From a virus, in the IMG/VR virus record IMGVR_UViG_3300027573_000779, positions 144,934 through 208,933 of that record: a stretch of 64,000 nucleotides of DNA. One strand, given 5' to 3'. Shown here in pieces: positions 1-64,000 of the stretch (the stretch's first letter is position 1; every line of letters begins with the position of its first letter). The notes beneath the pieces were generated by a model. It searched no databases and was not told where the DNA came from. It worked only from the letters and a program-made list of their open reading frames with translations. Made by a program: the position numbers and the translations under genes.

Positions 1-515
1 TGACCGAACCGCGTAAGAATAGTAACTATTTCATTGTGTCCAGAATTTTGACACTCATCGTAGATAAAGCATTTGGCGTTCCAACTCATTCCTCTAGCAT
101 AATTAGGAGGATAAGAAAAAACCCTTTTCTCTTTTTCTAATGCTTTGACTTGATGTTTAGGCAGAAGTTCTTCAAGTTTGTCCGTAAAAGGAAGGTTATA
201 AAAATAAAATTTATCTGAAACCTCTCCGGGTAAAAAACCGATTTTAAAACTAGAACTTTCAACAGCAGAGCGAATATAAATAAGTTCCGAAACTCGTTTT
301 TGGTCAAGAAGTTTTAATCCGCAATAAACCGCCAAAAGCGTCTTACTTGTCCCTGCTGGACCCGACACAAATATAACTTTAGTGTTTTTATCTAACGCAA
401 TATCTATAAACTCTTTTTGCTTTTTAGTCCATTTAAATTCGCGTATATCAAGGTTTTCCTTAAGCTTGTCCCTTTGATAAACATAGAGAGACTCATCCGT
501 TTTCTTTTCTTTCAT
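1..515 (-). CDS. phoH: PhoH-like ATPase (C-terminus beyond window)
   Basis: The reading frame is open from an ATG at 515 to the window edge, giving 171 codons without the C-terminal end. It carries Walker A GPAGTSKT (about residues 51-58), the Walker B region CFIYDECQN and the following ILTRFG, which matches the PhoH pattern after Walker B. PhoH-family proteins are RecA-like ATPases, common in phages and thought to act on RNA. The next gene upstream (AAA+ ATPase) ends 27 nt away on the same strand, so the two are probably co-transcribed. Identification rests on motifs and overall layout. Confidence 0.9.
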   Translation of the reverse strand, partial: MKEKKTDESLYVYQRDKLKENLDIREFKWTKKQKEFIDIALDKNTKVIFVSGPAGTSKTLLAVYCGLKLLDQKRVSELIYIRSAVESSSFKIGFLPGEVSDKFYFYNLPFTDKLEELLPKHQVKALEKEKRVFSYPPNYARGMSWNAKCFIYDECQNSGHNEIVTILTRFG

Positions 516-542
516 ATTAAAGAACTACACTATGTATTACAC

Positions 543-1691
543 CTACCTAAACAGCATAGTTCCTTTATTCTCCTCGTGAAAAGTTTCAAAGTCCAAATTA
601 TAAATATCGGCAATAGACATTCCCTCCCGGTCAATATGGTTAACATTCTTGCCTAGTTTTTGCGCCAATGTTACTGATTTATCATAAGACAGCTTTTTAA
701 ACTCATATTCAACCTTCAAGCGCCCCTTCCGAAGCAGCGCTCTATCAATTGATTCTTTTTTGGCATTAAAAGTAACTATAATAGAAGTGTTTAAAATTGA
801 ACCCACAATGCCATCAGTTAAATTTAAAACGGTGCTGATGAGAGAATTGTTGCTTCCATCACGTTCCAAAACCGCTTTTTCGGCATCCTCTAAAATCAAA
901 ACAACATTGTTATTATCAGTTAATAATCTAATAAAATCAGGCTCAATTAAAGCATTAACCATATTGGTTGGCACGAATATAAATTTTCGTTGAACACACT
1001 TGGTAAGATGTTTAAGATAGCTGGTTTTTCCTGTGCCGGGGTCGCCGTGAAAAATATACAAACCAGACCGACTGGTGTTTAGGCGCTCAACAATTGAATT
1101 ATGAACATCAATAAATCCTTCTGGATAATTTAATTCTAAGTTAGTGTTTAGGTCGTCAAGAGGAAAATTACTTACTGCTAAGTTTCCAGAATGTCCCTTA
1201 ATTAAAAGACTAACTTCGGAGCGGTTTTTAGGAACAATTGGAAAACGTTCATTTAGTTTATTAAAAATATCAAAAAAATAAACGTCATCAACGCAAATAT
1301 CCAAACTATATTCACTCGCTTTCCCATGATTATTAACATTGAGTTTTAACAAACAATTCCCCTTTTTGTACTTACAAAAAAACACTTCATAAAAAGAACG
1401 GTTTTCGTCATCAGTAAAAATAGCCTGCGTTAAATTATCTGATTTGTTTGTATCACAATTAGATATAGTTTTTTCGCTTCGACTGTTCTTTACAATACTC
1501 CATATTTCAAAATCCTCCCCATCTAATATATGTTTAAAAAGCTCTTCGCTTATATCATTAAAAAAGTAGGTACTTGGTAAAGTTTTATAAAAACATTCAA
1601 ATAAATAGGGCAAACTAATATCACCTAAACTGGCATTATAATAATCAAAAAACTGAAAACTCTTATCCAAAGTTACTTTTTTAATTTCCAT
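543..1691 (-). CDS. AAA+ ATPase, BCS1/AAA-like
   Basis: A 382-residue protein with an uncharacterised N-terminal half and a C-terminal AAA+ module: Walker A GDPGTGKT (216-223), Walker B VLILED (264-269), sensor-1 TFNA (307-310) and an arginine-finger stretch ALLRKGRL near 318-325. This order is typical of BCS1-like and other classic AAA proteins that remodel a protein partner. The start is fixed by an L-promoter (TTGACA, 18 nt, TAGATT, 8 nt before ATG). PhoH lies downstream on the same strand. The substrate is unknown; the N-terminal part presumably recognises it. Confidence 0.85.
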   Translation of the reverse strand: MEIKKVTLDKSFQFFDYYNASLGDISLPYLFECFYKTLPSTYFFNDISEELFKHILDGEDFEIWSIVKNSRSEKTISNCDTNKSDNLTQAIFTDDENRSFYEVFFCKYKKGNCLLKLNVNNHGKASEYSLDICVDDVYFFDIFNKLNERFPIVPKNRSEVSLLIKGHSGNLAVSNFPLDDLNTNLELNYPEGFIDVHNSIVERLNTSRSGLYIFHGDPGTGKTSYLKHLTKCVQRKFIFVPTNMVNALIEPDFIRLLTDNNNVVLILEDAEKAVLERDGSNNSLISTVLNLTDGIVGSILNTSIIVTFNAKKESIDRALLRKGRLKVEYEFKKLSYDKSVTLAQKLGKNVNHIDREGMSIADIYNLDFETFHEENKGTMLFR

Positions 1692-1722
1692 TGTTAATAA
1701 TCTACTAAAATCTTTAATTTTT

Positions 1723-1758
1723 TGTCAATTGACAAATGCACCAAACCCTTCATAAAAT
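1723..1758. promoter_or_regulatory. Back-to-back divergent L-promoters
   Basis: The perfect palindrome TTGTCAATTGACAA at 1722-1735 supplies two -35 boxes facing opposite ways: TTGACA on plus (1729-1734) and TTGACA on minus (1723-1728). The plus promoter continues with 18 nt and TAAAAT (1753-1758), 7 nt before ATG 1766. The minus promoter serves the AAA+ ATPase. Because the two -35 boxes touch, polymerase should bind only one side at a time. Confidence 0.7.
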
Positions 1759-1765
1759 TAAGAAC

Positions 1766-2047
1766 ATGGGTAAATGCGCTAAATGTGATAAAAGAGTTGG
1801 TTTAAACGAAAGTTTTTTAATTGAGTTCACGGCTGAAACTTCGGTCTGGTATCTCAACAAAAAACACTCAAACCGTTTTACGTTTTCAAACATGCTTTGT
1901 GCGGTTTGCGCCCAAAGAGAACTGAACAATGAAACTGCTAACCCTAACGGATGCAACGTTTTACGTAAAAGGGTTACCTGTAATTGTTGCAACGAAGAAA
2001 TTATGACCACCAACCACAAATGTCCCCAAATCCCGCTTTTTACATGA
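1766..2047 (+). CDS. Small zinc-binding protein with three CxxC pairs
   Basis: A 93-residue protein with CAKC near the N-terminus, CAVC in the middle and CNCC plus a final Cys near the C-terminus, which suggests one or two zinc knuckles. The start is taken at 1766 rather than the in-frame ATG at 1736, because the plus L-promoter (TTGACA, 18 nt, TAAAAT) ends 7 nt before 1766 and would make 1736 lie inside the promoter. The stop overlaps the next start as ATGA. Specific function unknown. Confidence 0.7.
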   Translation: MGKCAKCDKRVGLNESFLIEFTAETSVWYLNKKHSNRFTFSNMLCAVCAQRELNNETANPNGCNVLRKRVTCNCCNEEIMTTNHKCPQIPLFT

Positions 2048-2238
2048 TTGACAACCCAAAAAAACATAGTATCATAGCTAGAAAGGTGCAAACCTTTAAT
2101 CATATCACTAATCGTTGGGTAACATTCATATACTTGGATAAACGTGAAAAGTTCGACCCAAAGAACTATTTGGAACAAAATTTCAAATGGCGCATTATTA
2201 AAGAGGTTGTGGAACAGCCTTGGAAAGCTGGCGCTTGA
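2044..2238 (+). CDS. Hypothetical protein, 64 aa
   Basis: Begins at the ATG of an ATGA overlap with the upstream zinc protein, so it is probably translationally coupled to it. The protein is basic and aromatic with no motif I recognise. It ends in Ala-Gly-Ala with the nucleotides GGCGCTTGA, the same terminal string found at many minus-strand gene ends in this window. Its last 41 nt overlap the converging minus-strand gene at 2198-2410. Confidence 0.6.
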   Translation: MIDNPKKHSIIARKVQTFNHITNRWVTFIYLDKREKFDPKNYLEQNFKWRIIKEVVEQPWKAGA

Positions 2239-2410
2239 CCAGCACTTTTTTAATTAATCGTTCCTTATGCTTTTGATAAAAAGCTTTTTGTTTTACCTTC
2301 ATACAACCAATACAGTGATACTGAAGACCATCTTTGGTCCCGGCCTGTTTGCGGAACTCGGTAAGAGGTTTCTCCCTCCAACATTTTGTGCAAGTTTTAA
2401 AGATTTCCAC
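2198..2410 (-). CDS. CxxC...CxxC zinc protein of the HNH-associated type
   Basis: A 70-residue protein starting with GTG. It has CTKC near residue 7 and CIGC near residue 33, separated by the phrase KPLTEFRKQAGTKDGLQ. This spacing and wording is familiar from zinc modules found next to or inside phage HNH/endonuclease VII-like proteins, but no nuclease motif follows, only a basic tail. It is the sole minus-strand gene within the plus-strand block and overlaps its neighbour's 3' end, so expression is less certain. Confidence 0.6.
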   Translation of the reverse strand: MEIFKTCTKCWREKPLTEFRKQAGTKDGLQYHCIGCMKVKQKAFYQKHKERLIKKVLVKRQLSKAVPQPL

Positions 2411-2424
2411 ACTACTCTTTACAC

Positions 2425-2613
2425 ATGATTGCGATTTTTGGCATTTATTGCTTGATTGGCCTGTTATATTCGGTTGTCTCTATTATCTGCCAAAGAAAGA
2501 AGCTGTTGATGTATGAAACATCTAAAGTTTTTCTTGTCCTTTCAATAGTTGTTTTTGGAACGTTTTTGTGGCCAATTGTGGTCTACTGGAAATTTAAAAA
2601 TTTACAACGTTGA
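2425..2613 (+). CDS. Small membrane protein, two predicted TM helices
   Basis: A 62-residue protein. Residues about 2-20 (IAIFGIYCLIGLLYSVVSI) and about 36-52 (LVLSIVVFGTFLWPIVV) are hydrophobic, separated by a basic loop with several Lys/Arg, so a two-helix inner-membrane hairpin is likely. A -10-like TACTCT lies 6 nt before ATG, but its -35 is weak. TGA overlaps the next ATG (TGATG). Function unknown. Confidence 0.6.
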   Translation: MIAIFGIYCLIGLLYSVVSIICQRKKLLMYETSKVFLVLSIVVFGTFLWPIVVYWKFKNLQR

Positions 2614-2834
2614 TGAAAACAAGAAAGCTTGTAGAACTTGATAATCAAATTAAAGCTTCTATCTTACAACAAGCTATGTCACAACAAGCCAATGAAAACT
2701 TAGTAAATAAGATTCATACAATTTATAATAATATTTCCCATGACATTTGGACAAATTTAGGCTCTCAAATATTTTTGTGTGCTTCCTCAACTTTTAAAGA
2801 GGACCAGTTAATCAAACAAACAAATGACTATTGA
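2613..2834 (+). CDS. WDQ-like small protein, plus-strand divergent copy
   Basis: A 73-residue Gln/Asn-rich protein; the stretch IYNNISHDIWTNLGSQIF recalls the WDQ repeat in degenerate form. The start is the ATG in TGATG shared with the upstream membrane-protein stop; a TTG one codon earlier is possible. It begins a run of six short, overlapping, Gln- and Ile-rich genes. Membership in the WDQ family is my inference from composition and spacing, not from a strict match. Confidence 0.55.
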   Translation: MKTRKLVELDNQIKASILQQAMSQQANENLVNKIHTIYNNISHDIWTNLGSQIFLCASSTFKEDQLIKQTNDY

Positions 2835-3027
2835 ATCCTACTACTTAATCAAGGAAGAAGCGCTTTCTGCGCTCCAAAACGAAGTAAACAAGTATATTAA
2901 AGCGGGTTTTGAGCCGCATGGGTCGCTTGCGATTCGAGTTTTGGGCGCTAACAGTTACTTTTACATCCAACCAATGATAAAATATAATTCTTTTTGTAAA
3001 CAAAAAAAGAGCCATGAATTTAGTTAA
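2824..3027 (+). CDS. DUF1737-like small protein
   Basis: A 67-residue protein with the pattern LQNEVNKYIKAGFEPHGS followed by a strand ending YFYIQPMIKY. That matches DUF1737, where a helix with VN-x-I-x-x-G-(W/F)-E-P-x-G is followed by a beta strand ending near Q-(A/P)-M-(I/V)-K. The biochemical role of DUF1737 is not established to my knowledge. It overlaps both neighbours by about 11-14 nt. Confidence 0.6.
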   Translation: MTIESYYLIKEEALSALQNEVNKYIKAGFEPHGSLAIRVLGANSYFYIQPMIKYNSFCKQKKSHEFS

Positions 3028-3205
3028 AATTTATAAAACTATAGTAATAGGTCAAATTTACAAAACGGCTAATTTACTCAACTGTCAGATTTTTGAACAA
3101 ACAAAACTAACACTACCTCCTACATTCCCCCCCCTTCCCTTTGAGATTAAACGAGAAATTCGTAATCAACTTCATGACCAGTTTAAAAAAGAAATTTTTA
3201 GATAA
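3014..3205 (+). CDS. Small Gln/Ile-rich protein, possible WDQ relative
   Basis: A 63-residue protein with repeated QI pairs (VIGQIYKT, NCQIFEQT) and EIRNQLHDQFKKEIF at the C-terminus, which resembles a worn WDQ unit. It contains a proline-rich stretch (LPPTFPPLPF) not seen in the minus-strand family. It overlaps the DUF1737-like gene. Family assignment is tentative. Confidence 0.5.
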   Translation: MNLVKIYKTIVIGQIYKTANLLNCQIFEQTKLTLPPTFPPLPFEIKREIRNQLHDQFKKEIFR

Positions 3206-3218
3206 TTTTTTAGTTGTA

Positions 3219-3368
3219 ATGACTTCAGAAATTAAAATACATAGAGTTGTTCGTGAACAACTTGATGGCAAATTAGATTGGAAAATAACTCCCATCTTTT
3301 CTATGTTTTCGAACAATCGTGAAATAATACAAAAGCAAATAGAAGAGGTGTTGGATGAAGTATTTTAA
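3219..3368 (+). CDS. Small hypothetical protein, 49 aa
   Basis: Start chosen at ATG 3219, just after the upstream stop; a longer in-frame start at 3141 would lie wholly inside the previous gene. It contains VVREQLDGKLDW and a C-terminal IIQKQIEEVLDEVF helix. The compact tiling with neighbours and shared Gln/Ile/Asp composition support coding. It overlaps the next gene by 14 nt. Confidence 0.45.
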   Translation: MTSEIKIHRVVREQLDGKLDWKITPIFSMFSNNREIIQKQIEEVLDEVF

Positions 3369-3552
3369 TTTAGTATATAGCGAAATGAGAAAAATAGATG
3401 ACTCGTTTAACGATTCTATTTCAACTCAAAGTTTGCACTATCCACAGTCATGGATTATTTATATAAAGCTTGACCGCGAAATAATAGCACGTGTCGGAAT
3501 GCCAATTAAACTATTAATGGAGGAGGCTCTAGATGGACTCTTTACAAGATAA
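3355..3552 (+). CDS. Small hypothetical protein, 65 aa, divergent small-protein cluster
   Basis: An AGAGGTG Shine-Dalgarno-like sequence lies just before the ATG inside the upstream gene. The layout (N-terminal helix with DDSFNDSISTQ, then a strand WIIYIKLDREI) resembles the next two genes, where an 'I-N-N/D' helix is followed by YLSLCDE or YLEIDNE strands. The three look like diverged tandem duplicates. Function unknown. Confidence 0.55.
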   Translation: MKYFNLVYSEMRKIDDSFNDSISTQSLHYPQSWIIYIKLDREIIARVGMPIKLLMEEALDGLFTR

Positions 3553-3718
3553 AATAAATAACATAAAACAACCAATACTCAACTCTATTGTGCTTCAAGG
3601 ATATAGATATCCTAAAACCAATTCAGGGACGTATTTATCGCTTTGCGATGAGACAATAAATAATTATCGAATCCAAATTGAAGAGCAAATGTTAATTGAA
3701 ACACAAATGTTTAAATGA
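3533..3718 (+). CDS. Small hypothetical protein, 61 aa, tandem paralogue
   Basis: Preceded by GGAGGAGG upstream of ATG, one of the clearest Shine-Dalgarno sequences in the plus cluster. The sequence runs INNIKQPILNSIVL, then TYLSLCDETINNYRIQIEEQ. The TYLSLCDE strand aligns by eye with WIIYIKLDRE upstream and IYLEIDNE downstream. It ends 4 nt into the next gene. Confidence 0.55.
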   Translation: MDSLQDKINNIKQPILNSIVLQGYRYPKTNSGTYLSLCDETINNYRIQIEEQMLIETQMFK

Positions 3719-3924
3719 ACCGTTTAAAAAACCTTAATTTAAAAAACCTTAATATAGTATTTAATAAGATGACTGAAATAGATGCGTTGCTTGCTAAATC
3801 TATTAATTTTACATATTCAACTCGCCCCTCAGAAATTTATCTTGAAATTGACAACGAAACAGCAAGTATCAAATTTCCAGTTTGTCAAAATTGTGTTTTT
3901 GAAAATGTTTTTATAAATGAATAA
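3715..3924 (+). CDS. Small hypothetical protein, 69 aa, tandem paralogue
   Basis: ATGA overlap with the upstream gene. It begins with a short internal duplication (LKNLNLKNLN) and carries EIDALLAKSINF followed by SEIYLEIDNETASIKF, the same helix-then-strand order as the two preceding genes. It has one CxxC (CQNC) near the C-terminus. Function unknown. Confidence 0.55.
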   Translation: MNRLKNLNLKNLNIVFNKMTEIDALLAKSINFTYSTRPSEIYLEIDNETASIKFPVCQNCVFENVFINE

Positions 3925-4287
3925 TCAGTTTACATTAGTTTTCAGCGCCCAAGAGAAGGAGGAGCTTCTTGAAATCTTTAAAAACCATCCTAAATGGCAA
4001 GAAAAAATTAAAAATTCAAGTAATTCTTTCGTGTGGGAAAACATTATAACTTATCAAGGTTGCGCCGATAGGGGGTTTTGTTTTAAATGTAATATCTTTC
4101 TAGCTGATACATTGTGTTTTTGCGGAGGGGGTTTTTGCCCCAAGTGTGGCGGCTATGTAGCTATGTAGTCCCGCGCTCTTCTCCTGAGAAACTTGATGGT
4201 ATTTTTGAAGTCCATTATACCAACAGTAACATAAAACCCATTAAACAAAGGTTTGAAAATGGTCAGTGGAAGGAAACAATTACTTGA
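3917..4287 (+). pseudogene. Zinc-ribbon gene split by an 8-bp tandem duplication
   Basis: The frame from ATG 3917 encodes an 83-residue protein with CFKC, CFC and CPKC zinc ligands that stops at 4166-4168 right after CPKCGGYVAM. The stop lies in the second copy of an exact tandem duplication of CTATGTAG (4153-4160 and 4161-4168). Removing one copy restores a continuous frame that goes on through EKLDGIFEVHYTNSNIKP and ends at TGA 4285-4287, one nt before the next ATG. The intact protein would be 120 residues. The normal spacing to the next gene supports a recent event; an assembly error cannot be excluded. Confidence 0.7.
4153..4168. repeat. Exact 8-bp tandem duplication (CTATGTAG x2)
   Basis: Two perfect adjacent copies. 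The duplication causes a frameshift and immediate stop in the surrounding zinc-ribbon gene. Slippage here could also restore the frame, so it is a possible on/off switch. Confidence 0.85.
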
Positions 4288-4288
4288 T

Positions 4289-4516
4289 ATGAAAAAACGC
4301 GATTATGTGGCTATTCATTATGTGACTGCCCACCTTCTTTCTAAAATTACATCGTTTACCGGTTTAATAGAAAATAAATGTACCTATAATCCCAAAATAG
4401 AAGCTCTTTACTATAAAATAGGAGAAGCCTCAAATCGAGGCGCAGTTTCCAATTTTTGTATGAAGTTTTTTAGAAATGCTAACATTTTCAATAGAAACAA
4501 AAAAACACAGTTGTAA
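4289..4516 (+). CDS. Hypothetical protein, 75 aa
   Basis: Start taken at ATG 4289, one nt after the restored stop of the split zinc gene; the upstream in-frame ATG at 4259 would overlap it. The protein has a central helix TAHLLSKITSFTGLIE and two scattered Cys, no recognised motif. It may be translationally coupled to its upstream neighbour. Confidence 0.5.
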   Translation: MKKRDYVAIHYVTAHLLSKITSFTGLIENKCTYNPKIEALYYKIGEASNRGAVSNFCMKFFRNANIFNRNKKTQL

Positions 4517-4529
4517 ATATGGAGACCGT

Positions 4530-4739
4530 ATGATGGATATTATTAATCCAGACGAAATAGAAGAGCGGGTTTTTGGAAATATTTTTGGTAAAATATTCAG
4601 TCGCATTGAAATGCCAATAATGGAATCAATTGAAAAACAAATTTTATTACCCGTTGAAAACATAAGAAAGGATATTGAAACGGCAACACTTGAATTTATT
4701 GTTAATAATGTGGTTGATAATAGCCCTTTTATAAACTAA
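4530..4739 (+). CDS. Small Ile-rich helical protein, possible WDQ relative
   Basis: GGAG at 4521-4524 lies 5 nt before ATG 4530, so this start is preferred to the longer frame from 4476. The 69-residue product has the repeated pattern VFGNIFGKIFSRIE followed by IEKQILLPVENIRKDIE, hydrophobics every 3-4 residues. It is the last small gene before the protease and could be a diverged member of the WDQ-like cluster. Confidence 0.5.
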   Translation: MMDIINPDEIEERVFGNIFGKIFSRIEMPIMESIEKQILLPVENIRKDIETATLEFIVNNVVDNSPFIN

Positions 4740-4760
4740 AAAAACAGTGTAATAGCTTTT

Positions 4761-6857
4761 ATGAGTAAGCTATTACTAGTTTTGTGTTTTTTAACTTTCT
4801 TTGGTTTTAATGTAAACGCTCAACAAGCTTGGATAGGCAAGTTTAAAGAGAATGGCGGCAATGGTTTAGCGGGAGAAATTGTTAATTCGCGTCACTTAAA
4901 GCACCTTGATTTGCATAGGTTTGAATTTAAAAACACCGAAGTAGCAGAAAAACTCCTTTCTAGTGGCCGATTTGAGTTTTTGGAGCCAGATGAAGAAATC
5001 TCTATAAGCGCTATACCAAATGACACTTTTATATCTTCTCAGTGGGCAATTACCAACATAGAAGCTGACTTAGGATGGGACATTTCAACGGGTTCTGATG
5101 AGATTGTTGTAGCTGTTGTAGATACGGGCATTTGGACCCAACACAGCGATTTAACCAATAATCTTTGGAAAGACCCTCTCTCGGGCGCAAGCGGTTGGAC
5201 TGCAAGAGGAGGGGTATTAACTGAAGGGGTCACAGATGACCATGGACATGGTACGCATGTCGCGGGAATTATTGGCGCAACAGGTAATAACAATAAAGGT
5301 GTTGCTGGTTTAAACTGGAAAGTGAAACTTGCGGGGTTTAAGTTTATAGGTTCAAGTGGAACGGGCAGCAGAGGAGACGCTTTTTTGTGTCTTGATAAGA
5401 TAATTGAATTAAAGAAACGAGGTATTAACATTAGAGTTGTAAACAACTCATGGGGGAGCACGAGTAAAGATTATACCTTATCTTTGGCAGCAGCTTTTAA
5501 AAAGCTAGAAGAAAACAACATCCTTGCAGTAAATGCCGCAGGTAATGAAAGTCAAAATGGTGACATTAACAGTTTTATGCCAGCTAACCTTACCAATAAT
5601 AATGTCATTTCAGTTATGGCTAGCACCCCCTTTAATAAGAAAGCATCTTTCTCCAACTTCGGGTATACCAGCGTTGATATTGCTGCTCCGGGTTCTAGTA
5701 TCTTAAGCACTGTGCCACAAATAAAAGCCGCTTTAGGAACTTCTACAGGTTATAAAATGGCTAGCGGAACGTCTATGGCCGCTCCTCATGTAGCTGGACT
5801 TGCTGCTTTAGTTTTATCTTTAAATCCTTATTTAACAGTTGACCAAGTTAAAGAAGTTATTTTAAATAATGCTAGTTATGATTTAATGGATAGTCCCACC
5901 AAAAGTCAAACAGGCGGCAAAATCAACGTTAAAAAAACTTTATCGAACCCTCTTGTTTATCGACCAGAGAAGAACCATAGTCCTGTTTTATTTGTTAAAT
6001 ATCCTACCAATGTTGTAGGGGGGCAAAGAATTACAATTTACGCATCTGCGATTGACCCGGACGGCGACCCTGTTAAAATTATTATCTCACCACTTGATAC
6101 ACTTTTTCGAGAAAAAACAAGCACAAACGCTGCCGGAACCAATGTTTCGTTTCTTTCACCTAAATATGTGATTGATTATGTTTGTAAAGCGCGAATTATA
6201 GCATTAGATAATAACGGTTCGTCCGCTGAACAATATATAAATATCAATATCCTTAAAAATGGTATTTATGCGCCAACATTTGGTTTAGAAACTGTTGTTA
6301 TAAATAATCCTACTAATTCTCTGCATCCTATTGCTCGCGCCTGCTTAACCGAAGGAAGTATTATACCTCAGAAGTTAACATATGGTTATCTTTTTGGATT
6401 AAACGGTGGAGTTCAGGCTAATACTAGTTTTTTTGGAACTTTAACCAATTGTGCCAGCAAAACCGCCACATATGCCAACGGCATTTCAAATAAATCAATA
6501 GTTGTTTATACTATAGCAGAGACTCCTAAAAAAGAGTTAGTTTATTCTCCTTATACTTATTTTAGAGTCGGCACAGAAACTAGCTCTACTACTCAAGCGC
6601 CCATTATAGACCTTAAACTGAGCGCCCAATCTGGTTACGGCCCTTTGAACATAGCCTTTGATTTTAGTGGATGTAAAGACCTTTATGGACCTGTAACTTT
6701 TATAATCGACAAAGAATCCAATGGCCAGCGCGTTTATATTCCCGAAAAAGGAACGTTGACCTATCCTAATGTGGGCACTTTCAAGTCAAGATTGACAGTG
6801 CAGGGAAAATATTTTAGTGTGTCGGCATGGTTTTACGTAACTGTGTTAACACAATAA
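4761..6857 (+). CDS. Secreted subtilisin-like (S8) serine protease with C-terminal modules
   Basis: A 698-residue protein with an N-terminal Sec signal peptide (about 1-20, cleavage after VNA), a likely I9-type inhibitor propeptide (about 22-85), and an S8 catalytic domain with Asp121 (VVDTG), His163 (HGHGTHVAG), oxyanion Asn262 (AGNE) and Ser338 (GTSMAAPHVAG). All catalytic residues are intact. After about 400 come beta-rich segments including IDPDGDP, typical of PKD/cadherin-like modules. A -10-like TGTAAT lies 7 nt before ATG, with a weak -35. An exported protease is unusual in a phage. It could process virion or host-surface proteins, or be a gene taken from a host; no cell-wall or T9SS sorting signal is seen. 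Confidence 0.93.
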   Translation: MSKLLLVLCFLTFFGFNVNAQQAWIGKFKENGGNGLAGEIVNSRHLKHLDLHRFEFKNTEVAEKLLSSGRFEFLEPDEEISISAIPNDTFISSQWAITNIEADLGWDISTGSDEIVVAVVDTGIWTQHSDLTNNLWKDPLSGASGWTARGGVLTEGVTDDHGHGTHVAGIIGATGNNNKGVAGLNWKVKLAGFKFIGSSGTGSRGDAFLCLDKIIELKKRGINIRVVNNSWGSTSKDYTLSLAAAFKKLEENNILAVNAAGNESQNGDINSFMPANLTNNNVISVMASTPFNKKASFSNFGYTSVDIAAPGSSILSTVPQIKAALGTSTGYKMASGTSMAAPHVAGLAALVLSLNPYLTVDQVKEVILNNASYDLMDSPTKSQTGGKINVKKTLSNPLVYRPEKNHSPVLFVKYPTNVVGGQRITIYASAIDPDGDPVKIIISPLDTLFREKTSTNAAGTNVSFLSPKYVIDYVCKARIIALDNNGSSAEQYININILKNGIYAPTFGLETVVINNPTNSLHPIARACLTEGSIIPQKLTYGYLFGLNGGVQANTSFFGTLTNCASKTATYANGISNKSIVVYTIAETPKKELVYSPYTYFRVGTETSSTTQAPIIDLKLSAQSGYGPLNIAFDFSGCKDLYGPVTFIIDKESNGQRVYIPEKGTLTYPNVGTFKSRLTVQGKYFSVSAWFYVTVLTQ

Positions 6858-6864
6858 AAAACAT

Positions 6865-7056
6865 ATGAACGTTCACGAAGCTCTTGTGAAATTAAAAGCA
6901 GGTGGATATGTAAAATGCCCCAAGGAATATGTTGGACTTTTTAGGTGGTATGCTGGAAAAATAACTTTTACTTGTCCTGACAATTGCTGTGAATGGGATT
7001 ACACAGAAGAAGAGTTTTTGGAACGAGAAAAAAATTCAGAGTTCGAGGAGCTTTAA
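6865..7056 (+). CDS. Small protein, N-terminus resembling DUF2829
   Basis: A 63-residue protein starting 7 nt after the protease stop. The opening VHEALVKLKAGGYV and the phrase WDYTEEEFLERE recall the small phage proteins of the DUF2829 type, where an 'EAL..L..G..V' helix-strand opens the domain; some of these (Tad2) sequester Thoeris signals. The match is weak and the three Cys (CPDNCCEW) are not typical, so function is left open. Confidence 0.5.
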   Translation: MNVHEALVKLKAGGYVKCPKEYVGLFRWYAGKITFTCPDNCCEWDYTEEEFLEREKNSEFEEL

Positions 7057-7072
7057 AGAGTAAACTCCCGCC

Positions 7073-7106
7073 TTGACAAAACAAAAAAACCTGTTATCCT
7101 GTCTTT
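7073..7106 (+). promoter_or_regulatory. Plus-strand L-promoter
   Basis: TTGACA (7073-7078), 16-nt spacer, TATCCT (7095-7100), then 6 nt to ATG 7107. Same geometry as the minus-strand L-promoters, showing the leaderless design is used in both orientations. Confidence 0.7.
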
Positions 7107-7460
7107 ATGAATAGACGCGGTTTTTTTACGGATTTAGCCTCAGGGTTGATTGTGTCGGCTGCACCGACAATTTTCGCGCCTCAACTCATTAAGCCAATCT
7201 GGAAGCCTTTCAGGTATATCCGCGCAGGGGAGTATATTCGGGTCAACAGACAAAATGTAATTGAAATGGGAGAAATGTTTCATGACCGATTAGCCAATAA
7301 ACTTATACGTAACCCTCTACCTAACTTGTTTGAAATAAATCAAGTGGCGGGTATGACGTGGTATAAACCACGCTTCTATAGTAACACTCCTGTTCTGACT
7401 GAATTAGACATTGTCAATTCTATTATATCTGAATATACAATGGTCGAACTACGTGATTAA
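7107..7460 (+). CDS. Protein with Tat-like N-terminus (RRGFF)
   Basis: A 117-residue protein starting MNRRGFF followed by a hydrophobic segment LASGLIVSAAPTIFAP, which resembles a twin-arginine signal. The remainder (strands around FRYIRAGEYIRVN and MTWYKPRFY) has no known motif. It is transcribed from its own L-promoter. A second gene with the same opening (MNRRNFFTGL) lies at 61720-61899 beside exported and structural genes, so this may be an exported or virion-associated product. Tat use is inferred only from the motif. Confidence 0.65.
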   Translation: MNRRGFFTDLASGLIVSAAPTIFAPQLIKPIWKPFRYIRAGEYIRVNRQNVIEMGEMFHDRLANKLIRNPLPNLFEINQVAGMTWYKPRFYSNTPVLTELDIVNSIISEYTMVELRD

Positions 7461-7461
7461 C

Positions 7462-7797
7462 ATGACTAAAACTTACCGGCTAAAGTTGGACGACAAATAT
7501 TTTGACTATTGTTATAGGGGTCAGATGTTTTGTTGCTGTGATTTTATAGAACGAATTTTTGGGTCTTTGCCCCCTAAGATAACACTCGCCGCTTCAACAA
7601 CAAAAAAACAGGGCACTAGAATTTATGTCAAAAAACAGATATGCGAAGAGGAGACGTTTTGGTGGTGGCGGCACGACTGGGAAAGTAAAACAACAATATA
7701 TACTCTGTCTGGTTGTGTTGAGGAAAAGTTAACCAAGCTGTTTCCGAATGTTAAAGTAGGGGAGCAGATTGCTGTTTGGGTGAACGTTACAAAATAA
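7462..7797 (+). CDS. Paralogue family P4 member, 111 aa
   Basis: Start taken at ATG 7462, just after the previous stop. It shares a layout with the genes at 8042-8404, 29051-29383 and 59823-60197: an N-terminal strand, a helix with F-(I/V)-x-x-(L/I), then PP-K-I-T followed by a Lys/Gly-rich turn and a strand, an aromatic middle (FWWWRHDW here), and a C-terminal helix ending LFPNVK plus a final V-W-V strand. The family is not one I can name. Four diverged copies in one window suggest repeated duplication. Confidence 0.65.
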   Translation: MTKTYRLKLDDKYFDYCYRGQMFCCCDFIERIFGSLPPKITLAASTTKKQGTRIYVKKQICEEETFWWWRHDWESKTTIYTLSGCVEEKLTKLFPNVKVGEQIAVWVNVTK

Positions 7798-7803
7798 TTT
7801 ATA

Positions 7804-8037
7804 ATGAAAAGCCAACTCGTTTTTAACATCTTAAAAAGGCCATTTCCTAAATTAATGCAAATGAAAAGAAAGAATTATATTGTTCTTTTTGAAAAAGATA
7901 GTTGCGGCACTGTAATACATGCCCCTTTAACCCCTCCAGACTGCCAATCTTATAGTTTAGGATATTATGCCGATAATTGGGCTATGGAAGGCTTTGAAGA
8001 AATGCCGGAAGGAACTCAGGTTGTAATTTCAATATAA
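7804..8037 (+). CDS. Hypothetical protein, 77 aa
   Basis: Starts 7 nt after the upstream stop; an internal ATG at 7861 (MKRKNYIVLF) is an alternative. The C-terminal part (NWAMEGFEEMPEGTQVVISI) resembles the minus-strand gene at 23957-24229 (FNWTVGRFEEVPNGDLLLVF), so the two may be distant paralogues. Function unknown. Confidence 0.5.
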   Translation: MKSQLVFNILKRPFPKLMQMKRKNYIVLFEKDSCGTVIHAPLTPPDCQSYSLGYYADNWAMEGFEEMPEGTQVVISI

Positions 8038-8041
8038 GGAG

Positions 8042-8404
8042 ATGAAAATTTTTGAACTTGCTCTTTCGGAGTCTAATTATTGGGTATACGCAGAAAGAAA
8101 TGGAGAAAAAAAGTTACTGCGAGCATTATGCGCAAATTTTGTCTGGCAATTAATTGAAGGAAAACCTGAAAAGATAAGGGTCACTGTCGATACCCAACCG
8201 ATTGAAGGGGCAAAAAAGCTTAAAGTTTGGCCAAACTTTTATGGTTGGTGTTGGTCAAATCCCGAGATGAATTTTACGATGCAAACTGATACTGCGCCAG
8301 TATATACATATGCCTCAGAGGTACTGAATAATATCTTTGGACAACATGTTGGAAAACATAGTGACAACAGCTTTGATATTTGGCTCTTGATTGAACCATC
8401 ATAA
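8042..8404 (+). CDS. Paralogue family P4 member, 120 aa
   Basis: AAGGAG directly precedes ATG. The core PEKIRVTVDTQPIEGAKK aligns by eye with PRHIKITVSTKRIKGHK (29051 gene) and PERIKVTVLTTPIKKGKK (59823 gene), followed in each by an aromatic segment (GWCWSN here) and a helix TYASEVLNNIFG. Globular alpha/beta protein with no signal peptide. Function unknown. Confidence 0.65.
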   Translation: MKIFELALSESNYWVYAERNGEKKLLRALCANFVWQLIEGKPEKIRVTVDTQPIEGAKKLKVWPNFYGWCWSNPEMNFTMQTDTAPVYTYASEVLNNIFGQHVGKHSDNSFDIWLLIEPS

Positions 8405-8407
8405 ATA

Positions 8408-8602
8408 ATGACCCTAGAACAAAAAACTAGAAGTTTATTAAGGCGAGTGCTGCGGCTTGACTGTTTATCTTCTGAGATTGATTATGAAGTGCAACTTTAC
8501 AAGCTCCAAAAAGAAGTTAGAAAACATTTAAAAGAATTGCCAAAGTTACGAAAATGTTTAGGTTGTGGTTTTGTGCATAACGGCGACTGCGCGACTATAT
8601 GA
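8408..8602 (+). CDS. Small helical protein with CxxC
   Basis: A 64-residue, mostly charged helical protein (EVQLYKLQKEVRKHLKELPK) with a C-terminal CLGCGFVHNGDC that could bind zinc. The stop overlaps the next ATG (ATGA), so it is coupled to the following gene. Function unknown. Confidence 0.55.
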   Translation: MTLEQKTRSLLRRVLRLDCLSSEIDYEVQLYKLQKEVRKHLKELPKLRKCLGCGFVHNGDCATI

Positions 8603-8781
8603 AAAACATAAAACTTATAAACATTGTTCAGGCTCTAGATAATGAAGTCGGTATTACTGATAAAGACATGGTTGAAACTATTAAGTTTTTAACTAACGTC
8701 CTTGATTCCAAAGATAGTGTTAAAAAGGTCTGGAAGCATGTTAAAGATGCATATGAATATGAGTTTTGTAAACCATCATGA
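8599..8781 (+). CDS. Small helical protein, 60 aa
   Basis: ATGA overlaps on both sides link it to the genes before and after. The sequence is predicted helical throughout, with VETIKFLTNVLDSKDSVKKV as the core. No motif recognised. Confidence 0.55.
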   Translation: MKNIKLINIVQALDNEVGITDKDMVETIKFLTNVLDSKDSVKKVWKHVKDAYEYEFCKPS

Positions 8782-8906
8782 AACAAACCGCTTTAGATAT
8801 CTTACTTACAGACCCTGAATTTTTGGCCGCTTTCGGCGCTTTTATTACTGGTATGATAATATATGTTGCTGTTATGTGGTATAGAGATTGGAGAAGAGAA
8901 AGATAA
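8778..8906 (+). CDS. Single-pass membrane micro-protein, 42 aa
   Basis: ATG in an ATGA overlap with the upstream stop. The product has a polar N-terminus, one TM helix (about FLAAFGAFITGMIIYVAVMW) and a basic C-terminal tail (RDWRRER), the layout of a small inner-membrane protein. The positive-inside rule puts the C-terminus in the cytoplasm. It could be a holin- or lysis-related peptide or a membrane regulator, but nothing shows this directly. Confidence 0.55.
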   Translation: MKQTALDILLTDPEFLAAFGAFITGMIIYVAVMWYRDWRRER

Positions 8907-8911
8907 AACTT

Positions 8912-9172
8912 GTGAAAATTCAAATCGAAAAATCAGAAGGCCATTATAGGGCAGATTGTCTGGATTTGCCCGGAACTCCTCCTGTAGGATTAGGGGAAAC
9001 GCCAGAAATGGCCGTCGCCTGCTTATTTTATAGGATGATGTTTGAAAGTCCCGGTGGCCCAAACAGTTATCAAAGGTATCGTTGGTTTGATTCAATTGAA
9101 AAAGGCGAGCCTATTATTGTTAATGACAAGATGTGGAGCTATCCCCCTTCTTATTTAAAAGATTTGAGATAA
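8912..9172 (+). CDS. HicB-like small protein
   Basis: Start placed at GTG 8912 (a TTG at 8909 is equally possible); the longer frame from 8888 lies within the membrane micro-protein. The fold-defining stretch VKIQIEKSEGHYRADCLDLPG followed by GLGETPEMAVACLF matches the HicB partial RNase-H-like fold of type II antitoxins. No HicA toxin is next to it, and no DNA-binding domain follows, so it may be a stand-alone decoy or antitoxin-like protein. Confidence 0.65.
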   Translation: MKIQIEKSEGHYRADCLDLPGTPPVGLGETPEMAVACLFYRMMFESPGGPNSYQRYRWFDSIEKGEPIIVNDKMWSYPPSYLKDLR

Positions 9173-9176
9173 AATT

Positions 9177-9365
9177 ATGAGTAAATTGTATCAAATTTAT
9201 GAACATGATTTGGCTATTCTTGAAAGCGAGCTACCAAGGTTGTTAGAAAGGCCAAACTGCGATGATGTAATTGTGCGCAAAAGGTGGGAAGCCATAAAAA
9301 AGATTATTTGTGACATAAGATGGGATTATGGTCCACCGTTAGAGAGTTTTATTATAGAGGAATAA
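9177..9365 (+). CDS. Small acidic helical protein, 62 aa
   Basis: Last gene of the plus-strand block, 5 nt after the HicB-like gene. Charged, helical sequence (HDLAILESELPRLLERPN) with no motif. It is followed by a gene-free convergent region. Confidence 0.55.
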   Translation: MSKLYQIYEHDLAILESELPRLLERPNCDDVIVRKRWEAIKKIICDIRWDYGPPLESFIIEE

Positions 9366-9385
9366 TAATTGGTTTGTCCTCATGT

Positions 9386-9525
9386 TTTGAAAACACCTTT
9401 TAAAAAAGAGCGTCTGGCCGAAATTTTAACTTAGTAAATGGTTTGAAAACTCCACTTTTTAAAATGATGGGTGGGCTTTTATATACAAGAAAGAAAGACA
9501 ATATTTGAAAAGTCACCTTTTAAAA
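9386..9525. repeat. Three degenerate ~22-bp direct repeats in convergent intergenic region
   Basis: Copies at 9386-9406, 9442-9464 and 9504-9525 follow TTTGAAAA-N2-5-CCACTTTTTAAAA in slightly different versions, spaced 56 and 62 nt apart. They lie between converging gene blocks where no ORF is seen. Regular size and spacing suggest protein-binding sites (iterons, partition or packaging related) rather than promoters, because the TTGAAA/TAAAAT-like parts are only about 11 nt apart. Confidence 0.55.
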
Positions 9526-9636
9526 TAGGTAGTGGAACGAATTTAACCCCCCCGCGCCCAATTCCGCCATAAGCCTCCCTTACTTTTTCATTAACACCCC
9601 CCCGGTCGAACTTATACTGCCTTTTCGCGTCAAGGC

Positions 9637-9667
9637 ACAAAAAAAGCGAGCTTATTAGGCTCGCTTG
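9637..9667 (-). terminator. Rho-independent terminator, minus strand
   Basis: GCGAGC (9646-9651) pairs with GCTCGC (9659-9664). Read on minus, the hairpin AAGCGAGC-CTAATA-GCTCGCTT runs straight into seven T. It closes the minus-strand unit ending with the gene at 9717. Confidence 0.8.
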
Positions 9668-9716
9668 TAGTGTTTTTAAGCTAAATTAGTTTACTTTTCT
9701 GTGGGTGTTTGCTTCC

Positions 9717-9944
9717 TCATCCCAAACAAACAGGCTCTTGCCAAGTATCGTAATTGACCCATTGACGCATTAGGAGCTTGTGTGTGTCTTTGCTAATGGT
9801 TCCACCGTCAAGTAGGAATTTAATAAACTCTGCAATGGTCATTAAAGGATAATCTACTGGCATGTTGACTGCATTGTTATAAGTGGCAACGTAAACGCCT
9901 ACAATGGCGCTTGCCCTATCGAGGTCAAGATATTGATTATTCAT
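9717..9944 (-). CDS. Hypothetical protein, 75 aa
   Basis: AAAGGA lies 8 nt before ATG, a classic Shine-Dalgarno spacing, consistent with its place as second gene of a two-gene unit. Alpha-helical protein (YPLMTIAEFIKFLLDGG) with no motif. It is followed by a terminator. Confidence 0.6.
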   Translation of the reverse strand: MNNQYLDLDRASAIVGVYVATYNNAVNMPVDYPLMTIAEFIKFLLDGGTISKDTHKLLMRQWVNYDTWQEPVCLG

Positions 9945-9970
9945 GGTCTAATCCTTTCAGATTAATGGGT

Positions 9971-10207
9971 TTACTTGGCTTCTGGAAAGGTCATCCAGAG
10001 CTTATGCAAAGCAGTCATAGTATTAGAGAAACCTTGACACACATCGTCAACCAAATAGAACTGTAGCTTGCCAAGGTCTGTATCTATTTCCATTCCTTCA
10101 CTGCTAGGTATTTGAGAACAAACCCTAGCGCCAACCGTATTGAATTTCTCCATGAGGGTTTTGACTTCTCCCCTAAGAGCTTTGATATCGTCTTTTATAG
10201 AATTCAT
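9971..10207 (-). CDS. Hypothetical protein, 78 aa
   Basis: L-promoter TTTGCA/17/TAGGAT ends 6 nt before ATG. The protein begins with a coiled-coil-like stretch (IKDDIKALRGEVKTLMEKF) and ends with a helix-rich segment. It is first in a two-gene unit with the gene at 9717. Confidence 0.6.
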   Translation of the reverse strand: MNSIKDDIKALRGEVKTLMEKFNTVGARVCSQIPSSEGMEIDTDLGKLQFYLVDDVCQGFSNTMTALHKLWMTFPEAK

Positions 10208-10242
10208 GCCACAATCCTACTCTACACCTGCCTAAATGCAAA

Positions 10243-10270
10243 CAAAAAAGGGAGGATTTTTTCTCCTCCC
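10243..10270 (-). terminator. Rho-independent terminator, minus strand
   Basis: GGGAGGA (10250-10256) pairs with TCCTCCC (10264-10270); on minus the 7-bp stem is followed by TTTTTTG. It closes the zinc/OB-like gene at 10293. Confidence 0.85.
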
Positions 10271-10292
10271 TATATTGCTCTCCTACAATGAC

Positions 10293-11483
10293 TTAGGAAT
10301 TAATCACTAGTCTACTTACCTTGGTTTGTTTGTTCCCCTTCCATTCTTCATGAGCCTTAACTGTAAAAGTAGCATTGACCATGGTACCCATAGGCACATT
10401 GACGTTTGTTCCACTCTTCCAGATAAGCCTAGAGCCATCATTAGCGCTAAAGGAGTGTATATAGGTGTAACCGTAAGCAGAATCAAACCCAGTAGACTTT
10501 AGGTAGGTTATTGGCTCATTCTTAACCCGTTTACCGACTAGTCCAAAGTAGTTTTGAGTAGCTGCAATCCTAGCTCTTTCAATTGAACGCGCATAGAACT
10601 CAGGGACAAAGGCCAGAATACCCGTATTTTTCCATTCTACAGCCTCACACTTGCAAACTACTAACAGACTATGCTCAAAATCTGTAATGGCCTCAGAGTC
10701 TTTGTTTTCTAGGGTCTCAATAACATACTCCTTTGCCTTACTAGCTAGAATAATATCGCAATCCTCTGGTCTATGGTAGTCAACGCCCAATCTCCAATCT
10801 TTTGCAGGGTGCATCCAGTCAGACGCCCTATCCTTAGTAGCAATACCTAGGGTTTCTTGTGCTTTCTTGCTCCCTATAAACCCAAAAAACCTTATAACGC
10901 ACGCTGCATAGGCCAGAAAACTCTCTACGTGACACAGTGAACGCCCGCAACCATACCCACCTAAGCCTTCTGATATTTCGCAAGCTTCTCTAAGTGAGAA
11001 GGCTAATTCTGCCATAGCTGCCAATCTTTCGGGACTATTGTGTCCCAAAAAATCACGTAAGCAATTGCGCCCTACCATCTTACGTGAACCGTCATCATGC
11101 AAAACAATAAAGGTTTCTATCCTATATCTAGCTTGCTTGCAATGGTCACAGTGTTGCGCACCCGTTCTAAACTCTCCTAATTCCGCCTCAATTCCGGGTG
11201 CTTTCCTTAGGATGTTTCCTTCCTCTGTATGCTCTACTACAGCCGCAAGCGTCCAACCATTAAACTTAGGCGCTTCCCCAGAGACTTCTACAAAATGATA
11301 TCTATCTACTCTGACAACTAGGCCAGAAATATCGTCCTTAATCTGTATGTCCTCCGTTCTGCCCGTCTCATTAAAGACAATTAAAGGGCAACCCAGTTTG
11401 ATAGCTTTCTTGTTAAGCTTGGCAATTTGCTCCCTAAGAGAGTAAAGGTTGCCCGAATAGACTCTATAAACGTTAGAATTCAT
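10293..11483 (-). CDS. Zinc-finger protein with OB-like C-terminus, putative nucleic-acid binding
   Basis: A 396-residue protein. Cys112-xx-Cys115 and Cys141 sit around the phrase FIVLHDDGSRKMVGRNCLRDFLG, known from a family of plasmid and phage proteins with a 'CDHC...VG..C..DF.G' zinc module. The C-terminal 90 residues (LVGKRVKNEPITYLKSTGF... to VPMGTMVNATFTVKAHEEW) alternate strands in a way that suggests an OB fold. I infer DNA or RNA binding; no enzyme motif is visible. L-promoter TTGTGT/17/TAGGAT, 6 nt before ATG; a further TTGACA with a 20-nt spacer lies just upstream, apparently a worn second copy. Confidence 0.7.
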   Translation of the reverse strand: MNSNVYRVYSGNLYSLREQIAKLNKKAIKLGCPLIVFNETGRTEDIQIKDDISGLVVRVDRYHFVEVSGEAPKFNGWTLAAVVEHTEEGNILRKAPGIEAELGEFRTGAQHCDHCKQARYRIETFIVLHDDGSRKMVGRNCLRDFLGHNSPERLAAMAELAFSLREACEISEGLGGYGCGRSLCHVESFLAYAACVIRFFGFIGSKKAQETLGIATKDRASDWMHPAKDWRLGVDYHRPEDCDIILASKAKEYVIETLENKDSEAITDFEHSLLVVCKCEAVEWKNTGILAFVPEFYARSIERARIAATQNYFGLVGKRVKNEPITYLKSTGFDSAYGYTYIHSFSANDGSRLIWKSGTNVNVPMGTMVNATFTVKAHEEWKGNKQTKVSRLVINS

Positions 11484-11537
11484 GTTTAAATCCTACTCTA
11501 GTCGCCCATGACACACAATATCTTTTTTATCCTTATG

Positions 11538-11699
11538 TCAAACTACTTCTTCCTGTTGTTCTTCCTGTTGTTCTTCCATCTCTTTCTCACCTAGGCAATC
11601 ATGACACAACCCGTCAACGTCATTAATGTCAAGTAAGATGTGTATATGAAACACTTGTCCACATTTGGGACATGTAAAGATATTAGACAAAGAATACAT
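11538..11699 (-). CDS. Zinc-ribbon mini-protein with acidic Gln/Glu tail, 53 aa
   Basis: The frame from ATG 11699 to TGA 11538 gives CPKC near residue 10 and CHDC near residue 32 around FHIHILLDINDVDG, a plausible zinc ribbon, followed by a tail of repeated EEQQ (EKEMEEQQEEQQEEVV). The tail DNA is a GAAGAACAACAG repeat in two copies. No clear L-promoter is seen before its start. One of many zinc-ribbon mini-proteins in this block. Confidence 0.6.
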   Translation of the reverse strand: MYSLSNIFTCPKCGQVFHIHILLDINDVDGLCHDCLGEKEMEEQQEEQQEEVV

Positions 11700-11742
11700 G
11701 AGAAGTTAGGGTTTAGTCACCTCACCCCTTTTTGATTTTAGG

Positions 11743-12201
11743 CTATTCGCAGGTTATAGCGTGACTTCGCTCTGTAGCCCATTCTGGCAAATCTCCCTGT
11801 TTTTCTGCCATCCTAAAGTAGGAGTAGGCTTGTGCAAGGGGTTTAATGAAGTAAACGCATTCCATGGCATTCCAGTCCGCCGTTGCTAGTTCTTGTGCCA
11901 CGATTGGCAGTCCGCCACCCTTGACCCCTTTAAACTTCATTAGCTCCTGTTTGTGTGTGCCGTCGACACACATGCGTAACTCTTGACGTATCCTTAGACC
12001 ATAAAGAAACTGTTTAGGTGTAGCAGTAACATAGGCTAACCCATTGTTAAGGAATTCAAGCTCGCCGTCAAAACAGTGAACCGCGTAAAGAGTATTAAAG
12101 GCATTAAGTATGCTTTCCTCTGTACCACTGAATAGCACATAGACGCTAGTACCATTCAATTGCTTTTGAACCTCACAACCACAGATAGTTAATTTATTCA
12201 T
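11743..12201 (-). CDS. Hypothetical protein, 152 aa
   Basis: Start moved to ATG 12201: an L-promoter TTGCAT/17/TATTCT ends 6 nt before it, so the 23 codons upstream to 12270 would be promoter sequence. The protein is mixed alpha/beta (SVYVLFSGTEESILNAFNTL; VECVYFIKPLAQAYSYFRMA type segments) with no recognised motif. It follows the ArdC-like gene on the same strand but is separately promoted. Confidence 0.6.
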   Translation of the reverse strand: MNKLTICGCEVQKQLNGTSVYVLFSGTEESILNAFNTLYAVHCFDGELEFLNNGLAYVTATPKQFLYGLRIRQELRMCVDGTHKQELMKFKGVKGGGLPIVAQELATADWNAMECVYFIKPLAQAYSYFRMAEKQGDLPEWATERSHAITCE

Positions 12202-12266
12202 GCTTAAAGAATAATCCCCACAAGACAAGGATGCAAGTTTTTTTTTAATATTTTTTAATATTTTTT

Positions 12267-13139
12267 TCATGCTGCAACCGCCTCAACATCAAGCTCTTCT
12301 GTAGGCTCTTCTGCCTTTGGATTAAGTTTTTCCATGACCCATTCAAACCTTTTTTGCGCTTGTCCACTAGCGCCAACAATCAGTTTGCAGTCATCACGCA
12401 ATTGACTAATCCAGTTATTAAGATAGGCTCCGCTATTTTTGATTGTCTTACTAATGTCTATTCCGCAGTAGCTAGCAAAAAAGTTTGCACCTATTTCCGC
12501 AGTAAGTTCCTCTTTGCTATAAGATTCGTTCCCAAAATTACAGTCAAGAGTGACGCCTACTTCCTTACTAAGCCAGTGAGTTAATTCATGGAACAATGTG
12601 CAGTAATACTCTTCTACGCTGCCAAATTTCTCCTTTAAGGGCATGTATACAGTATGCTCTGAGGGTCTGTAGCAAGCCCTATCGCCACTATGGATGACAT
12701 TAACGCCCGTAGCCAGTACTAGCTTTTCAGCCTCTTCTATTGGCATAAAGTCAAGTCTGTTTTGCGCTGGCAGCTTGACCTTTACGTTCTCAGTATCTTC
12801 CAAGGCAAACACTGTATAATACCTTAAAAGAGGGATTGTCTTTTCCTCTTTGTTACCCGTAGGGCCGACTTTTTGCTCTTTAAGCATTTTCCAGAATACT
12901 ACAGGAATTCCCTTAGCTCCCTTTTTAATACTTCCGCCCGCTGCCCTTGCTTGATTGAAAGTCAAGAACCATTCTCCCTTGTCAGCTATAGCGCACATAA
13001 GAACATTAACTCCCCTATACGCCTTTTTGCTAATACAGTTACCATACCTAAAGCTACTCCAAGGTTTGTGCCATGGAACACTCTTATTCTCTTCCATCGC
13101 CTTAACTATTCTGTCAGTGATAATTTCATATGTATTCAT
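12267..13139 (-). CDS. ardC: ArdC-like antirestriction protein
   Basis: A 290-residue protein with the ArdC layout: an N-terminal ssDNA-binding domain (opening TDRIVKAMEENKSVPWHKPW, then GVNVLM and FNQARAAGGSIKKGAKG) and a C-terminal metalloprotease-like domain with HELTH (184-188) and a downstream EELTAEIGA that supplies the third zinc ligand. ArdC proteins bind ssDNA and protect incoming DNA from restriction. Start is ATG 13139, because L-promoter TTGCGG/16/TATATT ends 6 nt before it; the longer start at 13154 would sit inside the promoter. A DUF2958 gene, a common companion of ArdC, lies 3.8 kb downstream. Confidence 0.88.
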   Translation of the reverse strand: MNTYEIITDRIVKAMEENKSVPWHKPWSSFRYGNCISKKAYRGVNVLMCAIADKGEWFLTFNQARAAGGSIKKGAKGIPVVFWKMLKEQKVGPTGNKEEKTIPLLRYYTVFALEDTENVKVKLPAQNRLDFMPIEEAEKLVLATGVNVIHSGDRACYRPSEHTVYMPLKEKFGSVEEYYCTLFHELTHWLSKEVGVTLDCNFGNESYSKEELTAEIGANFFASYCGIDISKTIKNSGAYLNNWISQLRDDCKLIVGASGQAQKRFEWVMEKLNPKAEEPTEELDVEAVAA

Positions 13140-13192
13140 AGGCTCAATATACATAATCTTTTTTGCGCCGCAAGCATTATTTTAAAATAAAT

Positions 13193-13227
13193 AAAAAAAA
13201 CCCCTAAAGCATTGAGCTTCAGGGGTT
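13193..13227 (-). terminator. Rho-independent terminator, minus strand
   Basis: On minus, AAACCCCTGAAGC-TCAAT-GCTTTAGGGGTTT forms a long stem and is followed by eight T. It ends the unit containing the zinc mini-protein at 13263 and insulates the ArdC promoter. Confidence 0.85.
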
Positions 13228-13262
13228 TATGGTGGGAGGGGGGAAGGAAACTTAGTAGGTTT

Positions 13263-13427
13263 TTAAACTCCTATTGTTTTCTCTTTTGCTTCTTTTACCG
13301 CTTTTGCATAATTTCTAAGACAAGCGATTTTGCAAAAAGTTTTTCCTTTTAGATGTTCAAACCATCTTGTCTTGTTTTGAGCTTTAACTAAAGCGTTTGG
13401 ATTTCCACACCAATCACATTCATTCAT
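13263..13427 (-). CDS. Zinc-finger mini-protein, 54 aa
   Basis: ATG 13427 lies 6 nt after a near-consensus L-promoter (TTGACA/16/TATTAT). The product has CDWC at residues 4-7 and C-x3-C (CKIAC) at about 34-38, with helix-rich basic sequence after it (NYAKAVKEAKEKT). This treble-clef-like spacing (CxxC, about 26 residues, CxxxC) also occurs in the gene at 14519-14713, so the two are related in form. Confidence 0.65.
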   Translation of the reverse strand: MNECDWCGNPNALVKAQNKTRWFEHLKGKTFCKIACLRNYAKAVKEAKEKTIGV

Positions 13428-13457
13428 CACCCCATAATACAAAACCTTTTTGCGTTG

Positions 13458-14006
13458 TCAACTCTTTAGCTTTAAATAAATTGTATCTCCTTGCAAAGTA
13501 ACGCTTTGCATGTATTCTGGTAGGATAATAAACTCCCTAAACCTACCTATAGGTAGTTCACTTCGCAAAGCTCTTTTAGCAATTGTCAAAGGTCTACTAT
13601 TTACAATCGGGCGTTCGCCCTCTTCTATGACTGTTTTCCTATGCTGTAAACCTGTTACGTTAATTGTTCTGTTACTGATACAGAATTTTAGGCCGGGAAC
13701 GATATCAACGTAAGAATCAGGTTTTCTATAGTCAGGATGAAAACGACCTAAAGAATGACTTTTTAAGCTTTCCTCAAAACTCTCTTTAAGTTGTTGAGCT
13801 GCAAGTATTAAGATAGGATGGTTTAGTGCTGGCCTGATTGCGTCAAGAGCTTCTAAAGACTTCCGAAGTTGATTGTCGTAAGATGCACCATAAATTACAG
13901 TATGGCGAGCTAGTTCGCCAGCTTGTTTGCATCTGTATAGAAATGAGACAAACTGAGCTTTACTGGCAAGCTCCTTTAGGGTGTCGATGACTAATTTTTC
14001 GTTCAT
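13458..14006 (-). CDS. Conserved phage-type hypothetical protein, 182 aa
   Basis: L-promoter TTGACA/16/TATTAT ends 6 nt before ATG. The N-terminal half is helical (LRKSLEALDAIRPALNHPIL, then AAQQLKESFEESLKSH) and the C-terminal half is strand-rich with VNSRPLTIAKRALRSELPIG. I recall this combination of a helical domain and a 'PLTIAK..LR..LP..KFREF' motif from other large-phage proteins of unknown function. No catalytic residues are evident. Confidence 0.65.
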   Translation of the reverse strand: MNEKLVIDTLKELASKAQFVSFLYRCKQAGELARHTVIYGASYDNQLRKSLEALDAIRPALNHPILILAAQQLKESFEESLKSHSLGRFHPDYRKPDSYVDIVPGLKFCISNRTINVTGLQHRKTVIEEGERPIVNSRPLTIAKRALRSELPIGRFREFIILPEYMQSVTLQGDTIYLKLKS

Positions 14007-14028
14007 CTCCCAATAATAAAGAGTTTTT

Positions 14029-14280
14029 TTATCTTGTCAAGCTTTTCTCAAAATGCCTTTGCAATAAGCCACAACGTTTTGAATCAAAAAAGACTATTAA
14101 AGCTATAAAGCTCTCAATTAGCCATCGGGGATAGCGCAATTTTAGCCAAAGAAATTTCCAAATCGGCGCTAATAAGCTTTTCTTATTTTTAATATACTTC
14201 GTTGCTGCCCAACGATTTAAAACCGCAATAGGCTTGTATCCCATGGGGTAAAGCCAGATAAAACGTAATACTTCTGTCAT
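14029..14280 (-). CDS. Basic, possibly membrane-associated protein, 83 aa
   Basis: L-promoter TTGCCA/16/TACAAT ends 8 nt before ATG. The sequence is rich in Trp, Lys and Arg with a hydrophobic stretch LIESFIALIVFF near residues 54-65, so it may sit in or on the membrane. No family recognised. Confidence 0.55.
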   Translation of the reverse strand: MTEVLRFIWLYPMGYKPIAVLNRWAATKYIKNKKSLLAPIWKFLWLKLRYPRWLIESFIALIVFFDSKRCGLLQRHFEKSLTR

Positions 14281-14338
14281 TATTCCCCATTGTATCAGAA
14301 ATTTTTACGTTGGCAAGAGGGGGGACCTCCCCAATGGG

Positions 14339-14497
14339 CTAAACGTAGATTGGATATGGATAATTTTCTTTTTGCTCTTGAGTTAGAAAGATTTGCATCC
14401 AAAGACTGCCAGCTTCAGAGACTTTTATATCTTGTGGAAGCTGCCCTTTGCCTAGCGCCACGAAAAAGTCTTGTCTTCTAATGAGATAAAGCTTCAT
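14339..14497 (-). CDS. Small hypothetical protein, 52 aa
   Basis: ATG 14497 follows directly after a textbook GCC/GGC element that itself follows the stop of the gene at 14519, so this is the second cistron of that unit. The protein (opening KLYLIRRQDFFVALGKGQLP) has no motif. The element-to-ATG arrangement is the main support for the start. Confidence 0.6.
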   Translation of the reverse strand: MKLYLIRRQDFFVALGKGQLPQDIKVSEAGSLWMQIFLTQEQKENYPYPIYV

Positions 14498-14520
14498 ATG
14501 CTCAAGCGCCGCAGGGCTTT
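14498..14520 (-). repeat. GCC/GGC intercistronic element (type copy)
   Basis: On minus, AAAGCCCTGCGGCGCTTGAG lies between the stop of the 14519 gene and ATG 14497. At least 20 related copies occur, e.g. near 16850, 17725, 19957, 20157, 22742, 23002, 25068, 25602, 25784, 27801, 31763, 33297, 33522, 36273, 38894, 39361, 39864, 44117, 49092 and 60235. The constant parts are a GCC/GGC mini-hairpin with a 4-nt loop and the following CGCTTGAG. Confidence 0.75.
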
Positions 14521-14713
14521 ATGAATTATAATCCCTTTCACAAGACCGACTACAAAACACCTTTTCTTGCATCTCGTTCTTGTTTTTATCGTCCCTGTTA
14601 ATACCATACCTGAATTTAGCAGGTTGGCCGCACCACGCGCACTCACCCTCTGCTTTTTGGCGCACAACGTTAAAACGTCCAAAAGGGTCTCTTGAGATTG
14701 ATACTGTATTCAT
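14519..14713 (-). CDS. Zinc-finger mini-protein, 64 aa
   Basis: Start moved from 14878 to ATG 14713, which lies 7 nt after L-promoter TTGCAA/16/TATTAT. The protein has CAWC near residue 25 and C-x3-C (CSRSC) near the C-terminus, a treble-clef-like arrangement, preceded by a strand DPFGRFNVVRQKAEGE. Probably a nucleic-acid or protein-binding mini-module. Confidence 0.65.
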   Translation of the reverse strand: MNTVSISRDPFGRFNVVRQKAEGECAWCGQPAKFRYGINRDDKNKNEMQEKVFCSRSCERDYNS

Positions 14714-14750
14714 GTTCTCAATAATAGAGAGTCTTTTTATGTTTGCAAGA

Positions 14751-14946
14751 CTAAATTTGAGAGTGCCCACATTTTGGACATTTGAGCACGTCAACCATTG
14801 TAACCTTAGAAGGAAGGAAACTAAGCGTATCTCCGTCTCTTGCGGGTTTACCATCAAGGCGACCTGTACCATTGACAAGAGCTTTTACCCTTTTTAAGGG
14901 GAACTTTACATCGCCAGCAAATTTTTGTGCCTTGTTTGGTCTTCAT
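14751..14946 (-). pseudogene. Zinc-ribbon gene with a 1-nt frameshift in an A5 run
   Basis: From ATG 14946 the frame reads MKTKQGTKI and soon stops, but dropping one A from the AAAAA run (plus-strand T5 at 14922-14926) joins it to a 56-codon open frame ending at 14751 that includes KALVNGTGRLDGKPARDGDT and a terminal CPKCGHSQI. The second frame has no start codon of its own. Its promoter is also abnormal: TTGACA and TATAAT are only 11 nt apart. Either a decaying gene or a homopolymer sequencing error. Confidence 0.55.
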
Positions 14947-14987
14947 GCTTTATGTTACTTTCCGTCAAATTATACAATATTTATGTG

Positions 14988-15170
14988 TCAACCGCAAATA
15001 TCTTGTGGTCTATGAGTTACCTGTTCGCCATTTTTCGCCACAAGAACCACTGTTACCTGATATTCTTTGCGAGCTTTAAGCTGTTGCGCCGCTTTCTTTT
15101 GCGCCGAATAGGAGGTTTCAGCTTCGACTTCAATTTCCTTGCCACGATAAAAAGCTTTATATATATTCAT
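14988..15170 (-). CDS. Small phage protein 'KAFYRGKEIEVEA' type, 60 aa
   Basis: L-promoter TTGTAG/16/TATAAT ends 7 nt before ATG. The pattern YKAFYRGKEIEVEAETSYSA followed by QKKAAQQLKARK is a recurring small phage family: a strand pair and then an Ala/Lys-rich helix, probably a minimal dsRBD- or ferredoxin-like fold. The gene at 17291-17500 (YIVYCKGEEIGIIQAGSHNA, then AEKKAQKK) looks like a paralogue. Function unknown. Confidence 0.65.
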   Translation of the reverse strand: MNIYKAFYRGKEIEVEAETSYSAQKKAAQQLKARKEYQVTVVLVAKNGEQVTHRPQDICG

Positions 15171-15213
15171 AAAAGAGATTATACATAGTCTTTTTTATGC
15201 TACAAGCCAAACT

Positions 15214-15408
15214 TTATACTGCTAGGGCTGTATTCGTCTCAATAGGTGGCATACACTGATTAATCACTTCTAGCAATTCTGACAATTTATTGTCATCTAT
15301 GCCAAGAAATTCCCCTATAATACTTCTCATATCCTTATCTGTTAAAGCCACTTGTGCAATTTTAAGGGTTTCGAGTGCCTCTTCTCTTGTAAATTCTTTT
15401 GTGTTCAT
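15214..15408 (-). CDS. Small helical protein, 64 aa
   Basis: ATG overlaps the stop of an upstream 19-codon hydrophobic ORF (ATGA). An L-like promoter (TTGCGG/17/TATTTT, 8 nt before ATG) lies inside that ORF. The protein is helical (REEALETLKIAQVALTDKD) with no motif. Confidence 0.55.
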   Translation of the reverse strand: MNTKEFTREEALETLKIAQVALTDKDMRSIIGEFLGIDDNKLSELLEVINQCMPPIETNTALAV

Positions 15409-15464
15409 TGATTATAAAAATAGCGTATAAGGAGAAGAGCCGCAAGTAAAATTAATATGCTCAT
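15405..15464 (-). CDS. Hydrophobic 19-residue micro-ORF
   Basis: ATG 15464 lies 4 nt after the stop of the 15469 gene, and TGA overlaps the next ATG. The predicted peptide MSILILLAALLLIRYFYNQ would be a single membrane-spanning helix. The perfect fit into the tiling supports it, but the same DNA also holds a promoter-like sequence for the next gene. Confidence 0.4.
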   Translation of the reverse strand: MSILILLAALLLIRYFYNQ

Positions 15465-15468
15465 TTAT

Positions 15469-15738
15469 TTATTCCTGTTCCTCTTCTGTGTCTTTTTCTT
15501 CCAGTTCATCTTCCAGACGTTCAACAACCTCTGCGAGTGTATCACAACTAGACACAACCCACTCTTGACTTGTCGAAATTGCTGGTTCGCAATGCCCTAA
15601 AGTCCTATACTTGAATTGCTGGTACTCCTGTTGAGACATTGACCGCCGACAAATTTCCTTAAACTCGTTTAATCCTTCCTCTAGTTCAGTGGCGAGTTCT
15701 GCGAGACGTTCCCAATTAGCTTTTGTAATTTTATTCAT
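15469..15738 (-). CDS. Acidic helical protein, 89 aa
   Basis: ATGA-type overlap with the upstream gene at 15731. The sequence is strongly helical and acidic, ending in EDELEEKDTEEEQE, with two possible helices around LAELATELEEGLNEFKEICR. Coiled coil likely. No motif. Confidence 0.55.
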   Translation of the reverse strand: MNKITKANWERLAELATELEEGLNEFKEICRRSMSQQEYQQFKYRTLGHCEPAISTSQEWVVSSCDTLAEVVERLEDELEEKDTEEEQE

Positions 15739-15937
15739 TGAGTTTCACTGATTTAATTTTAAATTTTTCGTCTGTTCCCTCGTACTTTTTGACTAGTTCT
15801 GCTAGTTTGGTTTGCGCTGGCGCTAGGTCAAGCCATACACCAAACTCCATACAATGGAGCCAGTCACCATCGCCCACGTTATCCACGTTATCATTATAAC
15901 TAGGACACCACTGCACTATGTAATAAACGCTCTTCAT
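15731..15937 (-). CDS. Small acidic protein, 68 aa
   Basis: Start moved from 15952 to ATG 15937, 6 nt after L-promoter TTGACA/16/TATCTT. Tryptophan- and Asp-rich N-terminal half (VQWCPSYNDNVDNVGDGDW) and a helix LAPAQTKLAELVKKYEG. First gene of a four-gene overlapping unit running to 15214. Confidence 0.6.
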   Translation of the reverse strand: MKSVYYIVQWCPSYNDNVDNVGDGDWLHCMEFGVWLDLAPAQTKLAELVKKYEGTDEKFKIKSVKLNE

Positions 15938-15967
15938 GGTTAAAAGATACAATATCTTTTTTAACTG

Positions 15968-16249
15968 TCAATAGCGGTTATTGTCAATCTTTCTAATCGC
16001 ATTAATCGCTGGTATAATACTTTCTGCACCAAGTTCATATGTAATTGATTCTTCAACAACACACAAAAGAGTCTTGGCTAGTCTAACAGGATGTTCCCCG
16101 TTAGAGGAAAACTTTAGTCTTTCGTCATATGTCAACTTTTTATAAAGCTGTAAAGCTCTCTCTTTTAAAATTTCGCCTGCTTTAACAGACATTTCTTTAA
16201 TAGCAGATTCAAATTCAGCACTACTACGGGCAACTTCTTTAGTATTCAT
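15968..16249 (-). CDS. Hypothetical helical protein, 93 aa
   Basis: Start moved from 16267 to ATG 16249, 9 nt after L-promoter TTGACT/16/TATCTT. Helical protein (EFESAIKEMSVKAGEILKER) with a conserved-looking LAKTLLCVVEESITYELG segment. No motif. Confidence 0.6.
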   Translation of the reverse strand: MNTKEVARSSAEFESAIKEMSVKAGEILKERALQLYKKLTYDERLKFSSNGEHPVRLAKTLLCVVEESITYELGAESIIPAINAIRKIDNNRY

Positions 16250-16289
16250 AAAGTATAAAAGATACAATATCTTTTTTAAAAGTCAACAC

Positions 16290-16514
16290 TCAAGCGCCGT
16301 TTACAGTTAATCTGCTAATTTGACTTCGCGCCATACCGTCAAGGCATTCAAAAGCTTTTCCTTGTCTTTCTATTCTAGTTTTTGCGCCATTGATGATATT
16401 AGCTACCTTTTGCGCATTTTCGCGCCCGCCGCAATCCTGAATCAGGTTAAAGTTCCCGTTAGAGAACACCCACTTGCGAAAGCTCCGATTGAAGTTAAAT
16501 AGTGTTTTATTCAT
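16290..16514 (-). CDS. Hypothetical protein, 74 aa
   Basis: L-promoter TTGACG/16/TATTCT ends 6 nt before ATG. Basic protein with FRKWVFSNGNFNLIQDCGG and KVANIINGAKTRIERQG. The gene ends in Gly-Ala with GGCGCTTGA, and the next L-promoter begins 5 nt after the stop. Confidence 0.6.
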   Translation of the reverse strand: MNKTLFNFNRSFRKWVFSNGNFNLIQDCGGRENAQKVANIINGAKTRIERQGKAFECLDGMARSQISRLTVNGA

Positions 16515-16554
16515 ATTCTGAGAATATAGAATCTTTTTAAAACGTCAATACCTT

Positions 16555-16848
16555 TTAATTTTTTAGAGTATAACCCGCACCTTTTAAAGCTGTTTCGTGG
16601 TCATAACCTCCCCTATAAGACCCTTCAAGCTCGCTCCAATTCAAAATTTTTCCTTCAGAATCAGCAGCAAAGATGTAAGTTTCAGGACCAGTAAACATTG
16701 CATCAGCCGCAGAAACTACTACATATTCATGCTCTTTAACTTCCATCCCCCCAATGTCTTCAGCATAATCTTTTACTTTAATTGGCGGGTCAAGTTTATA
16801 CAAAACTTTACCCTTAGAGAGAGGTTTAATTAGGGTTGCGTAATTCAT
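16555..16848 (-). CDS. Hypothetical protein, 97 aa
   Basis: Not leaderless: its promoter (TTGCAG/16/TATAAT) lies about 50 nt upstream and a GCC/GGC element ends just before ATG. Strand-rich protein (YVVVSAADAMFTGPETYIFA) that looks like a small beta domain. It shows that the element can act in a monocistronic leader as well as between genes. Confidence 0.6.
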   Translation of the reverse strand: MNYATLIKPLSKGKVLYKLDPPIKVKDYAEDIGGMEVKEHEYVVVSAADAMFTGPETYIFAADSEGKILNWSELEGSYRGGYDHETALKGAGYTLKN

Positions 16849-16937
16849 ATGCTCAGTCGCCGCAAGGGCTTTTTGATTGTTTTTTAAATTGTTTAACTTT
16901 TAAGATTATACAATATCTTTTTAAACCTGCAAGACTT

Positions 16938-17255
16938 TTAAGCACCCGCTAAACTAGCTTTTTCCAGCCAATTAACTTCTGGTTTGTCCTGAAAATGATA
17001 GTCCCGTTCTATATAAAGACCAAACTTTAACTTGATAGACTGTAATTCTTTAAGGCTTATAGTGCCGAATTCGACACAACCCATTCCTAAGTCCGCATAA
17101 CCCCAAGCAACATCGTCATCAGGTTCTAGGTAACAAATAAGCCAAGTCGCCGCTCCCATTGGGTTAAAAAACTTAACAATCGGGCGCATATTATCAGGAC
17201 TAGCTTCCCTAAGTTTTCTGTGAAGTTCTTTAGTTAAGAATTTTTGTCGTGCCAT
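16938..17255 (-). CDS. DUF2958 family protein
   Basis: A 105-residue protein with the DUF2958 order: LTKELHRKLREASPD, then IVKFFNPMGAATWLICYLEPDDD, then GYADLGMGCVEFGTISLKEL, and finally GLYIERDYHF. DUF2958 proteins are frequent in mobile elements that also carry ArdC-type antirestriction genes, and the ArdC-like gene is nearby. Exact role unknown. L-promoter TTGCAG/16/TATAAT ends 6 nt before ATG. Confidence 0.85.
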   Translation of the reverse strand: MARQKFLTKELHRKLREASPDNMRPIVKFFNPMGAATWLICYLEPDDDVAWGYADLGMGCVEFGTISLKELQSIKLKFGLYIERDYHFQDKPEVNWLEKASLAGA

Positions 17256-17290
17256 AGTTTAATTATACAATATCTTTTTTGCGCTGCAAG

Positions 17291-17500
17291 TTAAATCTCA
17301 GTATAAGCTACTGAAATTGCAGTATTAAGATTTTTGATTGCATCTTCTCTACTAGTGGTGGGATTTACCCTCATATAAAACTGAATTCTGTCTTCTGTAG
17401 GAGGATATTTCTTTTGTGCTTTCTTTTCCGCCGCGTTATGGCTTCCAGCCTGAATTATGCCTATTTCTTCTCCCTTACAATAAACAATATAATTTTTCAT
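17291..17500 (-). CDS. Small phage protein, paralogue of the 14988 gene
   Basis: L-promoter TTGTAA/16/TATAAT ends 6 nt before ATG. A YIVYCKGEEIGIIQAGSHNA strand pair followed by AEKKAQKKYP matches the architecture of the gene at 14988-15170. It has an extra C-terminal helix (TSREDAIKNLNTAISVAYTE). Function unknown. Confidence 0.6.
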   Translation of the reverse strand: MKNYIVYCKGEEIGIIQAGSHNAAEKKAQKKYPPTEDRIQFYMRVNPTTSREDAIKNLNTAISVAYTEI

Positions 17501-17523
17501 AGTTAAATTATACGATATCTTTT

Positions 17524-17721
17524 TTATCTTACAACCGTAAATTCATCCCACCAAAAGAACTTTTTATAGGGAAATCCATCAATATCAAAAGTCGCGCCGT
17601 TAAAGTGTGGTCCTGATAGTTCAGAAGGAGTATGAACAGTTAGAATTTCTCCCTTTTTAAAGGTTCTGCCAGTCGCGCAAACATCCTTTAACATCTCGAT
17701 TTTATAAGTTTTTAAGTTCAT
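17524..17721 (-). CDS. Small beta-rich protein, 65 aa
   Basis: ATG follows a variant GCC/GGC element formed by the end of the upstream broken gene (GGTGCTTGAGAG then ATG), so it is a second cistron. TFKKGEILTVHTPSELSGPH suggests an SH3- or KOW-like barrel. No defined family. Confidence 0.55.
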   Translation of the reverse strand: MNLKTYKIEMLKDVCATGRTFKKGEILTVHTPSELSGPHFNGATFDIDGFPYKKFFWWDEFTVVR

Positions 17722-17724
17722 CTC

Positions 17725-17893
17725 TCAAGCACCAAGGGGTTGAACTAACTCCTCATCGTCAAAAAACCAGCAAACATAAAGAGAATTTCTGGCATTAGTG
17801 CAAAAATCGCGCATTTGGACAAACTCAGTTCTTAATAAACTCTGAGTTCTGCCACTGAAACCGCTCGCCAATTGCTAAATCCTTAAACCTCAT
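17725..17893 (-). pseudogene. Small gene broken by a frameshift
   Basis: From ATG 17893, 7 nt after L-promoter TTGTCT/16/TATAAT, the frame reads MRFKDLAIGERF and stops at 17825. An overlapping frame continues SGRTQSLLRTEFVQMRD and CWFFDDEELVQPLGA to TGA 17725, just before the next gene's ATG. The two parts together read like one small phage protein ('..LxxGxRFxxxGxx..TxFVxM..'), so a 1-nt insertion or 2-nt deletion near 17850 has split it. Confidence 0.55.
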
Positions 17894-17929
17894 AAGAAAG
17901 ATTATATATAGTCTTTTTAAAAAGACAAA

Positions 17930-17957
17930 GAAAAAAGCCCCCAAAAGGGGGGCTTTA
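17930..17957 (-). terminator. Rho-independent terminator, minus strand
   Basis: On minus, AAAGCCCCCC-TTTT-GGGGGCTTTTTT is a strong hairpin with a T-run. It closes the unit of the gene at 18125 and sits directly upstream of the next L-promoter. Confidence 0.85.
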
Positions 17958-18124
17958 GCCAATTTATTTGATAGACCTATATAACCCTTCAAAAGGGCCG
18001 GTTGGCGGCACTATCTTTTTAACGACTTTTAGCTACGCCGTATGAATTAGCCAACCCTATCACTTGAAAAGCTTAACAGATTTTTTCCAAAAAGCAACAA
18101 TAAAGCCCTTCGGCGTCTGAGAAT
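17958..18124. other. Intergenic region without intact ORF
   Basis: About 165 nt between the terminator and the AT-hook-like gene. Minus-strand frames show short coding-like fragments (for example KKIVPPTGPFEGLYRSIK just before the terminator) but no continuous ORF with a start. A GCC/GGC-like hairpin (CGCCGAAGGGC) lies near 18102-18114. Possibly a decayed gene or a 3' UTR. Confidence 0.5.
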
Positions 18125-18520
18125 TTAAGCTGCAACGGGTTCTGCCACTTCAGTTACAGGAATATTTTCTGTAACGTGCTCAGTCGCAGGCTGTTCGGGA
18201 GCATTGCTCACTCCTGACTTTTCAGCCGCTCGCGCCACCTTTTTGGCCAGTTTTTCAGCCTCTTTAGCCGCCTCTTCCTTGTGTTTATTTTCCCAATAAG
18301 CCTTTTTCGAAGCTGAGATTTTGTCCCTTCCAGCTTGGCTCATCTTACTTCCCTTGGGTCGCCCCTTTCGAGTTTGAGAAGGAGAAGGAAGAAGGCTAGG
18401 AAGAGTTGAGGGAATATTAATTCCACTCATCAACTGATTGTATTCAGACTGCTTTACCGCAATCTCTTCCAGCAACTTTGCCGCTCGCAAGTGAGTTTCG
18501 GGCGTTAACACTATGTTCAT
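18125..18520 (-). CDS. Basic AT-hook-like protein, 131 aa
   Basis: Contains TRKGRPKGSKMSQAGRDKIS, where GRPKGS resembles an AT-hook and the rest resembles NUMOD-type DNA-contact helices. A long helical Lys/Glu/Ala stretch follows, then an acidic Pro/Val tail. Probably binds DNA, perhaps as a small chromatin-like or regulatory protein. Promoter-like TTGCAC/16/TAACGT lies about 85 nt upstream, so this mRNA has a leader. Confidence 0.6.
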   Translation of the reverse strand: MNIVLTPETHLRAAKLLEEIAVKQSEYNQLMSGINIPSTLPSLLPSPSQTRKGRPKGSKMSQAGRDKISASKKAYWENKHKEEAAKEAEKLAKKVARAAEKSGVSNAPEQPATEHVTENIPVTEVAEPVAA

Positions 18521-18649
18521 TTTGTTCTTTCTTTCTTTTTAATTGTTTTTAAAATTTTGTCTTTAACTGACAACACCCATACGTTAACACTACTTTTTAA
18601 ACGTGCAAGACTATTTTTTTTCAATAATCAGTCTTAAGCTAATAACTAA

Positions 18650-19417
18650 TTAAGCTTCAACTAGTTGCGCACTAACTTTTTTCTTATCATAGTGGGCGAA
18701 ATAGTCCGTTTTATACCCGCCTCTTCCCTTCCTTCTAATTAGCTCCCAAGCTTTAGCCGCTTGAGTGCCAGAGGGTTGCACGCCATGAAGCAAGACTGCA
18801 TAATTTTTGTTAGCTTTCCGTGCTAGAGAGTCATCATGGTCAATCTTTAGTCCTAAATCTTTTGCCTCTTTCTCAGAAAAGACAACTTTAACCGATACAA
18901 GCCCATGTTTTTCAATGAGATAGTCAAATTTTCCACCCCTTGAAGCAGTAAGCTTTAGATTATGGGGTATAGACCCTAATCTATTGACCCAAAATGGTAG
19001 AGCTTTGGTGTAGGCATAAAACAGCTTATTGGGGTAGCGCCGAACTACTTCCACCCACGCGTCAAAATAGTCCTGACTGAAAAAGTCGCCTGAACCATGT
19101 ATGCGAATTATGGCATATTTCTTAGAAAAACGTGCAATTTCATTGTCAAGCAACGCGACTATTTGGTTGATTGACTTTCCTTTTACCAAGTCAAAATTGT
19201 TCCATCTGCTATCCCTTGTATTCTGAAAAAGGCTTTCGCCTGAAGCCGCATAACACCTAAATTGAGCGTCGGGTCCTGTTATAATTGGACCGCCAAATCT
19301 AGGAACTTTCGCTAGGCAATCCTTTGCAAAGGGGCAGGACCAACCAGCAGGGAGACTGAATATCTTTGTTTTATCAATCTTGGCGTTACCGTTAGCAAAA
19401 AAGAGTCTGTTATTCAT
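18650..19417 (-). CDS. Gp88-family protein
   Basis: A 255-residue protein with the Gp88 pattern: SLPAGWSCPFAKDCLAK (Cys28, Cys34), RCYAASGESLF (Cys55), RDSRWNNFDLV, then IRIHGSGDFFSQDYFDAW and LFYAYTKALPFWV, and a later LTASRGG. This family is widespread in phages; its activity is not settled, though the conserved Cys and the barrel-like repeats suggest a metal- or cofactor-binding enzyme. L-promoter TTGCTT/16/TATAAT ends 7 nt before ATG. Confidence 0.85.
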   Translation of the reverse strand: MNNRLFFANGNAKIDKTKIFSLPAGWSCPFAKDCLAKVPRFGGPIITGPDAQFRCYAASGESLFQNTRDSRWNNFDLVKGKSINQIVALLDNEIARFSKKYAIIRIHGSGDFFSQDYFDAWVEVVRRYPNKLFYAYTKALPFWVNRLGSIPHNLKLTASRGGKFDYLIEKHGLVSVKVVFSEKEAKDLGLKIDHDDSLARKANKNYAVLLHGVQPSGTQAAKAWELIRRKGRGGYKTDYFAHYDKKKVSAQLVEA

Positions 19418-19446
19418 AAATTGGATTATAAATAATCTTTTTAAAA

Positions 19447-19474
19447 AAGCAAGCCCCCATTTTTTAGGTGGGGG
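19447..19474 (-). terminator. Rho-independent terminator overlapping next -35
   Basis: CCCCCA (19454-19459) pairs with TGGGGG (19469-19474). On minus the hairpin is followed by CTTGCTTTTTT, in which TTGCTT is also the -35 of the Gp88 promoter, so termination and new initiation share DNA. Confidence 0.7.
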
Positions 19475-19507
19475 CCGGGGGGGCAGGGCTACTTATGGGA
19501 GAAGTAT

Positions 19508-19951
19508 TTACATACCAACAGGACTATCAACAGGCACACACTCTCCATAATAATTTAAATTGGGCGTTTGAAACTCAAGGTATCCAACCTTGTAGCGGTA
19601 ATGTTCTTTAGGCTGTTCAAGAGGAACGAATTCTAGGTAAGTAATTTCCTCATATCGTTTTGAGGCCAACTCACAAGCTTGGCACATCAAACCATTTTTG
19701 CGCCCTTTATATTTCTTTGTATCTTGCTCGGAATTAAGTATTTGGAACAAAGACGAATATATTAAAGCGTGTTCAAACTTTTCTTGCGTACTCCAAAAGT
19801 AAGCAAGTGTAGGAGTCAACCAATGCAATTCGCCATTGGTGCCTTCGTGGTTGTAGAAAGAGAAGTATCTTTCTTGAAGTTCGATAGGATTGCTGTCTTC
19901 GATTGCTATTGCAACGTGTAAACCAAAGTTTTGACGATACAACTTTTGCAT
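19508..19951 (-). CDS. Hypothetical protein, 147 aa
   Basis: Start set to ATG 19951 after a GCC/GGC element; an in-frame GTG two codons earlier is possible. Mixed alpha/beta protein with CQACELASKRYEEITYLEF and a C-terminal strand VGYLEFQTP. It has a long leader with a hairpin and T-run (see 19978-20068), which suggests regulated expression. Confidence 0.6.
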   Translation of the reverse strand: MQKLYRQNFGLHVAIAIEDSNPIELQERYFSFYNHEGTNGELHWLTPTLAYFWSTQEKFEHALIYSSLFQILNSEQDTKKYKGRKNGLMCQACELASKRYEEITYLEFVPLEQPKEHYRYKVGYLEFQTPNLNYYGECVPVDSPVGM

Positions 19952-19977
19952 ACGCACTCAAGCGCCGTGGGGCTTAT

Positions 19978-20068
19978 AAAAAAGAAACAGTTTTCCTGAA
20001 CTGTAAATTTTAAAAACTCTGGTGCTTGATTTATATACTCATACTATCAAGGATTTTTCCTAAGTCAA
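19978..20068 (-). promoter_or_regulatory. Promoter with attenuator-like hairpin leader
   Basis: TTGACT (20063-20068), 16 nt containing the perfect palindrome AGGAAAAATCCT, and TAGTAT (20041-20046). About 35 nt further on, ACAGTT-CAGGAA-AACTGT forms a 6-bp hairpin (19987-20004) followed by TTCTTTTTT. This looks like an intrinsic terminator between promoter and gene, either an attenuator or the end of a small RNA of about 60 nt. Confidence 0.5.
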
Positions 20069-20172
20069 CAGGAATAATGGGGGAACAACCTTATTTTTTT
20101 GGACTTTTTTAAGATTTTTTGCTCAATTTTGAGACATTTTAGGGTTTTTTCCTACTCTCAAGCGTCGATGAG

Positions 20173-20481
20173 CTATTTTATAATTTCAGCTAGAGGCCAA
20201 GTGGTTTCGTCCATTTCATAATTTTTATCTCCTTTTGAGAACCAGAATGTCCCTACTGAGCTACTGCAATTAGTAAAGCCGTGTGCGCGACAAGCATCAA
20301 AGACCGCCTGAACATCCTTGTCTTTATCCCATTTAAGTTCTGTACGTATTGCTGTGTATATTAATTCCCATTCTCCAGCACAAGCAACGACTTTAGAATC
20401 AATTCGAAACTGATTCATTTTGTGGATTTGATAGGCCGCGACTGCAATAACAATACTATCGGGCATTTCAACTAGTTCCAT
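20173..20481 (-). CDS. Hypothetical protein, 102 aa
   Basis: Second cistron after the gene at 20509. Contains VIAVAAYQIHKMNQFRIDSK and AVFDACRAHGFTNCSS; mixed alpha/beta. The stop is followed by a GCC/GGC-like element. No family recognised. Confidence 0.55.
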   Translation of the reverse strand: MELVEMPDSIVIAVAAYQIHKMNQFRIDSKVVACAGEWELIYTAIRTELKWDKDKDVQAVFDACRAHGFTNCSSSVGTFWFSKGDKNYEMDETTWPLAEIIK

Positions 20482-20508
20482 AAAGAAAGTTTACAATCTG
20501 AGGGGCTT

Positions 20509-20691
20509 TTAGTTTGATAGAATGATTACTTTTGTGTACCTATCTTTGCACAAGTCATTCGCTTCTTCACTTGTAAGACTTTCATCAATCTCTTTTCCTT
20601 TTACACTGACTGCATTGACAAGTTGAACTATCCTATAACGCTTATCCAACAAGTTTTTTTGCAGCGTAACAGTGGTTTGTTTGTTATTCAT
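20509..20691 (-). CDS. Small hypothetical protein, 60 aa
   Basis: Start moved two codons to ATG 20691, 7 nt after L-promoter TTGAGA/16/TATTCT. Strand-helix-strand sequence ending RYTKVIILSN. No motif. Confidence 0.55.
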   Translation of the reverse strand: MNNKQTTVTLQKNLLDKRYRIVQLVNAVSVKGKEIDESLTSEEANDLCKDRYTKVIILSN

Positions 20692-20743
20692 AAACACAAG
20701 AATACAATATCTTTTTTAACTCTCAAGAACTTTTTGCGCCGCC

Positions 20744-21118
20744 TCAGAGCATTATTTTAGCTTTTTCTTCCATAGTTAAAACCGCCGCGTGAATACTTTT
20801 AATGTCTTCAAAGTCAAGGAACACATCTGTTTGATTACCTATAATTGTTACTCTATCTGGCCGCACTACAGCAATATTTCCAACATTAATAGGTTCAAAA
20901 ATAGTATTATCCGCCTCTATCAGTTCATCAAGGGTGACGCTTTGAACTACTTGGCCACAAGAGCACAGTTCTACAACTTTTGTTTTTCGTCTAACTAGAA
21001 TAAATTTTGAGGTTCCCACATCTCCTAATACGCGATTGTAACCTATTGAGGACAAACAATTTAGGAGCGCCGTTAAATGTGATTTACTTTTAATTGTAAG
21101 TTGGACCGCATCGTTCAT
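20744..21118 (-). CDS. Hypothetical protein, 124 aa
   Basis: L-promoter TTGATT/16/TATAAT ends 8 nt before ATG. The 11-bp tandem repeats at 21204-21236 lie about 85 nt upstream of the start and may be its operator. Beta-rich protein with CSCGQVVQSVTLDEL and IAVVRPDRVTIIG. No family recognised. Confidence 0.6.
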   Translation of the reverse strand: MNDAVQLTIKSKSHLTALLNCLSSIGYNRVLGDVGTSKFILVRRKTKVVELCSCGQVVQSVTLDELIEADNTIFEPINVGNIAVVRPDRVTIIGNQTDVFLDFEDIKSIHAAVLTMEEKAKIML

Positions 21119-21203
21119 ATAGGAGGATTATACAACATCTTTCTATTAAATCAAGGTTTTATGGAGAAATGTTTCGAACTACTATGCATTGCCAAGTAGC
21201 ATG

Positions 21204-21236
21204 TATGTATTTACATTGTATTTACTTTGTATTTAC
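21204..21236. repeat. Three tandem 11-bp repeats (GTAAATACANN)
   Basis: On minus the units are GTAAATACAAA, GTAAATACAAT and GTAAATACATA, adjacent with no spacer. One turn of helix per unit puts all three on the same DNA face, as expected for an operator or iteron. It lies between the 21253 gene end and the 20744 gene promoter. Confidence 0.65.
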
Positions 21237-21252
21237 ATCCTTTAACTCTATA

Positions 21253-21495
21253 TTATATTATACCATTGTCAGTTAACGCCTCAATATACGCCTTGGCATA
21301 CACTCTATGCCTTAACCTCAACTCTTTAGTGTCTTCATTGGCAAGCTTTATCCTCAGAGAATTAAGCTTCTGCAAAGAACTTCTAACGCTATCGGTGATA
21401 GTAGAATCGTCAATATCGGGCATGACCTTGTGAGAGTGCTGGCTTAAGCTGTCAATAACTTCAGTCAGCGCCGCAATTATCTCTAAGTTGCTCAT
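21253..21495 (-). CDS. Helical protein, 80 aa
   Basis: Start set to ATG 21495, after the stop of the upstream gene, with AAGGA 12-16 nt before it; the longer frame to 21528 lies inside that gene. Helical (EIIAALTEVIDSLSQHSHKV) with no motif. Second cistron of the 21811 promoter. Confidence 0.55.
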   Translation of the reverse strand: MSNLEIIAALTEVIDSLSQHSHKVMPDIDDSTITDSVRSSLQKLNSLRIKLANEDTKELRLRHRVYAKAYIEALTDNGII

Positions 21496-21505
21496 AATCA
21501 AAGTC

Positions 21506-21811
21506 TTATCCTTGGAACAGTCCGTCACTATAAGGTTGATAATCCTTTTTGGCCATTATCTCCTTAACCCTTTCCTCTGTCACTTCGCGCCAACCAACGG
21601 GCAAACATTGATACCATTGACCTTTGAACTTCACAAAGTCGCCAGACGACATAGAACGGACATGTAATTTGCAGAAAAGTGTTGATTCACAACCACTTCC
21701 AGCGTTGAAAGCCGCAAAAATGTCCTCTAAGCCCAAATTGTCATCCCACACACTGGAAAACTCTACAGTTTGCGCCGCACCAAAGGAACGGGGATATTTA
21801 ATTTCAATCAT
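21506..21811 (-). CDS. Small protein resembling YodL-type/regulatory domains
   Basis: L-promoter TTGCAA/16/TAGAAT ends 6 nt before ATG. The order 'LEDIFAAFNAGSG' then 'HVRSMSSGDFVKFKGQWYQCL' then GW is like small mobile-element proteins in which an 'IF..FN' helix is followed by an 'RS.S.GD.V' strand (YodL-like). Tentative; function unknown. Confidence 0.55.
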   Translation of the reverse strand: MIEIKYPRSFGAAQTVEFSSVWDDNLGLEDIFAAFNAGSGCESTLFCKLHVRSMSSGDFVKFKGQWYQCLPVGWREVTEERVKEIMAKKDYQPYSDGLFQG

Positions 21812-21924
21812 GCACCCATTCTAGCAAGACTTTTTAAAGTTGCAACCCTAAAAGTTTGCCTAAAATGTAGACACCCAAGAAAAAGAATCAATTAAAGTCA
21901 ATAAGAACAGCAATTAAGAGCCAC

Positions 21925-22131
21925 TTAAGACCCATTATCAAGGTAACTTATCAAAACATCATTCTGTGCTTGGTCCTTTACTTGGTCCCAAATTGAGTCA
22001 TGAATTGGCCAAATTACGTTCCGAACTTGGTTCTCAACTTGGTCTGGAGTCTGGCCTTTAATTTGGCTTCTCATATGCCACATTTGGCTTCTGACGTGCT
22101 GTTGCCAAATTTGAACCTTTAAAGCATCCAT
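21925..22131 (-). CDS. WDQ family protein
   Basis: A 68-residue protein with MRSQIKGQTPDQVENQVRNV and HDSIWDQVKDQAQND, clear degenerate WDQ units. AAAGGG lies just before ATG, and it follows the membrane micro-protein at 22137 closely. It is the most isolated clear WDQ copy on the left side of the family's range. Confidence 0.7.
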   Translation of the reverse strand: MDALKVQIWQQHVRSQMWHMRSQIKGQTPDQVENQVRNVIWPIHDSIWDQVKDQAQNDVLISYLDNGS

Positions 22132-22136
22132 TCCCT

Positions 22137-22286
22137 TTAATTAATACTATCAATTAGCTTACCAAGAACAGAATTTTTATATCCACTCTCCGTTGCATCC
22201 ATTACGAGACAGACCAACGGAAAAATTGTAATTGTACACACAATCAGCAAAAAAAGGATAATTATTGCTCTGGCAAAAACTCTCAT
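22137..22286 (-). CDS. Small membrane protein, 49 aa
   Basis: ATG 22286 begins one nt after the stop of the gene at 22288. The product has a basic start (MRVFARA), a TM helix (IIILFLLIVCTITIFPLVCL) and a polar tail, so it is probably a single-pass membrane protein. Between a conserved cytosolic gene and a WDQ gene. Confidence 0.55.
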   Translation of the reverse strand: MRVFARAIIILFLLIVCTITIFPLVCLVMDATESGYKNSVLGKLIDSIN

Positions 22287-22287
22287 A

Positions 22288-22503
22288 TTAATCTTTTGTG
22301 TTTATGTTTTCTTCTAAACCCTTAACTATACATTCTGCCCATCGTGCGCCGAACCTCTTGTCATCAAGCTCCTTATCAATTTCCTTTAGAAAGGACTGAA
22401 TGTCTCTGCCTAAACCATCAGGGTAGCCGTCGCCATGCCTATAGACAATGGCTCCAGTTGAATCGTCGCTGTAACAGAAATGAATTGTAGCTCTAGTTGA
22501 CAT
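22288..22503 (-). CDS. Conserved small protein 'MSTRATIHFC' type, 71 aa
   Basis: L-promoter TTGACG/16/TATAAT ends 6 nt before ATG, a near-consensus example. The text STRATIHFCYSDDSTGAIVY followed by RHGDGYPDGLG is a widespread small mobile-element family. Function unknown to me. Confidence 0.7.
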   Translation of the reverse strand: MSTRATIHFCYSDDSTGAIVYRHGDGYPDGLGRDIQSFLKEIDKELDDKRFGARWAECIVKGLEENINTKD

Positions 22504-22533
22504 ATTTGGATTATACGATATCTTTTTAAAACG

Positions 22534-22740
22534 TCAAGCGCCCGTTAATGGTTCAAACGTCCTATCTTTAGGCCAACGGGCTAACCTATGGTCGTTAGCG
22601 TATTTTAGCCAAGCTTCTGCTTTTTCTTTATCCTTCCAAATATTCAAGGCAATCTGGCGCATTTCTAGGGCAGTTTGTTCCTCTTGATAATGCCACATAT
22701 CCCTATCATCTGAGGACTTAATGTCACGCCAAGAAATCAT
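22534..22740 (-). CDS. Small helical protein, 68 aa
   Basis: ATG directly after a canonical GCC/GGC element (AAGCCCTGCGGCGTTTGAGC, then ATATG). Helical, Trp-rich (ALNIWKDKEKAEAWLKYAND). Ends Thr-Gly-Ala with GGGCGCTTGA leading straight into the next L-promoter's TTGACG. Confidence 0.6.
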   Translation of the reverse strand: MISWRDIKSSDDRDMWHYQEEQTALEMRQIALNIWKDKEKAEAWLKYANDHRLARWPKDRTFEPLTGA

Positions 22741-22761
22741 ATGCTCAAACGCCGCAGGGCT

Positions 22762-23001
22762 TTAGCTTTTCGTTTTTATAGGTTTCGCGCTTAGCCAGAG
22801 AGTTTGAACTTTCTTTGATTTGGGAAACAACTTATCTAAAATATTTTCTGCTTCTTTAATGTGATGTTCAAGCGCCGCCTTTGATTGTTCTTTATACTGG
22901 TCACTGGACTGAACGAAACTTTTATATAGCTGGACAATCATATCCAATCTACAGTTAGCGTTCTCAGTTTCGCGAATAAAATCTAAAGCGTTTGTCTTCA
23001 T
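22762..23001 (-). CDS. Helical protein, 79 aa
   Basis: ATG after a GCC/GGC element variant (AACCCTGCGACACTTGAGAG, then TATG). Helical (QYKEQSKAALEHHIKEAENI). Second cistron between the genes at 23023 and 22534. Confidence 0.55.
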   Translation of the reverse strand: MKTNALDFIRETENANCRLDMIVQLYKSFVQSSDQYKEQSKAALEHHIKEAENILDKLFPKSKKVQTLWLSAKPIKTKS

Positions 23002-23022
23002 ACTCTCAAGTGTCGCAGGGTT

Positions 23023-23175
23023 TTAATTCCAAAATGCAATTCCGTGGCTAAATTCTTCTAAATGAAGAGGGTTCATTTCAAGGTCATTTAAACCATGTAT
23101 ATCAATGTAGGCGATAGGCAAATCATCTTTAGCGCCGTTTTTCTCCAGCAATTCTTTAAGTTCTTTCCACGTCAT
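23023..23175 (-). CDS. Small acidic protein, 50 aa
   Basis: ATG 23175 lies 7 nt after L-promoter TTGCGG/16/TATTCT. The opening TWKELKELLEKNGAKDDLPI, then AYIDIHGLNDLE and EEFSHGIAFW, is the pattern of small phage proteins of unknown role. First of a three-gene unit joined by GCC/GGC elements. Confidence 0.6.
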   Translation of the reverse strand: MTWKELKELLEKNGAKDDLPIAYIDIHGLNDLEMNPLHLEEFSHGIAFWN

Positions 23176-23213
23176 AAACAAGAGAATACGATATTTTTTT
23201 TATTCCGCAAGCT

Positions 23214-23588
23214 TTAACTTGGGTTAATAAAAGGATTAAACTTAGACTGAGAGTCAAGATTTCTATCTAAGATGCTCTGTTGCAACATCTTAATAGCTTC
23301 AACGCAATCAGCATCTTTAGGTCCGCGCCCTTTGTTCTTTTTAATGTGATTCCAGATTTTATCTGTAGCACAACACCAAGGAAGATTTGTATTCCAATCA
23401 TTGTCTTCTTTTTGGAAGCCAATACCAACTGTGCCAAACTTGGGAAAACATACAATTGCCTGATTCTTACTAACTTTAACCCGCATCAACCAAAAATCTT
23501 CATCCAATGGAGGAGTTATTAAAAGTGTGTTGCCAAAAGGTTTTGGGTCTTGAATTTTGTTTGAATTAAGTTCAATTGTAAGTTTCAT
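23214..23588 (-). CDS. Hypothetical protein, 124 aa
   Basis: Start moved to ATG 23588, 6 nt after L-promoter TTGATT/16/TATCAT. Beta-rich N-terminal half (LLITPPLDEDFWLMRVKVSK; AIVCFPKFGTVGIGF) and a helical C-terminus with CVEAIKMLQQS. Looks like a small globular domain; family not recognised. Confidence 0.6.
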   Translation of the reverse strand: MKLTIELNSNKIQDPKPFGNTLLITPPLDEDFWLMRVKVSKNQAIVCFPKFGTVGIGFQKEDNDWNTNLPWCCATDKIWNHIKKNKGRGPKDADCVEAIKMLQQSILDRNLDSQSKFNPFINPS

Positions 23589-23611
23589 ATTCAGATGATA
23601 CAAAATCTTTT

Positions 23612-23926
23612 TTAAGAATCAAGCTCTTTTTTAGCTCTTATGTCTATCCCAAATCGACAATAGCCCGCCCAAGCTGGAATGTTTGAGGCTGAACAGACCT
23701 GTAAATTATGCCACTTATGGAATTCTTTGGGCCAATACTTAGGGTCTGCAAGCACTCCTAGCCTAAAGTGTTCCCGCGCCTCATTAGGAGAATCTGCTAG
23801 AATAAAACGCCGCTGGTTCTGATAGCAACCCCACTCGCCTGTAGTCAACAAGTGTTCACTGGTAAAAGTAACCATCCATCGCTTGTCAGGGGGATACAGC
23901 TTGATATCAATTGGGTTTTCATTCAT
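23612..23926 (-). CDS. Hypothetical protein, 104 aa
   Basis: L-promoter TTGACA/16/TATGAT ends 6 nt before ATG. Aromatic-rich with RWMVTFTSEHLLTTGEWGCY and an ADSPNEAREHFRLG helix resembling 'anticipated turn' regions of small phage regulators. No assignment. Confidence 0.55.
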   Translation of the reverse strand: MNENPIDIKLYPPDKRWMVTFTSEHLLTTGEWGCYQNQRRFILADSPNEAREHFRLGVLADPKYWPKEFHKWHNLQVCSASNIPAWAGYCRFGIDIRAKKELDS

Positions 23927-23956
23927 ATCCCAATCATATAATATCTTTTTTAACTG

Positions 23957-24229
23957 TCAACCTTGAAAATCTTCTCTAGGGGTTACCTTTATCTCAAGAG
24001 GAACAACCCAAAAAACCAACAAAAGGTCGCCATTGGGAACCTCTTCGAACCGTCCCACAGTCCAATTAAAAGATTTGTAATCTGCTAGCTTTTGCATCAA
24101 ATGAGCGCCGCCATCTAGCGCCCCTTGCGGACTTTTACAGTTTAAGCCATACACATAAAAAGCCCCTACTGATAAACCTCTGAAGTATACTGCCGTATAT
24201 TCTCTGCTTGGAGTAATAATTGTTTTCAT
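23957..24229 (-). CDS. Hypothetical protein, 90 aa
   Basis: L-promoter TTGCGG/16/TAGAAT ends 9 nt before ATG. The stretch SFNWTVGRFEEVPNGDLLLV resembles the plus-strand gene at 7804-8037, suggesting a shared small family. Function unknown. Confidence 0.55.
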   Translation of the reverse strand: MKTIITPSREYTAVYFRGLSVGAFYVYGLNCKSPQGALDGGAHLMQKLADYKSFNWTVGRFEEVPNGDLLLVFWVVPLEIKVTPREDFQG

Positions 24230-24273
24230 TGTTTTTGTATTCTACAACATCTTTTTTAACCCGCAAGCTTTTC

Positions 24274-25065
24274 TCATAACATGTTTATAGGTTTCAGCGC
24301 CCACCCGAATTGTTGGTTAACTTTAGAATAAAGCTCTCTAATCTCTTGTTCTGCTTTCTCAAGTCGTTCAAAATCAAGTGGATGTGCGTTTTTAACGTGG
24401 TCTCTAGCTTGATGATGCCCCGAATATTTACCCTTTAATAAGATTTGAGTATTACAAAATGAACATTTAAAGTATGTTTTCATCCTTGGCCCTAAAATCT
24501 TTTCTATTGACTGCCACCTTGTAAAAGCTTTCCCTATTAGTTTCTTCAGTCTATTGCGCCAATTGGTTATACGATACCTAGATTGATAGGGTCCGCTCAT
24601 AAAAGTGCTGCCTTTTAAGAAAGTAAAAGTATCTAAAACCGCGCCGCTACAGAAGCTAATCTCATCTTTAAACTTAATTTTGTCACCCTTTTTAACCTTT
24701 ACTGTTGACCGCTTCTTAATGTTCTCCCAACACCTATCGCGCCACTGTTGCGCCCATTCATAAGTTGTTGGTGTTAAAAGCTTTAGGATTCTTTCAGGAC
24801 ACTCAGATTCACAAGGTCCCATTTCCTCACTCATATCCTTGTAGCCAAAATTATAGTAATCGTGTGGTTTATAACCCAACAAGCACACAATACCAATAAC
24901 GCTCTTTCTTGTGCCATCTTCGTTCAGACACTCATAAGCTAGGTAGGCTGTGCGATAACCCTTTACCGCGCAATCAATCACACACCCCTGTTTGCCATTG
25001 AATTCCTTCTCAAAGAATTCTCGAACTGAAACGCCTTGATTTTTGTTTGTAAATGTCCAACCCAT
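24274..25065 (-). CDS. DUF6927-like protein with C-terminal zinc finger
   Basis: A 263-residue protein opening with MGWTFTNKN. The central FGYKDMSEEMGPCESECPER, followed by ILKLLTPTTYEWAQQWRDRC, matches the DUF6927 pattern ('GYKDM.E..GP...CP..IL..L.PT....A..WR..C'). It has an added C-terminal CSFCNTQ...HH...H segment, a C2H2-like zinc site. ATG follows tandem GCC/GGC elements; the promoter TTGACA/16/TATCTT is about 80 nt upstream. Role unknown; the zinc site suggests nucleic-acid or protein contact. Confidence 0.65.
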   Translation of the reverse strand: MGWTFTNKNQGVSVREFFEKEFNGKQGCVIDCAVKGYRTAYLAYECLNEDGTRKSVIGIVCLLGYKPHDYYNFGYKDMSEEMGPCESECPERILKLLTPTTYEWAQQWRDRCWENIKKRSTVKVKKGDKIKFKDEISFCSGAVLDTFTFLKGSTFMSGPYQSRYRITNWRNRLKKLIGKAFTRWQSIEKILGPRMKTYFKCSFCNTQILLKGKYSGHHQARDHVKNAHPLDFERLEKAEQEIRELYSKVNQQFGWALKPINML

Positions 25066-25173
25066 ATGCGCTCAAAAGCCGCGAGGCTTAGTAATTTTTT
25101 GGTTAACGCCGCAGGGCTTAATTGCCCTTAAAGCTATAGACAAGATACACTATCTTTTTAAACTGTCAACGCT

Positions 25174-25365
25174 CTATGAAAGGCTATGCTGTATATGAGC
25201 TAAGTATGAGGCTCTTTTAATCTTCTTCTCTGCTAGGTAAGCTGCCTTTCTCTCCCTTTTGTTTGGGAACAAAGAAAGCATAACGTCTTCGTGATTTGTG
25301 GAATTACCTAATGCGTAAAGAAGATTTTCGGTTTCAAATTGGGTTAATTGAAATGTAACTTTCAT
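25174..25365 (-). CDS. Small helical protein, 63 aa
   Basis: ATGA overlap with the KOW gene upstream, so it is coupled to it. LTQFETENLLYALGNST then basic helices; no motif. Possibly a partner of the KOW protein. Confidence 0.55.
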   Translation of the reverse strand: MKVTFQLTQFETENLLYALGNSTNHEDVMLSLFPNKRERKAAYLAEKKIKRASYLAHIQHSLS

Positions 25366-25562
25366 ATTGAATGCAAACCTGTTTTCTCAAGCTCTTCAGG
25401 ACCAAAAGCAACATTTAACATATCAACCGTAACAGAATAGCAACCGTTTTCGGGTATTAGTCTATTTACAACCCCACATTGACCTTTCCATGCGCCAGTG
25501 AGGATTCTAACCCTGTCGCCAATATTAAAGGATTGCTGTTCTTCTTTTGAGTCTTTATTCAT
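25362..25562 (-). CDS. KOW-domain mini-protein
   Basis: A 66-residue protein whose core FNIGDRVRILTGAWKGQCGV followed by NRLIPENGCYSVTVDMLNV is a KOW motif as in NusG and ribosomal L24/L26 proteins, which contact RNA or ribosomes. It has no NGN domain, so a full NusG role is unlikely. L-promoter TTGACA/16/TATAAT ends 8 nt before ATG. It may act on transcription or translation by binding host components; this is inference. Confidence 0.75.
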   Translation of the reverse strand: MNKDSKEEQQSFNIGDRVRILTGAWKGQCGVVNRLIPENGCYSVTVDMLNVAFGPEELEKTGLHSI

Positions 25563-25594
25563 CTGTGGGGATTATACAAAATCTTTTTAAAATG

Positions 25595-25781
25595 TCAATG
25601 CTCCAAAGCCGCAGGGCTTTTTAATATGAATTGAATATCTGTTGTAATTTGGTCCGCAATTGGGTCCCCAATTTTAACCAACTGTTCGGTCCCAAATGTG
25701 ATTTTCAACTTGTTCTTGAACTTGGTCCCTAATTTCGTACCTAACTTGGTCTTCAAGTGTATCCCAAACTTTCTTCCCTAT
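25595..25781 (-). pseudogene. Broken WDQ family copy
   Basis: A frame with VWDTLEDQVRYEIRDQVQEQ and HIWDRTVG is open from about 25781 but has no start codon; after a GCC/GGC element the expected ATG position reads ATAAAT. It stops at 25674, and a shifted frame continues with KIGDPIADQITTDIQFI to TGA 25595. Two lesions (lost start, frameshift) make this a dead copy. Confidence 0.6.
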
Positions 25782-25787
25782 TTATGC

Positions 25788-25994
25788 TCAGACGCCGCAA
25801 GGCTTAAAGTTTATTGGTATCACCATTACTTCAATTGGTTTAGAATGTTCGCTTGTCCCATAACCCATCTTTAGCGCCGCCGCCCTAGATTTAAATAACT
25901 GGTGCGTGTTAGGCAAAAGCCATCTCTTTCTAAGTATATGTTGTGCTTTTTTATGGTGATAACTCTCACACCAAGAACACCAAGGAATTTTCAT
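25788..25994 (-). CDS. Small basic CxxC protein, 68 aa
   Basis: L-promoter TTGACA/16/TATAAT ends 8 nt before ATG. CSWC near residue 6 then basic sequence with SYHHKKAQHILRKRWLLP. The end (KPCGV) is encoded by a GCC/GGC element that doubles as coding sequence, showing the element can sit inside the gene end. Confidence 0.55.
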   Translation of the reverse strand: MKIPWCSWCESYHHKKAQHILRKRWLLPNTHQLFKSRAAALKMGYGTSEHSKPIEVMVIPINFKPCGV

Positions 25995-26019
25995 ATAGCC
26001 AGATTATACAAAATCTTTT

Positions 26020-26289
26020 TTAAGTGTCAATAATTTCCCGCCTATTGATAATCTTTATTCCCGAATGATGACAGTGTGGACACTTTTCCTCTGCAACTTC
26101 CCCCGTTACTTTAAACTGTGTTCCACAATCACAAGTAAAAGGAGCATGTCTGTTAATATCAGAGAAAACATCTACGGGCGCGTCCTGAAGGGTATAAATT
26201 CTTAAAAGACAGTCGCCTCCTTTCGATTGAGCTTCTTGTTCTAAGCCGCAACCGGGACAATGAATGATAACTGTATCGAAACAACCCAT
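26020..26289 (-). CDS. Zinc-ribbon protein, 89 aa
   Basis: L-promoter TTGACA/15/TATACT ends 6 nt before ATG. CPGC near residue 11, CDC in the middle and CPHC near residue 70 give a two-ribbon layout (HCPGCGLEQEAQSKGGDCLL; EEKCPHCHHSG). Proteins of this form are frequent in large phages; role unknown. Confidence 0.65.
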   Translation of the reverse strand: MGCFDTVIIHCPGCGLEQEAQSKGGDCLLRIYTLQDAPVDVFSDINRHAPFTCDCGTQFKVTGEVAEEKCPHCHHSGIKIINRREIIDT

Positions 26290-26362
26290 ATTAAGAGTAT
26301 ACTAAATCTTTTAAATTGTCAATCGTATTTGTTGAGCATTACGCTCAGGGCACATTTCTTTC

Positions 26363-26689
26363 TTACACTTCATATATACGTCGAGTTCCACACTTAGGAC
26401 ACCAACCGCTTTCGTCAAGGTGACGCGCCTTACAAGTAGGACATATTTCTGTGGGATTTTCAAGCTTTTGGACAAGACCGCCCACCGAAACAATGCTCTT
26501 GTCTTCAATTTCTGCCTTCTTACGCAACCATTCAATTTCCGCGCTCTCCGCACTTTTAGCTGTCAATTCCCTTACAATTTGCATAAGTGTTTGAAACGCA
26601 ATGTTTTTGGTTGTACAAAGTCCATAAGACCTATTAACAAATTGTACTCCGTTGCGTTCAAAAGCTTCTTTAATTTCTTGTTCGGTCAT
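26363..26689 (-). CDS. Zinc-ribbon protein with helical N-terminus, 108 aa
   Basis: Start set to ATG 26689 in an ATGA overlap with the upstream gene. Helical N-terminal domain (TLMQIVRELTAKSAESAEIE) then CPTC...CPKC ribbon at the C-terminus. Probably a small adaptor-like or nucleic-acid-binding protein. Confidence 0.6.
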   Translation of the reverse strand: MTEQEIKEAFERNGVQFVNRSYGLCTTKNIAFQTLMQIVRELTAKSAESAEIEWLRKKAEIEDKSIVSVGGLVQKLENPTEICPTCKARHLDESGWCPKCGTRRIYEV

Positions 26690-26922
26690 CACGATTCCTT
26701 TGTAACATAAGGCCAGTAGATAATATACTCTAATCCCATATTGTCTTGGCAGTATTGTTTTAGTTTCCTGTGTTTCTTGGCTAAATCAATCACCAACTGA
26801 GGATTGCCTGTTACAATTCCCATACATTGGCGACCAAACATTCCGCGCCCCGAATAATCATAGCGCACTTCGCCGCCAACTTCTTCTGAGATTTCTTCAA
26901 TGATTTTTTTGTTGGTTGTCAT
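26689..26922 (-). CDS. Hypothetical protein, 77 aa
   Basis: Start set to ATG 26922 next to the stop of the WDQ gene; the longer frame to 27177 is a shadow of the genes in other frames. Contains EEISEEVGGEVRYDYSGRGM and GNPQLVIDLAKKHRKLKQYC, alternating strands and helices. No family recognised. Confidence 0.55.
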   Translation of the reverse strand: MTTNKKIIEEISEEVGGEVRYDYSGRGMFGRQCMGIVTGNPQLVIDLAKKHRKLKQYCQDNMGLEYIIYWPYVTKES

Positions 26923-26923
26923 A

Positions 26924-27148
26924 CTAAGTGTTAAAGTTTTTATCGTCTTCGGCTTCTTTCTGAGACTGGTTCCGAATTTGACTCCCGATTTGTTCCCAAA
27001 TTTGTTCTCCAATCTGATTCTTGAAGTGTTTCCAAGTATATAGCCAAATATGATTCCCGGTTTGTTCCAATACTTGGTTATTAATGCTATCAGATACTTG
27101 CGATATCTGCTCCCAAACCGGCTCTTTTTTAAAGACAATAATATCCAT
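26924..27148 (-). CDS. WDQ family protein
   Basis: Start probably ATG 27148, which overlaps the upstream protease-like gene end by 20 nt; earlier in-frame ATGs at 27166, 27190 and 27217 exist. C-terminal half has FKNQIGEQIWEQIGSQIRNQ, near-regular WDQ units with Gln and Ile. Operon partner of the genes at 26689 and 26363. Confidence 0.65.
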   Translation of the reverse strand: MDIIVFKKEPVWEQISQVSDSINNQVLEQTGNHIWLYTWKHFKNQIGEQIWEQIGSQIRNQSQKEAEDDKNFNT

Positions 27149-27518
27149 AAACACATCTGCTGCCATTTCGGGTGCAATCATGATTGTCATAAACAACCCC
27201 GTCAATAACAGCAACAAAATGTTTACTAACTTGACAAATTAGCTTACCTTTGGGTAGTTCATTAGCTCTCAAGTGAACTTTACAGCCTTGACCAATAAAC
27301 ATAGTTGGCACCCAAGTCCAACCCAAACTCTTTAAATAGGCTCTCAATACTGACCTTTTTACCCCTCCCTGATAGCCCTTTTTTGGCCGCAAAGCGTCAT
27401 AAATCTCCTGATAAGGTTTACCAGTGACAATCGAAACAGCCCTAACAGAACAGTCACCCGTTTTGCCTTTGTAACCAGCATCAACTCTTCCTCCGTCTGT
27501 CAAAACAACATTGTTCAT
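27129..27518 (-). CDS. Papain-like cysteine protease family protein
   Basis: A 129-residue protein with TGDCSVRAVSIVTGKPYQEI near the N-terminus and VSKHFVAVIDGVVYDNHDC later, giving a Cys...His...Asp/Asn order seen in a widespread phage/plasmid family that I read as papain-like. Conserved PTMFIGQGCKVHLRANELP lies between. Start set to ATG 27518, 6 nt after L-promoter TTGATT/16/TATTAT. Substrate unknown; it heads a four-gene unit that includes a WDQ gene and two further small genes. Confidence 0.75.
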   Translation of the reverse strand: MNNVVLTDGGRVDAGYKGKTGDCSVRAVSIVTGKPYQEIYDALRPKKGYQGGVKRSVLRAYLKSLGWTWVPTMFIGQGCKVHLRANELPKGKLICQVSKHFVAVIDGVVYDNHDCTRNGSRCVYGYYCL

Positions 27519-27548
27519 GCTGCAATAATACAAAGTCTTTTTTAAAAA

Positions 27549-27800
27549 TCAACCTAAAAATTCATTACCGCAAGAGCATTTGTAAGTAACTTTAGAACCA
27601 TTCTGAACAGTTATATAAGTGGTCCCCGGTGGAGGCCAAGGTCCATCATAATCAAGACTAAAATCCTTTGGCAAAACCTCTTCGTCATAAGTGATAGGTT
27701 CAGATTTAACTATTGCCTCAGGGCCAATTTCCTCTTGGCACTTTGGGCAAACCCTGATACCGTCATCAACCTCAGGGGGGTCATTCCAATAATCATTCAT
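27549..27800 (-). CDS. Small zinc-binding protein, 83 aa
   Basis: Start set to ATG 27800 directly after a GCC/GGC element; the longer frame is not supported. CPKC near residue 18 and CSC at the C-terminus, with an acidic, Pro-rich middle (DYDGPWPPPGTTYITV). Third gene of the unit from the 28091 promoter. Confidence 0.55.
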   Translation of the reverse strand: MNDYWNDPPEVDDGIRVCPKCQEEIGPEAIVKSEPITYDEEVLPKDFSLDYDGPWPPPGTTYITVQNGSKVTYKCSCGNEFLG

Positions 27801-27819
27801 ACTCTCAAGCGCCGAGGGG

Positions 27820-27870
27820 TTAAAAAAATTTAATATTCCGAACTTGGTCCCCAACTTGACCTTCGTTCAT
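27820..27870 (-). CDS. Minimal 16-residue WDQ-type ORF
   Basis: ATG 27870 lies 8 nt after the stop of the gene at 27879; the peptide MNEGQVGDQVRNIKFF holds one or two WDQ units and stops just before a GCC/GGC element. It may be a relict or the smallest expressed member of the family. Confidence 0.4.
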   Translation of the reverse strand: MNEGQVGDQVRNIKFF

Positions 27871-27878
27871 AATATCGT

Positions 27879-28091
27879 TCAAAGTTTAATGTCTGGCCCA
27901 CCAATACCCTTGATAATTCCGTTTTCAGCATAGGTAACATACAAAACATGTCTCTCTTCCTCTGAAATGAGACCCGCATCGCCCAAGGCATCAACGTAAC
28001 CCGCCAAATAAGGATTTGGAACTTGGTCCGACTCCTCATACATTTGGACCATAGCTTTTTCAATGAGGGTTATTGCGTGTTCTATGTTCAT
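27879..28091 (-). CDS. Hypothetical acidic protein, 70 aa
   Basis: L-promoter TTGCAG/16/TATCTT ends 6 nt before ATG. Helical (HAITLIEKAMVQMYEESDQV) with DALGDAGLISEEERHVLY that resembles an EF-hand-like or helix-turn segment. No assignment. It is followed by a mini WDQ ORF. Confidence 0.55.
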   Translation of the reverse strand: MNIEHAITLIEKAMVQMYEESDQVPNPYLAGYVDALGDAGLISEEERHVLYVTYAENGIIKGIGGPDIKL

Positions 28092-28130
28092 ACTGCAAAG
28101 ATACAGTATCTTTTTAAACCTGCAAGCCTT

Positions 28131-28568
28131 TTATTCATCGTTCCAACATTGGCACCTAGGATTGTTAGACGACCCACAATACTTGCAGTAACTTTCCCAC
28201 AACCCCAATCTCTCTTCATCCGTTAAACCGGATATAAGAGTTTTGAGATTAGTAAAATTTGGTGGTTGAATGCTCAGCCAGTGCCCCCAATAGATAGGCA
28301 CACAGTTCTTTTGCCATTTACTACACCAGCCAATTCTAGGATGGTCTCTATCTGTCCTAAGAATATCAATAGCCTTTAAAGCCTCATCTTTATAGTTCCG
28401 CCAATAACTTTTGGCATAATCCTCTAAAAGTTCAGTCAAATCTTGTTCGTCCTTTGGTGCACAACCAGTTTGAATAAACAAAACTTCCTTAATATCTACC
28501 CTACCCTCGCAAATATCTCTAATACAACAGGATAGAGAGAAACCTATTAAATGGCGTTCCAGTTCCAT
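28131..28568 (-). CDS. Hypothetical protein with Cys-rich C-terminus, 145 aa
   Basis: Follows the 28582 gene closely and is likely co-transcribed with it. C-terminal YCKYCGSSNNPRCQCWNDE has four Cys and could bind zinc; the rest is helical with LLEDYAKSYWRNYKDEALKA. Function unknown. Confidence 0.55.
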   Translation of the reverse strand: MELERHLIGFSLSCCIRDICEGRVDIKEVLFIQTGCAPKDEQDLTELLEDYAKSYWRNYKDEALKAIDILRTDRDHPRIGWCSKWQKNCVPIYWGHWLSIQPPNFTNLKTLISGLTDEERLGLWESYCKYCGSSNNPRCQCWNDE

Positions 28569-28581
28569 AATTAAAAAAATT

Positions 28582-29010
28582 TTAAATAATTCGTTTGATT
28601 AATTTTAATGAGGGACACAAAGCAATCTTTGACCCGTTTAAAAGCTTAGGTTTGAAAAGCGTCTTTCGCTCGGTTCCTAACGCTTCCCAATTATTCCATA
28701 CGTTCAAACAATCATCAACTGTTTTGGGTGCCCAATTTAAATCAGCCTTATGCTCAACTGATAATGTAAATACTTGTAACGAATCGACTTCCCAAAGCTG
28801 CGTATTAGAAGTAATCGTTAAATTGTTGTATCTTTCTTGACCATCCTCTAGGTTATGATAAGCAAATAATGGAGTGTTGCGGACCTTAGGAAAAGTTTCT
28901 ATATTAGGAATATATTCGACCACTCTAAAGTTCATCCCTTCTGTCTTTAAATGTGGAGTCCATGAATAAAGCTTTCCTTCAAATTCTTGAACAAGTTTGT
29001 AAACTACCAT
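28582..29010 (-). CDS. Hypothetical protein, 142 aa
   Basis: Start set to ATG 29010, 9 nt after L-promoter TTGCGG/16/TATCAT. YSWTPHLKTEGMNFRVVEYI and TFPKVRNTPLFAYHNLEDGQ suggest a small beta domain known from other phage hypothetical proteins. No enzymatic motif seen. Confidence 0.55.
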   Translation of the reverse strand: MVVYKLVQEFEGKLYSWTPHLKTEGMNFRVVEYIPNIETFPKVRNTPLFAYHNLEDGQERYNNLTITSNTQLWEVDSLQVFTLSVEHKADLNWAPKTVDDCLNVWNNWEALGTERKTLFKPKLLNGSKIALCPSLKLIKRII

Positions 29011-29050
29011 AAAAAAGGCATGATACAATATATTTTTTAAACCGCAAGCA

Positions 29051-29383
29051 TTATTTGTCTACAGAGATTGAAAGATAGACAGGATAGTTGATACCAGCTT
29101 CGCTATCAGGAAAAAGGTCGCGTAATATTCTCTCTGCGTAAACATATGTCTCTCCACCCTCACCATCCTTCTTATCGAACCAATTCCAACCTCTAGAATG
29201 AGGGGTCACCCAAAGTTTATGGCCTTTTATTCTTTTGGTTGAGACCGTTATTTTGATGTGGCGAGGCTCTTTACCTAGTAACCTATACACAAAACCCGCA
29301 CATATCGCCATGTGGTCGTTATGCCAGTAAGCGCCGTCATCTAAGGTAAGAAAAAAAGTCAGTTTACTAATCAATTTTCTCAT
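29051..29383 (-). CDS. Paralogue family P4 member, 110 aa
   Basis: Shares the PRHIKITVSTKRIKGHK core and the later YVYAERILRDLFPDSE helix with the genes at 7462, 8042 and 59823. The ATG is preceded by a shortened GCC/GGC element. N-terminal strand LISKLTFFLTLDDGAYW. A 20-40% identity family within one phage is likely from repeated duplication. Confidence 0.6.
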   Translation of the reverse strand: MRKLISKLTFFLTLDDGAYWHNDHMAICAGFVYRLLGKEPRHIKITVSTKRIKGHKLWVTPHSRGWNWFDKKDGEGGETYVYAERILRDLFPDSEAGINYPVYLSISVDK

Positions 29384-29388
29384 GGGGC

Positions 29389-29595
29389 TTATTTTATTCC
29401 TGCTTTTCTGTTTTCTTTCATTAATTCAATACTATTAACTTGTTGACTAAAAGAGGAAAAAGGACTCCAATTAGTAACTAAATAAAAATCTCGAAGAAAA
29501 ACCAAACCCTCACTCAAAACATTTAGTTATTCGTCCGACAAACATTCGCCCCTTTCCCAAGAGTTAAACAGTGTGGCTACATCTTTTCCGTTCAT
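29389..29595 (-). pseudogene. Small gene with in-frame TAA at codon 23
   Basis: ATG 29595 opens a frame reading MNGKDVATLFNSWERG, then TAA (29527-29529), then the same frame continues with EGLVFLRDFYLVTNWSPFSS and on to TAA 29389, without another start codon. One frame throughout with a single internal stop points to a nonsense mutation (or sequence error); the gene would encode 68 residues. Confidence 0.55.
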
Positions 29596-29603
29596 AAAAC
29601 AAA

Positions 29604-29798
29604 TTAAGGCTTAATTTTTTTGATTCTGGAGCTATCCATAGTTGAAAACTCATAACCATGTTTATGCAATATTGTTGATAGCTTGTCGCAACACCCTTCT
29701 ATAGTTTCTTTGTCTTCTTTGTTGTTGTCTACGTTCCATAACGCCTTGTGAAGGTTTACAATTGCTCTTGCCACCCTGCTACAAAGTCTCTTTTTCAT
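29604..29798 (-). CDS. Small basic helical protein, 64 aa
   Basis: L-promoter TTGACA/16/TAAAAT ends 9 nt before ATG. Basic N-terminus (MKKRLCSRVARAIVNLHKAL) and Cys-Cys pair; helical. First gene ahead of the disrupted gene at 29389. Function unknown. Confidence 0.55.
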   Translation of the reverse strand: MKKRLCSRVARAIVNLHKALWNVDNNKEDKETIEGCCDKLSTILHKHGYEFSTMDSSRIKKIKP

Positions 29799-29858
29799 GA
29801 TGTTACCATTTTAAAATATTTTTTTAAAATGTCAACCCTTTCTTTTTTGGTCTAACCT

Positions 29859-30272
29859 TTAAATATCGTAGTTAGGATATTCAGGCTGTTTCTTAAAACC
29901 ATCCATCACTCTATGCAAGTACTCATATGCCCATTTTTCATCTATAGCCTTAGTGTGGTCATGGTCCCATCCAAATACTTCTTTATAAGTCATTCTGATA
30001 GTATGAGATTCCCATTTATCCGCTTCGTTATCCTCTTCTCCCGCACCAAAACCCCAAACATTTTTCTCTCTTTTGTAACCAAAAATTACCCCATCCCACA
30101 TCAGATGATAGTGAGAGTCATGTAGCGTGACGCCCACTAACTCTGGATGCAGTCTCCCTACAGCGCACCGAACAGTCCAATCCACAGACTTAGAATATCT
30201 CTCCGCTTCTTGATTTAGCTTAAAAGCTACCTCAGTCAGAACATGCATCTTGAGAAAATCTTCGTGTGTCAT
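29859..30272 (-). CDS. Hypothetical protein, 137 aa
   Basis: Promoter with a weak -35 (TGGACT/16/TATCAT), 8 nt before ATG. Mixed alpha/beta protein with several His/Trp/Tyr (TLHDSHYHLMWDGVIFGYKR; VFGWDHDHTKAIDEKW), a metal-binding possibility. No family recognised. Confidence 0.6.
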   Translation of the reverse strand: MTHEDFLKMHVLTEVAFKLNQEAERYSKSVDWTVRCAVGRLHPELVGVTLHDSHYHLMWDGVIFGYKREKNVWGFGAGEEDNEADKWESHTIRMTYKEVFGWDHDHTKAIDEKWAYEYLHRVMDGFKKQPEYPNYDI

Positions 30273-30297
30273 TTAAGCGCATGATACGATATCTTTT

Positions 30298-30660
30298 TTA
30301 AAAGTCCAGTTCTATTTTAGCGTAAAGAACATCGGGAGGAACTTTAAAGAACAAGGTCAGGGCGTTACAAAGCCAAAAAATCATCCCCTCAGTTTCCCAT
30401 TCGTAAAGCGTCCCCGATTCAGGTTGAACTTCTTTGGGACATTTAGTAGCTTTAGCTGTATAGTTAGGGAAAAACTCGTCCGAGAAAATCAGATTAAAGC
30501 CTTTTTTCATGGTAATTTTACCCTTGAGTTTTAACATTCTATCAATTGCTTGTGTTGCTCCTCCTACGAAAGCCTCTGCGACCAAACCTAAGGTAGGTTC
30601 GTCAAAAACCCAAATTTTGCCTAGCTTATATGGGCGAATTATAAATATTTTATTTTCCAT
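30298..30660 (-). CDS. DUF6717-like protein, 120 aa
   Basis: Contains WVFDEPTLGLVAEAFVGGAT, then GFNLIFSDEFFP, and WETEGMIFWLCNALTLFFKV near the C-terminus, the order I associate with DUF6717 ('FVFDD...GLV.EPFV.GA...ID'). It shares its stop/start with the upstream macro-domain gene (ATGA), so the two are coupled. Function of DUF6717 is unknown; the coupling to an ADP-ribose-type domain is suggestive. Confidence 0.6.
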   Translation of the reverse strand: MENKIFIIRPYKLGKIWVFDEPTLGLVAEAFVGGATQAIDRMLKLKGKITMKKGFNLIFSDEFFPNYTAKATKCPKEVQPESGTLYEWETEGMIFWLCNALTLFFKVPPDVLYAKIELDF

Positions 30661-31118
30661 TAAGCTAGTTGATTGATTACGATAAGCATGTCTGTGTCTT
30701 TAAATACTTCTTCAATCATTACCCTGACAATCCTCCAGTTCCCTCCCGCCAAACCGCACCCCATTTTAAAAGGAATTCCAATAGATTTAATTCCTTTGGC
30801 TACAGCGTCGTTTTTCATTTTGTCGAGGGCTTTATAAAGGGCTTCATAATTTAACGCCCGAAGACCCCCAATTTCAAATTGACCATACAAATTGTAAATA
30901 TGTTTAATGTAATCGCCTGAAACCTGAGAGACTGAAAAGGTTCCGAGTTTTGTTCTTTTCCCGTAAGAAGTATTCTTGTCTGTTTCTAACACTTCTGGCC
31001 ACTGGCGAGCGATAGCAAGAGCTACACCCGCTCCCATGGTGTGAAAACAGTTTGCAACGTGAGCTATAGCATCTGTTTTGGAAAAAACAATAGAACGGTT
31101 TTGAGTAACGCTATTCAT
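30660..31118 (-). CDS. Macro domain protein
   Basis: A 152-residue single macro domain: AHVANCFHTMGAGVALAIAR (residues about 19-38) is the adenosine/ADP-ribose loop and IPFKMGCGLAGGNW (115-128) the conserved catalytic-loop region. Such phage proteins can remove ADP-ribose marks from nucleic acids or proteins. Start set to ATG 31118, 8 nt after L-promoter TTGACG/16/TAGAAT. Coupled downstream to a DUF6717-like gene. In context it may reverse ADP-ribosylation imposed by host defence toxins; this is inference. Confidence 0.88.
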   Translation of the reverse strand: MNSVTQNRSIVFSKTDAIAHVANCFHTMGAGVALAIARQWPEVLETDKNTSYGKRTKLGTFSVSQVSGDYIKHIYNLYGQFEIGGLRALNYEALYKALDKMKNDAVAKGIKSIGIPFKMGCGLAGGNWRIVRVMIEEVFKDTDMLIVINQLA

Positions 31119-31150
31119 AAAAACGCATTCTACAACATCTTTTTCAAACG

Positions 31151-31429
31151 TCAACAATAATCCAAAACCTCTGTAAAGTCTTGTATTTGCTTGGTGCCGC
31201 CCTCTGATTCTTTTATTAGTTTAATATAAGTTTCCTTATTAATAGTCCTTGAAGGCATACTGGCTAGTTCTAATGTAAAAATGTCGGGAGTTGATTGCGC
31301 ATAACTTGAATGCCTAAACAAACAACCAGTTAGTAAATTAGTAAACTTGTAATAGCCCTCAATATAGACCTTTGCGGTTAGATAGTAATTGTGGGGAGAC
31401 AACATCTTAAATTGTTCCTTGAAGGTCAA
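31151..31429 (-). CDS. Hypothetical protein, 92 aa
   Basis: Overlaps the upstream gene end by 23 nt. LTAKVYIEGYYKFTNLLTGC then helical; no motif. Second gene of the 31718 unit. Confidence 0.55.
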   Translation of the reverse strand: MTFKEQFKMLSPHNYYLTAKVYIEGYYKFTNLLTGCLFRHSSYAQSTPDIFTLELASMPSRTINKETYIKLIKESEGGTKQIQDFTEVLDYC

Positions 31430-31718
31430 AATAAGTTTTCATCATGCCTTTCTCTGTATCGTTCGCTTCTTGAATTAGTTTTTTGCGTCTAGCACGCCAA
31501 ACACTCATTGAAGTTTCAAGTTGTGCGTTATAAGGGACGTATCCACTAGAATAAAACCCACACTCGTATCTTTCGAGTCCAATTTTATAACCAATTTTTC
31601 GTGCGTCTGGAATCCCTGCCTTGGTAAGCTGGTCTTTAGTCCAAAATCTTTTGCGCTCTTTGTCTATATAAGCCGCTTCCAGTATTTCGCCTGTTTTAGG
31701 ATAAACAAATTTATTCAT
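31407..31718 (-). CDS. Hypothetical protein, 103 aa
   Basis: One of the few non-leaderless cases: promoter TTGACA/16/TATTCT is 17 nt upstream and GGAG lies 5 nt before ATG, a true Shine-Dalgarno. Basic helical protein with VWRARRKKLIQEANDTEKG. First gene of a two-gene unit. Confidence 0.55.
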   Translation of the reverse strand: MNKFVYPKTGEILEAAYIDKERKRFWTKDQLTKAGIPDARKIGYKIGLERYECGFYSSGYVPYNAQLETSMSVWRARRKKLIQEANDTEKGMMKTYFDLQGTI

Positions 31719-31766
31719 AAATGCTCCAAAACACCAGAATACAGCATCTTTTTAAAATGTCAATGC

Positions 31767-32126
31767 TCAAGCACCGCAGGGCTTCAGTTCTAATCTAATC
31801 CCTTCAATTTTGTTTTTTTCAGTTAAATACCACCCCTCTATTATTAAATCAATATCAATGGTGGTCTTGGGACCAAAGATAGTCCATTTTTTGTTTTCAG
31901 CCTTATCAAACACAAGTAATGTATTACCATAGTTCATAACGTTAGCTTTGTCCCCTTCAATAAAAGGAGCGTTTTCTATAGTCTGACCTAAATCGTCTTG
32001 GATTGTTTTAATTAAGAAAAACATATCAGCCACCACCCACCCTTCGCCCAAATGATTATTTTTTGGGTCCTTTGGTTTTTGACCTATAGACCAAACAACA
32101 ATCTTAGAGATGCTTTTTGATTTCAT
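31767..32126 (-). CDS. Hypothetical protein, 119 aa
   Basis: Overlaps the zinc-domain gene upstream by 23 nt. Beta-rich (VVADMFFLIKTIQDDLG; NTLLVFDKAENKKWTIFGPK). The last codons (KPCGA) and stop are formed by a GCC/GGC element, and the next promoter follows directly. Confidence 0.55.
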   Translation of the reverse strand: MKSKSISKIVVWSIGQKPKDPKNNHLGEGWVVADMFFLIKTIQDDLGQTIENAPFIEGDKANVMNYGNTLLVFDKAENKKWTIFGPKTTIDIDLIIEGWYLTEKNKIEGIRLELKPCGA

Positions 32127-32490
32127 CTGGACAAACTTCTAAAAGATAAATTTTTGTTAGTTTATAAATACCTTCAATTAATTGTTCTCTCTGAGCTACA
32201 ACTTTGTCCACTTCCTGTTTTACTCTTTTGCCTTCTTTTAATGGCAAAGAAGCAAAATATCTAAAATGACCGTCATAAGAACGTATATAGGCATAACCTT
32301 CTCTCCCTAAAAATTTTGGAACTGCAAACCCAACCCCACAAAGAAAACCCGGAAATTGGTCATATTCCCAAAAAAACATCCTTTTTTCGTGTTTTTTGCC
32401 GTCGCCATTACATTCTATACAACGGTTTTTTTCAATAGTCCCTGTTCCTTTACACTCTTTACACTCTCTCTTATTACTTAAATTCCTCAT
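32104..32490 (-). CDS. Protein with DnaJ-type zinc finger, 128 aa
   Basis: Two CxxCxGxG-type repeats near the N-terminus (CKECKGTGTI and CIECNGDGKK) as in the DnaJ/HSP40 zinc finger. The C-terminal part is not a chaperone domain I know (KEGKRVKQEVDKVVAQREQL). Probably a protein-binding adaptor. Coupled to the downstream gene at 31767. Confidence 0.7.
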   Translation of the reverse strand: MRNLSNKRECKECKGTGTIEKNRCIECNGDGKKHEKRMFFWEYDQFPGFLCGVGFAVPKFLGREGYAYIRSYDGHFRYFASLPLKEGKRVKQEVDKVVAQREQLIEGIYKLTKIYLLEVCPDEIKKHL

Positions 32491-32502
32491 ATCATAACTC
32501 CC

Positions 32503-32751
32503 TCAAAATGAGTTTTTGGTAGTTACAAAAACTTGTTCCATAATTTGGAGTCGAACCTGTTCTTGGGTTTGTTCCCAACCTCTTTCTAATTGGTCCCAAA
32601 CTTGGTTTCCAACTTGGTTTCCAATTTGATTGCTAAAGTGATACCTAATTTGATTTAGAATTGTTAAATATTTTTTATCCATTTCACAAACAGGTCTAAG
32701 ACAAAAACCATACCGAATGCTAAAACTAATATTAATATAATGTACATTCAT
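32503..32751 (-). CDS. WDQ family protein
   Basis: ATG 32751 in a TGA-overlap with the WDQ gene at 32748. The middle reads IGNQVGNQVWDQLERGWEQT then EQVRLQIMEQV. Its N-terminal 20 residues are more hydrophobic than in other copies. Tandem duplicate with its neighbour, but well diverged. Confidence 0.7.
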   Translation of the reverse strand: MNVHYINISFSIRYGFCLRPVCEMDKKYLTILNQIRYHFSNQIGNQVGNQVWDQLERGWEQTQEQVRLQIMEQVFVTTKNSF

Positions 32752-32963
32752 TCAACTAAACTGTTGATTTGGTGCTCAATTTGGTAGCCAATTTCTGCCC
32801 ACATTTGGTTTTGAGTTTGGTCCCAAACTTTGTTTTCTATGGTTTGATGCCCAATTTGCTTAGAAATTTGAAGTCTTATTAAGTCCAAAGTATCTGTTAA
32901 GACTTGGCACTGAAACCGGTACTGGTCCCTAATTTGGTCTTTTGTTTTAAATCTCTTCAACAC
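32748..32963 (-). CDS. WDQ family protein
   Basis: Overlaps the upstream gene end by 17 nt. KDQIRDQYRFQCQ at the start, then SKQIGHQTIENKVWDQTQNQ and GYQIEHQIN. Coupled by TGA/ATG overlap to a second WDQ gene (32503). Confidence 0.7.
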   Translation of the reverse strand: MLKRFKTKDQIRDQYRFQCQVLTDTLDLIRLQISKQIGHQTIENKVWDQTQNQMWAEIGYQIEHQINSLVE

Positions 32964-33294
32964 TTAGATTGGTTCTTTGATAAGTTTCGTATACATCAAT
33001 AGGGTCGCTGGCTGTCCAAGGCATTAAAATAAAATTAATTCCAAATGGGTGATACATTTCCATTTTTTCTTTGTCTGTTGCCTCGTCTAAATAGCCAGCC
33101 ACATACCAATCCAGCCCTTCAAATGGGTAGGCCCAGTTTTTTCCTTTCTTATCCGGCCTGTGTCCTACGACATAAATTCTATCTCTGTCGTTTCGTTTAT
33201 AACGCGCCCCTTCCCATTGGTCCGAACCAATCTTTACTTTAACTGGTTGCACGTCAAAACACCCACATTGTTCTAACCATTCTTTTAAAGTCAT
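32947..33294 (-). CDS. Hypothetical protein, 115 aa
   Basis: ATG after a canonical GCC/GGC element. Strand-rich with VKIGSDQWEGARYKRNDRDR, then YVVGHRPDKKGKNWAYPFEG. No motif. Precedes two WDQ genes in the same unit. Confidence 0.55.
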   Translation of the reverse strand: MTLKEWLEQCGCFDVQPVKVKIGSDQWEGARYKRNDRDRIYVVGHRPDKKGKNWAYPFEGLDWYVAGYLDEATDKEKMEMYHPFGINFILMPWTASDPIDVYETYQRTNLSVEEI

Positions 33295-33319
33295 ATGCTC
33301 AAGCGCCGCAGGGCTTAGT

Positions 33320-33520
33320 TTATTCTAATTCCCACCATTCGGGGTCCACTTCTGCCAAAGCTTTACCTAAGTCACTAGGAAAAACAACGGCAATATCATA
33401 AACGGGATTTTCTTTACCTTCACTATCTGATTCTGTCAAACTCAAACCCCTATGATTCAGAGTTAGGTTAGAGACTTTCTTAAAAAATGTTTCTAATTTG
33501 GCTTTATCGTGTTCTTTCAT
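33320..33520 (-). CDS. Small acidic protein, 66 aa
   Basis: ATG directly after a canonical GCC/GGC element that follows the 33547 stop. Contains DIAVVFPSDLGKALAEVDPE; alpha/beta. It ends with an in-frame TAA and then another element, so it sits between two copies. Confidence 0.55.
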   Translation of the reverse strand: MKEHDKAKLETFFKKVSNLTLNHRGLSLTESDSEGKENPVYDIAVVFPSDLGKALAEVDPEWWELE

Positions 33521-33546
33521 ATGCTCAAGCGCCGCAGGGCTTAGTT

Positions 33547-33810
33547 TTATTTATAATAAGTCTGAATATAGGCATCTGCCACCTGTTTGAAATAGCTAAA
33601 AATTCGCTCTTTTGTTTGTTCTGTTCCGTCGCCGCTCATATTAACAGTTACGCCTCCAATCTTGAGAGGCTTTACTTTACCATCCCTAAAAAGCCTCAAA
33701 AAACGCGAAACTGTCATCAGTTCAACCCACCTACGTTCAGGGGTCTTGATTTCGACCTTGAACTTCTTCACCTTTGGAAGGAAGTTGGCTACCAACGTAA
33801 TTGATATCAT
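33547..33810 (-). CDS. Hypothetical protein, 87 aa
   Basis: L-promoter TTGATT/16/TATCAT ends 6 nt before ATG. Strand-rich basic start (VANFLPKVKKFKVEIKTPER) and a helix SYFKQVADAYIQTYYK. First gene of a unit joined by GCC/GGC elements to 33320, 32947 and two WDQ genes. Confidence 0.6.
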   Translation of the reverse strand: MISITLVANFLPKVKKFKVEIKTPERRWVELMTVSRFLRLFRDGKVKPLKIGGVTVNMSGDGTEQTKERIFSYFKQVADAYIQTYYK

Positions 33811-33833
33811 GAAACGATGATAGCGGGTCTTTT

Positions 33834-34028
33834 TTAAAAATCAAGTCGATTGCTCAAGCCGCTCCTAAAAATTTCACTTACAATTTGGTCCCAAATTTGC
33901 CCCTTAACTTGGTTCCAAGTTTGTCCTCCAATTTGGCTCCCAACTTGTTTCCAAACTTGCTCCCAGACTTGGTCCCCAACTTGGCTCCAAACTTGGTCTA
34001 TAATCCTTTCTTTAATTATTTGGGTCAT
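33834..34028 (-). CDS. WDQ family protein
   Basis: A 64-residue protein, mostly regular units: VWSQVGDQVWEQVWKQVGSQ, then IGGQTWNQVKGQIWDQIVSE. Starts with MTQIIKERI, like the MT(R/K/Q)-type openings of several other copies. Its plus-strand shadow is also open in all frames because the unit is 12 nt. Confidence 0.8.
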   Translation of the reverse strand: MTQIIKERIIDQVWSQVGDQVWEQVWKQVGSQIGGQTWNQVKGQIWDQIVSEIFRSGLSNRLDF

Positions 34029-34034
34029 AAAGGC

Positions 34035-34259
34035 TTAAATTTGGTCCCAAATTGCGTCCTCAAGTTGTTTCCGAAGGTTGTCCCAAAGTTGTTCCCTAAG
34101 TGGATTCCAAACTTGTATAACCTGCATCCAAATTGGGTCCCAAACCTGTTCATCAAGCTGACTTTTAACTTGGTCCCCAACTTGGTCCCAAATAATCTTA
34201 CGAATCTCAATATCGGTTTGGTACCAATCCTCCGATAATTTGTCTAGCATCATTTTCAT
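34035..34259 (-). CDS. WDQ family protein
   Basis: Units include IIWDQVGDQVKSQLDEQVWD, IWMQVIQVWNPLREQLWDNL and a terminal AIWDQI. A promoter (TTGATT/16/TAAATG) overlaps the first codons. Followed 6 nt later by another WDQ gene. Confidence 0.75.
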   Translation of the reverse strand: MKMMLDKLSEDWYQTDIEIRKIIWDQVGDQVKSQLDEQVWDPIWMQVIQVWNPLREQLWDNLRKQLEDAIWDQI

Positions 34260-34297
34260 TTATTAAAACTTTTTTAAAAATCAATCACAAAAAGAAA

Positions 34298-34591
34298 CTA
34301 AGGAATTCTTGGTGGCAGTGGTAAAACAATTCCTAATTTAGTAAGGGCTTGTTCATCTGTATTGTTCAACCCGTTATAAATCACTTTTGTAGCTATATAA
34401 AGACACTCGGCTTGTGTCCAATCTGGAAACCTTTTCTCTAAAGAATCACAAAATCTATCCCTTAATTCTTCAACAGGTATGGGATTAGATTTAGAAACAA
34501 ATGTAAAAGCAATTTTGAAAACCACGTCTGCTAAAATTTCAGAATTATCACTTAAATCTTTTAAAATTTTTGGTGAAATTTTCATAACCAT
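34298..34591 (-). CDS. Hypothetical helical protein, 97 aa
   Basis: Overlaps the upstream WDQ gene end by 10 nt. VEELRDRFCDSLEKRFPDWT and YIATKVIYNGLNNTDEQALT suggest a small helical bundle with no motif. It is flanked by WDQ genes on both sides. Confidence 0.55.
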   Translation of the reverse strand: MVMKISPKILKDLSDNSEILADVVFKIAFTFVSKSNPIPVEELRDRFCDSLEKRFPDWTQAECLYIATKVIYNGLNNTDEQALTKLGIVLPLPPRIP

Positions 34592-34797
34592 ATTTGCTCA
34601 AGAACTTGGTTCCGAACTTCCATGAAAACGTCATTCCTTATTTGTTCCCTAGATGGGTTTCCAACATGCTTCATAACTTGGCTCCCAATCTCAGTTCGGT
34701 CCCCAACTTGGTCCATAACGTGGTCCCAAACTTGGTCCATAACGCGGTCCCAAACTTGGTCCACAACTTGATACTGAATTTTGGTGACTAAGCTCAA
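34582..34797 (-). CDS. WDQ family protein
   Basis: TTG start immediately after the stop of the 34798 gene. QYQVVDQVWDRVMDQVWDHV is followed by MDQVGDRTEIGSQVMKHVGN. A clear two-unit array and then degenerate copies. The overlapping downstream gene is not a WDQ gene, so expression may be coupled. Confidence 0.75.
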   Translation of the reverse strand: MSLVTKIQYQVVDQVWDRVMDQVWDHVMDQVGDRTEIGSQVMKHVGNPSREQIRNDVFMEVRNQVLEQIWL

Positions 34798-35094
34798 TCA
34801 ATCCGCTTTTGTTTCAACTTCTTCAATAGAATATTCAGGTAAAGCTTTATTAATCCGCAGTTTAACGCGCTCTATAATTGGTTTTACCACATCGGGCGCT
34901 CTGGCTACGGTTTTGAGTTTATTAGCTCTACCTATAGCTACCCGTAAACCAAAGTCTCTGTTAAACGAGTCTCCAGCATCAATATTGGTATAGCTCCAGC
35001 CAATATGAACCGTTTTGCGGTCATGGTCTTCTACTCCCGCCACAATGCCGCGCCTTTGATTTGTTTTGGGGTCTCTGACAAATTGAATAAACAT
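34798..35094 (-). CDS. Hypothetical protein, 98 aa
   Basis: L-promoter TTGCTT/16/TAAAAT ends 6 nt before ATG. Beta-rich (RRGIVAGVEDHDRKTVHIGW; SYTNIDAGDSFNRDFGLRVA) with a helix VVKPIIERVKLRINKA. Reads like a conserved phage domain; no name available. Ends next to a WDQ start. Confidence 0.6.
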   Translation of the reverse strand: MFIQFVRDPKTNQRRGIVAGVEDHDRKTVHIGWSYTNIDAGDSFNRDFGLRVAIGRANKLKTVARAPDVVKPIIERVKLRINKALPEYSIEEVETKAD

Positions 35095-35132
35095 ATCTGT
35101 ATTTTAAATATTTTTTTTAAAAAAGCAAGCAA

Positions 35133-36128
35133 TTAATAGTCCTGATTTAAAATCTTGACCGACAGTGATTTACCAAGAATTGGGGAATATTTGGGCGTTA
35201 TTGGTCGCAAAACAATCCCCTCTGCCTTGCGCTCTTGTCCTGTAGATGTGAGATAAATAGCCTTGTTAGCTTCTTCCTGAAGCCGCGCCATGGTCCAAGT
35301 ATCATCAAATGTAAAAGGTTCACTAACAGGAATAACCACAGGAATTTGCAATTGGTTGCATAACTCATTTATTTCCTGCCAGTTATACCATTTGCCAGTA
35401 TCAAATTCTTTAACATTAAAGACAAACATCTGAAAACTGTTCAGGCCCAATGGGTTACCTTGAATTTTGCCCCCGCAAGCCTCTGCTTGAATAGCAATGT
35501 TTTTACCCAACTCTTTAAGCTTAGAAGTTAGATTATATTGGTCTGCAATCTTCCAAAAGCCGGTCCCTTCTTTTTGCTCCAGCCGCCGACTGCAAACGCG
35601 AACTTCACCGTTTTCATAAATCACAGTCATTGAAGAACCGTCAGCTTTGATAGTTAAATAACAAAGTTCATTCCTAAACTCTTCTAAAATCTCTGGATAG
35701 TTTTGAATGTTTTCTTCGTCTGTAATTGAGATTAAATGAGTAGGAAAAGAACCCTTGGCGTCTCCATTAACAGAAGAATCAATAGGTTTGTCGTATTTTA
35801 AAATACCTAAAGCTTCCGAAACGTCCGAACCTTCTTCAACCTGATAGTTATAGCTTGGAATGATAGTTAAAGGGCAAACTAAACCCTGAGAAGGAGAGCC
35901 GCGAAACTTGGCGTTCCAGACACGATATTTTTGCCTTTCTAAAAAACTAAAATAAGAATTCGCGCTAGGAACAATAGAGTCAATACGAATAAACACCACT
36001 AAATCGCCGTTTTTATATTCTCCCTTCTTAACCACAACAGGCCATTCTTTAATTTTGGCGACTTCAAGAGAGTCGGCGTTGAAATGTGGTTGGACGCTAT
36101 GAATTCGTTCAATTGTGGCTAATTTCAT
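35133..36128 (-). CDS. RNA ligase, DRB0094/Rnl5-like
   Basis: A 331-residue protein with an N-terminal OB-type domain and a nucleotidyltransferase core: motif I KADGSS with Lys161 as predicted adenylylation site, motif III FQMFVFNVKE, motif IV EGIVLRP and motif V SVKIL. This matches the DRB0094/Rnl5 type, which seals nicked RNA ends. The 5' leader is unusual: it holds a leaderless uORF and three hairpins before the ATG (see 36129-36271). It probably works with the RlaP-like enzyme at 40751 and the cREC-like protein at 52656 in RNA repair. Confidence 0.88.
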   Translation of the reverse strand: MKLATIERIHSVQPHFNADSLEVAKIKEWPVVVKKGEYKNGDLVVFIRIDSIVPSANSYFSFLERQKYRVWNAKFRGSPSQGLVCPLTIIPSYNYQVEEGSDVSEALGILKYDKPIDSSVNGDAKGSFPTHLISITDEENIQNYPEILEEFRNELCYLTIKADGSSMTVIYENGEVRVCSRRLEQKEGTGFWKIADQYNLTSKLKELGKNIAIQAEACGGKIQGNPLGLNSFQMFVFNVKEFDTGKWYNWQEINELCNQLQIPVVIPVSEPFTFDDTWTMARLQEEANKAIYLTSTGQERKAEGIVLRPITPKYSPILGKSLSVKILNQDY

Positions 36129-36271
36129 TTTAAAAGGTACCCACTAGCGAACTGGCTAGTGGGTGGTTTTTTTTACCTTTACTTAACAAGCCTGCAAACC
36201 AACAAACAGGTTAATTTGCAGCGTCTTCCCCGAAGACATTTTAATGATATCAAGCCTTTCTAAAAAGTCAA
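36129..36271 (-). promoter_or_regulatory. Structured leader of the RNA ligase gene
   Basis: Promoter TTGACT (36266-36271)/16/TATCAT (36244-36249). The transcript then holds hairpin 1 GTCTTC-GGG-GAAGAC (36223-36237), hairpin 2 CTGCAAA...TTTGCAG (36192-36221) and hairpin 3 CCCACTAGC-CAGTTC-GCTAGTGGG (36140-36163), ending 11 nt before the ligase ATG. On the plus strand hairpin 3 is followed by eight T and would be an intrinsic terminator for antisense transcripts. Confidence 0.65.
36183..36239 (-). CDS. Leaderless 18-residue uORF before the RNA ligase
   Basis: ATG 36239 lies 4 nt after the -10 TATCAT. The peptide MSSGKTLQINLFVGLQAC ends at TAA 36183 before hairpin 3. Hairpins 1 and 2 are inside the uORF, so translating it would open them. 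Could be a regulatory uORF or a small protein. Confidence 0.45.
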   Translation of the reverse strand: MSSGKTLQINLFVGLQAC

Positions 36272-36318
36272 TCTCTCAAGTGCCGAGGGGCTAAGTTTTC
36301 GCTAAGTGCGCCGCAAGG

Positions 36319-36570
36319 CTAATCTTTTTGGTGAACTTTAAATGCTAGTATCTTAGTGGGGTTTGGACAACGCCAACCGTCAGTAATACACTCATATCCA
36401 AGAGTCCTCAGAACTGTTCTAAAAGTATTTGTTTCACTTAATGATAGTTCTACCGCATCGCCCACATTCATTGTGTTCGCTAAAGTAATGAGATTCTTTA
36501 AGGTTTGTTCTCTTGAACCCCTTCCTTTAGGAATGGGTAAATTTTTATGTATCGTAAAACTTTTAACCAT
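36319..36570 (-). CDS. Hypothetical protein, 83 aa
   Basis: Starts 6 nt after the zinc gene at 36576. SREQTLKNLITLANTMNVGD then AVELSLSETNTFRTVLRTLG looks like a helix-strand domain. It is followed by tandem GCC/GGC elements and the ligase promoter. Confidence 0.55.
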   Translation of the reverse strand: MVKSFTIHKNLPIPKGRGSREQTLKNLITLANTMNVGDAVELSLSETNTFRTVLRTLGYECITDGWRCPNPTKILAFKVHQKD

Positions 36571-36575
36571 TCGTT

Positions 36576-37007
36576 TTATGGTAAAGGTAACATTTTACTT
36601 GGGATTAGCCTAAATCTATCTTTTTTGTTTTTGCTTTGAATATATCTTTTAATATCATCGTGTCTTCCATAAATACCCCTTTCAGAGTATTGATAAGGCT
36701 CCCATGCACCGTATCCATCCCAATCGGTACAAAACTCAATTACTATCTGAAAAACGGGCGCTTTTAAGTGAACCCATTTTCCTAGCTTAGAATCATAAAC
36801 ATGTACTCCAGCATTATCATAATATTTTTTGCGCTCTATTTCTTTATAGGTTGTGCCGCCTTTATTGCCACATTTCGGACAATATTCCCAAGGGTCTTCA
36901 ATATTTAAAGTAAACTGTTTATGGCAGCTTAAGCATTTAAAACGAGCATAATGGCCATCTCCATGGTCTTCTTGCCATTTGGGACTAATTTGTAATAAAG
37001 TTCTCAT
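36576..37007 (-). CDS. Zinc-ribbon protein, 143 aa
   Basis: CLSC near residue 25 and CPKC near residue 43 form a ribbon around HKQFTLNIEDPWEYCPKCG. C-terminal part has VIEFCTDWDGYGAWEPYQYS and DDIKRYIQSKNKKDRFRL. Follows the WDQ array gene by 11 nt. Role unknown, probably nucleic-acid contact. Confidence 0.6.
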   Translation of the reverse strand: MRTLLQISPKWQEDHGDGHYARFKCLSCHKQFTLNIEDPWEYCPKCGNKGGTTYKEIERKKYYDNAGVHVYDSKLGKWVHLKAPVFQIVIEFCTDWDGYGAWEPYQYSERGIYGRHDDIKRYIQSKNKKDRFRLIPSKMLPLP

Positions 37008-37018
37008 ACAGGGCTATT

Positions 37019-37243
37019 TTATTTTTGGTCCCAAACTTGGTCCTCAACTTGGTCCCAAACTTGGCCCTGAACTTGGTCCCAAACTTGGTCCCGAACTTGG
37101 TCCCGAACTTGGTCCCGAACTTGGTCCCGAACTTGGTCCCGAACTTGGTCCCAAACTTGGTCCCAAACTTGGTCCCAAACTTGGTCCCGAACTTGGTCCC
37201 GAACTTGGTCCCAAACTTGGTCCTCAACTTGACCCTCAATCAT
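37019..37243 (-). CDS. WDQ family protein, longest regular array
   Basis: A 74-residue protein made almost entirely of four-residue DQV(W/R) units: after [14 protein letters not shown] come about 16 units that differ mainly by W, R, Q or E in one position, ending VWDQK. At DNA level this is a 12-bp tandem repeat with no stop in any frame. Amphipathic helix periodicity of 4 residues. The copy just upstream (37240-37382) is frameshifted and shares its ATGA junction. Confidence 0.85.
37025..37237. repeat. 12-bp minisatellite inside WDQ gene
   Basis: About 17 tandem copies of a 12-bp unit, on plus AACTTGGTCCCA with single-base variants (C/G at one position, CCC/CTC at another). Because the unit is a multiple of 3, gain or loss keeps the frame, so length variation is expected between isolates. 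Confidence 0.85.
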
Positions 37244-37382
37244 AAAGATTTAGTTTTTAATTCCTCAACTTGCCAATAAACTTGGTCTTTAATTTGTTAC
37301 CATTAACTTGGTTCCAAACTTGGTCCCCAACTTGGTTCCGAACTTGGCCCCAAACTTGGCCCCAAACTTGGTCCGCGTTCAT
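37240..37382 (-). pseudogene. Frameshifted WDQ family gene
   Basis: ATG 37382 opens NADQVWGQVWGQVRNQVGDQ, VWNQV and then runs out of frame to TAA 37257. An overlapping frame carries [17 protein letters not shown] to TGA 37240, which overlaps the next WDQ gene's ATG as ATGA. The lost junction shows the frame was once continuous. Repetitive DNA explains the slippage. Confidence 0.6.
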
Positions 37383-37385
37383 AAA

Positions 37386-37412
37386 AGAAGGGTAGCCCCG
37401 CAAGGCTACCCC
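37386..37412 (-). terminator. Rho-independent terminator, minus strand
   Basis: On minus, GGGTAGCC-TTGCGG-GGCTACCC followed by TTCTTTT closes the DUF932 gene and separates it from the broken WDQ gene. Confidence 0.75.
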
Positions 37413-37420
37413 AAATTAAC

Positions 37421-38425
37421 CTAATTTTTTGGCAAGGTTAAGTCCTGTAGGAGTAAATCAGTAGCCCTCTGTTTGAGATTAGCTCCAGTACCAAGTAGCG
37501 CCGATTCAAACTTTGCTTCCTGTCTATTAGCTCCTTCTTCTGCTCTGGTGCTTCTTTTTTGGTCAACAAATTCAGTTATACTGTTTAGGTAATCATACCT
37601 TGTCTCGCCTACATTCCCTGTGCCACGCTGAAAAAGTTCTGTTACCTGCTCTCGAATATTCTCAGTTCTTGAGCTACATTCATAAAGTCCAGTTTCCTTA
37701 TTCAATTTCCCCGGAAACAAGGTTTCATTGTACCTAACTACCTCTTCTTCATTGCATTTCTGGTCTTTGAGCATTTTCAAGACTAGCTCCAGCCGCCCAA
37801 AATAACCATAAGCAATTCCGAGCGCCCTTTGAACTTCCTCTTTGTGACTCTTAAAACTTTTGGTATGGCGCATCTTAACCTGATTCTTTGCGCCTTTTAG
37901 GGCTGCATTAAGGGTGTTTTGACAGACTACCCGCACCGCTACATTCTGCATCCATACTGAGTGCGTACCATCGTGGCTTGAAATCATCAAAATCCACTTG
38001 TCCATCTTATCGCTAGGGTCAATATACATGGTTTCTGGCAGCTTGGCCATAATCCAGATTTTGCGCCCCTCTCTTAAAGACCCCGCAGTCTCATAAACTG
38101 CCTGACCTTCAGAAATAACCGAATCAAAAAATTCAAAAGCTTCCTCGTTTTGGACTGGCGTATATCGATTACCTACCACTCCCAGTTTAACCCCATTGTC
38201 CTCCCTTACAACAGCTTTATAATCTTCAAATTCAGAAAGACCACTCTCTGTCTGAATAAAAATTGGCTCTTTGCGAACCCTCCAATCCAAATGCGCCAAT
38301 TGGATTGCTTCTTTGGCTGTAACTGTTCCTTTGACAACGCTTCCCAATGAATGCCAAGGAACTATATTATTACCGCTAAAAGTTTCCGCAGTGCCGTCTT
38401 CTCTAATTGTTATTTCGTGTGACAT
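37421..38425 (-). CDS. DUF932 family phage/plasmid protein
   Basis: A 334-residue protein typical of DUF932: WHSLGSVVKGTVTAKEAIQL, then LDWRVRKEPIF, VVGNRYTPVQNEEAFEFFDS, TAGSLREGRKIWIMAKLP and RVVCQNTLNAAL. The family is common in phages and plasmids; its role is unclear, possibly linked to DNA maintenance or transfer. The promoter TTGACG/16/TATGCT is 30 nt upstream, so the mRNA has a leader. A terminator follows. Confidence 0.85.
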   Translation of the reverse strand: MSHEITIREDGTAETFSGNNIVPWHSLGSVVKGTVTAKEAIQLAHLDWRVRKEPIFIQTESGLSEFEDYKAVVREDNGVKLGVVGNRYTPVQNEEAFEFFDSVISEGQAVYETAGSLREGRKIWIMAKLPETMYIDPSDKMDKWILMISSHDGTHSVWMQNVAVRVVCQNTLNAALKGAKNQVKMRHTKSFKSHKEEVQRALGIAYGYFGRLELVLKMLKDQKCNEEEVVRYNETLFPGKLNKETGLYECSSRTENIREQVTELFQRGTGNVGETRYDYLNSITEFVDQKRSTRAEEGANRQEAKFESALLGTGANLKQRATDLLLQDLTLPKN

Positions 38426-38479
38426 ATTGTTTTACAAGTTTGTTTATCTGTCTACAGCATAACAAATCTTTTTAAACCG

Positions 38480-38662
38480 TCAACAGGTTTCTTTTGAAAG
38501 TCTCCCCACTGCTTTTTCAAGTGCAACCATCTTAACCTCAAGTGGTTGCCCAGTCAAAAAAGCAACCAAAAGAGATTGAGACAAATCTTCTATTATCACA
38601 TCAGCCTCTTTTGGAGGAGTAGTACGAGTTTGTGTCCTAATTTTAGACAGGCAGTTCTTCAT
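38480..38662 (-). CDS. Small helical protein, 60 aa
   Basis: ATGA overlap with the upstream gene at 38659. Helical (ADVIIEDLSQSLLVAFLTGQ) with no motif. Precedes the DUF932 promoter. Confidence 0.55.
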   Translation of the reverse strand: MKNCLSKIRTQTRTTPPKEADVIIEDLSQSLLVAFLTGQPLEVKMVALEKAVGRLSKETC

Positions 38663-38895
38663 TGTTTCTTTATAAAAATTACGCTCTCTTCAAGCCCGAA
38701 AGCCCAAAGAAAATTATTCCAACCTCTGTGTCCTAGTCCGCGCATTTTCCAGACTATTCTTTTAGTATCATGAGCATTTTTGATTAACCAGTCTTGTTTT
38801 TGTTCTCTAGACCAGTTAACGTTGTATATTTCATCCACAGGAAAGAATCTTGTGTTGTCAGCTAAAAAATCTTCAATTTCTGGTAAATTTGGCAT
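38659..38895 (-). CDS. Hypothetical protein, 78 aa
   Basis: ATG after a GCC/GGC element following the WDQ gene at 38914. Strands and helices with VDEIYNVNWSREQKQDWLIK; no motif. Confidence 0.55.
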   Translation of the reverse strand: MPNLPEIEDFLADNTRFFPVDEIYNVNWSREQKQDWLIKNAHDTKRIVWKMRGLGHRGWNNFLWAFGLEESVIFIKKQ

Positions 38896-38913
38896 TGCTC
38901 AAGCGCCGCAAGG

Positions 38914-39102
38914 CTAGTTTATTTTTAGGTCTCTAACTTGGTCCCAAATTTGTCCCACAACTTGGCTTCTAAATTGGTCCTGTATTTGGCTTTGGCCCCA
39001 AATTTGTTTCTTGGTTTCATGCCCAACTTGGTCCCAAATTTCGCTCCAAATTTGGTCCCAAACTTGGTCCCGAACTTGTCTTTTTATTAAATTACTATTC
39101 AT
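38914..39102 (-). CDS. WDQ family protein
   Basis: [20 protein letters not shown] then HETKKQIWGQSQIQDQF. Overlaps the upstream zinc gene by 8 nt and ends before a GCC/GGC element. Regular N-terminal array with degenerate end. Confidence 0.75.
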   Translation of the reverse strand: MNSNLIKRQVRDQVWDQIWSEIWDQVGHETKKQIWGQSQIQDQFRSQVVGQIWDQVRDLKIN

Positions 39103-39358
39103 TCAAATAATCATCGGGATTAACTTCTTCGCCAACATCGTCTTCTTCAGTTAAAGGAGAACCACAAATAGCACAAATTTCTTCTAAAAGCGAATAGCTG
39201 CTATGCGCTCCGCCATCTCCCTCTTGAACCAATACTTCAACCAGTTTATAGACGCGCCAATTGACTAACTCTGCTAATACTGGCAAGTCTTCCTTGGTAG
39301 GAGGCCAACAAGAGGCGCAAAGGTCTAAATGTTGGTCGTTAAGTCTTATTCTAGGCAT
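39095..39358 (-). CDS. Zinc-binding acidic protein, 87 aa
   Basis: ATG after a GCC/GGC element. CASC near residue 14 and CAIC near residue 60 could form one zinc site; the acidic tail VGEEVNPDDYLNE follows. Between two WDQ genes. Confidence 0.55.
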   Translation of the reverse strand: MPRIRLNDQHLDLCASCWPPTKEDLPVLAELVNWRVYKLVEVLVQEGDGGAHSSYSLLEEICAICGSPLTEEDDVGEEVNPDDYLNE

Positions 39359-39395
39359 CTCTCAAGCGCCGAGGGGCTAAGTTTTCGCCGCAGGG

Positions 39396-39602
39396 CTAGT
39401 TTATTTTTATGTTCCAAATGTGTTCCACAACTTGGCCTTCTACTTCTTCCCCAACTTCTTCCCAAACTTGGCCCCAAACTTGTTCAAAAACCTGTTCCCA
39501 AACTTGACCTTCTACTTGGTCCCAAATTTGTTCCCCAATATGGTTATGAACTTGGCTCCTAATTTGGTCATCAATTTGCTTCCTAATGTTATCTTTCGTC
39601 AT
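39396..39602 (-). CDS. WDQ family protein
   Basis: Opens MTKDNIRKQIDDQIRSQVHN, then HIGEQIWDQVEGQVWEQVFE and QVWGQVWEEVGEEVEGQVVE. One of the most repetitive copies. Ends before tandem GCC/GGC elements. Shares the MT-K/R-D/N-opening with 39894, 40142, 40344 and 40558. Confidence 0.8.
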   Translation of the reverse strand: MTKDNIRKQIDDQIRSQVHNHIGEQIWDQVEGQVWEQVFEQVWGQVWEEVGEEVEGQVVEHIWNIKIN

Positions 39603-39826
39603 TAACGCGCCGATTTAAATTCTGGTATTTCCATCCAATGCGCCCGAACTGAAGGTAAAGCTATTGTACTCGTATAAGTTAAATCATTGTCCGTCATAAC
39701 AATAATTTTTGTGCCTTGCTGCTCCCATCTTCCAGTAATTTGCTGCCATCCCTCTTTCCGTTTAAGAGACCAAAGAACGGTGGTTTTTTGTGGAGGTTTC
39801 TCTTTCTCGAAATTCTTCCAAATCAT
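39602..39826 (-). CDS. DUF551-like small protein, 74 aa
   Basis: Start moved to ATG 39826, 7 nt after L-promoter TTGACA/16/TATCAT. WKNFEKEKPPQKTTVLWS then a beta sheet and final VRAHWMEIPEF match the DUF551 pattern ('W.....P..G..VLV ... HWMPLPE'). Function unknown. Confidence 0.6.
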   Translation of the reverse strand: MIWKNFEKEKPPQKTTVLWSLKRKEGWQQITGRWEQQGTKIIVMTDNDLTYTSTIALPSVRAHWMEIPEFKSAR

Positions 39827-39893
39827 AAAAACGATGATAATAAAAGTTTTTAAAATGTCAATGCTCAAGCGCCGCAGGGCTTAAGCCCTTTTT

Positions 39894-40127
39894 TTAAAAC
39901 GCCGAGGGGCTAAGCGCCATAGGGGGTTCTGTGTTCCAAGCTTGGTGCCAAATTTGGTTTTCTACTTGGCTCCCAATCTGTTCCCAAACTTGGTCCCAAA
40001 TCTGTTCCCAAACTTGGCCCCAAACTTGGCCTTCTATTTGGTTCCAAATTTGGTCCCCAATATGGTGGTCCCCAATATGGTCCCTAACTTGGTCCATAAC
40101 TTGGTTCTGAATGTTGTCTCTTGTCAT
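39894..40127 (-). CDS. WDQ family protein
   Basis: MTRDNIQNQVMDQVRDHIGD, then IWNQIEGQVWGQVWEQIWDQ and VWEQIGSQVENQIWHQAWN. First of four tandem WDQ genes (39894-40764) running down to the RlaP-like gene. Nearly perfect units in the middle. Confidence 0.8.
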   Translation of the reverse strand: MTRDNIQNQVMDQVRDHIGDHHIGDQIWNQIEGQVWGQVWEQIWDQVWEQIGSQVENQIWHQAWNTEPPMALSPSAF

Positions 40128-40141
40128 GTTCTTAAGGAGGG

Positions 40142-40351
40142 CTAGGTTTCACTAAAACATTTATTTGAAATTTGTATCATAACTTCATGCCGTAATTGGT
40201 TCCAGTGTTCCTGACCTTGGTAAACTTGGTCCCCAACTTGGTTCCAAACTGCTTGGTTCCCAACTAGGTTTTGAATACTCTTAAAAGTTTGCCCCAAAAC
40301 GCCATTATATAACTGATGATGTAACTGATTCTCAATCTTATTTCTAGTCAT
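40142..40351 (-). CDS. WDQ family protein, degenerate
   Basis: MTRNKIENQLHHQLYNGVLG at the start, then LVGNQAVWNQVGDQVYQGQE. Units partly lost. Overlaps the next WDQ gene by 8 nt. Keeps the shared MT-R/K opening. Confidence 0.65.
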   Translation of the reverse strand: MTRNKIENQLHHQLYNGVLGQTFKSIQNLVGNQAVWNQVGDQVYQGQEHWNQLRHEVMIQISNKCFSET

Positions 40352-40553
40352 GTGTCTCTAAAACTTGGTCCCCAACTTGGGTCCTAACTTGGTTCCGAAT
40401 TTCTTCTAAAGATGGATGTAAAAAACGTCGCCCCCAAAGTAACGGGTGCGAAGTCGGGTCTTGGATTTGATTATAAATTTGCTTCAAAATTTGGTCCCAA
40501 GTTTGGCCCCAAACTTTTGCGAACACCTGACTCTTAATCTCATCTTTGGTCAT
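40344..40553 (-). CDS. WDQ family protein
   Basis: Start set to ATG 40553 (MTKDEIKSQVFAKVWGQTWD), since the shared MT-K-D-x-I opening matches the neighbours; the longer frame lacks it. Later EIRNQVRTQVGDQVLE. Insert-like middle (PTSHPLLWGRRFLHPSLE) breaks the repeat. Confidence 0.7.
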   Translation of the reverse strand: MTKDEIKSQVFAKVWGQTWDQILKQIYNQIQDPTSHPLLWGRRFLHPSLEEIRNQVRTQVGDQVLETHD

Positions 40554-40557
40554 GTTT

Positions 40558-40764
40558 TTAGTAAATTTTGCTGCACCGAAAAACTTGGTACAAAATTTCA
40601 TTTTTAATTTCATACCTTATTTGTGGGTCCCAATAATCCTGAATTTGGTTATGAACCTGCTTGCTAATTTGGTTGCCAGCTTGGTTGAACAACGGTCTTA
40701 CAACAAGTTCCGAAGTTTGACCCCGAACAAAAGCATCCTGATTCTCAATCTTATCTTGGGTCAT
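40558..40764 (-). CDS. WDQ family protein, degenerate
   Basis: MTQDKIENQDAFVRGQTSEL then NQAGNQISKQVHNQIQDYWD. Overlaps the end of the RlaP-like gene by 14 nt. Last copy of the four-gene tandem run. Confidence 0.65.
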   Translation of the reverse strand: MTQDKIENQDAFVRGQTSELVVRPLFNQAGNQISKQVHNQIQDYWDPQIRYEIKNEILYQVFRCSKIY

Positions 40765-41488
40765 ATTTTATTAAAAAAGGTAAATACAATTTAATACAAA
40801 TCTCAGTAGCCACTTTTTCATCAAAACAATATGTAATCGTTCGTTTTTCAAAAGCTTTGTCTAATTCTTTTTCAGCTTCATCTACTTGTTTGTTTAAATC
40901 TTCTTTTTTGTAATTAGCTGGATTAGTTTTAATATCTATTAACCGCGCCGCAAAATCAGGGTTATATTTTTTGACATTAACGGGAAAAATCCCGTCAGTA
41001 AAAAAATACTTACCAGCCCAAGCAAGCCTAAATAATTGCACCGCATTCTTAAAAGAATAGCCAAACTCTTCTACCGCCTTGTGCCGCTTTGAACCTAAAA
41101 GCCCAGTCCGCTCGCCGTTCATCAATCTTCTTTCCCCAAACATGTAGCCTTTTAAAGATTTATATAAATGTTTACTATCAAGCAAAGAAAATTTATGAGT
41201 AAGGATTAACGCCCATTCTGGAGAGGGTTTAAAATTCGGCGCTTCATCTGTAAAAAGCAATTCTAAAGCCTGAGTGTTAGTCTTTCTTAAGCTGGATAAA
41301 AAATGTCGAAGCTCAAAAAGAAAAGTATCATCATTTTCTTTTTTAATATCCTGATGGTCGAACCTTTGGAGACCAATAATCTTTTCGGGTTCTTCGTTTA
41401 AAAAACAACCCCTAGCGTCCAAGTCGGACGCTGGAGTATTTAAACCGTAAGCATGACTTCCACCAAGAGTTGAGTAAATAATCTTCAT
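40751..41488 (-). CDS. RlaP-like nucleotidyltransferase (DNA polymerase beta superfamily)
   Basis: A 245-residue protein with the nucleotidyltransferase signature GGSHAYGLNTPASDLDARG (residues about 9-27; G-S then paired Asp22 and Asp24 as metal ligands), then a helical C-terminal domain. This is the RlaP/PF10127 type described as linked to RNA repair ligases. The Rnl5-like ligase lies 4.6 kb downstream on the same strand. Likely adds or trims nucleotides at broken RNA ends. Coupled to the gene at 41485 by ATGA overlap and followed by WDQ genes. Confidence 0.85.
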   Translation of the reverse strand: MKIIYSTLGGSHAYGLNTPASDLDARGCFLNEEPEKIIGLQRFDHQDIKKENDDTFLFELRHFLSSLRKTNTQALELLFTDEAPNFKPSPEWALILTHKFSLLDSKHLYKSLKGYMFGERRLMNGERTGLLGSKRHKAVEEFGYSFKNAVQLFRLAWAGKYFFTDGIFPVNVKKYNPDFAARLIDIKTNPANYKKEDLNKQVDEAEKELDKAFEKRTITYCFDEKVATEICIKLYLPFLIKYDPR

Positions 41489-41766
41489 TTTGCTTCAATC
41501 TCACAGCACCAAGTTTCAAGAGCATCAAGGTTTTCTCCCTTGTAAATTTCTTCCAGTTTATCGAATTCGTTCCTCAACGCCGAATGTAAAATGTCCCCAA
41601 GTTGACCCCAACCTATATCGTCACAGTCTAAAGAGTGTTTGGCATAAGCGCAAAGACAAGCGTGAAGCAACCTGTCGTTTCGCCCATTATGTTCATTTAG
41701 TTTATGGTAATCGGGCTTTATAAGAGCTTGAATTCCCGTCAATAAATCTTTGTTAATTGGTTCCAT
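41485..41766 (-). CDS. Hypothetical helical protein, 93 aa
   Basis: Overlaps the RlaP start (ATGA) and starts 4 nt after the RuvB-like stop. Helical with HACLCAYAKHSLDCDDIGWG and LHSALRNEFDKLEEIYKGE; Cys-rich. Could be an accessory factor of RlaP. Confidence 0.6.
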   Translation of the reverse strand: MEPINKDLLTGIQALIKPDYHKLNEHNGRNDRLLHACLCAYAKHSLDCDDIGWGQLGDILHSALRNEFDKLEEIYKGENLDALETWCCEIEAK

Positions 41767-41769
41767 AAA

Positions 41770-42738
41770 TTATTTAGACAACAGCCTAGGATAGGTTTCT
41801 TTAATTCTATCTAAAATCAGCCGCCCGTTTTCTGTAATTATACGCCCATTTGCCTTCTCAATTTTCATCAAATCGTTCTTTAAGAGATAAATTTCAGCGT
41901 CTCTTTGGACCGCTGTCATGGTCTGTCCCGTCTTAGCCGCCAAAGTGGTTAAAGAAACTCCTGTGCCAGCCTCTAAAATACCCAAAATCTTAACCTCAGA
42001 AGGAAGAAGCCCCAAAGGAAGAATAAACAGTTGCGTCTTAATCTCGTTCCATTCCTTCAAAGATAGAATCCTTCTGTCGTGACTATCCATATAAAGCTTG
42101 ATAGACATAGCTATCTGGAAAGACTGCCGCGCATTACCACGAAAACAATCAGAAATATCTTCTAATGCCTCATCGTGAATTTGATTGGGCGTTATATACT
42201 TGAGAAGTATTTTACCAAGTTGCTCCCGAGTATAGCCTTCTAAATCAACTCGTTCCAGCCTGTTAAGGAAAGCCGCAAAAAGCTTTTGAGGTTCAGATGT
42301 GGCAAATATCCATGTAATCTTCCTCAAGTCAAAAACGTAGTCTTTCCCATTAAACAACAACCTATTTTTATGTTCCTTATTGGGGTTAAGAATAGTCAAC
42401 AACTCTTCCCTCATCATGTCTTTTGGGAGTTCTGCTGCTTCGTCAAAAAATAAGGTGACTTCGTTTTCTATTTTTGGCTGCAAAATTTGAGTCATTAACT
42501 GAAAGAAACTTTTAACACCCCCACAATTAATTATCGTTAGAGGTTTAATTTTGGTAGGGTTACTGGGTGTAATCAATTTACTGCTGAAACTTTCCGACAA
42601 GACTGTCTTGCCATCGCCCTTTGGACCAGTAAATAGAAGAGGGGGAATTATACCACTTCTATAATAGTTTTTTAAAAAGAAGCCAAGTTTTAGCTTGGCT
42701 CCTTCCTGTCCTATAATGTTATCAAACGAAACACTCAT
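41770..42738 (-). CDS. RuvB-like AAA+ ATPase
   Basis: A 322-residue protein in RuvB form: FDNIIGQEGAKLKLGFFLKN, Walker A GPKGDGKT (38-45), Walker B LFFDEA (96-101), sensor 1 FATSEP, then a winged-helix C-terminus (TLAAKTGQTMTAVQRDAEIY, ending GRIITENGRLILDRI). RuvB drives branch migration; no RuvA/RuvC is present here, so a different partner or a loader role is possible. Followed by a coupled helical gene and RlaP. Confidence 0.85.
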   Translation of the reverse strand: MSVSFDNIIGQEGAKLKLGFFLKNYYRSGIIPPLLFTGPKGDGKTVLSESFSSKLITPSNPTKIKPLTIINCGGVKSFFQLMTQILQPKIENEVTLFFDEAAELPKDMMREELLTILNPNKEHKNRLLFNGKDYVFDLRKITWIFATSEPQKLFAAFLNRLERVDLEGYTREQLGKILLKYITPNQIHDEALEDISDCFRGNARQSFQIAMSIKLYMDSHDRRILSLKEWNEIKTQLFILPLGLLPSEVKILGILEAGTGVSLTTLAAKTGQTMTAVQRDAEIYLLKNDLMKIEKANGRIITENGRLILDRIKETYPRLLSK

Positions 42739-42747
42739 TCTTTCTTC

Positions 42748-42984
42748 TCATTCTTTCTCGAAATGAATCTCTGTAGTTTCCAATGGAATATGCGTTATTA
42801 ATGTTTCAAGCTTGGCTGTTATTGGGGTGCCTTTAAGTTTGTTCTGGTCTGCCCATTTGCGCCACACCGGAATTGGATAGTCGGGCTTAAACAGTTTGTT
42901 CAATTCAGACAAAGGCACTTCACAGCAACTCACCGCTCCTGTTTTGCGTCCACTGCCTTCTTTTCTAGGTTTTTTTTCTATCAT
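42748..42984 (-). CDS. Small basic protein, 78 aa
   Basis: ATGA overlap with the gene at 42981. Begins basic (KKPRKEGSGRKTG) and contains PIPVWRKWADQNKLKGTPIT; could be a small DNA-binding protein. No motif. Confidence 0.5.
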   Translation of the reverse strand: MIEKKPRKEGSGRKTGAVSCCEVPLSELNKLFKPDYPIPVWRKWADQNKLKGTPITAKLETLITHIPLETTEIHFEKE

Positions 42985-43208
42985 ACATTAATAAAAACAA
43001 TTTCTAAAAGCGTTTCTTTCACAATCCCGCTACGCAAATCAGATTGCGGCCAAAACATTGCATCCATTTGACTTCTAAAACGGTTGTTAACTTGCGCACT
43101 AATTTTGTCAAGAATAAACCATTCAGTTTTTTGAATTTCTACTCCGACGCTGTTGTGAACGCTGTTTTCTACTTTATTAAGCCGCACTGACAAATCGTCC
43201 ATTTTCAT
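42981..43208 (-). CDS. Small protein, possible diverged WDQ relative, 75 aa
   Basis: Begins inside the rIIB 3' end (32-nt overlap). RLNKVENSVHNSVGVEIQ then FILDKISAQVNNRFRSQMDA with MFWPQSDLRSGI, a weak echo of WDQ spacing. Assignment tentative. Confidence 0.5.
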   Translation of the reverse strand: MKMDDLSVRLNKVENSVHNSVGVEIQKTEWFILDKISAQVNNRFRSQMDAMFWPQSDLRSGIVKETLLEIVFINV

Positions 43209-44082
43209 CGCGCTTATTGTAATAAGTCACCTTAACCTTACCAAGCTTGTTTTTTTCGCTTGCAAACCTGCCAAAGGAGTCGCGCTTAGGGTTGAAAGCT
43301 TTAAGCCTGTTCCCTGTCACTTTACCAGAATACAGCCTTTCTGTCAAGATGTTGCCATTTTCCCATTTTCCAACCACCGAAACAGGAAGATATCTCCAAG
43401 CTCTGCCTTTGGACTTATTTAAATCTTGCGGGATTGCAACAACATCCATTGGATTAACTTTGACAACAACAACTTTAGTTTTGTTGTTTATAATACCCCC
43501 ATAATAAGGCAAATAGGAATAAGAACAAAAATGTAGCCCATTTGAACAAAGCCTGATTCTGCTTGGGTCTACTTCATTGGGGTCCATTTTGACAATCTTG
43601 CCAATAGCATGTTTCAAATGAGTGCCATCAGGAGACTTGTTATAGGAAGTCATGTCTTCTCTCAGCATCTTATAAGCAAGAAAACACCCGTCATCAGTAA
43701 TAGGCATCTCTCCATTTTCAAGAAAATCGTACAGTTCGTTTCGTGCATCTTCTGAAGGATTTTTATAGAGATTAGCCAAAAACCTCACATAAGGTTCATA
43801 AGGGAAACCTCCTTGGACAAACTGTAAAATGCGCTTAACCAAGGTCCCATGAATTTCCTGTCCGTCATAATAAATCGCGCCGCTGTGGACTTTCACTTTG
43901 CCGTAGCTATGCTTTAGGATAGCGCCGGGAAGGTCCATTGCTTCAATCAGCTTCTTGTAATTCTTCTGTCTGTAAAACTCAAGAGCCTTTTGCCAATTTG
44001 GGTGGGTTGAATTGATGGAGTGCCGTTTACCATCTACCACCACAACCAGCACGTTGCCGTTAAAAATTGCTGAAACGTTCAT
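43177..44082 (-). CDS. rIIB: rIIB-like protein
   Basis: A 301-residue protein with the rIIB text DDGCFLAYKMLREDMTSYNK, then HAIGKIVKMDPNEVDPSRIR, LCSNGLHFCSYSYLPYYGG and VVVVKVNPMDVVAIPQDLNK, plus C-terminal RDSFGRF and RDENGRF repeats (GRFx nuclear-basic motifs as in other phage rIIB-like proteins). L-promoter TTGACA/16/TACAAT ends 7 nt before ATG. rIIB works with rIIA at the membrane in T4 and counters RexAB exclusion; here its exact role is not known. Confidence 0.9.
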   Translation of the reverse strand: MNVSAIFNGNVLVVVVDGKRHSINSTHPNWQKALEFYRQKNYKKLIEAMDLPGAILKHSYGKVKVHSGAIYYDGQEIHGTLVKRILQFVQGGFPYEPYVRFLANLYKNPSEDARNELYDFLENGEMPITDDGCFLAYKMLREDMTSYNKSPDGTHLKHAIGKIVKMDPNEVDPSRIRLCSNGLHFCSYSYLPYYGGIINNKTKVVVVKVNPMDVVAIPQDLNKSKGRAWRYLPVSVVGKWENGNILTERLYSGKVTGNRLKAFNPKRDSFGRFASEKNKLGKVKVTYYNKRDENGRFVSAA

Positions 44083-44164
44083 ATTTTTAATTGTATTAAA
44101 AATTTTTAAAATGTCAATGCTCCAAAGCCGCAGGGCTTAACCTTTTTTTAAAACGCCGGAGGGG

Positions 44165-44347
44165 CTAAAAAATGTCAAAAGTTTGGTCCCAAATACGGTC
44201 CAAAACTTGGTCTGCAACTTCATCTCTAAATTCACTAATGTCCCAAATTATAAGCGCAATCTGGCCCTTCACACTCCCCTCAACTTGGTCCGCTATTTGT
44301 CTTACGAGTGTGTCTTTAATTTTTTGGACCTTGTTATTTACTCTCAT
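44165..44347 (-). CDS. WDQ family protein, degenerate
   Basis: TLVRQIADQVEGSVKGQIAL and VADQVLDRIWDQTFDIF. 60 residues. Lies between rIIA and rIIB and overlaps the other inserted WDQ gene by 14 nt. Confidence 0.65.
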   Translation of the reverse strand: MRVNNKVQKIKDTLVRQIADQVEGSVKGQIALIIWDISEFRDEVADQVLDRIWDQTFDIF

Positions 44348-44564
44348 AAAAAATCTGGTTCCAATGGTTTAGAAGGTATTCCCAAATTGGGTCTGCAACA
44401 TCCTCAATCGTAAGTGCAATACTGTCTCTTTGGTCCCAAATCAGGTCTCTTACTGACTGCCCAACGTGGCTTACAATTTGGTCAACAAGGTGGTCGTCAG
44501 ATTCATGAATTCGATTTCTAATTTGATAAAGAGTTTCGCTCTCAATTTTGGTTAAATATATCAT
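44334..44564 (-). CDS. WDQ family protein, degenerate
   Basis: HLVDQIVSHVGQSVRDLIWD then DVADPIWEYLLNHWNQIF. ATGA overlap with the rIIA stop. Units less regular than in the array genes. Confidence 0.65.
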   Translation of the reverse strand: MIYLTKIESETLYQIRNRIHESDDHLVDQIVSHVGQSVRDLIWDQRDSIALTIEDVADPIWEYLLNHWNQIFYESK

Positions 44565-46666
44565 TTTTCCCTTATATAAGCCAAAAGGTCTTTTTGAATG
44601 TCTTCTTCCTCTTTCTCAAAACCGTAACTTTCCATTGCGTGTTTGATATAAGAATACAAAGGATAGTGTTTTAAAACATCGCTCTTAAGGCTCGCAAAAT
44701 CAACACTGGGCGTTTTAGTGCTTTCAGTCGCAAGCATGAAACCTTTCTTTGCCGAATTAATTACATTAATAATAGCAAGTTTTTGGCGTGCCTTTTTGGA
44801 AGCAACCTCTAGCTTAATATAGGCTCTCAAAAGCTCCGCAAAGGGAGAATCTTTTTTCACGCCAGACCATTTATACTCGCCCAAATAACTTTCCTCTATG
44901 CTGTCAAAAGCCTCTTTGTCTGCAATAAGCTGAGAAAGGTCTTCTTTGGCTATAGTCGCCTCAACCGCTTGAATTAAGTAATCCTTAAGAGTAACCCATT
45001 CGCTCAAATCTTCTTTAGCCACCAAAGCTTTCTTAAAACCATAGACTACAGGAACAGGATAATTAAGAGAACGTAAGGTGTCTAAAACCGACTGAATAAA
45101 TTTTGACCGTTTTTTGTCGTTTTCTTCCCAACAAACTTCATACCTGTCAATTTCAACATAGACCCCGCCCTCTTCAAGGTCTACTTCTGCAATATCCCAA
45201 AAATCACTTTTAGCCCTGCCATCAGGATTAAATACAAAGACCTTTTTGGAATTCTTCTCATTATTACCATTATAGGTATTGGGGGGCACAGGAAGCTCTT
45301 TAACCGACTTAAGTTGGGGAACCAAGTCTTCAAGCCCCATCTCTTTAAGTAGTAGCTCCCGATATTCGGGCTTAGTTGCCACAATCATCCAAACATATTC
45401 ACAATAAGTTTCTTTAAAATGATAGGAAACCCTGCTCTTACACCTTGTTGCGTCTTTAATGTAGACTTGCAAGTCTTTCTTAAAAGGCAATCTGTCTACA
45501 ATCTCTAAAGATACCTTTTTGCGCCCGTTCCTATACCAACGCTCAATGAAAACATCATTGGGCTGTAGATTATTACGCTTATAAAAGTCTTCAGGAACCA
45601 TAAAGTTAGTCCCCTTGACAGACTGACCGCCAAACTGAAGGTCTAAACCCTCAATAATATAGCGCAAGTTGCTGCTATAAGCTCCATCTAGAAACAAATC
45701 AGCCCAAATTTCTCTGGCGTTCCAAAGAGTTCTGGCACTGGCAAATTTAGCCTTTACCGTCTCTTCAAATCCACCAATAATTTCTCGACATAAAAGCAAA
45801 ATAGCATTCTTGGTCTTATCTGTATATTGTAAACCTTCCCGATTAACCGCAATATCAAGGTCGCCAATATTAAAATGAAACACTAAACCAGACTGAAGAA
45901 GACGTTCTAGTTTAGCATCAAGACTGGTAAAAACACTGGCGCGAATGGGATATGCAACCTGCCCCATTACCGCATAAGAAGTGGTTTGATTCTTATACAT
46001 CACCCAATTCTTACCACTAAAAGCCTCTTCCAGTGGAATTTGGTTATAGTAACGATTCCCTATAATTTTTGGCGCAACCTTCCAAAACCTAAAAACATCC
46101 TGTGCTTTTAGTCGAAATTCTTCAAAATCAAATTCATTAACAGGGACAATAATTTCAATCCCATCTGGCTCTTCAGTGGGGCTTTTATCCATTTGGGCAA
46201 TACGCCCTTCCTGTGAAGGGTCAATGAAAGCAGTGTAAGTAGTCTTAACGCCTTCCTGATAACTTACAATAGAAAAACTGTCCCCGTAAGCAAAACCCGA
46301 CTTGGAACCAATCCCCAACATCCCAATAGTCGCATTGGAATTTCTTTTCGTTGATTTGCAATACTTTACATAGGTATTGGTTACATCTTCATCGCTGAGG
46401 CCAGTCCCAAAATCGCGCACTCGAAACTCTGGTTCCAAAACATTAGGCAAGTGAACTTGGATAGGAAGGTCCCCTTTTCCAGCCTCTACATTAGCGTCAT
46501 AAGCATTACAGCTATATTCCCTGATAACAGCCTTGGTCTTATCCTCATAAAGACTGTTCCGTAGAATATGAAAAAGCATTGAAAAGTCTTGGGCATCAAT
46601 CCCAAAACTATTCACTTTCAAATCACCTTCTGTTTCAAGAATCCGGCTCTGTTGTGTTAAAATCAT
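44561..46666 (-). CDS. rIIA: rIIA-like protein with GHKL ATPase domain
   Basis: A 701-residue protein with the Bergerat (GHKL) fold: EYSCNAYDAN (N-box, Asn54/Asp57), RVRDFGTGLS (G1, DFGTG 85-89) and MLGIGSKSGFAYGDS (G2, GIGSKS 118-123). Same ATP-binding layout as T4 rIIA, gyrase B and Hsp90. L-promoter TTGCGT/16/TATTCT ends 6 nt before ATG. Two WDQ genes intervene before rIIB instead of the direct T4 arrangement. Confidence 0.92.
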   Translation of the reverse strand: MILTQQSRILETEGDLKVNSFGIDAQDFSMLFHILRNSLYEDKTKAVIREYSCNAYDANVEAGKGDLPIQVHLPNVLEPEFRVRDFGTGLSDEDVTNTYVKYCKSTKRNSNATIGMLGIGSKSGFAYGDSFSIVSYQEGVKTTYTAFIDPSQEGRIAQMDKSPTEEPDGIEIIVPVNEFDFEEFRLKAQDVFRFWKVAPKIIGNRYYNQIPLEEAFSGKNWVMYKNQTTSYAVMGQVAYPIRASVFTSLDAKLERLLQSGLVFHFNIGDLDIAVNREGLQYTDKTKNAILLLCREIIGGFEETVKAKFASARTLWNAREIWADLFLDGAYSSNLRYIIEGLDLQFGGQSVKGTNFMVPEDFYKRNNLQPNDVFIERWYRNGRKKVSLEIVDRLPFKKDLQVYIKDATRCKSRVSYHFKETYCEYVWMIVATKPEYRELLLKEMGLEDLVPQLKSVKELPVPPNTYNGNNEKNSKKVFVFNPDGRAKSDFWDIAEVDLEEGGVYVEIDRYEVCWEENDKKRSKFIQSVLDTLRSLNYPVPVVYGFKKALVAKEDLSEWVTLKDYLIQAVEATIAKEDLSQLIADKEAFDSIEESYLGEYKWSGVKKDSPFAELLRAYIKLEVASKKARQKLAIINVINSAKKGFMLATESTKTPSVDFASLKSDVLKHYPLYSYIKHAMESYGFEKEEEDIQKDLLAYIREK

Positions 46667-46725
46667 GACTTCAGAATACCAAATCTTTTTTGTGACGCAA
46701 GAATTTTTTAAAAAATTTTTAAAAT

Positions 46726-46896
46726 TTATCGGGAACTAATTCGAAAAACATTGGGAGACCGCTTAGACTGCTTGGAAATAGCTTGAATGTGTTCTTGCGC
46801 AAGGCTCTTCCCCTCGGAAGTATTGGGAAAAGCGCCTTGAATTGTGTTATCTTGTTTATCTAGAACAAGTAACATCTTTTTTTTACTCTTTTTCAT
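46726..46896 (-). CDS. Small basic protein, 56 aa
   Basis: Start set to ATG 46896, overlapping the upstream gene end by 14 nt. Basic (MKKSKKKMLLVLDKQ) with SEGKSLAQEHIQAISKQS; no motif. Ends before the rIIA promoter. Confidence 0.5.
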   Translation of the reverse strand: MKKSKKKMLLVLDKQDNTIQGAFPNTSEGKSLAQEHIQAISKQSKRSPNVFRISSR

Positions 46897-47134
46897 TACA
46901 AAGTCTACTAAACCACTCGATAATCTCAAAACCAATTTTATCAAGCTCGCGCTGTTCCATCTGGCACTTTCCTATCAGAGTTTCAAGTTGTTTGGCTTTC
47001 TTTTTAGCCTCTCGCGGACTTATATTATCTTCTTCGGGTTTGATTTTATTAATTTCCCGTTCAAGAAAATCAATACTCTTGTTTAGTTCATCAAGTTTCT
47101 TTAATATTTGTTTGGCTTCTAAGACCTTTTTCAT
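46883..47134 (-). CDS. Coiled-coil protein, 83 aa
   Basis: Heptad-rich from KQILKKLDELNKSIDFLERE to QLETLIGKCQMEQRELDKIG. Start set to ATG 47134, after a hairpin AATACCTT/AAGGTATT (47136-47162) that buries an AAGG Shine-Dalgarno, so translation may be controlled. No other motif. Confidence 0.55.
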   Translation of the reverse strand: MKKVLEAKQILKKLDELNKSIDFLEREINKIKPEEDNISPREAKKKAKQLETLIGKCQMEQRELDKIGFEIIEWFSRLCNEKE

Positions 47135-47135
47135 C

Positions 47136-47162
47136 AATACCTTTTTTTTGTTACAAGGTATT
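47136..47162 (-). promoter_or_regulatory. Hairpin masking the Shine-Dalgarno of the 47134 gene
   Basis: An 8-bp stem AATACCTT (47136-47143)/AAGGTATT (47155-47162) with an A-rich loop; on the minus transcript the AAGG lies 5 nt before ATG 47134 inside the stem. A TATAAT-like box lies immediately upstream. Confidence 0.45.
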
Positions 47163-47177
47163 ATAATTATCTTAGAT

Positions 47178-47402
47178 TTAGTTTTCTATCTTTTCTTGAA
47201 AACAAGTATTAATTTTATCGCCTATAAGAATCTGGCTCTCCTGTCTCATTAAAAACATTGCTTCCTCTCCATCAGTTGTTGTTCCGTTCATTAAGCTAAT
47301 ATTTAAATCTTTAGACATGTCTACCTGTTGGCGAATTGATGTAGCTATGTCTACGAAAACCCTTTCTGATAAGCTTCCTTGAACATAAGTTATGTGAAAC
47401 AT
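47178..47402 (-). CDS. Hypothetical protein, 74 aa
   Basis: Starts just after a bidirectional terminator-like hairpin. Mixed helices and strands (GSLSERVFVDIATSIRQQVD); no motif. Weak -10-like sequence only. Confidence 0.5.
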   Translation of the reverse strand: MFHITYVQGSLSERVFVDIATSIRQQVDMSKDLNISLMNGTTTDGEEAMFLMRQESQILIGDKINTCFQEKIEN

Positions 47403-47412
47403 AAAATAAGAA

Positions 47413-47446
47413 AAACAAGCACAAATTTCTTTATGCTTGTTTTTTT
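47413..47446. terminator. Bidirectional terminator-like hairpin
   Basis: CAAGCA and TGCTTG pair with a loop of about 12 nt. T-runs follow on both strands (T7 on plus, T5 on minus), so it can stop the minus transcript of the 47467 gene. Confidence 0.6.
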
Positions 47447-47466
47447 GCTCTTAATTTTAATTTGAT

Positions 47467-47778
47467 TCAGTCCGCCACTTTCCGAACCATTTCTTGGAAG
47501 TAATCGTACTCCCGAACCCTGCCCACTTCCCACAACCCCTTATCAAGAGTGATAGGGGCGTGCTCTTCATGGACAACGGTCGCTGACTTTTCCAGAGAGA
47601 GAAGAATTCTCTCGCCTTCCTGAATCAGTTCAAACTCGTCCTCTGCTTCGAGAATGTGACTGTGACCAGACTCGCCATGTGCTACCACATAATGTCTTAG
47701 TTTTGTGACCTTGGCTTCCTTGGAAGGAGGTTGGGTCACCCTTTTGAACAGAACGTCGCCTTGTTGTGCGGTTTTCAT
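47467..47778 (-). CDS. Conserved phage hypothetical protein, 103 aa
   Basis: Contains VVHEEHAPITLDKGLWEVGR and VREYDYFQEMVRKVAD, a family seen in many phages ('THEEH.PI.L..G.Y.V..QREYDYF'). Promoter TTGACT/16/TATAAT is 13 nt upstream of ATG. Role unknown. Confidence 0.65.
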   Translation of the reverse strand: MKTAQQGDVLFKRVTQPPSKEAKVTKLRHYVVAHGESGHSHILEAEDEFELIQEGERILLSLEKSATVVHEEHAPITLDKGLWEVGRVREYDYFQEMVRKVAD

Positions 47779-47821
47779 ATATTGTTTCTCTATTATATTA
47801 CAGCTTTTTAAAAAGTCAAGC

Positions 47822-48841
47822 CTAGGTTAATTTCTCTGCATTCGTAAACCAATTACTGTTGCGCCATTTAAGGGCCGCTTCAATCGTGCTACATTCAGGG
47901 GCTACGCCCTCCAAATGCCACACTCCAACTGAAGGATTAAGCATCTTAAGATATTTGGCGTTTGGAACAACGTCTGATAAATTGACACTAAGAAGCTCAT
48001 AGTTGCCAAGCTTTTCCAAAACCTTATGACTTAAGCTTACCAACATGCGCTCAATTCCAATTTTGCGAATTAGCTCTCTCCGCTTGTCCACATTGGTTTC
48101 TTTTAAAACTTCTTTGGGATTGAGTTTTTCCGCAGGAGTTAAAACCTGTTTTGGGGACATAGCTATTCCATTCAGGAAATAAAGCTTCCAACCATCAGAA
48201 TATTCAACCGCTGGAGCTTCATCTTTGTGAAGTCGCCCTTCGCTATTGCGCCAAATTTGGGTTGGCTTGCTGGTAACAATGAGGCAGCTATCAGTAGGGT
48301 AAAAAAGGCCCAAATCCGCGCAAGCTTCAAGCTTATCGTAGTTTTTCATAACTTCAGCGTCAAATTTAACTCCAATCATCTTGTAGGCGCTTACCCACCC
48401 AAAATAATTGGAATAAAAATGACCATCAAAGTAGGGCCAGACAAAAAGCTTAATGGTATTTTTGAGCTTTGTAATAAGGTCCTCTTCTGAAAGAGGATTT
48501 TTGGACTTGAAAGTTATTTGGCTATTAATCTGTTCCCAAGTTGTTTCAAACAAGCCCCGCAAATTCTTATTTATCTCACTAAAACTGGGGCGCTTTGGAT
48601 TCCAGTTTTCATAGCCCCCCTCACTCAAAAGGCAAAAGGCAATCCAACCGCCAAAAGGACTAGAAACATGAATGACGGGGTTTTTCTTGCCCAAAATTTG
48701 CTCGCTCCATTCGCCTCCTAGCCTTTGTGCTTCGCTGGTTGGAACTTGGCGACAGTCAAGCGCCCTGTCCCGCCAGTAATTCTTGATTTCCTCAAGTTTT
48801 TTGACTTGTTCGTCAGTTAGTTTTTCGATTTTATCTGCCAT
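47822..48841 (-). CDS. DUF6745 family protein
   Basis: A 339-residue protein with the DUF6745 order: an N-terminal helical part with VPTSEAQR, a middle with GLFETTWEQINSQITFKSKN and YFDGHFYSNYFGWVSAYK, and a C-terminal part SEGRLHKDEAPAVEYSDGWK. As I recall, DUF6745 relatives often carry WDQVRDQV-like repeats in the segment that here reads TTWEQINSQI. This links the WDQ mini-proteins to a known domain family. Promoter TTGACA/16/TACCAT is 32 nt before ATG. Confidence 0.7.
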   Translation of the reverse strand: MADKIEKLTDEQVKKLEEIKNYWRDRALDCRQVPTSEAQRLGGEWSEQILGKKNPVIHVSSPFGGWIAFCLLSEGGYENWNPKRPSFSEINKNLRGLFETTWEQINSQITFKSKNPLSEEDLITKLKNTIKLFVWPYFDGHFYSNYFGWVSAYKMIGVKFDAEVMKNYDKLEACADLGLFYPTDSCLIVTSKPTQIWRNSEGRLHKDEAPAVEYSDGWKLYFLNGIAMSPKQVLTPAEKLNPKEVLKETNVDKRRELIRKIGIERMLVSLSHKVLEKLGNYELLSVNLSDVVPNAKYLKMLNPSVGVWHLEGVAPECSTIEAALKWRNSNWFTNAEKLT

Positions 48842-48897
48842 ATTTTTTTAAGTTGTTCTCTAAATCTGTAGCTATGGTAACAAAACTTTTTGAAATG

Positions 48898-49092
48898 TCA
48901 ACAGTTTAGAAATTTTGAGCTTTCGTCCCAAATTTGTTCTGAAATTTGTTCCCAAGCGTCTTCAAGTCGAAAAAACTTCTCGTTCGCTATAATTTGGCTC
49001 CGAATTTGGAGATGAACTTGGTTATAAATTTCTCCTCCAATCAAACTCCGAAGTTCTATAATTTTAGTCGTCATCTGGTTCAAACGGTTCAT
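48898..49092 (-). CDS. WDQ family protein
   Basis: ATG after a GCC/GGC element variant. GGEIYNQVHLQIRSQIIANE then RLEDAWEQISEQIWDESS. Part of a three-copy run (48898-49463) upstream of DUF6745. Confidence 0.7.
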   Translation of the reverse strand: MNRLNQMTTKIIELRSLIGGEIYNQVHLQIRSQIIANEKFFRLEDAWEQISEQIWDESSKFLNC

Positions 49093-49111
49093 ATATTCAA
49101 GCGCCGAGAGA

Positions 49112-49297
49112 CTATGTTGTTTTTGTGTTCATAACCGCAACTTGTTCCAAAATTGGGTTCCAAATTTGGTCCCTAAATTGGTCCCGCATTGGAGTCCAAA
49201 CTTGGTACCTAAATTGGTTCTTAATTTGGTCCCCAACTTGGTTATTAATTTTATCCCAAATTTGGTCCCCCATAATCTGAATTTTAGTATTAGCCAT
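49112..49297 (-). CDS. WDQ family protein
   Basis: MANTKIQIMGDQIWDKINNQ then VGDQIKNQFRYQVWTPMRDQ and FRDQIWNPILEQV. The DNA upstream of its ATG (TTAGTAAAGAAACCAGA, 2 nt, TATG) matches the end of the 49460 gene upstream of the next WDQ gene, evidence of a tandem duplication. Confidence 0.75.
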   Translation of the reverse strand: MANTKIQIMGDQIWDKINNQVGDQIKNQFRYQVWTPMRDQFRDQIWNPILEQVAVMNTKTT

Positions 49298-49313
49298 AAC
49301 TCTGGTTTCTTTA

Positions 49314-49463
49314 CTAAGGGCTTAGTGTCTCCCTAAAAACTTGGTTCCAAAGCTGGTCCTCAATTTGGTGCTTGATTCGGTTTTCTATTGTGTCAATAAC
49401 TTTCCCAACTTGGTCCCAAACTTGGCTCCTAGCTTGATTCCAAAAAGCATGAGATATAATCAT
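49314..49463 (-). CDS. WDQ family protein, short
   Basis: Start set to ATG 49463 in an ATGA overlap with the 49460 gene end. Opens MIISHAFWNQARSQVWDQVG, then TIENRIKHQIEDQLWNQVF. 49 residues. Duplicated junction with the neighbour at 49297. Confidence 0.7.
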   Translation of the reverse strand: MIISHAFWNQARSQVWDQVGKVIDTIENRIKHQIEDQLWNQVFRETLSP

Positions 49464-50467
49464 AGTTCTGGTTTCTTTACTAAAGTCATGCGCCGCCATA
49501 TTAATTTGCGCAGTTTTCCTTCAGGACCATGGGGTTGATGGACGAGGCTTTTTCTTCGCCAATGCATCCGTGGAGAAGCGTGATGTCCCCCTAGACTTGG
49601 TGACTCGTGTTCAATCTTATAACCATATCCAACAATATTAGGAGACCAAAGCGCTTCTTTTTTAATTTCTCCCGTCTTAGCCTTTTTCTCGGGTCTTTCT
49701 AAAGATGCTGGCTTAATAAGTTTTGGACTGGTCCCCCAAACCATTAAAGTAAGGATTGTGGCTTGAACGGCCTTAATTAGGATTTTCTGTTCTTCTTCAG
49801 ATGAAGGAGATGGGGATTTGTCGTTTTTAATTTTTTCATATAGTTTTGGTTGGTAGAGTTCATACATTAATTCTTGAACCTTTGTCACATCTTCCCACCT
49901 ACCTTCTTTTTCAGTTAGACCAACAGTACTAATTGGCATATTAGTTGGATACCACGCGGCATAATTAACAAAACGCCCGCTATCCATTAAAAAAGGTAAA
50001 TGAAAACACAAAGTTCCCACATTTACTTCTTGTCCCAAAACAAAATCTCCTTTATCTACAAGTGAAACGCCAATAAAGGGAAATCGCCAGCCTAAATAAG
50101 ATTCAACAAATTGTGTTGGAAACACTAATATAAAATGTTTTAAAGGCAGATAAACTTCGCTAAAACTAAAATCTTGAGGAGGGACAGTCGCCACACATTC
50201 CAACAGAAATTCATGGTCAATAAAATAAGTCGGAACCTGAGTGTCTATCAAATTGTTGGTAACCGTTTTAATTACTTGGTCTGTGTCTCCTTGCAAAGAA
50301 TAAAACCATGAATTAATAATGCCTAAAACAAGACTGTAATATTTTGGGTCATAATACCCATTAGGGCAGACAATTCGTTTCGGGTAAAACAAACTAATTC
50401 TTTCTTGCGCCTTTTCGCAAAGTTCTTTGAAATGGTCCCACTCGTTTTCAAAAATTTCAATCTTCAT
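49460..50467 (-). CDS. Conserved mobile-element hypothetical protein, 335 aa
   Basis: L-promoter TTGCAT/16/TAAAAT ends 6 nt before ATG. C-terminus GGHHASPRMHWRRKSLVHQP then PEGKLRKLIWRRMTLVKKPE matches a common phage/plasmid family ending 'H.SPR.H.RR.H.R....G...W..P..V'. The upstream 250 residues are not assigned; CVATVPPQDFSFSEVYLPLK may be a beta core. Not identified further. Confidence 0.65.
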   Translation of the reverse strand: MKIEIFENEWDHFKELCEKAQERISLFYPKRIVCPNGYYDPKYYSLVLGIINSWFYSLQGDTDQVIKTVTNNLIDTQVPTYFIDHEFLLECVATVPPQDFSFSEVYLPLKHFILVFPTQFVESYLGWRFPFIGVSLVDKGDFVLGQEVNVGTLCFHLPFLMDSGRFVNYAAWYPTNMPISTVGLTEKEGRWEDVTKVQELMYELYQPKLYEKIKNDKSPSPSSEEEQKILIKAVQATILTLMVWGTSPKLIKPASLERPEKKAKTGEIKKEALWSPNIVGYGYKIEHESPSLGGHHASPRMHWRRKSLVHQPHGPEGKLRKLIWRRMTLVKKPEL

Positions 50468-50504
50468 CCCAACATTTTAAATAAAATTTTTAAAAATGCA
50501 AGTA

Positions 50505-51143
50505 TTATTTTTGCTTCAAAATGAAGCTTAACCACTCTACCCTTGGGACAGTTGAAATTTCGCTTGCCGCAGTCCTAGGTAAAGGTTTTTTAGGCTCATA
50601 AAGAAGTCTGTGTCTGAAATTTTCGATAGGCATATTCCCTCTTTCACTGTTTAAGTCCCTATGGGCCAAAACAATATTGGTCCACTCGTCCTTTCCACCA
50701 TGGGATTTGGGTTTAACGTGTTCTAAAGAAGCTTCAGCTAAAGTTAAGATTTTACCACTATAAGCACATTTCTTGCCATAATGACGATAAGCGTTACGTT
50801 TGTTTAGTTTTAACTCCCTGAGGGCTAGACCGTTATAGTTTTTTGCCCTCATCACAATCGGCGCTCTAATAGTTCTTTTAGAGGTATGAATTGGAATGTC
50901 CCATGAACGAACCGGTAAATTCATCCAAGCTTCTAAATTAACTGGTTCCCAATAGCTAACTTTATCGAAATTCGGTCTGCCATCATCATCTAATTCAAAT
51001 TCAATATCAATCCCTTGAGAGGCCATATTGCCATCTTCTGAAGTAGAAAAAAGATTGGTAAGAGCCTTCTTTATTGTCGCGGTGCCTACAACAATATAAA
51101 GACTATTAAGAACAAGAACAAGCTGTTCATTTAAAAGGTTCAC
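50505..51143 (-). CDS. HNH endonuclease
   Basis: A 212-residue protein with the HNH core KCAYSGKILTLAEASLEHVK followed by PKSHGGKDEWTNIVLAHRDL (His142, Asn156, His161). The N-terminal half is a separate domain of unknown type. HNH nucleases in phages cut DNA at packaging or act as homing or anti-host enzymes. Overlaps the next small gene by 17 nt. Confidence 0.85.
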   Translation of the reverse strand: MNLLNEQLVLVLNSLYIVVGTATIKKALTNLFSTSEDGNMASQGIDIEFELDDDGRPNFDKVSYWEPVNLEAWMNLPVRSWDIPIHTSKRTIRAPIVMRAKNYNGLALRELKLNKRNAYRHYGKKCAYSGKILTLAEASLEHVKPKSHGGKDEWTNIVLAHRDLNSERGNMPIENFRHRLLYEPKKPLPRTAASEISTVPRVEWLSFILKQK

Positions 51144-51336
51144 TAAAAAGAATTGTGTCGTTAACTGACCAAAGTAAAGGACTTATATCATTACCGAAAC
51201 CAACTTTTCTTACAATATCACCCCAATCAGAAACTAAAAATGACTGATAAATCTGCGTATCAATTTTTCTTCTTACTACTTTTATCTGGCTATACGGATG
51301 ATTCCAAACTCGGTCGCGAAATATGTTTCTATTCAT
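51127..51336 (-). CDS. Small paralogue family B member, 69 aa
   Basis: Start set to ATG 51336, just after the upstream stop. FRDRVWNHPYSQIKVVRRKI then DTQIYQSFLVSDWGDIVRKV and LLWSVNDTILFSEPFK. Aligns with the 51344 and 51560 genes: HPNxQI, R-x-x-I-x-TQI, W-x-x-I and a final 'LLW..ND.I...E.F'. Looks like a WDQ-derived family that kept I/Q spacing. Confidence 0.6.
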   Translation of the reverse strand: MNRNIFRDRVWNHPYSQIKVVRRKIDTQIYQSFLVSDWGDIVRKVGFGNDISPLLWSVNDTILFSEPFK

Positions 51337-51343
51337 CGTAAAT

Positions 51344-51556
51344 TTATTCAAAAAATTCATTCAAATAAATTGCATCGTTAAGCCTCCAACTTAAAAGAGT
51401 TAAATTGTGCCCAAGATAGGTTCTTATTTCAATGTCGTGCCAAACAGAAGTTGATAATGACTTTAAAATTTGTGTATGAATTTCTTCTCTGATTCTTTGT
51501 ATCTGTATATTCGGATGAACCAAAGTTTGGTTTAAAACCGTGTCTATGTTGTTCAT
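51344..51556 (-). CDS. Small paralogue family B member, 70 aa
   Basis: LVHPNIQIQRIREEIHTQIL then SVWHDIEIRTYLGHNLTLLS and WRLNDAIYLNEFFE. Tandem paralogue of 51127 and 51560. Confidence 0.6.
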   Translation of the reverse strand: MNNIDTVLNQTLVHPNIQIQRIREEIHTQILKSLSTSVWHDIEIRTYLGHNLTLLSWRLNDAIYLNEFFE

Positions 51557-51559
51557 TGT

Positions 51560-51766
51560 CTATTCAAAAACTTTACTAAATACAATTCCCTCCTCAATAG
51601 CCCAAACTAGACGATGATAAGAAAAAGGAATGGTCTTTTTGATTTCTAAACATAAATTTGAGTGAATCTCTGAGTTTTGTTGCACAAGAATTTTGTTTGT
51701 TGCCAGTTTTTCTATCTGGCTATTCGGATGAGTCCAAACTTGGTTCCAAATTATGTTTGTTTCCAT
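51560..51766 (-). CDS. Small paralogue family B member, 68 aa
   Basis: Start set to ATG 51766, overlapping the upstream gene end by 47 nt in a different frame; the longer frame is not supported. IIWNQVWTHPNSQIEKLATN then LVWAIEEGIVFSKVFE. The NQVW at the start is a direct WDQ unit, tying family B to WDQ. Confidence 0.55.
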   Translation of the reverse strand: METNIIWNQVWTHPNSQIEKLATNKILVQQNSEIHSNLCLEIKKTIPFSYHRLVWAIEEGIVFSKVFE

Positions 51767-51974
51767 TATCGTAATCAACTTTATCTTTGATAACCTTGGT
51801 GCCAAAAAGCGCCCCTAAGAAAACACTTAAATTTGTAGGAATTTCAGCTAATTCTCCATTTTTAAGTGAAACAATACCCCAAACAACAAAAAAAAGAAGA
51901 AAAGCAACCGTATTTGCTGTGTTAATAACACAAAACGCTCCGTCTTGCTGTTCACATAACTCCGCTATTCTCAC
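51720..51974 (-). CDS. Membrane protein, 84 aa
   Basis: Two hydrophobic stretches (TANTVAFLLFFVVWGIVSL and TNLSVFLGALFGTKVI) suggest two TM helices, followed by an acidic/basic tail. Form is like small phage membrane proteins, possibly holin-like, but this is only form. Overlaps both neighbours. Confidence 0.55.
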   Translation of the reverse strand: MRIAELCEQQDGAFCVINTANTVAFLLFFVVWGIVSLKNGELAEIPTNLSVFLGALFGTKVIKDKVDYDNGNKHNLEPSLDSSE

Positions 51975-52149
51975 ATATTACATTACACAAATTTTCAGGT
52001 TCTGGCCTTTTAAACTTGCTACAACTTGACCTATGTCTTTCTGGCTGGCTTAAATGCCAGTAATCGCCGCACTCGTTACACCTAGCCGCCCAATTAGCGC
52101 CGTCTACGATTGCACTTGGGAGTAGTGTATATTCAAGAATTGTGTTCAT
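51952..52149 (-). CDS. Small zinc-binding protein, 65 aa
   Basis: ARCNECGDYWHLSQPERHRS then SCSKFKRPE and CNVICEN: Cys-x2-Cys with His and another Cys could bind zinc. ATGA overlap with the 52146 gene. Confidence 0.55.
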   Translation of the reverse strand: MNTILEYTLLPSAIVDGANWAARCNECGDYWHLSQPERHRSSCSKFKRPEPENLCNVICENSGVM

Positions 52150-52328
52150 CGTTCTTCTAAAGCAACCACCCTATCAATTATAAAACTGCGCACTCCATGT
52201 CCAAAAGCGTAAGTAGTAAATTTTTCATCATTTTGTTCAATTGGATTACTAATACGATAACTGTGAATCTGACCGTTGGTTTTGCGATATTTAAGATAAA
52301 ACGTTTTTGCTTCAGGTAAGTTTCTCAT
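52146..52328 (-). CDS. WYL-like small domain, 60 aa
   Basis: KTFYLKYRKTNGQIHSYRIS then TTYAFGHGVRSFIIDRVVAL resembles the WYL fold ('YL.Y.K.DG....R...P ... R.F.LDRI'). WYL domains are ligand-binding regulators of defence and other systems. A free-standing WYL-like protein in a phage could modulate host defence; tentative. Confidence 0.5.
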   Translation of the reverse strand: MRNLPEAKTFYLKYRKTNGQIHSYRISNPIEQNDEKFTTYAFGHGVRSFIIDRVVALEER

Positions 52329-52348
52329 TTTTTCATGTTACCTGAATC

Positions 52349-52594
52349 TTATTTCTTGTCAATATATGATTTTGCGCTTTGAGTAAATTCCTGTATTTTT
52401 GGCAATTCGATAAAAAACTCCTTAAAATTAGTCTTAAAAAAGTCAAACGCCTGCCTTTCATTGATAGGCCCTTGGGTTTTAACATTAGCTTTAAAAAGGT
52501 TGCTGTCTGGAGTCCTAATTGTAATTTCGTAAATCACGCTTCCCCAATTTGTGCCTAAAATTCTGAGGGAAGATTCAAAGCCTTCGATTTGCAT
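52349..52594 (-). CDS. Hypothetical protein, 81 aa
   Basis: Start set to ATG 52594 (the longer frame begins with TTG). Strand-rich with VIYEITIRTPDSNLFKANVK and a helix INERQAFDFFKTNFKEFFIE. No motif. Confidence 0.55.
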   Translation of the reverse strand: MQIEGFESSLRILGTNWGSVIYEITIRTPDSNLFKANVKTQGPINERQAFDFFKTNFKEFFIELPKIQEFTQSAKSYIDKK

Positions 52595-52655
52595 TCGCAA
52601 GTTTTAACCAAGTAATAAACCAGTCACTATTATACCAATTCTCCATCCATAATAT

Positions 52656-53078
52656 TTACACCCAAACACTTTCTACGGGAACGGTACTATCAGAAATCCC
52701 TTCCTGTTTTAAATATTCTCTAATATTCTTCGAGCCTTCCGGGTTGTGACTGTGAACGTAAATTTCTGGAAGTGGCACTTTTGTCTTTCTACAATAACGA
52801 ACCAACCATCTGGCGCAATCAAACCCCGTTAACTCAGTAATCTTGGTATAGTCTATAGGTTTCTTGTGTATTTGCGCAATTTCCCATTCCATAATTGCAG
52901 ACCAATCTAAATCATGGTCTAAACTTACTACTTTAGGAATGCCATTTCTAAGTATAAAATCAATAAAATCCTTACCATTTCGCAAAACGACCCAAGGAAC
53001 AGTTTTTAAATGTTCGGGATATGCAATCCAATAAACCGCCTCAATACCAGAACGTTCATCGTCTAAAAACAAATACAT
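52656..53078 (-). CDS. Cyclic-phosphate processing receiver domain (cREC-like)
   Basis: A 140-residue protein of receiver fold: MYLFLDDERSG (Asp6, Asp7), VVSLDHDLDW (LDHDL 53-57) and YVHSHNPEGSKNI (HSHNPEG 109-115). The pattern 'LFLDDER...DHDL...HS.NP' matches the cREC family proposed to handle 2',3'-cyclic phosphate ends in RNA repair systems. It complements the RNA ligase and RlaP in this window. Short gap to upstream neighbour; promoter not clear. Confidence 0.8.
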   Translation of the reverse strand: MYLFLDDERSGIEAVYWIAYPEHLKTVPWVVLRNGKDFIDFILRNGIPKVVSLDHDLDWSAIMEWEIAQIHKKPIDYTKITELTGFDCARWLVRYCRKTKVPLPEIYVHSHNPEGSKNIREYLKQEGISDSTVPVESVWV

Positions 53079-53081
53079 ATT

Positions 53082-53285
53082 TCAATCAAAAACTCTACTC
53101 GTTTGTTTGTAAATCTCCTCAGAAAGTTGATATTTTATATTCCATAAACGGGAAACAGAAGGTCTCTGCATTTCAAAAGATATTACGCTAAAATTAAGTG
53201 AATCTGATATACTATTGATTGCATCCCTAACCTGTTTCGCTATTCGGTCCCGCAAAGCTATTTGCTGGCTCGTGTCTGTTGCCAT
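53082..53285 (-). CDS. Small helical paralogue (B-like), 67 aa
   Basis: RDRIAKQVRDAINSISDSLN then RLWNIKYQLSEEIYKQTS. Arrangement of Q/I/W resembles family B and WDQ. Overlaps the 53258 gene by 28 nt. Confidence 0.5.
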   Translation of the reverse strand: MATDTSQQIALRDRIAKQVRDAINSISDSLNFSVISFEMQRPSVSRLWNIKYQLSEEIYKQTSRVFD

Positions 53286-53458
53286 ACCTCATATTGATTC
53301 CGCATTTCATATTGAACTGCTTCTTGGATAGCTGTTTCTGCCAGCCCAGTATCATTTGTTATGCCCAATGGATAATAACGAAAACCAAGCCAATCCAATG
53401 CCTGTTTTGGAATAGTAATCGTAATACTAACTGGGTCTAGAATTTGTGTTTGTATCAT
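53258..53458 (-). CDS. Hypothetical protein, 66 aa
   Basis: VSITITIPKQALDWLGFRYY then AIQEAVQYEMRNQYEVWQQT, an amphipathic helix with Q/V/W pattern similar to the WDQ style. Overlaps upstream gene by 32 nt. Confidence 0.5.
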   Translation of the reverse strand: MIQTQILDPVSITITIPKQALDWLGFRYYPLGITNDTGLAETAIQEAVQYEMRNQYEVWQQTRASK

Positions 53459-53657
53459 CTATTTCGCAATATAAAGGTGAATTAAAAAATGGATACCATT
53501 CGGCCCAAACCGGCGTTCCTTCCTGTTCTTTTGGGTCATAAATGTAAGCGCCTAAATTAGTGCAACCCACAGCTATGCCATCAAACAGTTTAAGTTTTCG
53601 GCCAGAGTCAACTTTATAAACTCTGGCCTTTCTGCAAACCTCTGCGTTTATATACAT
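53427..53657 (-). CDS. Hypothetical protein, 76 aa
   Basis: L-promoter TTGAAA/17/TAAGAT ends 8 nt before ATG, with a palindromic operator across the promoter and start (53654-53684). Small beta-rich protein (RKLKLFDGIAVGCTNLGAYI). No motif; regulation seems special. Confidence 0.6.
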   Translation of the reverse strand: MYINAEVCRKARVYKVDSGRKLKLFDGIAVGCTNLGAYIYDPKEQEGTPVWAEWYPFFNSPLYCEIDDTNTNSRPS

Positions 53658-53684
53658 ACCACAGTATCTTACACTATGGTATGT
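53654..53684. promoter_or_regulatory. Operator-like inverted repeat over -10 and start codon
   Basis: On plus, CATACCACAG (53655-53664) and CTATGGTATG (53674-53683) form an inverted repeat with one mismatch (9 of 10 pairs; flanking A/T also pair). It spans the -10 TAAGAT and overlaps the start codon of the 53657 gene, so a repressor or an RNA hairpin at the 5' end could control it. Confidence 0.55.
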
Positions 53685-53696
53685 TTGTTTTCAAGT

Positions 53697-54707
53697 TTAG
53701 TTCAGCACAATCAAAGTAGTGCCGGGAACTAAATTCCTATTAAGACTCTTAGATTGCACAAAAATGTTAAAAGAAGTATGTTTTACTGGGTCAACCTTAA
53801 CTTCATAATCTGGCAGCTTCAAAAAGTCTCTAGCACTGTCGCCAGTATAAACTTTCCCGTTCTTTTTGTCTTCAACACAAATTTGTTTTGTCGCCTGTAT
53901 TGTTTCAGGCTTAGTCAGCATGTAATAAGCACTTCCGATTCTATATGGTTTTTTTGTCCAACCTTCAACAAATTCCTTAATTGCTTTCTTTTGGTGAACA
54001 GAAAGAACCTGATATTCCTTGGGATTAAGTTCAATTAGGTGTTTTTTGACCGCTTTACTGTTAAGATTGGTAGTGTCCACAGTAAACAGCTTCTTCATGC
54101 TTCTAGTTCCAGCGCTACGAGCCGTCATAAAACTTTGGGTGCTCACAGTCATTATATCACCCATTTCTTTAACTCCATCTTTTGAAGCCTCCCAAGTTTG
54201 GATGTTGTCTTTTGGAAAACCAAATCTCAACAGTTCTTTTATTCCGTTTTGATTGGGAACAAAAGCTGCGAAAGTGTAATTCTCCTCCAGTTTTTTAATT
54301 TCCTCAACTAGATAAGCCCCACTTCCTCTACTGTTGTTTTCAAAACCGTCAGTAACACAATAAACAAGGAAAGCATGGTCGCCATAAAGCGTAGCTGTTT
54401 TCCTTAAATCATTGATTGCTCTCAAATTTGCATCGATTAAAGCTGTGTTACCGTATGGTTTGTAATGGCCCTTTATTGAGGGAACCCGCATCACGTCCAT
54501 ATCATATAAAAGACAATTTATGCTAAAATTGTCTGAAAACAAATAAATTGATAGTCTGGTCTCCTGATTCATGTCAACGGATTGTTTGGCAAAGGTTTTA
54601 ATTTGCCCGTCAACGACATTAATAACAGTGTCAGTAAGTCCAGCGCTTTCAATTGAAGAGCTTGCATCAACAACAAGCGCAATGTGGTTAACAAGATTTT
54701 GTATCAT
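53697..54707 (-). CDS. VWA-domain protein
   Basis: A 336-residue protein with a von Willebrand A fold and intact MIDAS: DASSS (14-18), Thr89 in GNTALIDA and Asp120 in VTDGFEN. C-terminal half is beta-rich with a last KSLNRNLVPGTTLIVLN. VWA proteins scaffold metal-dependent complexes; some phage copies are paired with MoxR-type ATPases, and AAA proteins are in this genome but not adjacent. L-promoter TTGTTT/16/TACAAT ends 6 nt before ATG. Confidence 0.85.
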   Translation of the reverse strand: MIQNLVNHIALVVDASSSIESAGLTDTVINVVDGQIKTFAKQSVDMNQETRLSIYLFSDNFSINCLLYDMDVMRVPSIKGHYKPYGNTALIDANLRAINDLRKTATLYGDHAFLVYCVTDGFENNSRGSGAYLVEEIKKLEENYTFAAFVPNQNGIKELLRFGFPKDNIQTWEASKDGVKEMGDIMTVSTQSFMTARSAGTRSMKKLFTVDTTNLNSKAVKKHLIELNPKEYQVLSVHQKKAIKEFVEGWTKKPYRIGSAYYMLTKPETIQATKQICVEDKKNGKVYTGDSARDFLKLPDYEVKVDPVKHTSFNIFVQSKSLNRNLVPGTTLIVLN

Positions 54708-54751
54708 TTTCCCATTGTATTAAAACTTTTTAAAAAAACAAGCAAAAAAAT

Positions 54752-54955
54752 TTAGCCAAAATAGCCGTTTTTGCAGATGAATTCATACATTTTTTCATCA
54801 GCGCCGCACTCCAGTTCAAAACAAAAAAAGAAGGTCCTCGCAAGCCTTTTGTGATAGGCATCAATCCAAGTCAGATTTGCCTTTTCCCAAGCTTTCCCTC
54901 GAAAATCAAACTCTGGATGCTTTTGAACGGTTTCTCGTGAAACATGAATATTCAC
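54752..54955 (-). CDS. Small Cys-containing protein, 67 aa
   Basis: KAWEKANLTWIDAYHKRLAR then CFELECGADEKMYEFICKNG. Starts directly after the stop of the 54956 gene. Function unknown. Confidence 0.55.
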   Translation of the reverse strand: MNIHVSRETVQKHPEFDFRGKAWEKANLTWIDAYHKRLARTFFFCFELECGADEKMYEFICKNGYFG

Positions 54956-55210
54956 TTAAATTCTGTCCACATTCAAATAAATTGCGATTGATGTTTGTTT
55001 TAGGACATCGCTTAAACTGTCAGACGCAAACTGCTCTCTTAGTTCGGGCGGAATAAAACCTATTTCACTTTCTATAGGCCAAATTGTTCTCCCAACTTTA
55101 GTAAGAATTTCTTGCGATATAGTTATATGTAATTTATTAGCAATTGGGAGCCGAATGTTTTCGCGTATTAAATTATAAACCTGTTGATTGAGTTCAGACA
55201 TTAAATTCAT
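54956..55210 (-). CDS. Small helical B-like protein, 84 aa
   Basis: ATGA overlap with the SprT-like gene. LNQQVYNLIRENIRLPIANK then EILTKVGRTIWPIESEIGF and SDVLKQTSIAIYLNVDRI, the pattern seen in family B. Function unknown. Confidence 0.5.
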   Translation of the reverse strand: MNLMSELNQQVYNLIRENIRLPIANKLHITISQEILTKVGRTIWPIESEIGFIPPELREQFASDSLSDVLKQTSIAIYLNVDRI

Positions 55211-55461
55211 TTAGCAATCTTTCTATAATTTTGCTGCCAAATAGCTTTTGTTATATAAGAGGAGGCTTTTCTTACTTGTCCTTCTTCCATTTCTGGAAAG
55301 CAAGCATGAAGAAGTTCATGAATAAGGGTATTTAAGTAATTTTTAGACAACTGGCGAGGGTCAATTTCAATAAGTTTGTTATCGGGCCAAAACTGACCCC
55401 AAGCTCTTTCGCGTCCAAGCTTTCTCTCTACTATAGGGACTCTTTTTCTGCGCCGCTTCAC
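55207..55461 (-). CDS. SprT-like metalloprotease-type mini-protein
   Basis: GTG start at 55461. 84 residues with HELLH (48-52) in LNTLIHELLHACFPEMEEGQ, a zincin active-site motif of SprT type, followed by a basic tail. Its first 83 nt overlap the phosphoesterase 3' end out of frame, unusually long here. SprT-like proteins act on DNA-protein crosslinks or are structural; this one is minimal. Confidence 0.7.
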   Translation of the reverse strand: MKRRRKRVPIVERKLGRERAWGQFWPDNKLIEIDPRQLSKNYLNTLIHELLHACFPEMEEGQVRKASSYITKAIWQQNYRKIAK

Positions 55462-56017
55462 ACATAGTTTTACACCTATTTAGATACCTGTCAACTGTTT
55501 GTAACCTTACCGAATCTGAAGTAATTATACCAACCATTGGAAGGCCAGTAAACGAGCCGGTATTTAAACAAACTATACTATTTATCTTTTCTAACGTAGC
55601 CTGATGATTGTGTCCAACTATAACTACTTGATAATCATTATCTTGCGCAAATTTAACAGCGTTCCTCTTAAGTCCAACCTTAGAGAACCAAGAACAAAAT
55701 TGATGACCATGAATAACACACACATTAAAACCATTATTATTCCAGTGATAACTTGGTAATAAATAGTCTTTTAAATAATCTTCGACTCCAGAAAACGCCT
55801 CATGATTGCCAGAAATCAAAATAGCTTTTCCTTTTTGTGCTAAAAATTTTATCTTTTCTAAAAGAGATTTATCATAAGAGGTCATGCGCCCTTTATAATC
55901 TACAATATCTCCATTGACAATTAATTTATCAAAAGAGGAATTTAAAACGCCGCTTATTGCAGACCTGTCACACCATCGATTCCCAAGATGTAAATCAGAT
56001 ATTATTAGCGTTTTCAA
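55379..56017 (-). CDS. Calcineurin-like metallophosphoesterase
   Basis: A 212-residue protein with the phosphoesterase motifs DLHLGNR (Asp8, His10), NGDIVD, SGNHEAFSG, VIHGHQF and VGHNHQATLE, giving a full two-metal site. TTG start overlaps the stop of a 19-codon ORF upstream. Substrate not predictable; phage versions act on DNA/RNA ends or on nucleotides, and in context RNA-end repair is possible. Overlaps SprT-like gene by 83 nt. Confidence 0.85.
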   Translation of the reverse strand: MKTLIISDLHLGNRWCDRSAISGVLNSSFDKLIVNGDIVDYKGRMTSYDKSLLEKIKFLAQKGKAILISGNHEAFSGVEDYLKDYLLPSYHWNNNGFNVCVIHGHQFCSWFSKVGLKRNAVKFAQDNDYQVVIVGHNHQATLEKINSIVCLNTGSFTGLPMVGIITSDSVRLQTVDRYLNRCKTMCEAAQKKSPYSREKAWTRKSLGSVLAR

Positions 56018-56073
56018 ACTTCTTCCAAGTCTCTTCCATTAATAGCCAACTCATGTAGCACAATTTCTTTCAT
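56014..56073 (-). CDS. 19-residue micro-ORF coupling two genes
   Basis: ATG 56073 is in an ATGA overlap with the gene at 56070, and its TGA (56014-56016) overlaps the TTG start of the phosphoesterase (TTGA). The peptide MKEIVLHELAINGRDLEEV has no motif. The double overlap suggests a translation relay or a real micro-protein. Confidence 0.5.
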   Translation of the reverse strand: MKEIVLHELAINGRDLEEV

Positions 56074-56423
56074 ACCTTTTCAACTAATTTTCTTTCCTGT
56101 CTTTGAATTTTTCGCCGGTTCCTTAAAAGCGCTTTCTTCTCTTTCTTGTTTCTGGCCTTTTCCAGAAATTCGGCCTGCGCCTTCCTTCTAATAGCCATCC
56201 TGAACACATCGAAAACTGATATATGATATCTTTGTTGAGTATGCAAAGGTCTAAACTCTATCAAGTCACCCGATTTTAGGCTAACCACTAGAGGTTTATC
56301 TTTGTCTTTGCCAAAAGTGCCGTCCAAAACACCTTTTGTAACCAAAGAAACAACCTTTTCTTTGTGACTAACAATATTATTATCTTTATCCTTAATAGGA
56401 ACTAGATAGCCAAAACGCCTCAT
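56070..56423 (-). CDS. Basic protein with C-terminal coiled coil, 117 aa
   Basis: Beta-rich N-terminus (RRFGYLVPIKDKDNNIVSHK; VVSLKSGDLIEFRPLHTQQR) and a very basic tail (KARNKKEKKALLRNRRKIQR). The tail suggests RNA or DNA binding. Overlaps the WDQ gene start by 4 nt and the micro-ORF by 4 nt. Confidence 0.6.
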   Translation of the reverse strand: MRRFGYLVPIKDKDNNIVSHKEKVVSLVTKGVLDGTFGKDKDKPLVVSLKSGDLIEFRPLHTQQRYHISVFDVFRMAIRRKAQAEFLEKARNKKEKKALLRNRRKIQRQERKLVEKV

Positions 56424-56632
56424 AAAATACTAGTCTCAATTTGGGCTTCAACTTGGGTCCGAATTTGGCTCAAAAGCCGGTTTCCAGAATACTGAGTTCC
56501 CCAAACTTCTCCTCGAACTTGTCCCTGAACTTGGTTGAAAACTTGACTCACAATCTCATTCTTAACCTTGCCAAGAATTCGCTCAAAAGTGCTGTCCCAA
56601 ATTTGGTTTGGAGATTTTAGGTCATCGGACAT
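56420..56632 (-). CDS. WDQ family protein
   Basis: SPNQIWDSTFERILGKVKNE then IVSQVFNQVQGQVRGEVWGT and LLSQIRTQVEAQIETSIL. Last WDQ copy going rightwards; the promoter region beyond it is shared with a plus gene. Confidence 0.7.
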   Translation of the reverse strand: MSDDLKSPNQIWDSTFERILGKVKNEIVSQVFNQVQGQVRGEVWGTQYSGNRLLSQIRTQVEAQIETSIL

Positions 56633-56676
56633 TTTTAAAGATTTTAAACGAAATTTTTAAAAACACAATAAAAATT

Positions 56677-56719
56677 TTTGCTATTGACGTTTTAAAAAGA
56701 ATTGATACACTTTTAAAAT
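56677..56719 (+). promoter_or_regulatory. Plus-strand L-promoter
   Basis: TTGACG/16/TACACT with 8 nt to ATG 56720. The spacer TTTTAAAAAGAATTGA matches the minus-strand spacer consensus, so the plus gene uses the same promoter class. Confidence 0.6.
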
Positions 56720-57046
56720 ATGAAACATTCAAACATTCCAGAGCCTATACCTGATTTGGGACTAAAGGTCCGTTGTCCAATTTGCGAACAGGAAAAAGGC
56801 AAATCAAAACGATTTAAAAACAGCCTAGGCTATGAATTTCATTTCCATAAAATGCACGAAGATGGATACAGCTTGACTCAGGCTCCTCCCGAAACAATGC
56901 ATGTGAAAACTGAAATTAAGATTTTTTCCTATTTCTGTCCTGTTTGCGCTTACCCTCAAGCAACAATTAAAAAGCAATCCAATTGTGAGAAGTGCGGGAC
57001 ACATCAAGTCGCGATTTTAAAAGGTCTACAGGAAAGTCTTCAATAG
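56720..57046 (+). CDS. Zinc-binding protein, 108 aa
   Basis: CPIC near residue 19, then CPVC and CEKC near the C-terminus; F-H-x-x-H (FHFHKMHEDGY) also could add a C2H2 site. Lone plus-strand gene within the minus region, with its own L-promoter and terminator. Probably a regulator or nucleic-acid binder. Confidence 0.6.
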   Translation: MKHSNIPEPIPDLGLKVRCPICEQEKGKSKRFKNSLGYEFHFHKMHEDGYSLTQAPPETMHVKTEIKIFSYFCPVCAYPQATIKKQSNCEKCGTHQVAILKGLQESLQ

Positions 57047-57061
57047 CGTTCAAACGAAGGA

Positions 57062-57097
57062 GAGGGAAGGGGTCGGTTCCGGCCCCTTTCCCTTTTA
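57062..57097. terminator. Strong terminator, both directions
   Basis: GGGAAGGGG and CCCCTTTCCC with an inner CGG/CCG form a long hairpin followed by TTTTA on plus; the minus-strand gene at 57095 ends right beside it. Serves converging transcripts. Confidence 0.75.
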
Positions 57098-57304
57098 TAG
57101 TAATAAGATAGGGTTTACAATCCCACTTTGTAGGAAAACGCCCTTTTTTCTTCTAAGCTCGAAATCCCATGCGCCTGAAATTTGATAAGGAATGCTAGTA
57201 AGATAGTTTTTCCCTTCAATTACAAAAAGATTAATGTCTGAAACGCCAGTCGGCAACTGGTGAATTCTAGACTGATAGTTGGTTATATCTCCTGTTACAT
57301 ACAT
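57095..57304 (-). CDS. Small probable structural protein, 69 aa
   Basis: MYVTGDITNYQSRIHQLPTG then DINLFVIEGKNYLTSIPYQI and GAWDFELRRKKG. Starts 8 nt after the structural gene's stop and is likely translated from the same mRNA. Small beta-rich protein. Confidence 0.55.
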   Translation of the reverse strand: MYVTGDITNYQSRIHQLPTGVSDINLFVIEGKNYLTSIPYQISGAWDFELRRKKGVFLQSGIVNPILLL

Positions 57305-57312
57305 AATATTAT

Positions 57313-58695
57313 TTACACTCCACTAGGTTCTAAAGATACCATTCCAGTGAAATAACTCAATGGTTGAGTATGGGTAGGCCAAAACCCAGTATAATAGTTA
57401 AAGTGTTGGACGTAACCTGTAGCAGTAAAGTATTGAGTTCTATAGGTCACTCCCGTAGCGCCGCCAAAACCAGTAATTACCACCACGTTCATCTTATAAT
57501 TACGATTTGGAACTACCCCTATACAATGAATGTGTATAGTGCCCGTTACATATTGTATTCCGCTAGTAGTGTTTTTTGGCCTACCATATCTAAAAGGAAT
57601 AACATTGTCATCTTCAGTTAGTTGAGTGGGGGCAGTAAAACCGGGATTATTCCACATTAAATTATTACCAATCAAATCAAAATCAATAGCATCAAAAGGA
57701 GATATCCAAGTTATTGCTGAATTAACACCACTGGTTTCTGAAGTTATTTCATTAAAAAAGGCGTTTTCAGCTAAAGGATTACCTATAGTAACAGCAAATT
57801 GTCTATTGTAATAATCATAGGTTAACAAAGGATACAAACTCCTTATCATTTGAAGACATTTACCTGTTTTTTGGGTAGCCGAACCATCAAGACGAATATT
57901 TAACGCTGTTTCAAAATAATAATCGCCGCTTCCGGGCAAGTCTTGGACAAGTACAAAGGTGCTTGGGCTACCATGACTGCTTGTGTCATAAAATGAAACA
58001 CCTATAGTATCGCCAGTATTAGGCACCCAGTTATCATTAAATTGAACCCATTTAGGACCGTTCACTGTCACTTCTCCAACTTGACCCGATTGAGGGCCAT
58101 TTAAAGCATAAACAAGCCAATCGGTCTGGTTAGACCATCCTGACAATTGACGCCCCCAAACAAAGTTTCCTGAAAGGTGTAGTTTGGTTTGAGCGCCAGT
58201 TTCTATCCCTGTAACTATCCCGCTTTGCCAAAGAGTAAAAATATCACCACCAAAGCCGCCGAAACCCCATCCTGTGCAAAAGAAAGCTTGGCCGCTGTTC
58301 CTGTTAAACTTGGTTATTACGCTCTTGGTTTTTCTAGTAGCGCTATCCCCATTCCATTGAGAGCCAAACATAGAAGGGGGAGCGCCCGAATCAAAAGGAT
58401 AAACAAAATCCCCAGTTAAAGCCTCTTCCCAACCAAAACTAGTTAAATCATGAAAATAATCATAAAAAGCCCCAGTGCCGGTAACAGTATAACCGCTAAA
58501 AACTGGGTAAATCCTTGATATTACGCTACTTACAAGTTGCCTATTTAATGTAATTCCGGTTCCTCCCGTAATTGCACTATAATACCCCGAGGCATAACCT
58601 GAAGCAAAAGGAAAGAAGGTATTATAAGGCTGGCCTGTATAATACCCATGAAGAGTGGCCTCAAAGTGTTGCTGCGTCCCGCTTGCGTATGACAT
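57313..58695 (-). CDS. Probable phage virion (tail/fibre-like) structural protein
   Basis: A 460-residue Gly/Thr/Tyr/Phe/Ser-rich beta protein with many short repeats of (Y/F)-x-TG or SG type (LHGYYTGQPYNTFFPFASG, YASGYYSAITGGTG, GVTYRTQYFTATGYV). Low Lys, no motif of an enzyme. This composition is typical of tail fibre, baseplate or appendage proteins. It marks the start of the virion-related region on the right. Confidence 0.65.
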   Translation of the reverse strand: MSYASGTQQHFEATLHGYYTGQPYNTFFPFASGYASGYYSAITGGTGITLNRQLVSSVISRIYPVFSGYTVTGTGAFYDYFHDLTSFGWEEALTGDFVYPFDSGAPPSMFGSQWNGDSATRKTKSVITKFNRNSGQAFFCTGWGFGGFGGDIFTLWQSGIVTGIETGAQTKLHLSGNFVWGRQLSGWSNQTDWLVYALNGPQSGQVGEVTVNGPKWVQFNDNWVPNTGDTIGVSFYDTSSHGSPSTFVLVQDLPGSGDYYFETALNIRLDGSATQKTGKCLQMIRSLYPLLTYDYYNRQFAVTIGNPLAENAFFNEITSETSGVNSAITWISPFDAIDFDLIGNNLMWNNPGFTAPTQLTEDDNVIPFRYGRPKNTTSGIQYVTGTIHIHCIGVVPNRNYKMNVVVITGFGGATGVTYRTQYFTATGYVQHFNYYTGFWPTHTQPLSYFTGMVSLEPSGV

Positions 58696-58705
58696 TCATC
58701 ATACA

Positions 58706-59248
58706 TTACACTTTTTTAACTAGTTCTTGGGGGATGTCGAAGGTTTTTACGAAATCTATTATTTCGTGTGAAATTTCAAGAGTATGGCAAATTGGGATAT
58801 AATATTCAGTTTTGTGGGATATCACAGCATCCACCCAAAAAGAAGCAGGAACCATTTTACAATCACTCTGTTCCCTATACTCATCACTTAGTTTTTGAAA
58901 ACGATAGTGCGCGACTTCTATAAACCACTTTTTAACCCTTTTAACTTTGCCTTCAGAATTAGCAAAAGCTAAAGTAGTTTCTTTTTGGCATTTATGTTCC
59001 TCAATAACACCTTGAAGGTAGGATATCTTTTTTTCAATAGTGTCAAAAAAGTCCTCTTTTAAGTGACCTTGTAAGTAAATTTTTCTATTGGTTTTTTTGT
59101 CTGCGTCTTCTACTGTGTCGTAACTAAAACCCCCAAAACTCCAACTGAATAATTCTAAAAAAACCGGAGGCTCGGTCATTACATCCCAAAGCGGACTGTC
59201 GTAAAACCCCTTAGCAAACGCCGCTGCTTTATAGATATTAATTTCCAC
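58706..59248 (-). CDS. Hypothetical protein, 180 aa
   Basis: Immediately upstream of the structural gene. Aromatic N-terminus (AKGFYDSPLWDVMTEPPVFL) then a helical middle (FFDTIEKKISYLQGVIEEHK). Reads cytosolic. Could be an assembly or virion factor by position only. Confidence 0.55.
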   Translation of the reverse strand: MEINIYKAAAFAKGFYDSPLWDVMTEPPVFLELFSWSFGGFSYDTVEDADKKTNRKIYLQGHLKEDFFDTIEKKISYLQGVIEEHKCQKETTLAFANSEGKVKRVKKWFIEVAHYRFQKLSDEYREQSDCKMVPASFWVDAVISHKTEYYIPICHTLEISHEIIDFVKTFDIPQELVKKV

Positions 59249-59253
59249 TGTAT

Positions 59254-59451
59254 TTAGTCTGACAATGACAGTTGTTTTTCTGCGCCAACCAAACTTAAAG
59301 CCATTAAACCATTGTCTTTGTTATTATCCACTAGACTCCGAATTTGCCCCGCAATATCGCCAATCCTTCTTTGTTGTTCGGCAGGTAAGGACGCTATTAT
59401 ACCCTTAATCATGAAAACAGTTTCTTCCTCTTCAGATATAAATTTATTCAT
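59254..59451 (-). CDS. Small helical protein, 65 aa
   Basis: Helical (VFMIKGIIASLPAEQQRRIG, then DIAGQIRSLVDNNKDNG). Starts 6 nt after the gene at 59458. No motif. Confidence 0.55.
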   Translation of the reverse strand: MNKFISEEEETVFMIKGIIASLPAEQQRRIGDIAGQIRSLVDNNKDNGLMALSLVGAEKQLSLSD

Positions 59452-59457
59452 TTTTGT

Positions 59458-59826
59458 TTATCTTCCTCTTGCTGTTTTGTTCACAAACTCCATTAAACAA
59501 ACTCTCGGAGCCACTTTGACCTTAACTGCTTTTGCAATATTAACTATAGAAAAAATAAAAAATATCGTCCCAAGAAATAACATTATAGCCCCCGTTACCA
59601 TCATATCACTCTCATTATAAGATTTTTGCGCCTTCCATTTGAAAAACATCCGCGCCAAAATAAAAGCAACAATAGCAAATAATCCTAGAACTGCCGCTAA
59701 AGAGCTATACTTAATAAGTTCCCAATTTAAAAACTCCTGAACCACCAAGGGGGCTTGTTCTTTGACAAAAACGGTCCCTTCTTGAAGGGTGCTGATAATT
59801 ATTTGATTTAAATTAGTGTCATTCAT
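59458..59826 (-). CDS. Membrane protein, 122 aa, two or three TM helices
   Basis: Start set to ATG 59826 (ATGA with the 59823 gene). Two TM stretches (YSSLAAVLGLFAIVAFILAR and MVTGAIMLFLGTIFFIFSIV) and the C-terminal phrase VKVAPRVCLMEFVNKTA, known from a widespread phage membrane protein ('APR.YL.EY'). Possibly holin-related. Coupled to the P4 family gene. Confidence 0.65.
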   Translation of the reverse strand: MNDTNLNQIIISTLQEGTVFVKEQAPLVVQEFLNWELIKYSSLAAVLGLFAIVAFILARMFFKWKAQKSYNESDMMVTGAIMLFLGTIFFIFSIVNIAKAVKVKVAPRVCLMEFVNKTARGR

Positions 59827-60197
59827 ATACTTTTTGCGACAACCCAAACAGTTTTAATCTCATTTGGTTTGGTTCTAGGAAAAATCTTTTGAACCACTTT
59901 CTGTGCGACAGTAGTTAGACAATGACTAATGTCATGAACAAACCTTGTTTCATTAGTGCTATAAAACCAACATTTATAACCACGACCACAATAACCACGA
60001 CCAGTTACTTGTTTCAATAAGTGTATTTTTTTACCTTTTTTAATTGGTGTTGTTAAAACGGTTACTTTTATTCTTTCAGGTAAATTCTCTTCGGGTTTAG
60101 AAAGTAAAAACCCTACAAACTCGTTACAAAGAGCCTCGCTCCCATGTGAATCCACATAAAAAGCCCCGCTCCAATCCAACTCAAATGTTCTTTGCAT
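59823..60197 (-). CDS. Paralogue family P4 member, 124 aa
   Basis: Start set to ATG 60197, 7 nt after L-promoter TTGACA/16/TATCCT. PERIKVTVLTTPIKKGKKIH and the later LTTVAQKVVQKIFPRTKPNE match the 7462, 8042 and 29051 genes. Located beside membrane and virion genes, so the family may have a virion- or membrane-related use. Confidence 0.6.
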   Translation of the reverse strand: MQRTFELDWSGAFYVDSHGSEALCNEFVGFLLSKPEENLPERIKVTVLTTPIKKGKKIHLLKQVTGRGYCGRGYKCWFYSTNETRFVHDISHCLTTVAQKVVQKIFPRTKPNEIKTVWVVAKSI

Positions 60198-60250
60198 TTT
60201 TAAAAGGATAACAAAGTTTTTTGAAATGTCAACTCTCAAACGCCGAGGGG

Positions 60251-60457
60251 TTAATTTTTTGCCGCCTTTATAAAAGAATTAAAAATGCATACCAAAACAC
60301 TATCATGAACTTGGATTTTTGTAGGATTATCTAAAGTTGTGAAATCATCGCAGTATCCATAATAAATTTTACTCCAATCAATTTTCCCCCAAACCTTTTC
60401 GTATATTTTATATTTGATAAAATATTGTTGGTATGTTTGAATTTTATAAAAATCCAT
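60251..60457 (-). CDS. Small protein, B-like paralogue, 68 aa
   Basis: Start set to ATG 60457. KYKIYEKVWGKIDWSKIYYG then KIQVHDSVLVCIFNSFIKAA. Ile/Trp spacing recalls family B and WDQ. Function unknown. Confidence 0.5.
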   Translation of the reverse strand: MDFYKIQTYQQYFIKYKIYEKVWGKIDWSKIYYGYCDDFTTLDNPTKIQVHDSVLVCIFNSFIKAAKN

Positions 60458-60458
60458 T

Positions 60459-60824
60459 TTACTCAATTATTGTCGCCGTTACTGTTCTTACTATTCTACT
60501 CGGAAGTCTAACAATTCCGGTTGTTTGATTAGTAATGGCATTTTTAAAGCTTGTCCTGTGAATAGGTCCTAGCCCAATAGTATGTTCAGAGCCTTCTATA
60601 CTATTTGACACCGTAATGCTAACAAGAGTCATTTTTTCTACTACAAATGATGCATTGGTTGTTAGAACGTTTGTTATAATAGAGCCAAAAAAAATATTTG
60701 GGTCATAATGCCTGATATTAAAAGAAATCCCATTAGTTGGACCTGAATAATTCCAAGTCATTTCGGTAGGAACATCTTGAGCAGTCGCAGTAAAAACCAT
60801 CAACAATCCAAAAAACTTCTTCAT
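60459..60824 (-). CDS. Exported beta-sandwich protein, 121 aa
   Basis: Signal peptide (MKKFFGLLMVFTATAQDV) then a fibronectin-III- or Ig-like sandwich (TEMTWNYSGPTNGISFNIRH; NASFVVEKMTLVSITVSNSI). L-promoter TTGACG/17/TATCCT ends 8 nt before ATG. Probably secreted or displayed; accessory role with the protease at 4761 is possible. Confidence 0.6.
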   Translation of the reverse strand: MKKFFGLLMVFTATAQDVPTEMTWNYSGPTNGISFNIRHYDPNIFFGSIITNVLTTNASFVVEKMTLVSITVSNSIEGSEHTIGLGPIHRTSFKNAITNQTTGIVRLPSRIVRTVTATIIE

Positions 60825-60894
60825 TTAAAAGAAGGATATCAAGCTCTTCTTTAGTCGTCAACAAAATTAGCAATAGTTTTAAAACCTTCATAGT

Positions 60895-61164
60895 TTATTC
60901 AAAATAAGGCAAAAGCATGAAAATTGTTTGGTACTTTCCAAAAACCTTACCGTGAAAGTAATAACAATCTCCACCTATAGCCGCAAACAGTGCATCTATG
61001 TAATTTGGTTCCTTATCTTCATCAAAAACCAACCAAGTGTCATATTTACACCCCTCCTGAATCCGCCCACCCTGCTCTAAAAGGATTGGTAGGAGAGCTT
61101 CTTTCTTCTTTTTTCCTTCAGGAGTAAGCACCCATTCGCCGGAAACTATTATGCCATATGTCAT
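60895..61164 (-). CDS. Hypothetical protein, 89 aa
   Basis: ATGA overlap with the gene at 61161. TYGIIVSGEWVLTPEGKKKK then YIDALFAAIGGDCYYFHGKV. No motif. Confidence 0.55.
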   Translation of the reverse strand: MTYGIIVSGEWVLTPEGKKKKEALLPILLEQGGRIQEGCKYDTWLVFDEDKEPNYIDALFAAIGGDCYYFHGKVFGKYQTIFMLLPYFE

Positions 61165-61385
61165 TTGTTTTTATAAAATTCATCTATTTCAACCCATTCA
61201 GGCACATTGCCTTTCCACCACCATTCGCCAACCCTCTGATGTCTTTCCATTGGCTCAGTAACTAATACTTTCTTAATTGCTGATAAATAATAAGCCGCTT
61301 CGTCATCTAAATAGGTGTCGCCTTCCATCTCTGGATGTGTTGCAGCACAAAAAATCCTCCCATTTTTTCTAATTCTAACAGCCAT
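61161..61385 (-). CDS. Conserved small phage protein, 74 aa
   Basis: MAVRIRKNGRIFCAATHPEM then GDTYLDDEAAYYLSAIKKVL is a known phage mini-protein type ('VRIRKNGRI.CAA...GD.YIDD..HY.L'). Overlaps both neighbours. Role unknown. Confidence 0.65.
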   Translation of the reverse strand: MAVRIRKNGRIFCAATHPEMEGDTYLDDEAAYYLSAIKKVLVTEPMERHQRVGEWWWKGNVPEWVEIDEFYKNK

Positions 61386-61719
61386 AACATTTATATTTAA
61401 TTATTTTTTTATGACCATAAATATCTTTGCTACCAATAAATACTTTTGGAAGTTTTATAATCCTGCTATCAGACTGAAACTGGTCAAGCGTGGGGTCAAT
61501 TATAGTTCCATCTTCCATTTCTAGCCAACAATGATGCGCTCTCATCAATTCTCCCTCCACAAGCGAGGTTTTAACGCCTATTGCTGATAAATAGCCCTGA
61601 AGTGGAAAACACATCATAAAACAGAAATTATCCGAAGACCTTCCGTTAAGCATACCCTTTCTGAAAGATGTGACCAACGAACGTAATTTAAATTTGCTTA
61701 TCACAAGCTTTCTTCTCAT
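61375..61719 (-). CDS. Transglutaminase/papain-like cysteine protease candidate, 114 aa
   Basis: NFCFMMCFPLQGYLSAIGVK then LVEGELMRAHHCWLEMEDGT and IIDPTLDQF give Cys...His...Asp in the order of transglutaminase-like proteases. ATG directly follows the Tat-like gene's TAA (TAAATG). Could act on host or virion proteins. Confidence 0.65.
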   Translation of the reverse strand: MRRKLVISKFKLRSLVTSFRKGMLNGRSSDNFCFMMCFPLQGYLSAIGVKTSLVEGELMRAHHCWLEMEDGTIIDPTLDQFQSDSRIIKLPKVFIGSKDIYGHKKIIKYKCYGC

Positions 61720-61899
61720 TTAGTAAATAACCCTGTTTCTTCCGCCGCCGCCGAATGTCACTACGTATTCTACAAAATTTTTCCCATAGATTCCCCTAAT
61801 TTCGTGTCGTATTTTTGGCTTTTGTTTTTTAAATTGCATTTTTAAATTTGGAAACAATAAAAACGCCGTTAATCCAGTAAAGAAATTACGCCTGTTCAT
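61720..61899 (-). CDS. Small protein with Tat-like N-terminus, 59 aa
   Basis: MNRRNFFTGLTAFLLFPNLK then KIRHEIRGIYGKNFVEYVVT and a Gly-rich FGGGGRNRVIY tail. The opening matches the 7107 gene (MNRRGFFTDLASGL), suggesting a shared signal-like N-terminus. Placed between a lipoprotein gene and a cysteine-protease-like gene, consistent with export. Confidence 0.6.
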   Translation of the reverse strand: MNRRNFFTGLTAFLLFPNLKMQFKKQKPKIRHEIRGIYGKNFVEYVVTFGGGGRNRVIY

Positions 61900-61900
61900 G

Positions 61901-62188
61901 TTATTTGCCTATATAATAAATGTGCTTGGACCCTTCCCAACTAAAACCTCTGCGTCCATTTTTATAATTAACAATAAAAGCTTCTTTGCCTAAAAGGATT
62001 GGCTCTTGCACACAAATAGAAATAATTGCTTTTTCAGCATGAACCTCCGTCCACATTTTCCCCATGTATACAATTCCCATTCCTTTAGCTGAGATAATTG
62101 TACCTACGCTTTCTTTAGAAGCGACTTCAAGATTACGTTCGCAACCAACCAAAACCAAACAAGCAATTAGGATTGTTATTAGTTTCAT
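61901..62188 (-). CDS. Small lipoprotein, 95 aa
   Basis: MKLITILIACLVLVGCERNL has a lipobox (LVGC, Cys16). A small beta domain follows (VGTIISAKGMGIVYMGKMWT). Probably anchored in the inner or outer membrane. Phage lipoproteins often alter superinfection or export; not shown here. Confidence 0.7.
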   Translation of the reverse strand: MKLITILIACLVLVGCERNLEVASKESVGTIISAKGMGIVYMGKMWTEVHAEKAIISICVQEPILLGKEAFIVNYKNGRRGFSWEGSKHIYYIGK

Positions 62189-62196
62189 AAAACAAT

Positions 62197-62487
62197 TTAA
62201 ATCATATTAGCCGCCGCTACCTCATCCTTTATAAAGTAACCGTTGTCATTGTGACCGAAAATCTCTGGCGCGACCTCATCAAAGAGTCCAATGTGCTCTT
62301 TGGGTATATAGAAAGAGTTAATAAAGCTACCAAAAAACCCTCCAAGCATTGGTCCTGCTAGAGTTATCTTCTTACCAACCAAGGCGTTGATTCTATCTTC
62401 AAGAGTTTTGGGATACATTGGACTAGGGTTGCTCATGCGGACGGAACCGTCTTCCATGGTATAAAACTTGTAGTATGTTGTTTCCAT
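62197..62487 (-). CDS. Hypothetical protein, 96 aa
   Basis: Start set to ATG 62487, 11 nt after the upstream stop. Contains TLEDRINALVGKKITLAGPM then FFGSFINSFYIPKEHIGLFD. Between a lipoprotein and a helical gene. No motif. Confidence 0.55.
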   Translation of the reverse strand: METTYYKFYTMEDGSVRMSNPSPMYPKTLEDRINALVGKKITLAGPMLGGFFGSFINSFYIPKEHIGLFDEVAPEIFGHNDNGYFIKDEVAAANMI

Positions 62488-62497
62488 AAGTTTAAAG

Positions 62498-62812
62498 TTA
62501 ATGGTGTTGAAAAGAATAACCTTCTTTAAAAAAAGTATCCATATCAAGCGATAACTCTACCCTGTGTCGAGCACAAAACTCCTTGAATTCTTTAACAAAA
62601 TCATCCAGTTGGAGTTTCTCGTAGAAAAACTTTCGATGCTCCTCATAAAGCGCGTGCATTAAAGCAACATAATATGGATAATTGGTCTGCGCTTCATTTT
62701 TGAGGTTGTCTCGTATGTATTGGTCGAGAACATACGAAGATGGCACCCTTAACGACTCATTAGACTGGAAGATTTGTTTGGCATCTTCTTTAGCTGCTTC
62801 AGGAGTTTTCAT
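62498..62812 (-). CDS. Hypothetical helical protein, 104 aa
   Basis: Helical (DAKQIFQSNESLRVPSSYVL; EKLQLDDFVKEFKEFCARHR). Starts 19 nt from the divergent plus gene, so the two share a promoter region. No motif. Confidence 0.55.
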   Translation of the reverse strand: MKTPEAAKEDAKQIFQSNESLRVPSSYVLDQYIRDNLKNEAQTNYPYYVALMHALYEEHRKFFYEKLQLDDFVKEFKEFCARHRVELSLDMDTFFKEGYSFQHH

Positions 62813-62831
62813 AATATGTGTAATAATTAAT

Positions 62832-63167
62832 ATGAACTTAATCGTTCAAGCATCACTTACTGAACCGCCGACAGACTTTCTTTCTCTTCGCATTATTACG
62901 CAAGTCGCCGTGCAAAGCTTACATCTTGATTGCTTAATCGAAAGCGAGCAAGACATGAAAGATTTATACTTCCATTATCTAGTCAAAAAGGGATTGATGG
63001 ATTTTATTAGCGACATTATCACTCCAGATGACCATATTGAAGGTCTTCGGCTCGCTAACGAACCTGTAGACGCGCCCGTTATCAAAGTGAAAGCAGTCTA
63101 TCCGAATAATTCATTGTATGTCTTAGGTCAGGTGCAAAAAATAATATTGATGAAGTCATATTTTTAA
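62832..63167 (+). CDS. Hypothetical protein, 111 aa
   Basis: Start set to ATG 62832 (longer in-frame start at 62682 would lie over the minus gene). -10-like TAATAA lies 5 nt before ATG. Contains LRIITQVAVQSLHLDCLIES and FISDIITPDDHIEGLRLAN. Only plus gene on the right side apart from 56720. Function unknown. Confidence 0.6.
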   Translation: MNLIVQASLTEPPTDFLSLRIITQVAVQSLHLDCLIESEQDMKDLYFHYLVKKGLMDFISDIITPDDHIEGLRLANEPVDAPVIKVKAVYPNNSLYVLGQVQKIILMKSYF

Positions 63168-63201
63168 TTTTGCATTCTTCGGTTATTCATAATATGAAAA
63201 T

Positions 63202-63492
63202 TTAAGGTTCGTAAATAAAGCCATCTGGTGACGATAGCCATTTTGAGGTATCGCACTCAACCCAACGCTTATGGTCTTCATCAAGACTACCTTTATGAGC
63301 TTCCAAGAAAGAAGCTATCTCTCTACAGGTTGGTCCGTCAATAACCTTCCCATATTGCATATTAATCAATACTGCGAGTTTCTCGGGTGAAAACCCCCAC
63401 TCCTCCAAATAATTAATCAGCCAATTAAATCCTGCTGCGTTGTATCGAAGATGATACCCTGTTTTAGATACCGGAGCAAAGTCAAAACCCAT
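63202..63492 (-). CDS. Hypothetical protein, 96 aa
   Basis: TGYHLRYNAAGFNWLINYLE then VIDGPTCREIASFLEAHKGS and DDGFIYEP-like ending, a small phage family ('LRYN..GW..L...'). Confidence 0.6.
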   Translation of the reverse strand: MGFDFAPVSKTGYHLRYNAAGFNWLINYLEEWGFSPEKLAVLINMQYGKVIDGPTCREIASFLEAHKGSLDEDHKRWVECDTSKWLSSPDGFIYEP

Positions 63493-63551
63493 AAAACCTT
63501 ATGACAATCTTTCTTCTTCGGCTCCACACTCAACTAGAATAAATTGGAAAC

Positions 63552-63830
63552 TCAGGAACCGGGACATGAACGAGACAAAATCTCTAAGTGTTTTGCTTCA
63601 CTATCTATAACTTCTCCACCTATCAATGCGGCCAGCACACACTCCAACTCTGGGTCAACCGACGCGAGGATTTTCTTCTCGTGTTGCGGCCAGCGAAGCT
63701 TACCCACAAAACCTACGTCATCATGATAGACACAAATACAAGTATGTTCGCCACTAATTTCGTCTGGATGGTCGCACAATTCGAGTTTGGGTTGCTTGCT
63801 GATTTCGACAACGGCTTTTAGGAAAGTCAT
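63552..63830 (-). CDS. Hypothetical protein, 92 aa
   Basis: KAVVEISKQPKLELCDHPDE then HTCICVYHDDVGFVGKLRWP; several Cys/His but no clear zinc motif. Downstream of the tRNA on the same strand and possibly in its transcript. Confidence 0.55.
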   Translation of the reverse strand: MTFLKAVVEISKQPKLELCDHPDEISGEHTCICVYHDDVGFVGKLRWPQHEKKILASVDPELECVLAALIGGEVIDSEAKHLEILSRSCPGS

Positions 63831-63845
63831 ATTTATTTTTATAAA

Positions 63846-63922
63846 TGGTTGCGGGAGAAGGATTTGAACCTCCGTCCTCTTGGTTATGAGCCAAGCGAGC
63901 TACCAGACTGCTCCATCCCGCG
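63846..63922 (-). tRNA. tRNA-Met, initiator-type (CAU)
   Basis: 77 nt with encoded CCA (TGG at 63846-63848 on plus). Anticodon CAT in loop CTCATAA. Initiator marks: the first base C faces A at position 72 (unpaired 1-72 typical of tRNA-fMet), A11:U24-type D-stem pair, and the D-arm AGCAG..TGGTAGCTCG matches bacterial initiator tRNA. The anticodon stem has two instead of three consecutive G:C pairs (UGG/CCA rather than GGG/CCC). Most likely reads AUG at initiation; an elongator is less likely given C1:A72. Confidence 0.9.
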
Positions 63923-63944
63923 ATAAAATCTTTTTCACTTTCTA

Positions 63945-63972
63945 AATGTATCAACATTTTTTCTTTTGTCAA
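63945..63972 (-). promoter_or_regulatory. tRNA promoter
   Basis: TTGACA (63967-63972), 16-nt spacer, TACATT (63945-63950); expected start about 63938, some 16 nt before the mature tRNA 5' end. Same class as the protein-gene promoters. Confidence 0.65.
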
Positions 63973-64000
63973 CGTTTTAAAAAAAAAAAAAAAGACGGTC

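Follow-up and report, generated by a model that had tools for sequence, protein, structure and literature searches.

An RNA ligase gene of this phage is preceded by an RNA leader that is both real and unusual, in a phage whose early region is itself unusual in being mostly leaderless. Between the ligase promoter and the ligase AUG lie about 110 nucleotides (nt) of RNA with three strong hairpins. We read this segment as a lineage-specific, structured noncoding leader that would set the stability and translation of the ligase mRNA, a reading to which we assign a probability of roughly 45%. The promoter class, the structure and its rarity, and the absence of the leader from the relatives found were computed, while the start site, the stabilizing and damping roles and the cis action on the ligase are what we infer. 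Arguably, the promoter and the leaderless layout shared across the phage form a more general result than the ligase leader.

The window, that is to say the whole stretch of DNA analyzed, comprises 64,000 nt (from base 144934 of a phage record to its last base, 208933), and nearly all of its genes lie on the minus strand from ~9.7 kb to its right end. This minus-strand gene cluster contains RIIA and RIIB, a DUF932 protein and the ligase (35133..36128, minus), a Naegleria RNA ligase/Rnl5-like protein of 331 aa. The ligase call made in the initial annotation stands: an N-terminal OB domain (PF21189, residues 3-87, 2.2e-22) is followed by an RNA_ligase domain (PF09414, residues 157-312, 3.2e-20), which is the order of Rnl5 and Naegleria-type ligases (OB, then nucleotidyltransferase), and the closest solved structure is the Naegleria gruberi RNA ligase (PDB 5cot/6vt3, E 1e-40). 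The motif I lysine (KxDG) is K161 in KADGSS, and the catalytic motifs EGIVLR (303-308) and VKIL (324-327) are invariant in A1. The ligase alone matches PF09414 in the phage record. An RlaP-family nucleotidyltransferase gene (40751-41488, minus) located 4.6 kb from the ligase suggests an RNA repair set; the phage record holds six tRNAs, and neither RtcB nor AAA_33, the chosen proxy for polynucleotide kinase, was found in it. Repeats such as DQVWDQV (at the DNA level, ACTTGGTCCC...) make up many small ORFs that are spread over the early region, examples on the minus strand being 37019-37243, 33834-34259 and 39894-40127.

Early promoters and the start of the ligase transcript

Minus-strand promoters of the early region share the consensus TTGaca-tttTAAAAAGATwtTg-TATaaT, with a 16-nt spacer that carries an A-tract, and 46 sites of this family lie in the gene cluster (13173-60232, minus). 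The promoter matrix was trained on 15 promoters with the ligase promoter left out, and it returns 49 sites on the minus strand and 6 on the plus strand, where mononucleotide shuffles return 0-4. For 39 of the 46 minus-strand sites, the first ATG lies 3-13 nt past the -10 box and opens at least 50 codons, versus 5.3% at random positions, a count that is partly circular because training sites were picked for a nearby ATG; the majority of the 46, however, lay outside the training set and were brought up by the matrix itself. The gap between the -10 box and the ATG in these 39 leaderless genes is 6 nt in 18 genes, 7 nt in 8, 8 nt in 7, 9 nt in 4, and 13 nt and 3 nt in one gene each. Shine-Dalgarno-like motifs are depleted before gene starts (7 of 78, versus a background of 15.5%). 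Wholesale leaderless transcription is the predicted rule for the early genes of this phage.

When the whole record is scanned with a looser pattern, promoters fall into two stretches, about 5-24 kb and 160-205 kb, with almost none between and nearly every one on the minus strand, which suggests one early region, possibly continuous across the ends of the record. Besides that of the ligase, six promoters have no directly placed long ORF (48901, 38483, 31763, 25169, 17928 and 16932), and their leaders are either shorter than the ligase leader or far less structured. At 17893-17722 (minus), a leaderless ORF of 22 codons precedes another short ORF in a different frame, and the pair resembles a single small gene broken by a frameshift. 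Literature searches on leaderless early genes of phages gave a Lactococcus phage study as the sole match, and those combining leaderless mRNA, bacteriophage genomes and early promoters gave none.

The ligase promoter (36244..36271, minus) consists of TTGACT (36271-36266), 16 nt and TATCAT (36249-36244), and it belongs to the early family with a score of 25.0 from the matrix trained without it. The ligase ATG lies 115 nt past the -10 box, which sets the ligase apart from the leaderless genes. In 34 of 47 promoters the 7th nt after the -10 box is a purine, and the start predicted at this position from the promoter family is 36237 (minus), which is both the base at which pairing in hairpin 1 begins and the G of the ATG of an upstream ORF (uORF). 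This uORF, MSSGKTLQINLFVGLQAC, spans 18 codons (36183..36239, minus) from the ATG at 36239 to a TAA at 36185-36183. The initial annotation had located the promoter, the 4-nt gap, the ATG, the 18 codons and the stop correctly and had named the arrangement a leaderless uORF; promoter and ORF do exist, but the gap of 4 nt compares with at least 6 nt in 38 of the 39 leaderless genes, and at least 18 open codons follow an ATG by chance with a probability of 0.35. Because the ATG is only 4 nt past the -10 box, the expected start lands on its G, and given the longer gaps elsewhere the uORF AUG is predicted to be cut off the RNA or to sit right at its edge, probably leaving the 18-codon ORF incidental and translated only with a start at 36239 or upstream. 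Starts can vary by 1-2 nt and RNA polymerase could use 36239, which would restore the uORF. A start on the G of the AUG, an ordinary ORF length and the occupation of nearly the whole uORF by hairpins 1 and 2 together make a structured leader without coding function the preferred reading, ahead of a leaderless uORF.

An intergenic element, AAGCCCTGCGGCGCTTGAG(cat/ag), recurs in the phage, often doubled, and ends right before an ATG, where the gene has no promoter, or else right before a promoter's -35 box. Minus-strand copies occur, for instance, at 33540, 33314, 38914, 39396-39358, 36319-36272, 44165-44118, 39910-39862, 25117-25065 and 14517. The copy upstream of the ligase promoter (36272..36319, minus) is a doubled GCC-loop-GGC mini-hairpin plus CTTGAGAG. 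An AUU at 36272, which is in frame with the uORF, was considered as a possible start codon and dropped, because CTTGAGAG is also found immediately ahead of the -35 box in other promoters and thus does not mark ribosome sites in particular. Neither a promoter nor a TTGAG element lies close to the internal ligase AUG, so that the usual start signals of the phage are all missing there.

Structure and distribution of the leader

Inspection of the predicted fold reveals three hairpins in succession. Hairpin 1 (36223..36237, minus), GUCUUC-GGG-GAAGAC, pairs 6 bp around a 3-nt loop and is blunt at the predicted 5' end, and hairpin 2 (36192..36221, minus) pairs 12 bp around a 6-nt loop at -14.3 kcal/mol. 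Hairpin 3 (36133..36180, minus) comprises a 10-bp core (36164-36139) and a 6-bp outer helix, in which AAAGGU (36180-36175) pairs with ACCUUU (36138-36133) across a 10-nt A8CC bulge. This outer helix begins 2 nt past the uORF stop and ends 4 nt short of the ligase ATG. Folding bears out the two hairpins earlier placed inside the uORF (36237-36223 and 36221-36192); the hairpin described before the ligase ATG is likewise present, with a core of 10 bp rather than 9 and the outer helix in addition.

The leader is strongly structured, as had been claimed, with a whole-leader minimum free energy of -41.8 kcal/mol (z = -5.25) that none of 200 shuffles reached; the individual hairpins have z values of -2.9 (hairpin 1), -3.6 (hairpin 2) and -5.7 (hairpin 3). 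Among 6390 windows of 110 nt (both strands, GC-adjusted) the leader ranks third, and the first-ranked lies at ~40.0 kb within a tract of repeat-rich ORFs. Of 78 gene starts, none is as structured over the preceding 50 nt as that of the ligase (-19.5, versus a mean of -5.4 and sd of 3.5), where pairing reaches ~5 nt before the AUG and leaves the AUG itself partly open rather than fully buried. The second strongest pre-start structure of the 78 belongs to the ORF starting at 53657, where a 13-bp hairpin (53657-53685, minus) spans the ATG. At the other end of the leader, the ligase transcript is the only one of 47 predicted transcripts with a strong 5'-terminal hairpin (-6.3, the next being -2.0). 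An alternative 6-bp helix (36164-36169 with 36196-36201) would disrupt hairpin 2, whereas the core of hairpin 3 would stay nearly intact. The leader contains neither a sense terminator nor an exclusive terminator/antiterminator pair of the kind that marks a transcription attenuator, and in Rfam 15 it matches no family above the gathering cut-off (best sub-threshold score 25.2, where 79 is needed).

Relatives of the ligase were found at 34 loci in viral contigs, and their upstream regions, 140-nt stretches or longer, were read by eye. The leader is present in 0 of these 34, a set from which very near records are possibly absent, so that its function is without backing from conservation or covariation. 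In two relatives (L004 and L005), a TTGACT promoter adjoins the ligase ATG with a 7-nt gap, which is perhaps the ancestral layout. In a third (L003), a promoter of this kind opens a leaderless ORF of 45 codons, and the ligase ATG overlaps the stop of that ORF. All three of these relatives sit within tRNA clusters, directly 3' of a tRNA-Gln gene. Distant blastn searches of phages gave no match to the leader, no second copy of the leader segment exists in the phage's own record, and no ligase was confirmed in genome contigs. Viral contigs contained neither the exact pattern of the intergenic element nor the promoter-plus-ATG pattern. The hairpin 3 stem was also considered as a shared module and dropped, its three matches in viral contigs sitting in unrelated sequence.

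Proposed action on the ligase and competing explanations

In the reading we prefer, ligase transcription would start at 36237 from a standard early promoter, and the mRNA would open with the blunt hairpin 1, followed by hairpin 2 and then by hairpin 3 ending 4 nt before the AUG. Such a leader would remove the ligase from the default mode, in which ribosomes bind a 5'-terminal AUG, and the message would be shielded at its 5' end and poorly accessible just before the ligase start, so that ligase output would depend on the opening or removal of hairpin 3. If true, this would be a case of RNA acting in cis to control an RNA-repair enzyme of a phage, and the ~40 leaderless sister genes provide a clean internal comparison for when the phage gives up leaderless translation.

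Translation of the uORF offers an unlikely but credible alternative. Transcription would start at 36239, ribosomes would translate the 18 codons and melt hairpins 1 and 2, and termination at 36183 would cover AAAGGU, open the outer helix of hairpin 3 and permit reinitiation at the ligase. The uORF ATG is the first after the promoter in a phage that favors leaderless AUGs, the AAAGGU situated 2 nt past the stop pairs with the ACCUUU just 5' of the ligase AUG, and L003 offers an arrangement of promoter, leaderless 45-codon ORF and overlapping ligase. Against this stand the short gap described above and a stop-to-start distance of 54 nt that contains the 10-bp core hairpin, since coupling drops with distance; for gene VII/IX, moving the upstream stop well ahead of the hairpin abolished coupling (PMC12548453). 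No likeness was noticed between the uORF and the ORF of L003.

The edges of the segment bear on a second alternative, a recent neutral insertion in which a hairpin-rich segment duplicated TTAAAATG and is tolerated with no selected role. The leader segment (36126..36244, minus) carries this 8-nt direct repeat at both junctions (36244-36237 and 36133-36126), whereas a match of at least 5 nt before the ATG occurs in 0.7% of leaderless-start pairs, and deletion of the segment in silico yields a standard leaderless ligase gene. The repeat, which is AT-rich and includes the start codon, weakly hints at insertion between promoter and ligase ATG, and the absence of the leader from every relative fits such an event. 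The repeat is short, however, the segment has neither a second copy in its own record nor a match in phages, and hairpin 1 fits the predicted start to the base, as an arbitrary insert need not. We regard a neutral origin of this kind as unlikely.

The own promoter, blunt 5' hairpin and compact fold would also suit a stable, trans-acting RNA of ~110 nt, with the ligase expressed partly by readthrough. On the d'Aubenton-Carafa scale, hairpin 3 scores -27 in the sense direction, where its tail is UACCUUUUAAAAUG (also given as UACCUUUUAAAAUGA), whereas two ordinary phage terminators within the window reach +45 and +47. The lack of a sense terminator there speaks for a leader rather than for a separate small RNA, which also matches no Rfam family above cut-off and is in our view doubtful.

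On the plus strand, hairpin 3 and the T8 that follows it (36138..36175, plus) had been called a good terminator that could stop antisense transcription; in that role it would guard the ligase promoter from opposing transcription. The T8 tract is present after the stem and the site is listed first in the terminator scan, but its score is borderline at -2 to +9 by the stem chosen, far from +45 and +47, and the T8 follows a short G-containing spacer. Terminator-like sites in the region occur at the shuffle rate (19 versus 17.4 +/- 4.0). Furthermore, the surrounding genes are nearly all on the minus strand, matrix matches there number 49 to 6 on the plus strand, and to the left of hairpin 3 the matrix gives no promoter on the plus strand for about 6 kb, the nearest match being weak and ~6.3 kb away. 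A useful stop for antisense transcription is not supported on these counts, and such a role is very improbable.

Autoregulation or RNA-damage sensing by the leader, which the initial annotation took from the layout, is possible but unsupported, nothing beyond that layout speaking for or against it. In the most specific form of damage sensing, ribonucleases released by host defense would cleave hairpin 3 close to its base and yield a nearly leaderless ligase mRNA, a damage-armed switch in which RNA cleavage itself would turn on the RNA-repairing enzyme; we hold this to be very unlikely. Least probable of all is a DNA-level operator, in which a dimeric regulator would bind the 24-bp inverted repeat CCCACTAGC-N6-GCTAGTGGG downstream of the promoter, since this repeat, despite its perfect 9-bp arms, is single-copy in the record by DNA search and leaves hairpins 1 and 2 unexplained.

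Comparison with known systems

Stabilizing 5'-terminal hairpins are found in bacterial mRNAs of the ompA type. The ligase message resembles these in placing hairpin 1 at its predicted extreme 5' end, where a stabilizing role is putative, and differs from them in carrying two more hairpins, one of which is set against the start codon. Leaderless ('TA-led') bacterial genes, in which the -10 box precedes the start codon by about 12 bp, were described in a survey of bacterial and archaeal genomes (Zheng et al. 2011, PMC3160421). That layout suits most of the early genes here but not the ligase, which has a promoter plus a ~110-nt leader. The short ORF and hairpins before the ligase recall leaders that act through uORFs, coupling or attenuation (PMC12548453), from which the present leader departs in the off-position start of its uORF, its wide spacing and the absence of any competing terminator/antiterminator found in it.

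With respect to RNA repair, the accessible text of an account of jumbo-phage repair sets regards phage RNA ligases with RlaP as likely to reverse the damage that the host inflicts on RNA (PMC7824862), and the ligase and RlaP-family gene found here 4.6 kb apart appear similar to such sets; that text describes no RNA leader and does not contain the word 'leaderless'. The rtcBA RNA repair operon is induced by tRNA fragments and controlled at transcription by RtcR, a CARF-domain activator (PMC7790460). This phage record differs in lacking RtcB and in showing only a leader, and the likeness lies in an RNA-repair ligase whose control could follow RNA damage, for which RtcR (PMC7790460) provides a possible precedent in principle. 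For the phage ligase itself, the leader probably controls the stability and translation of the message.
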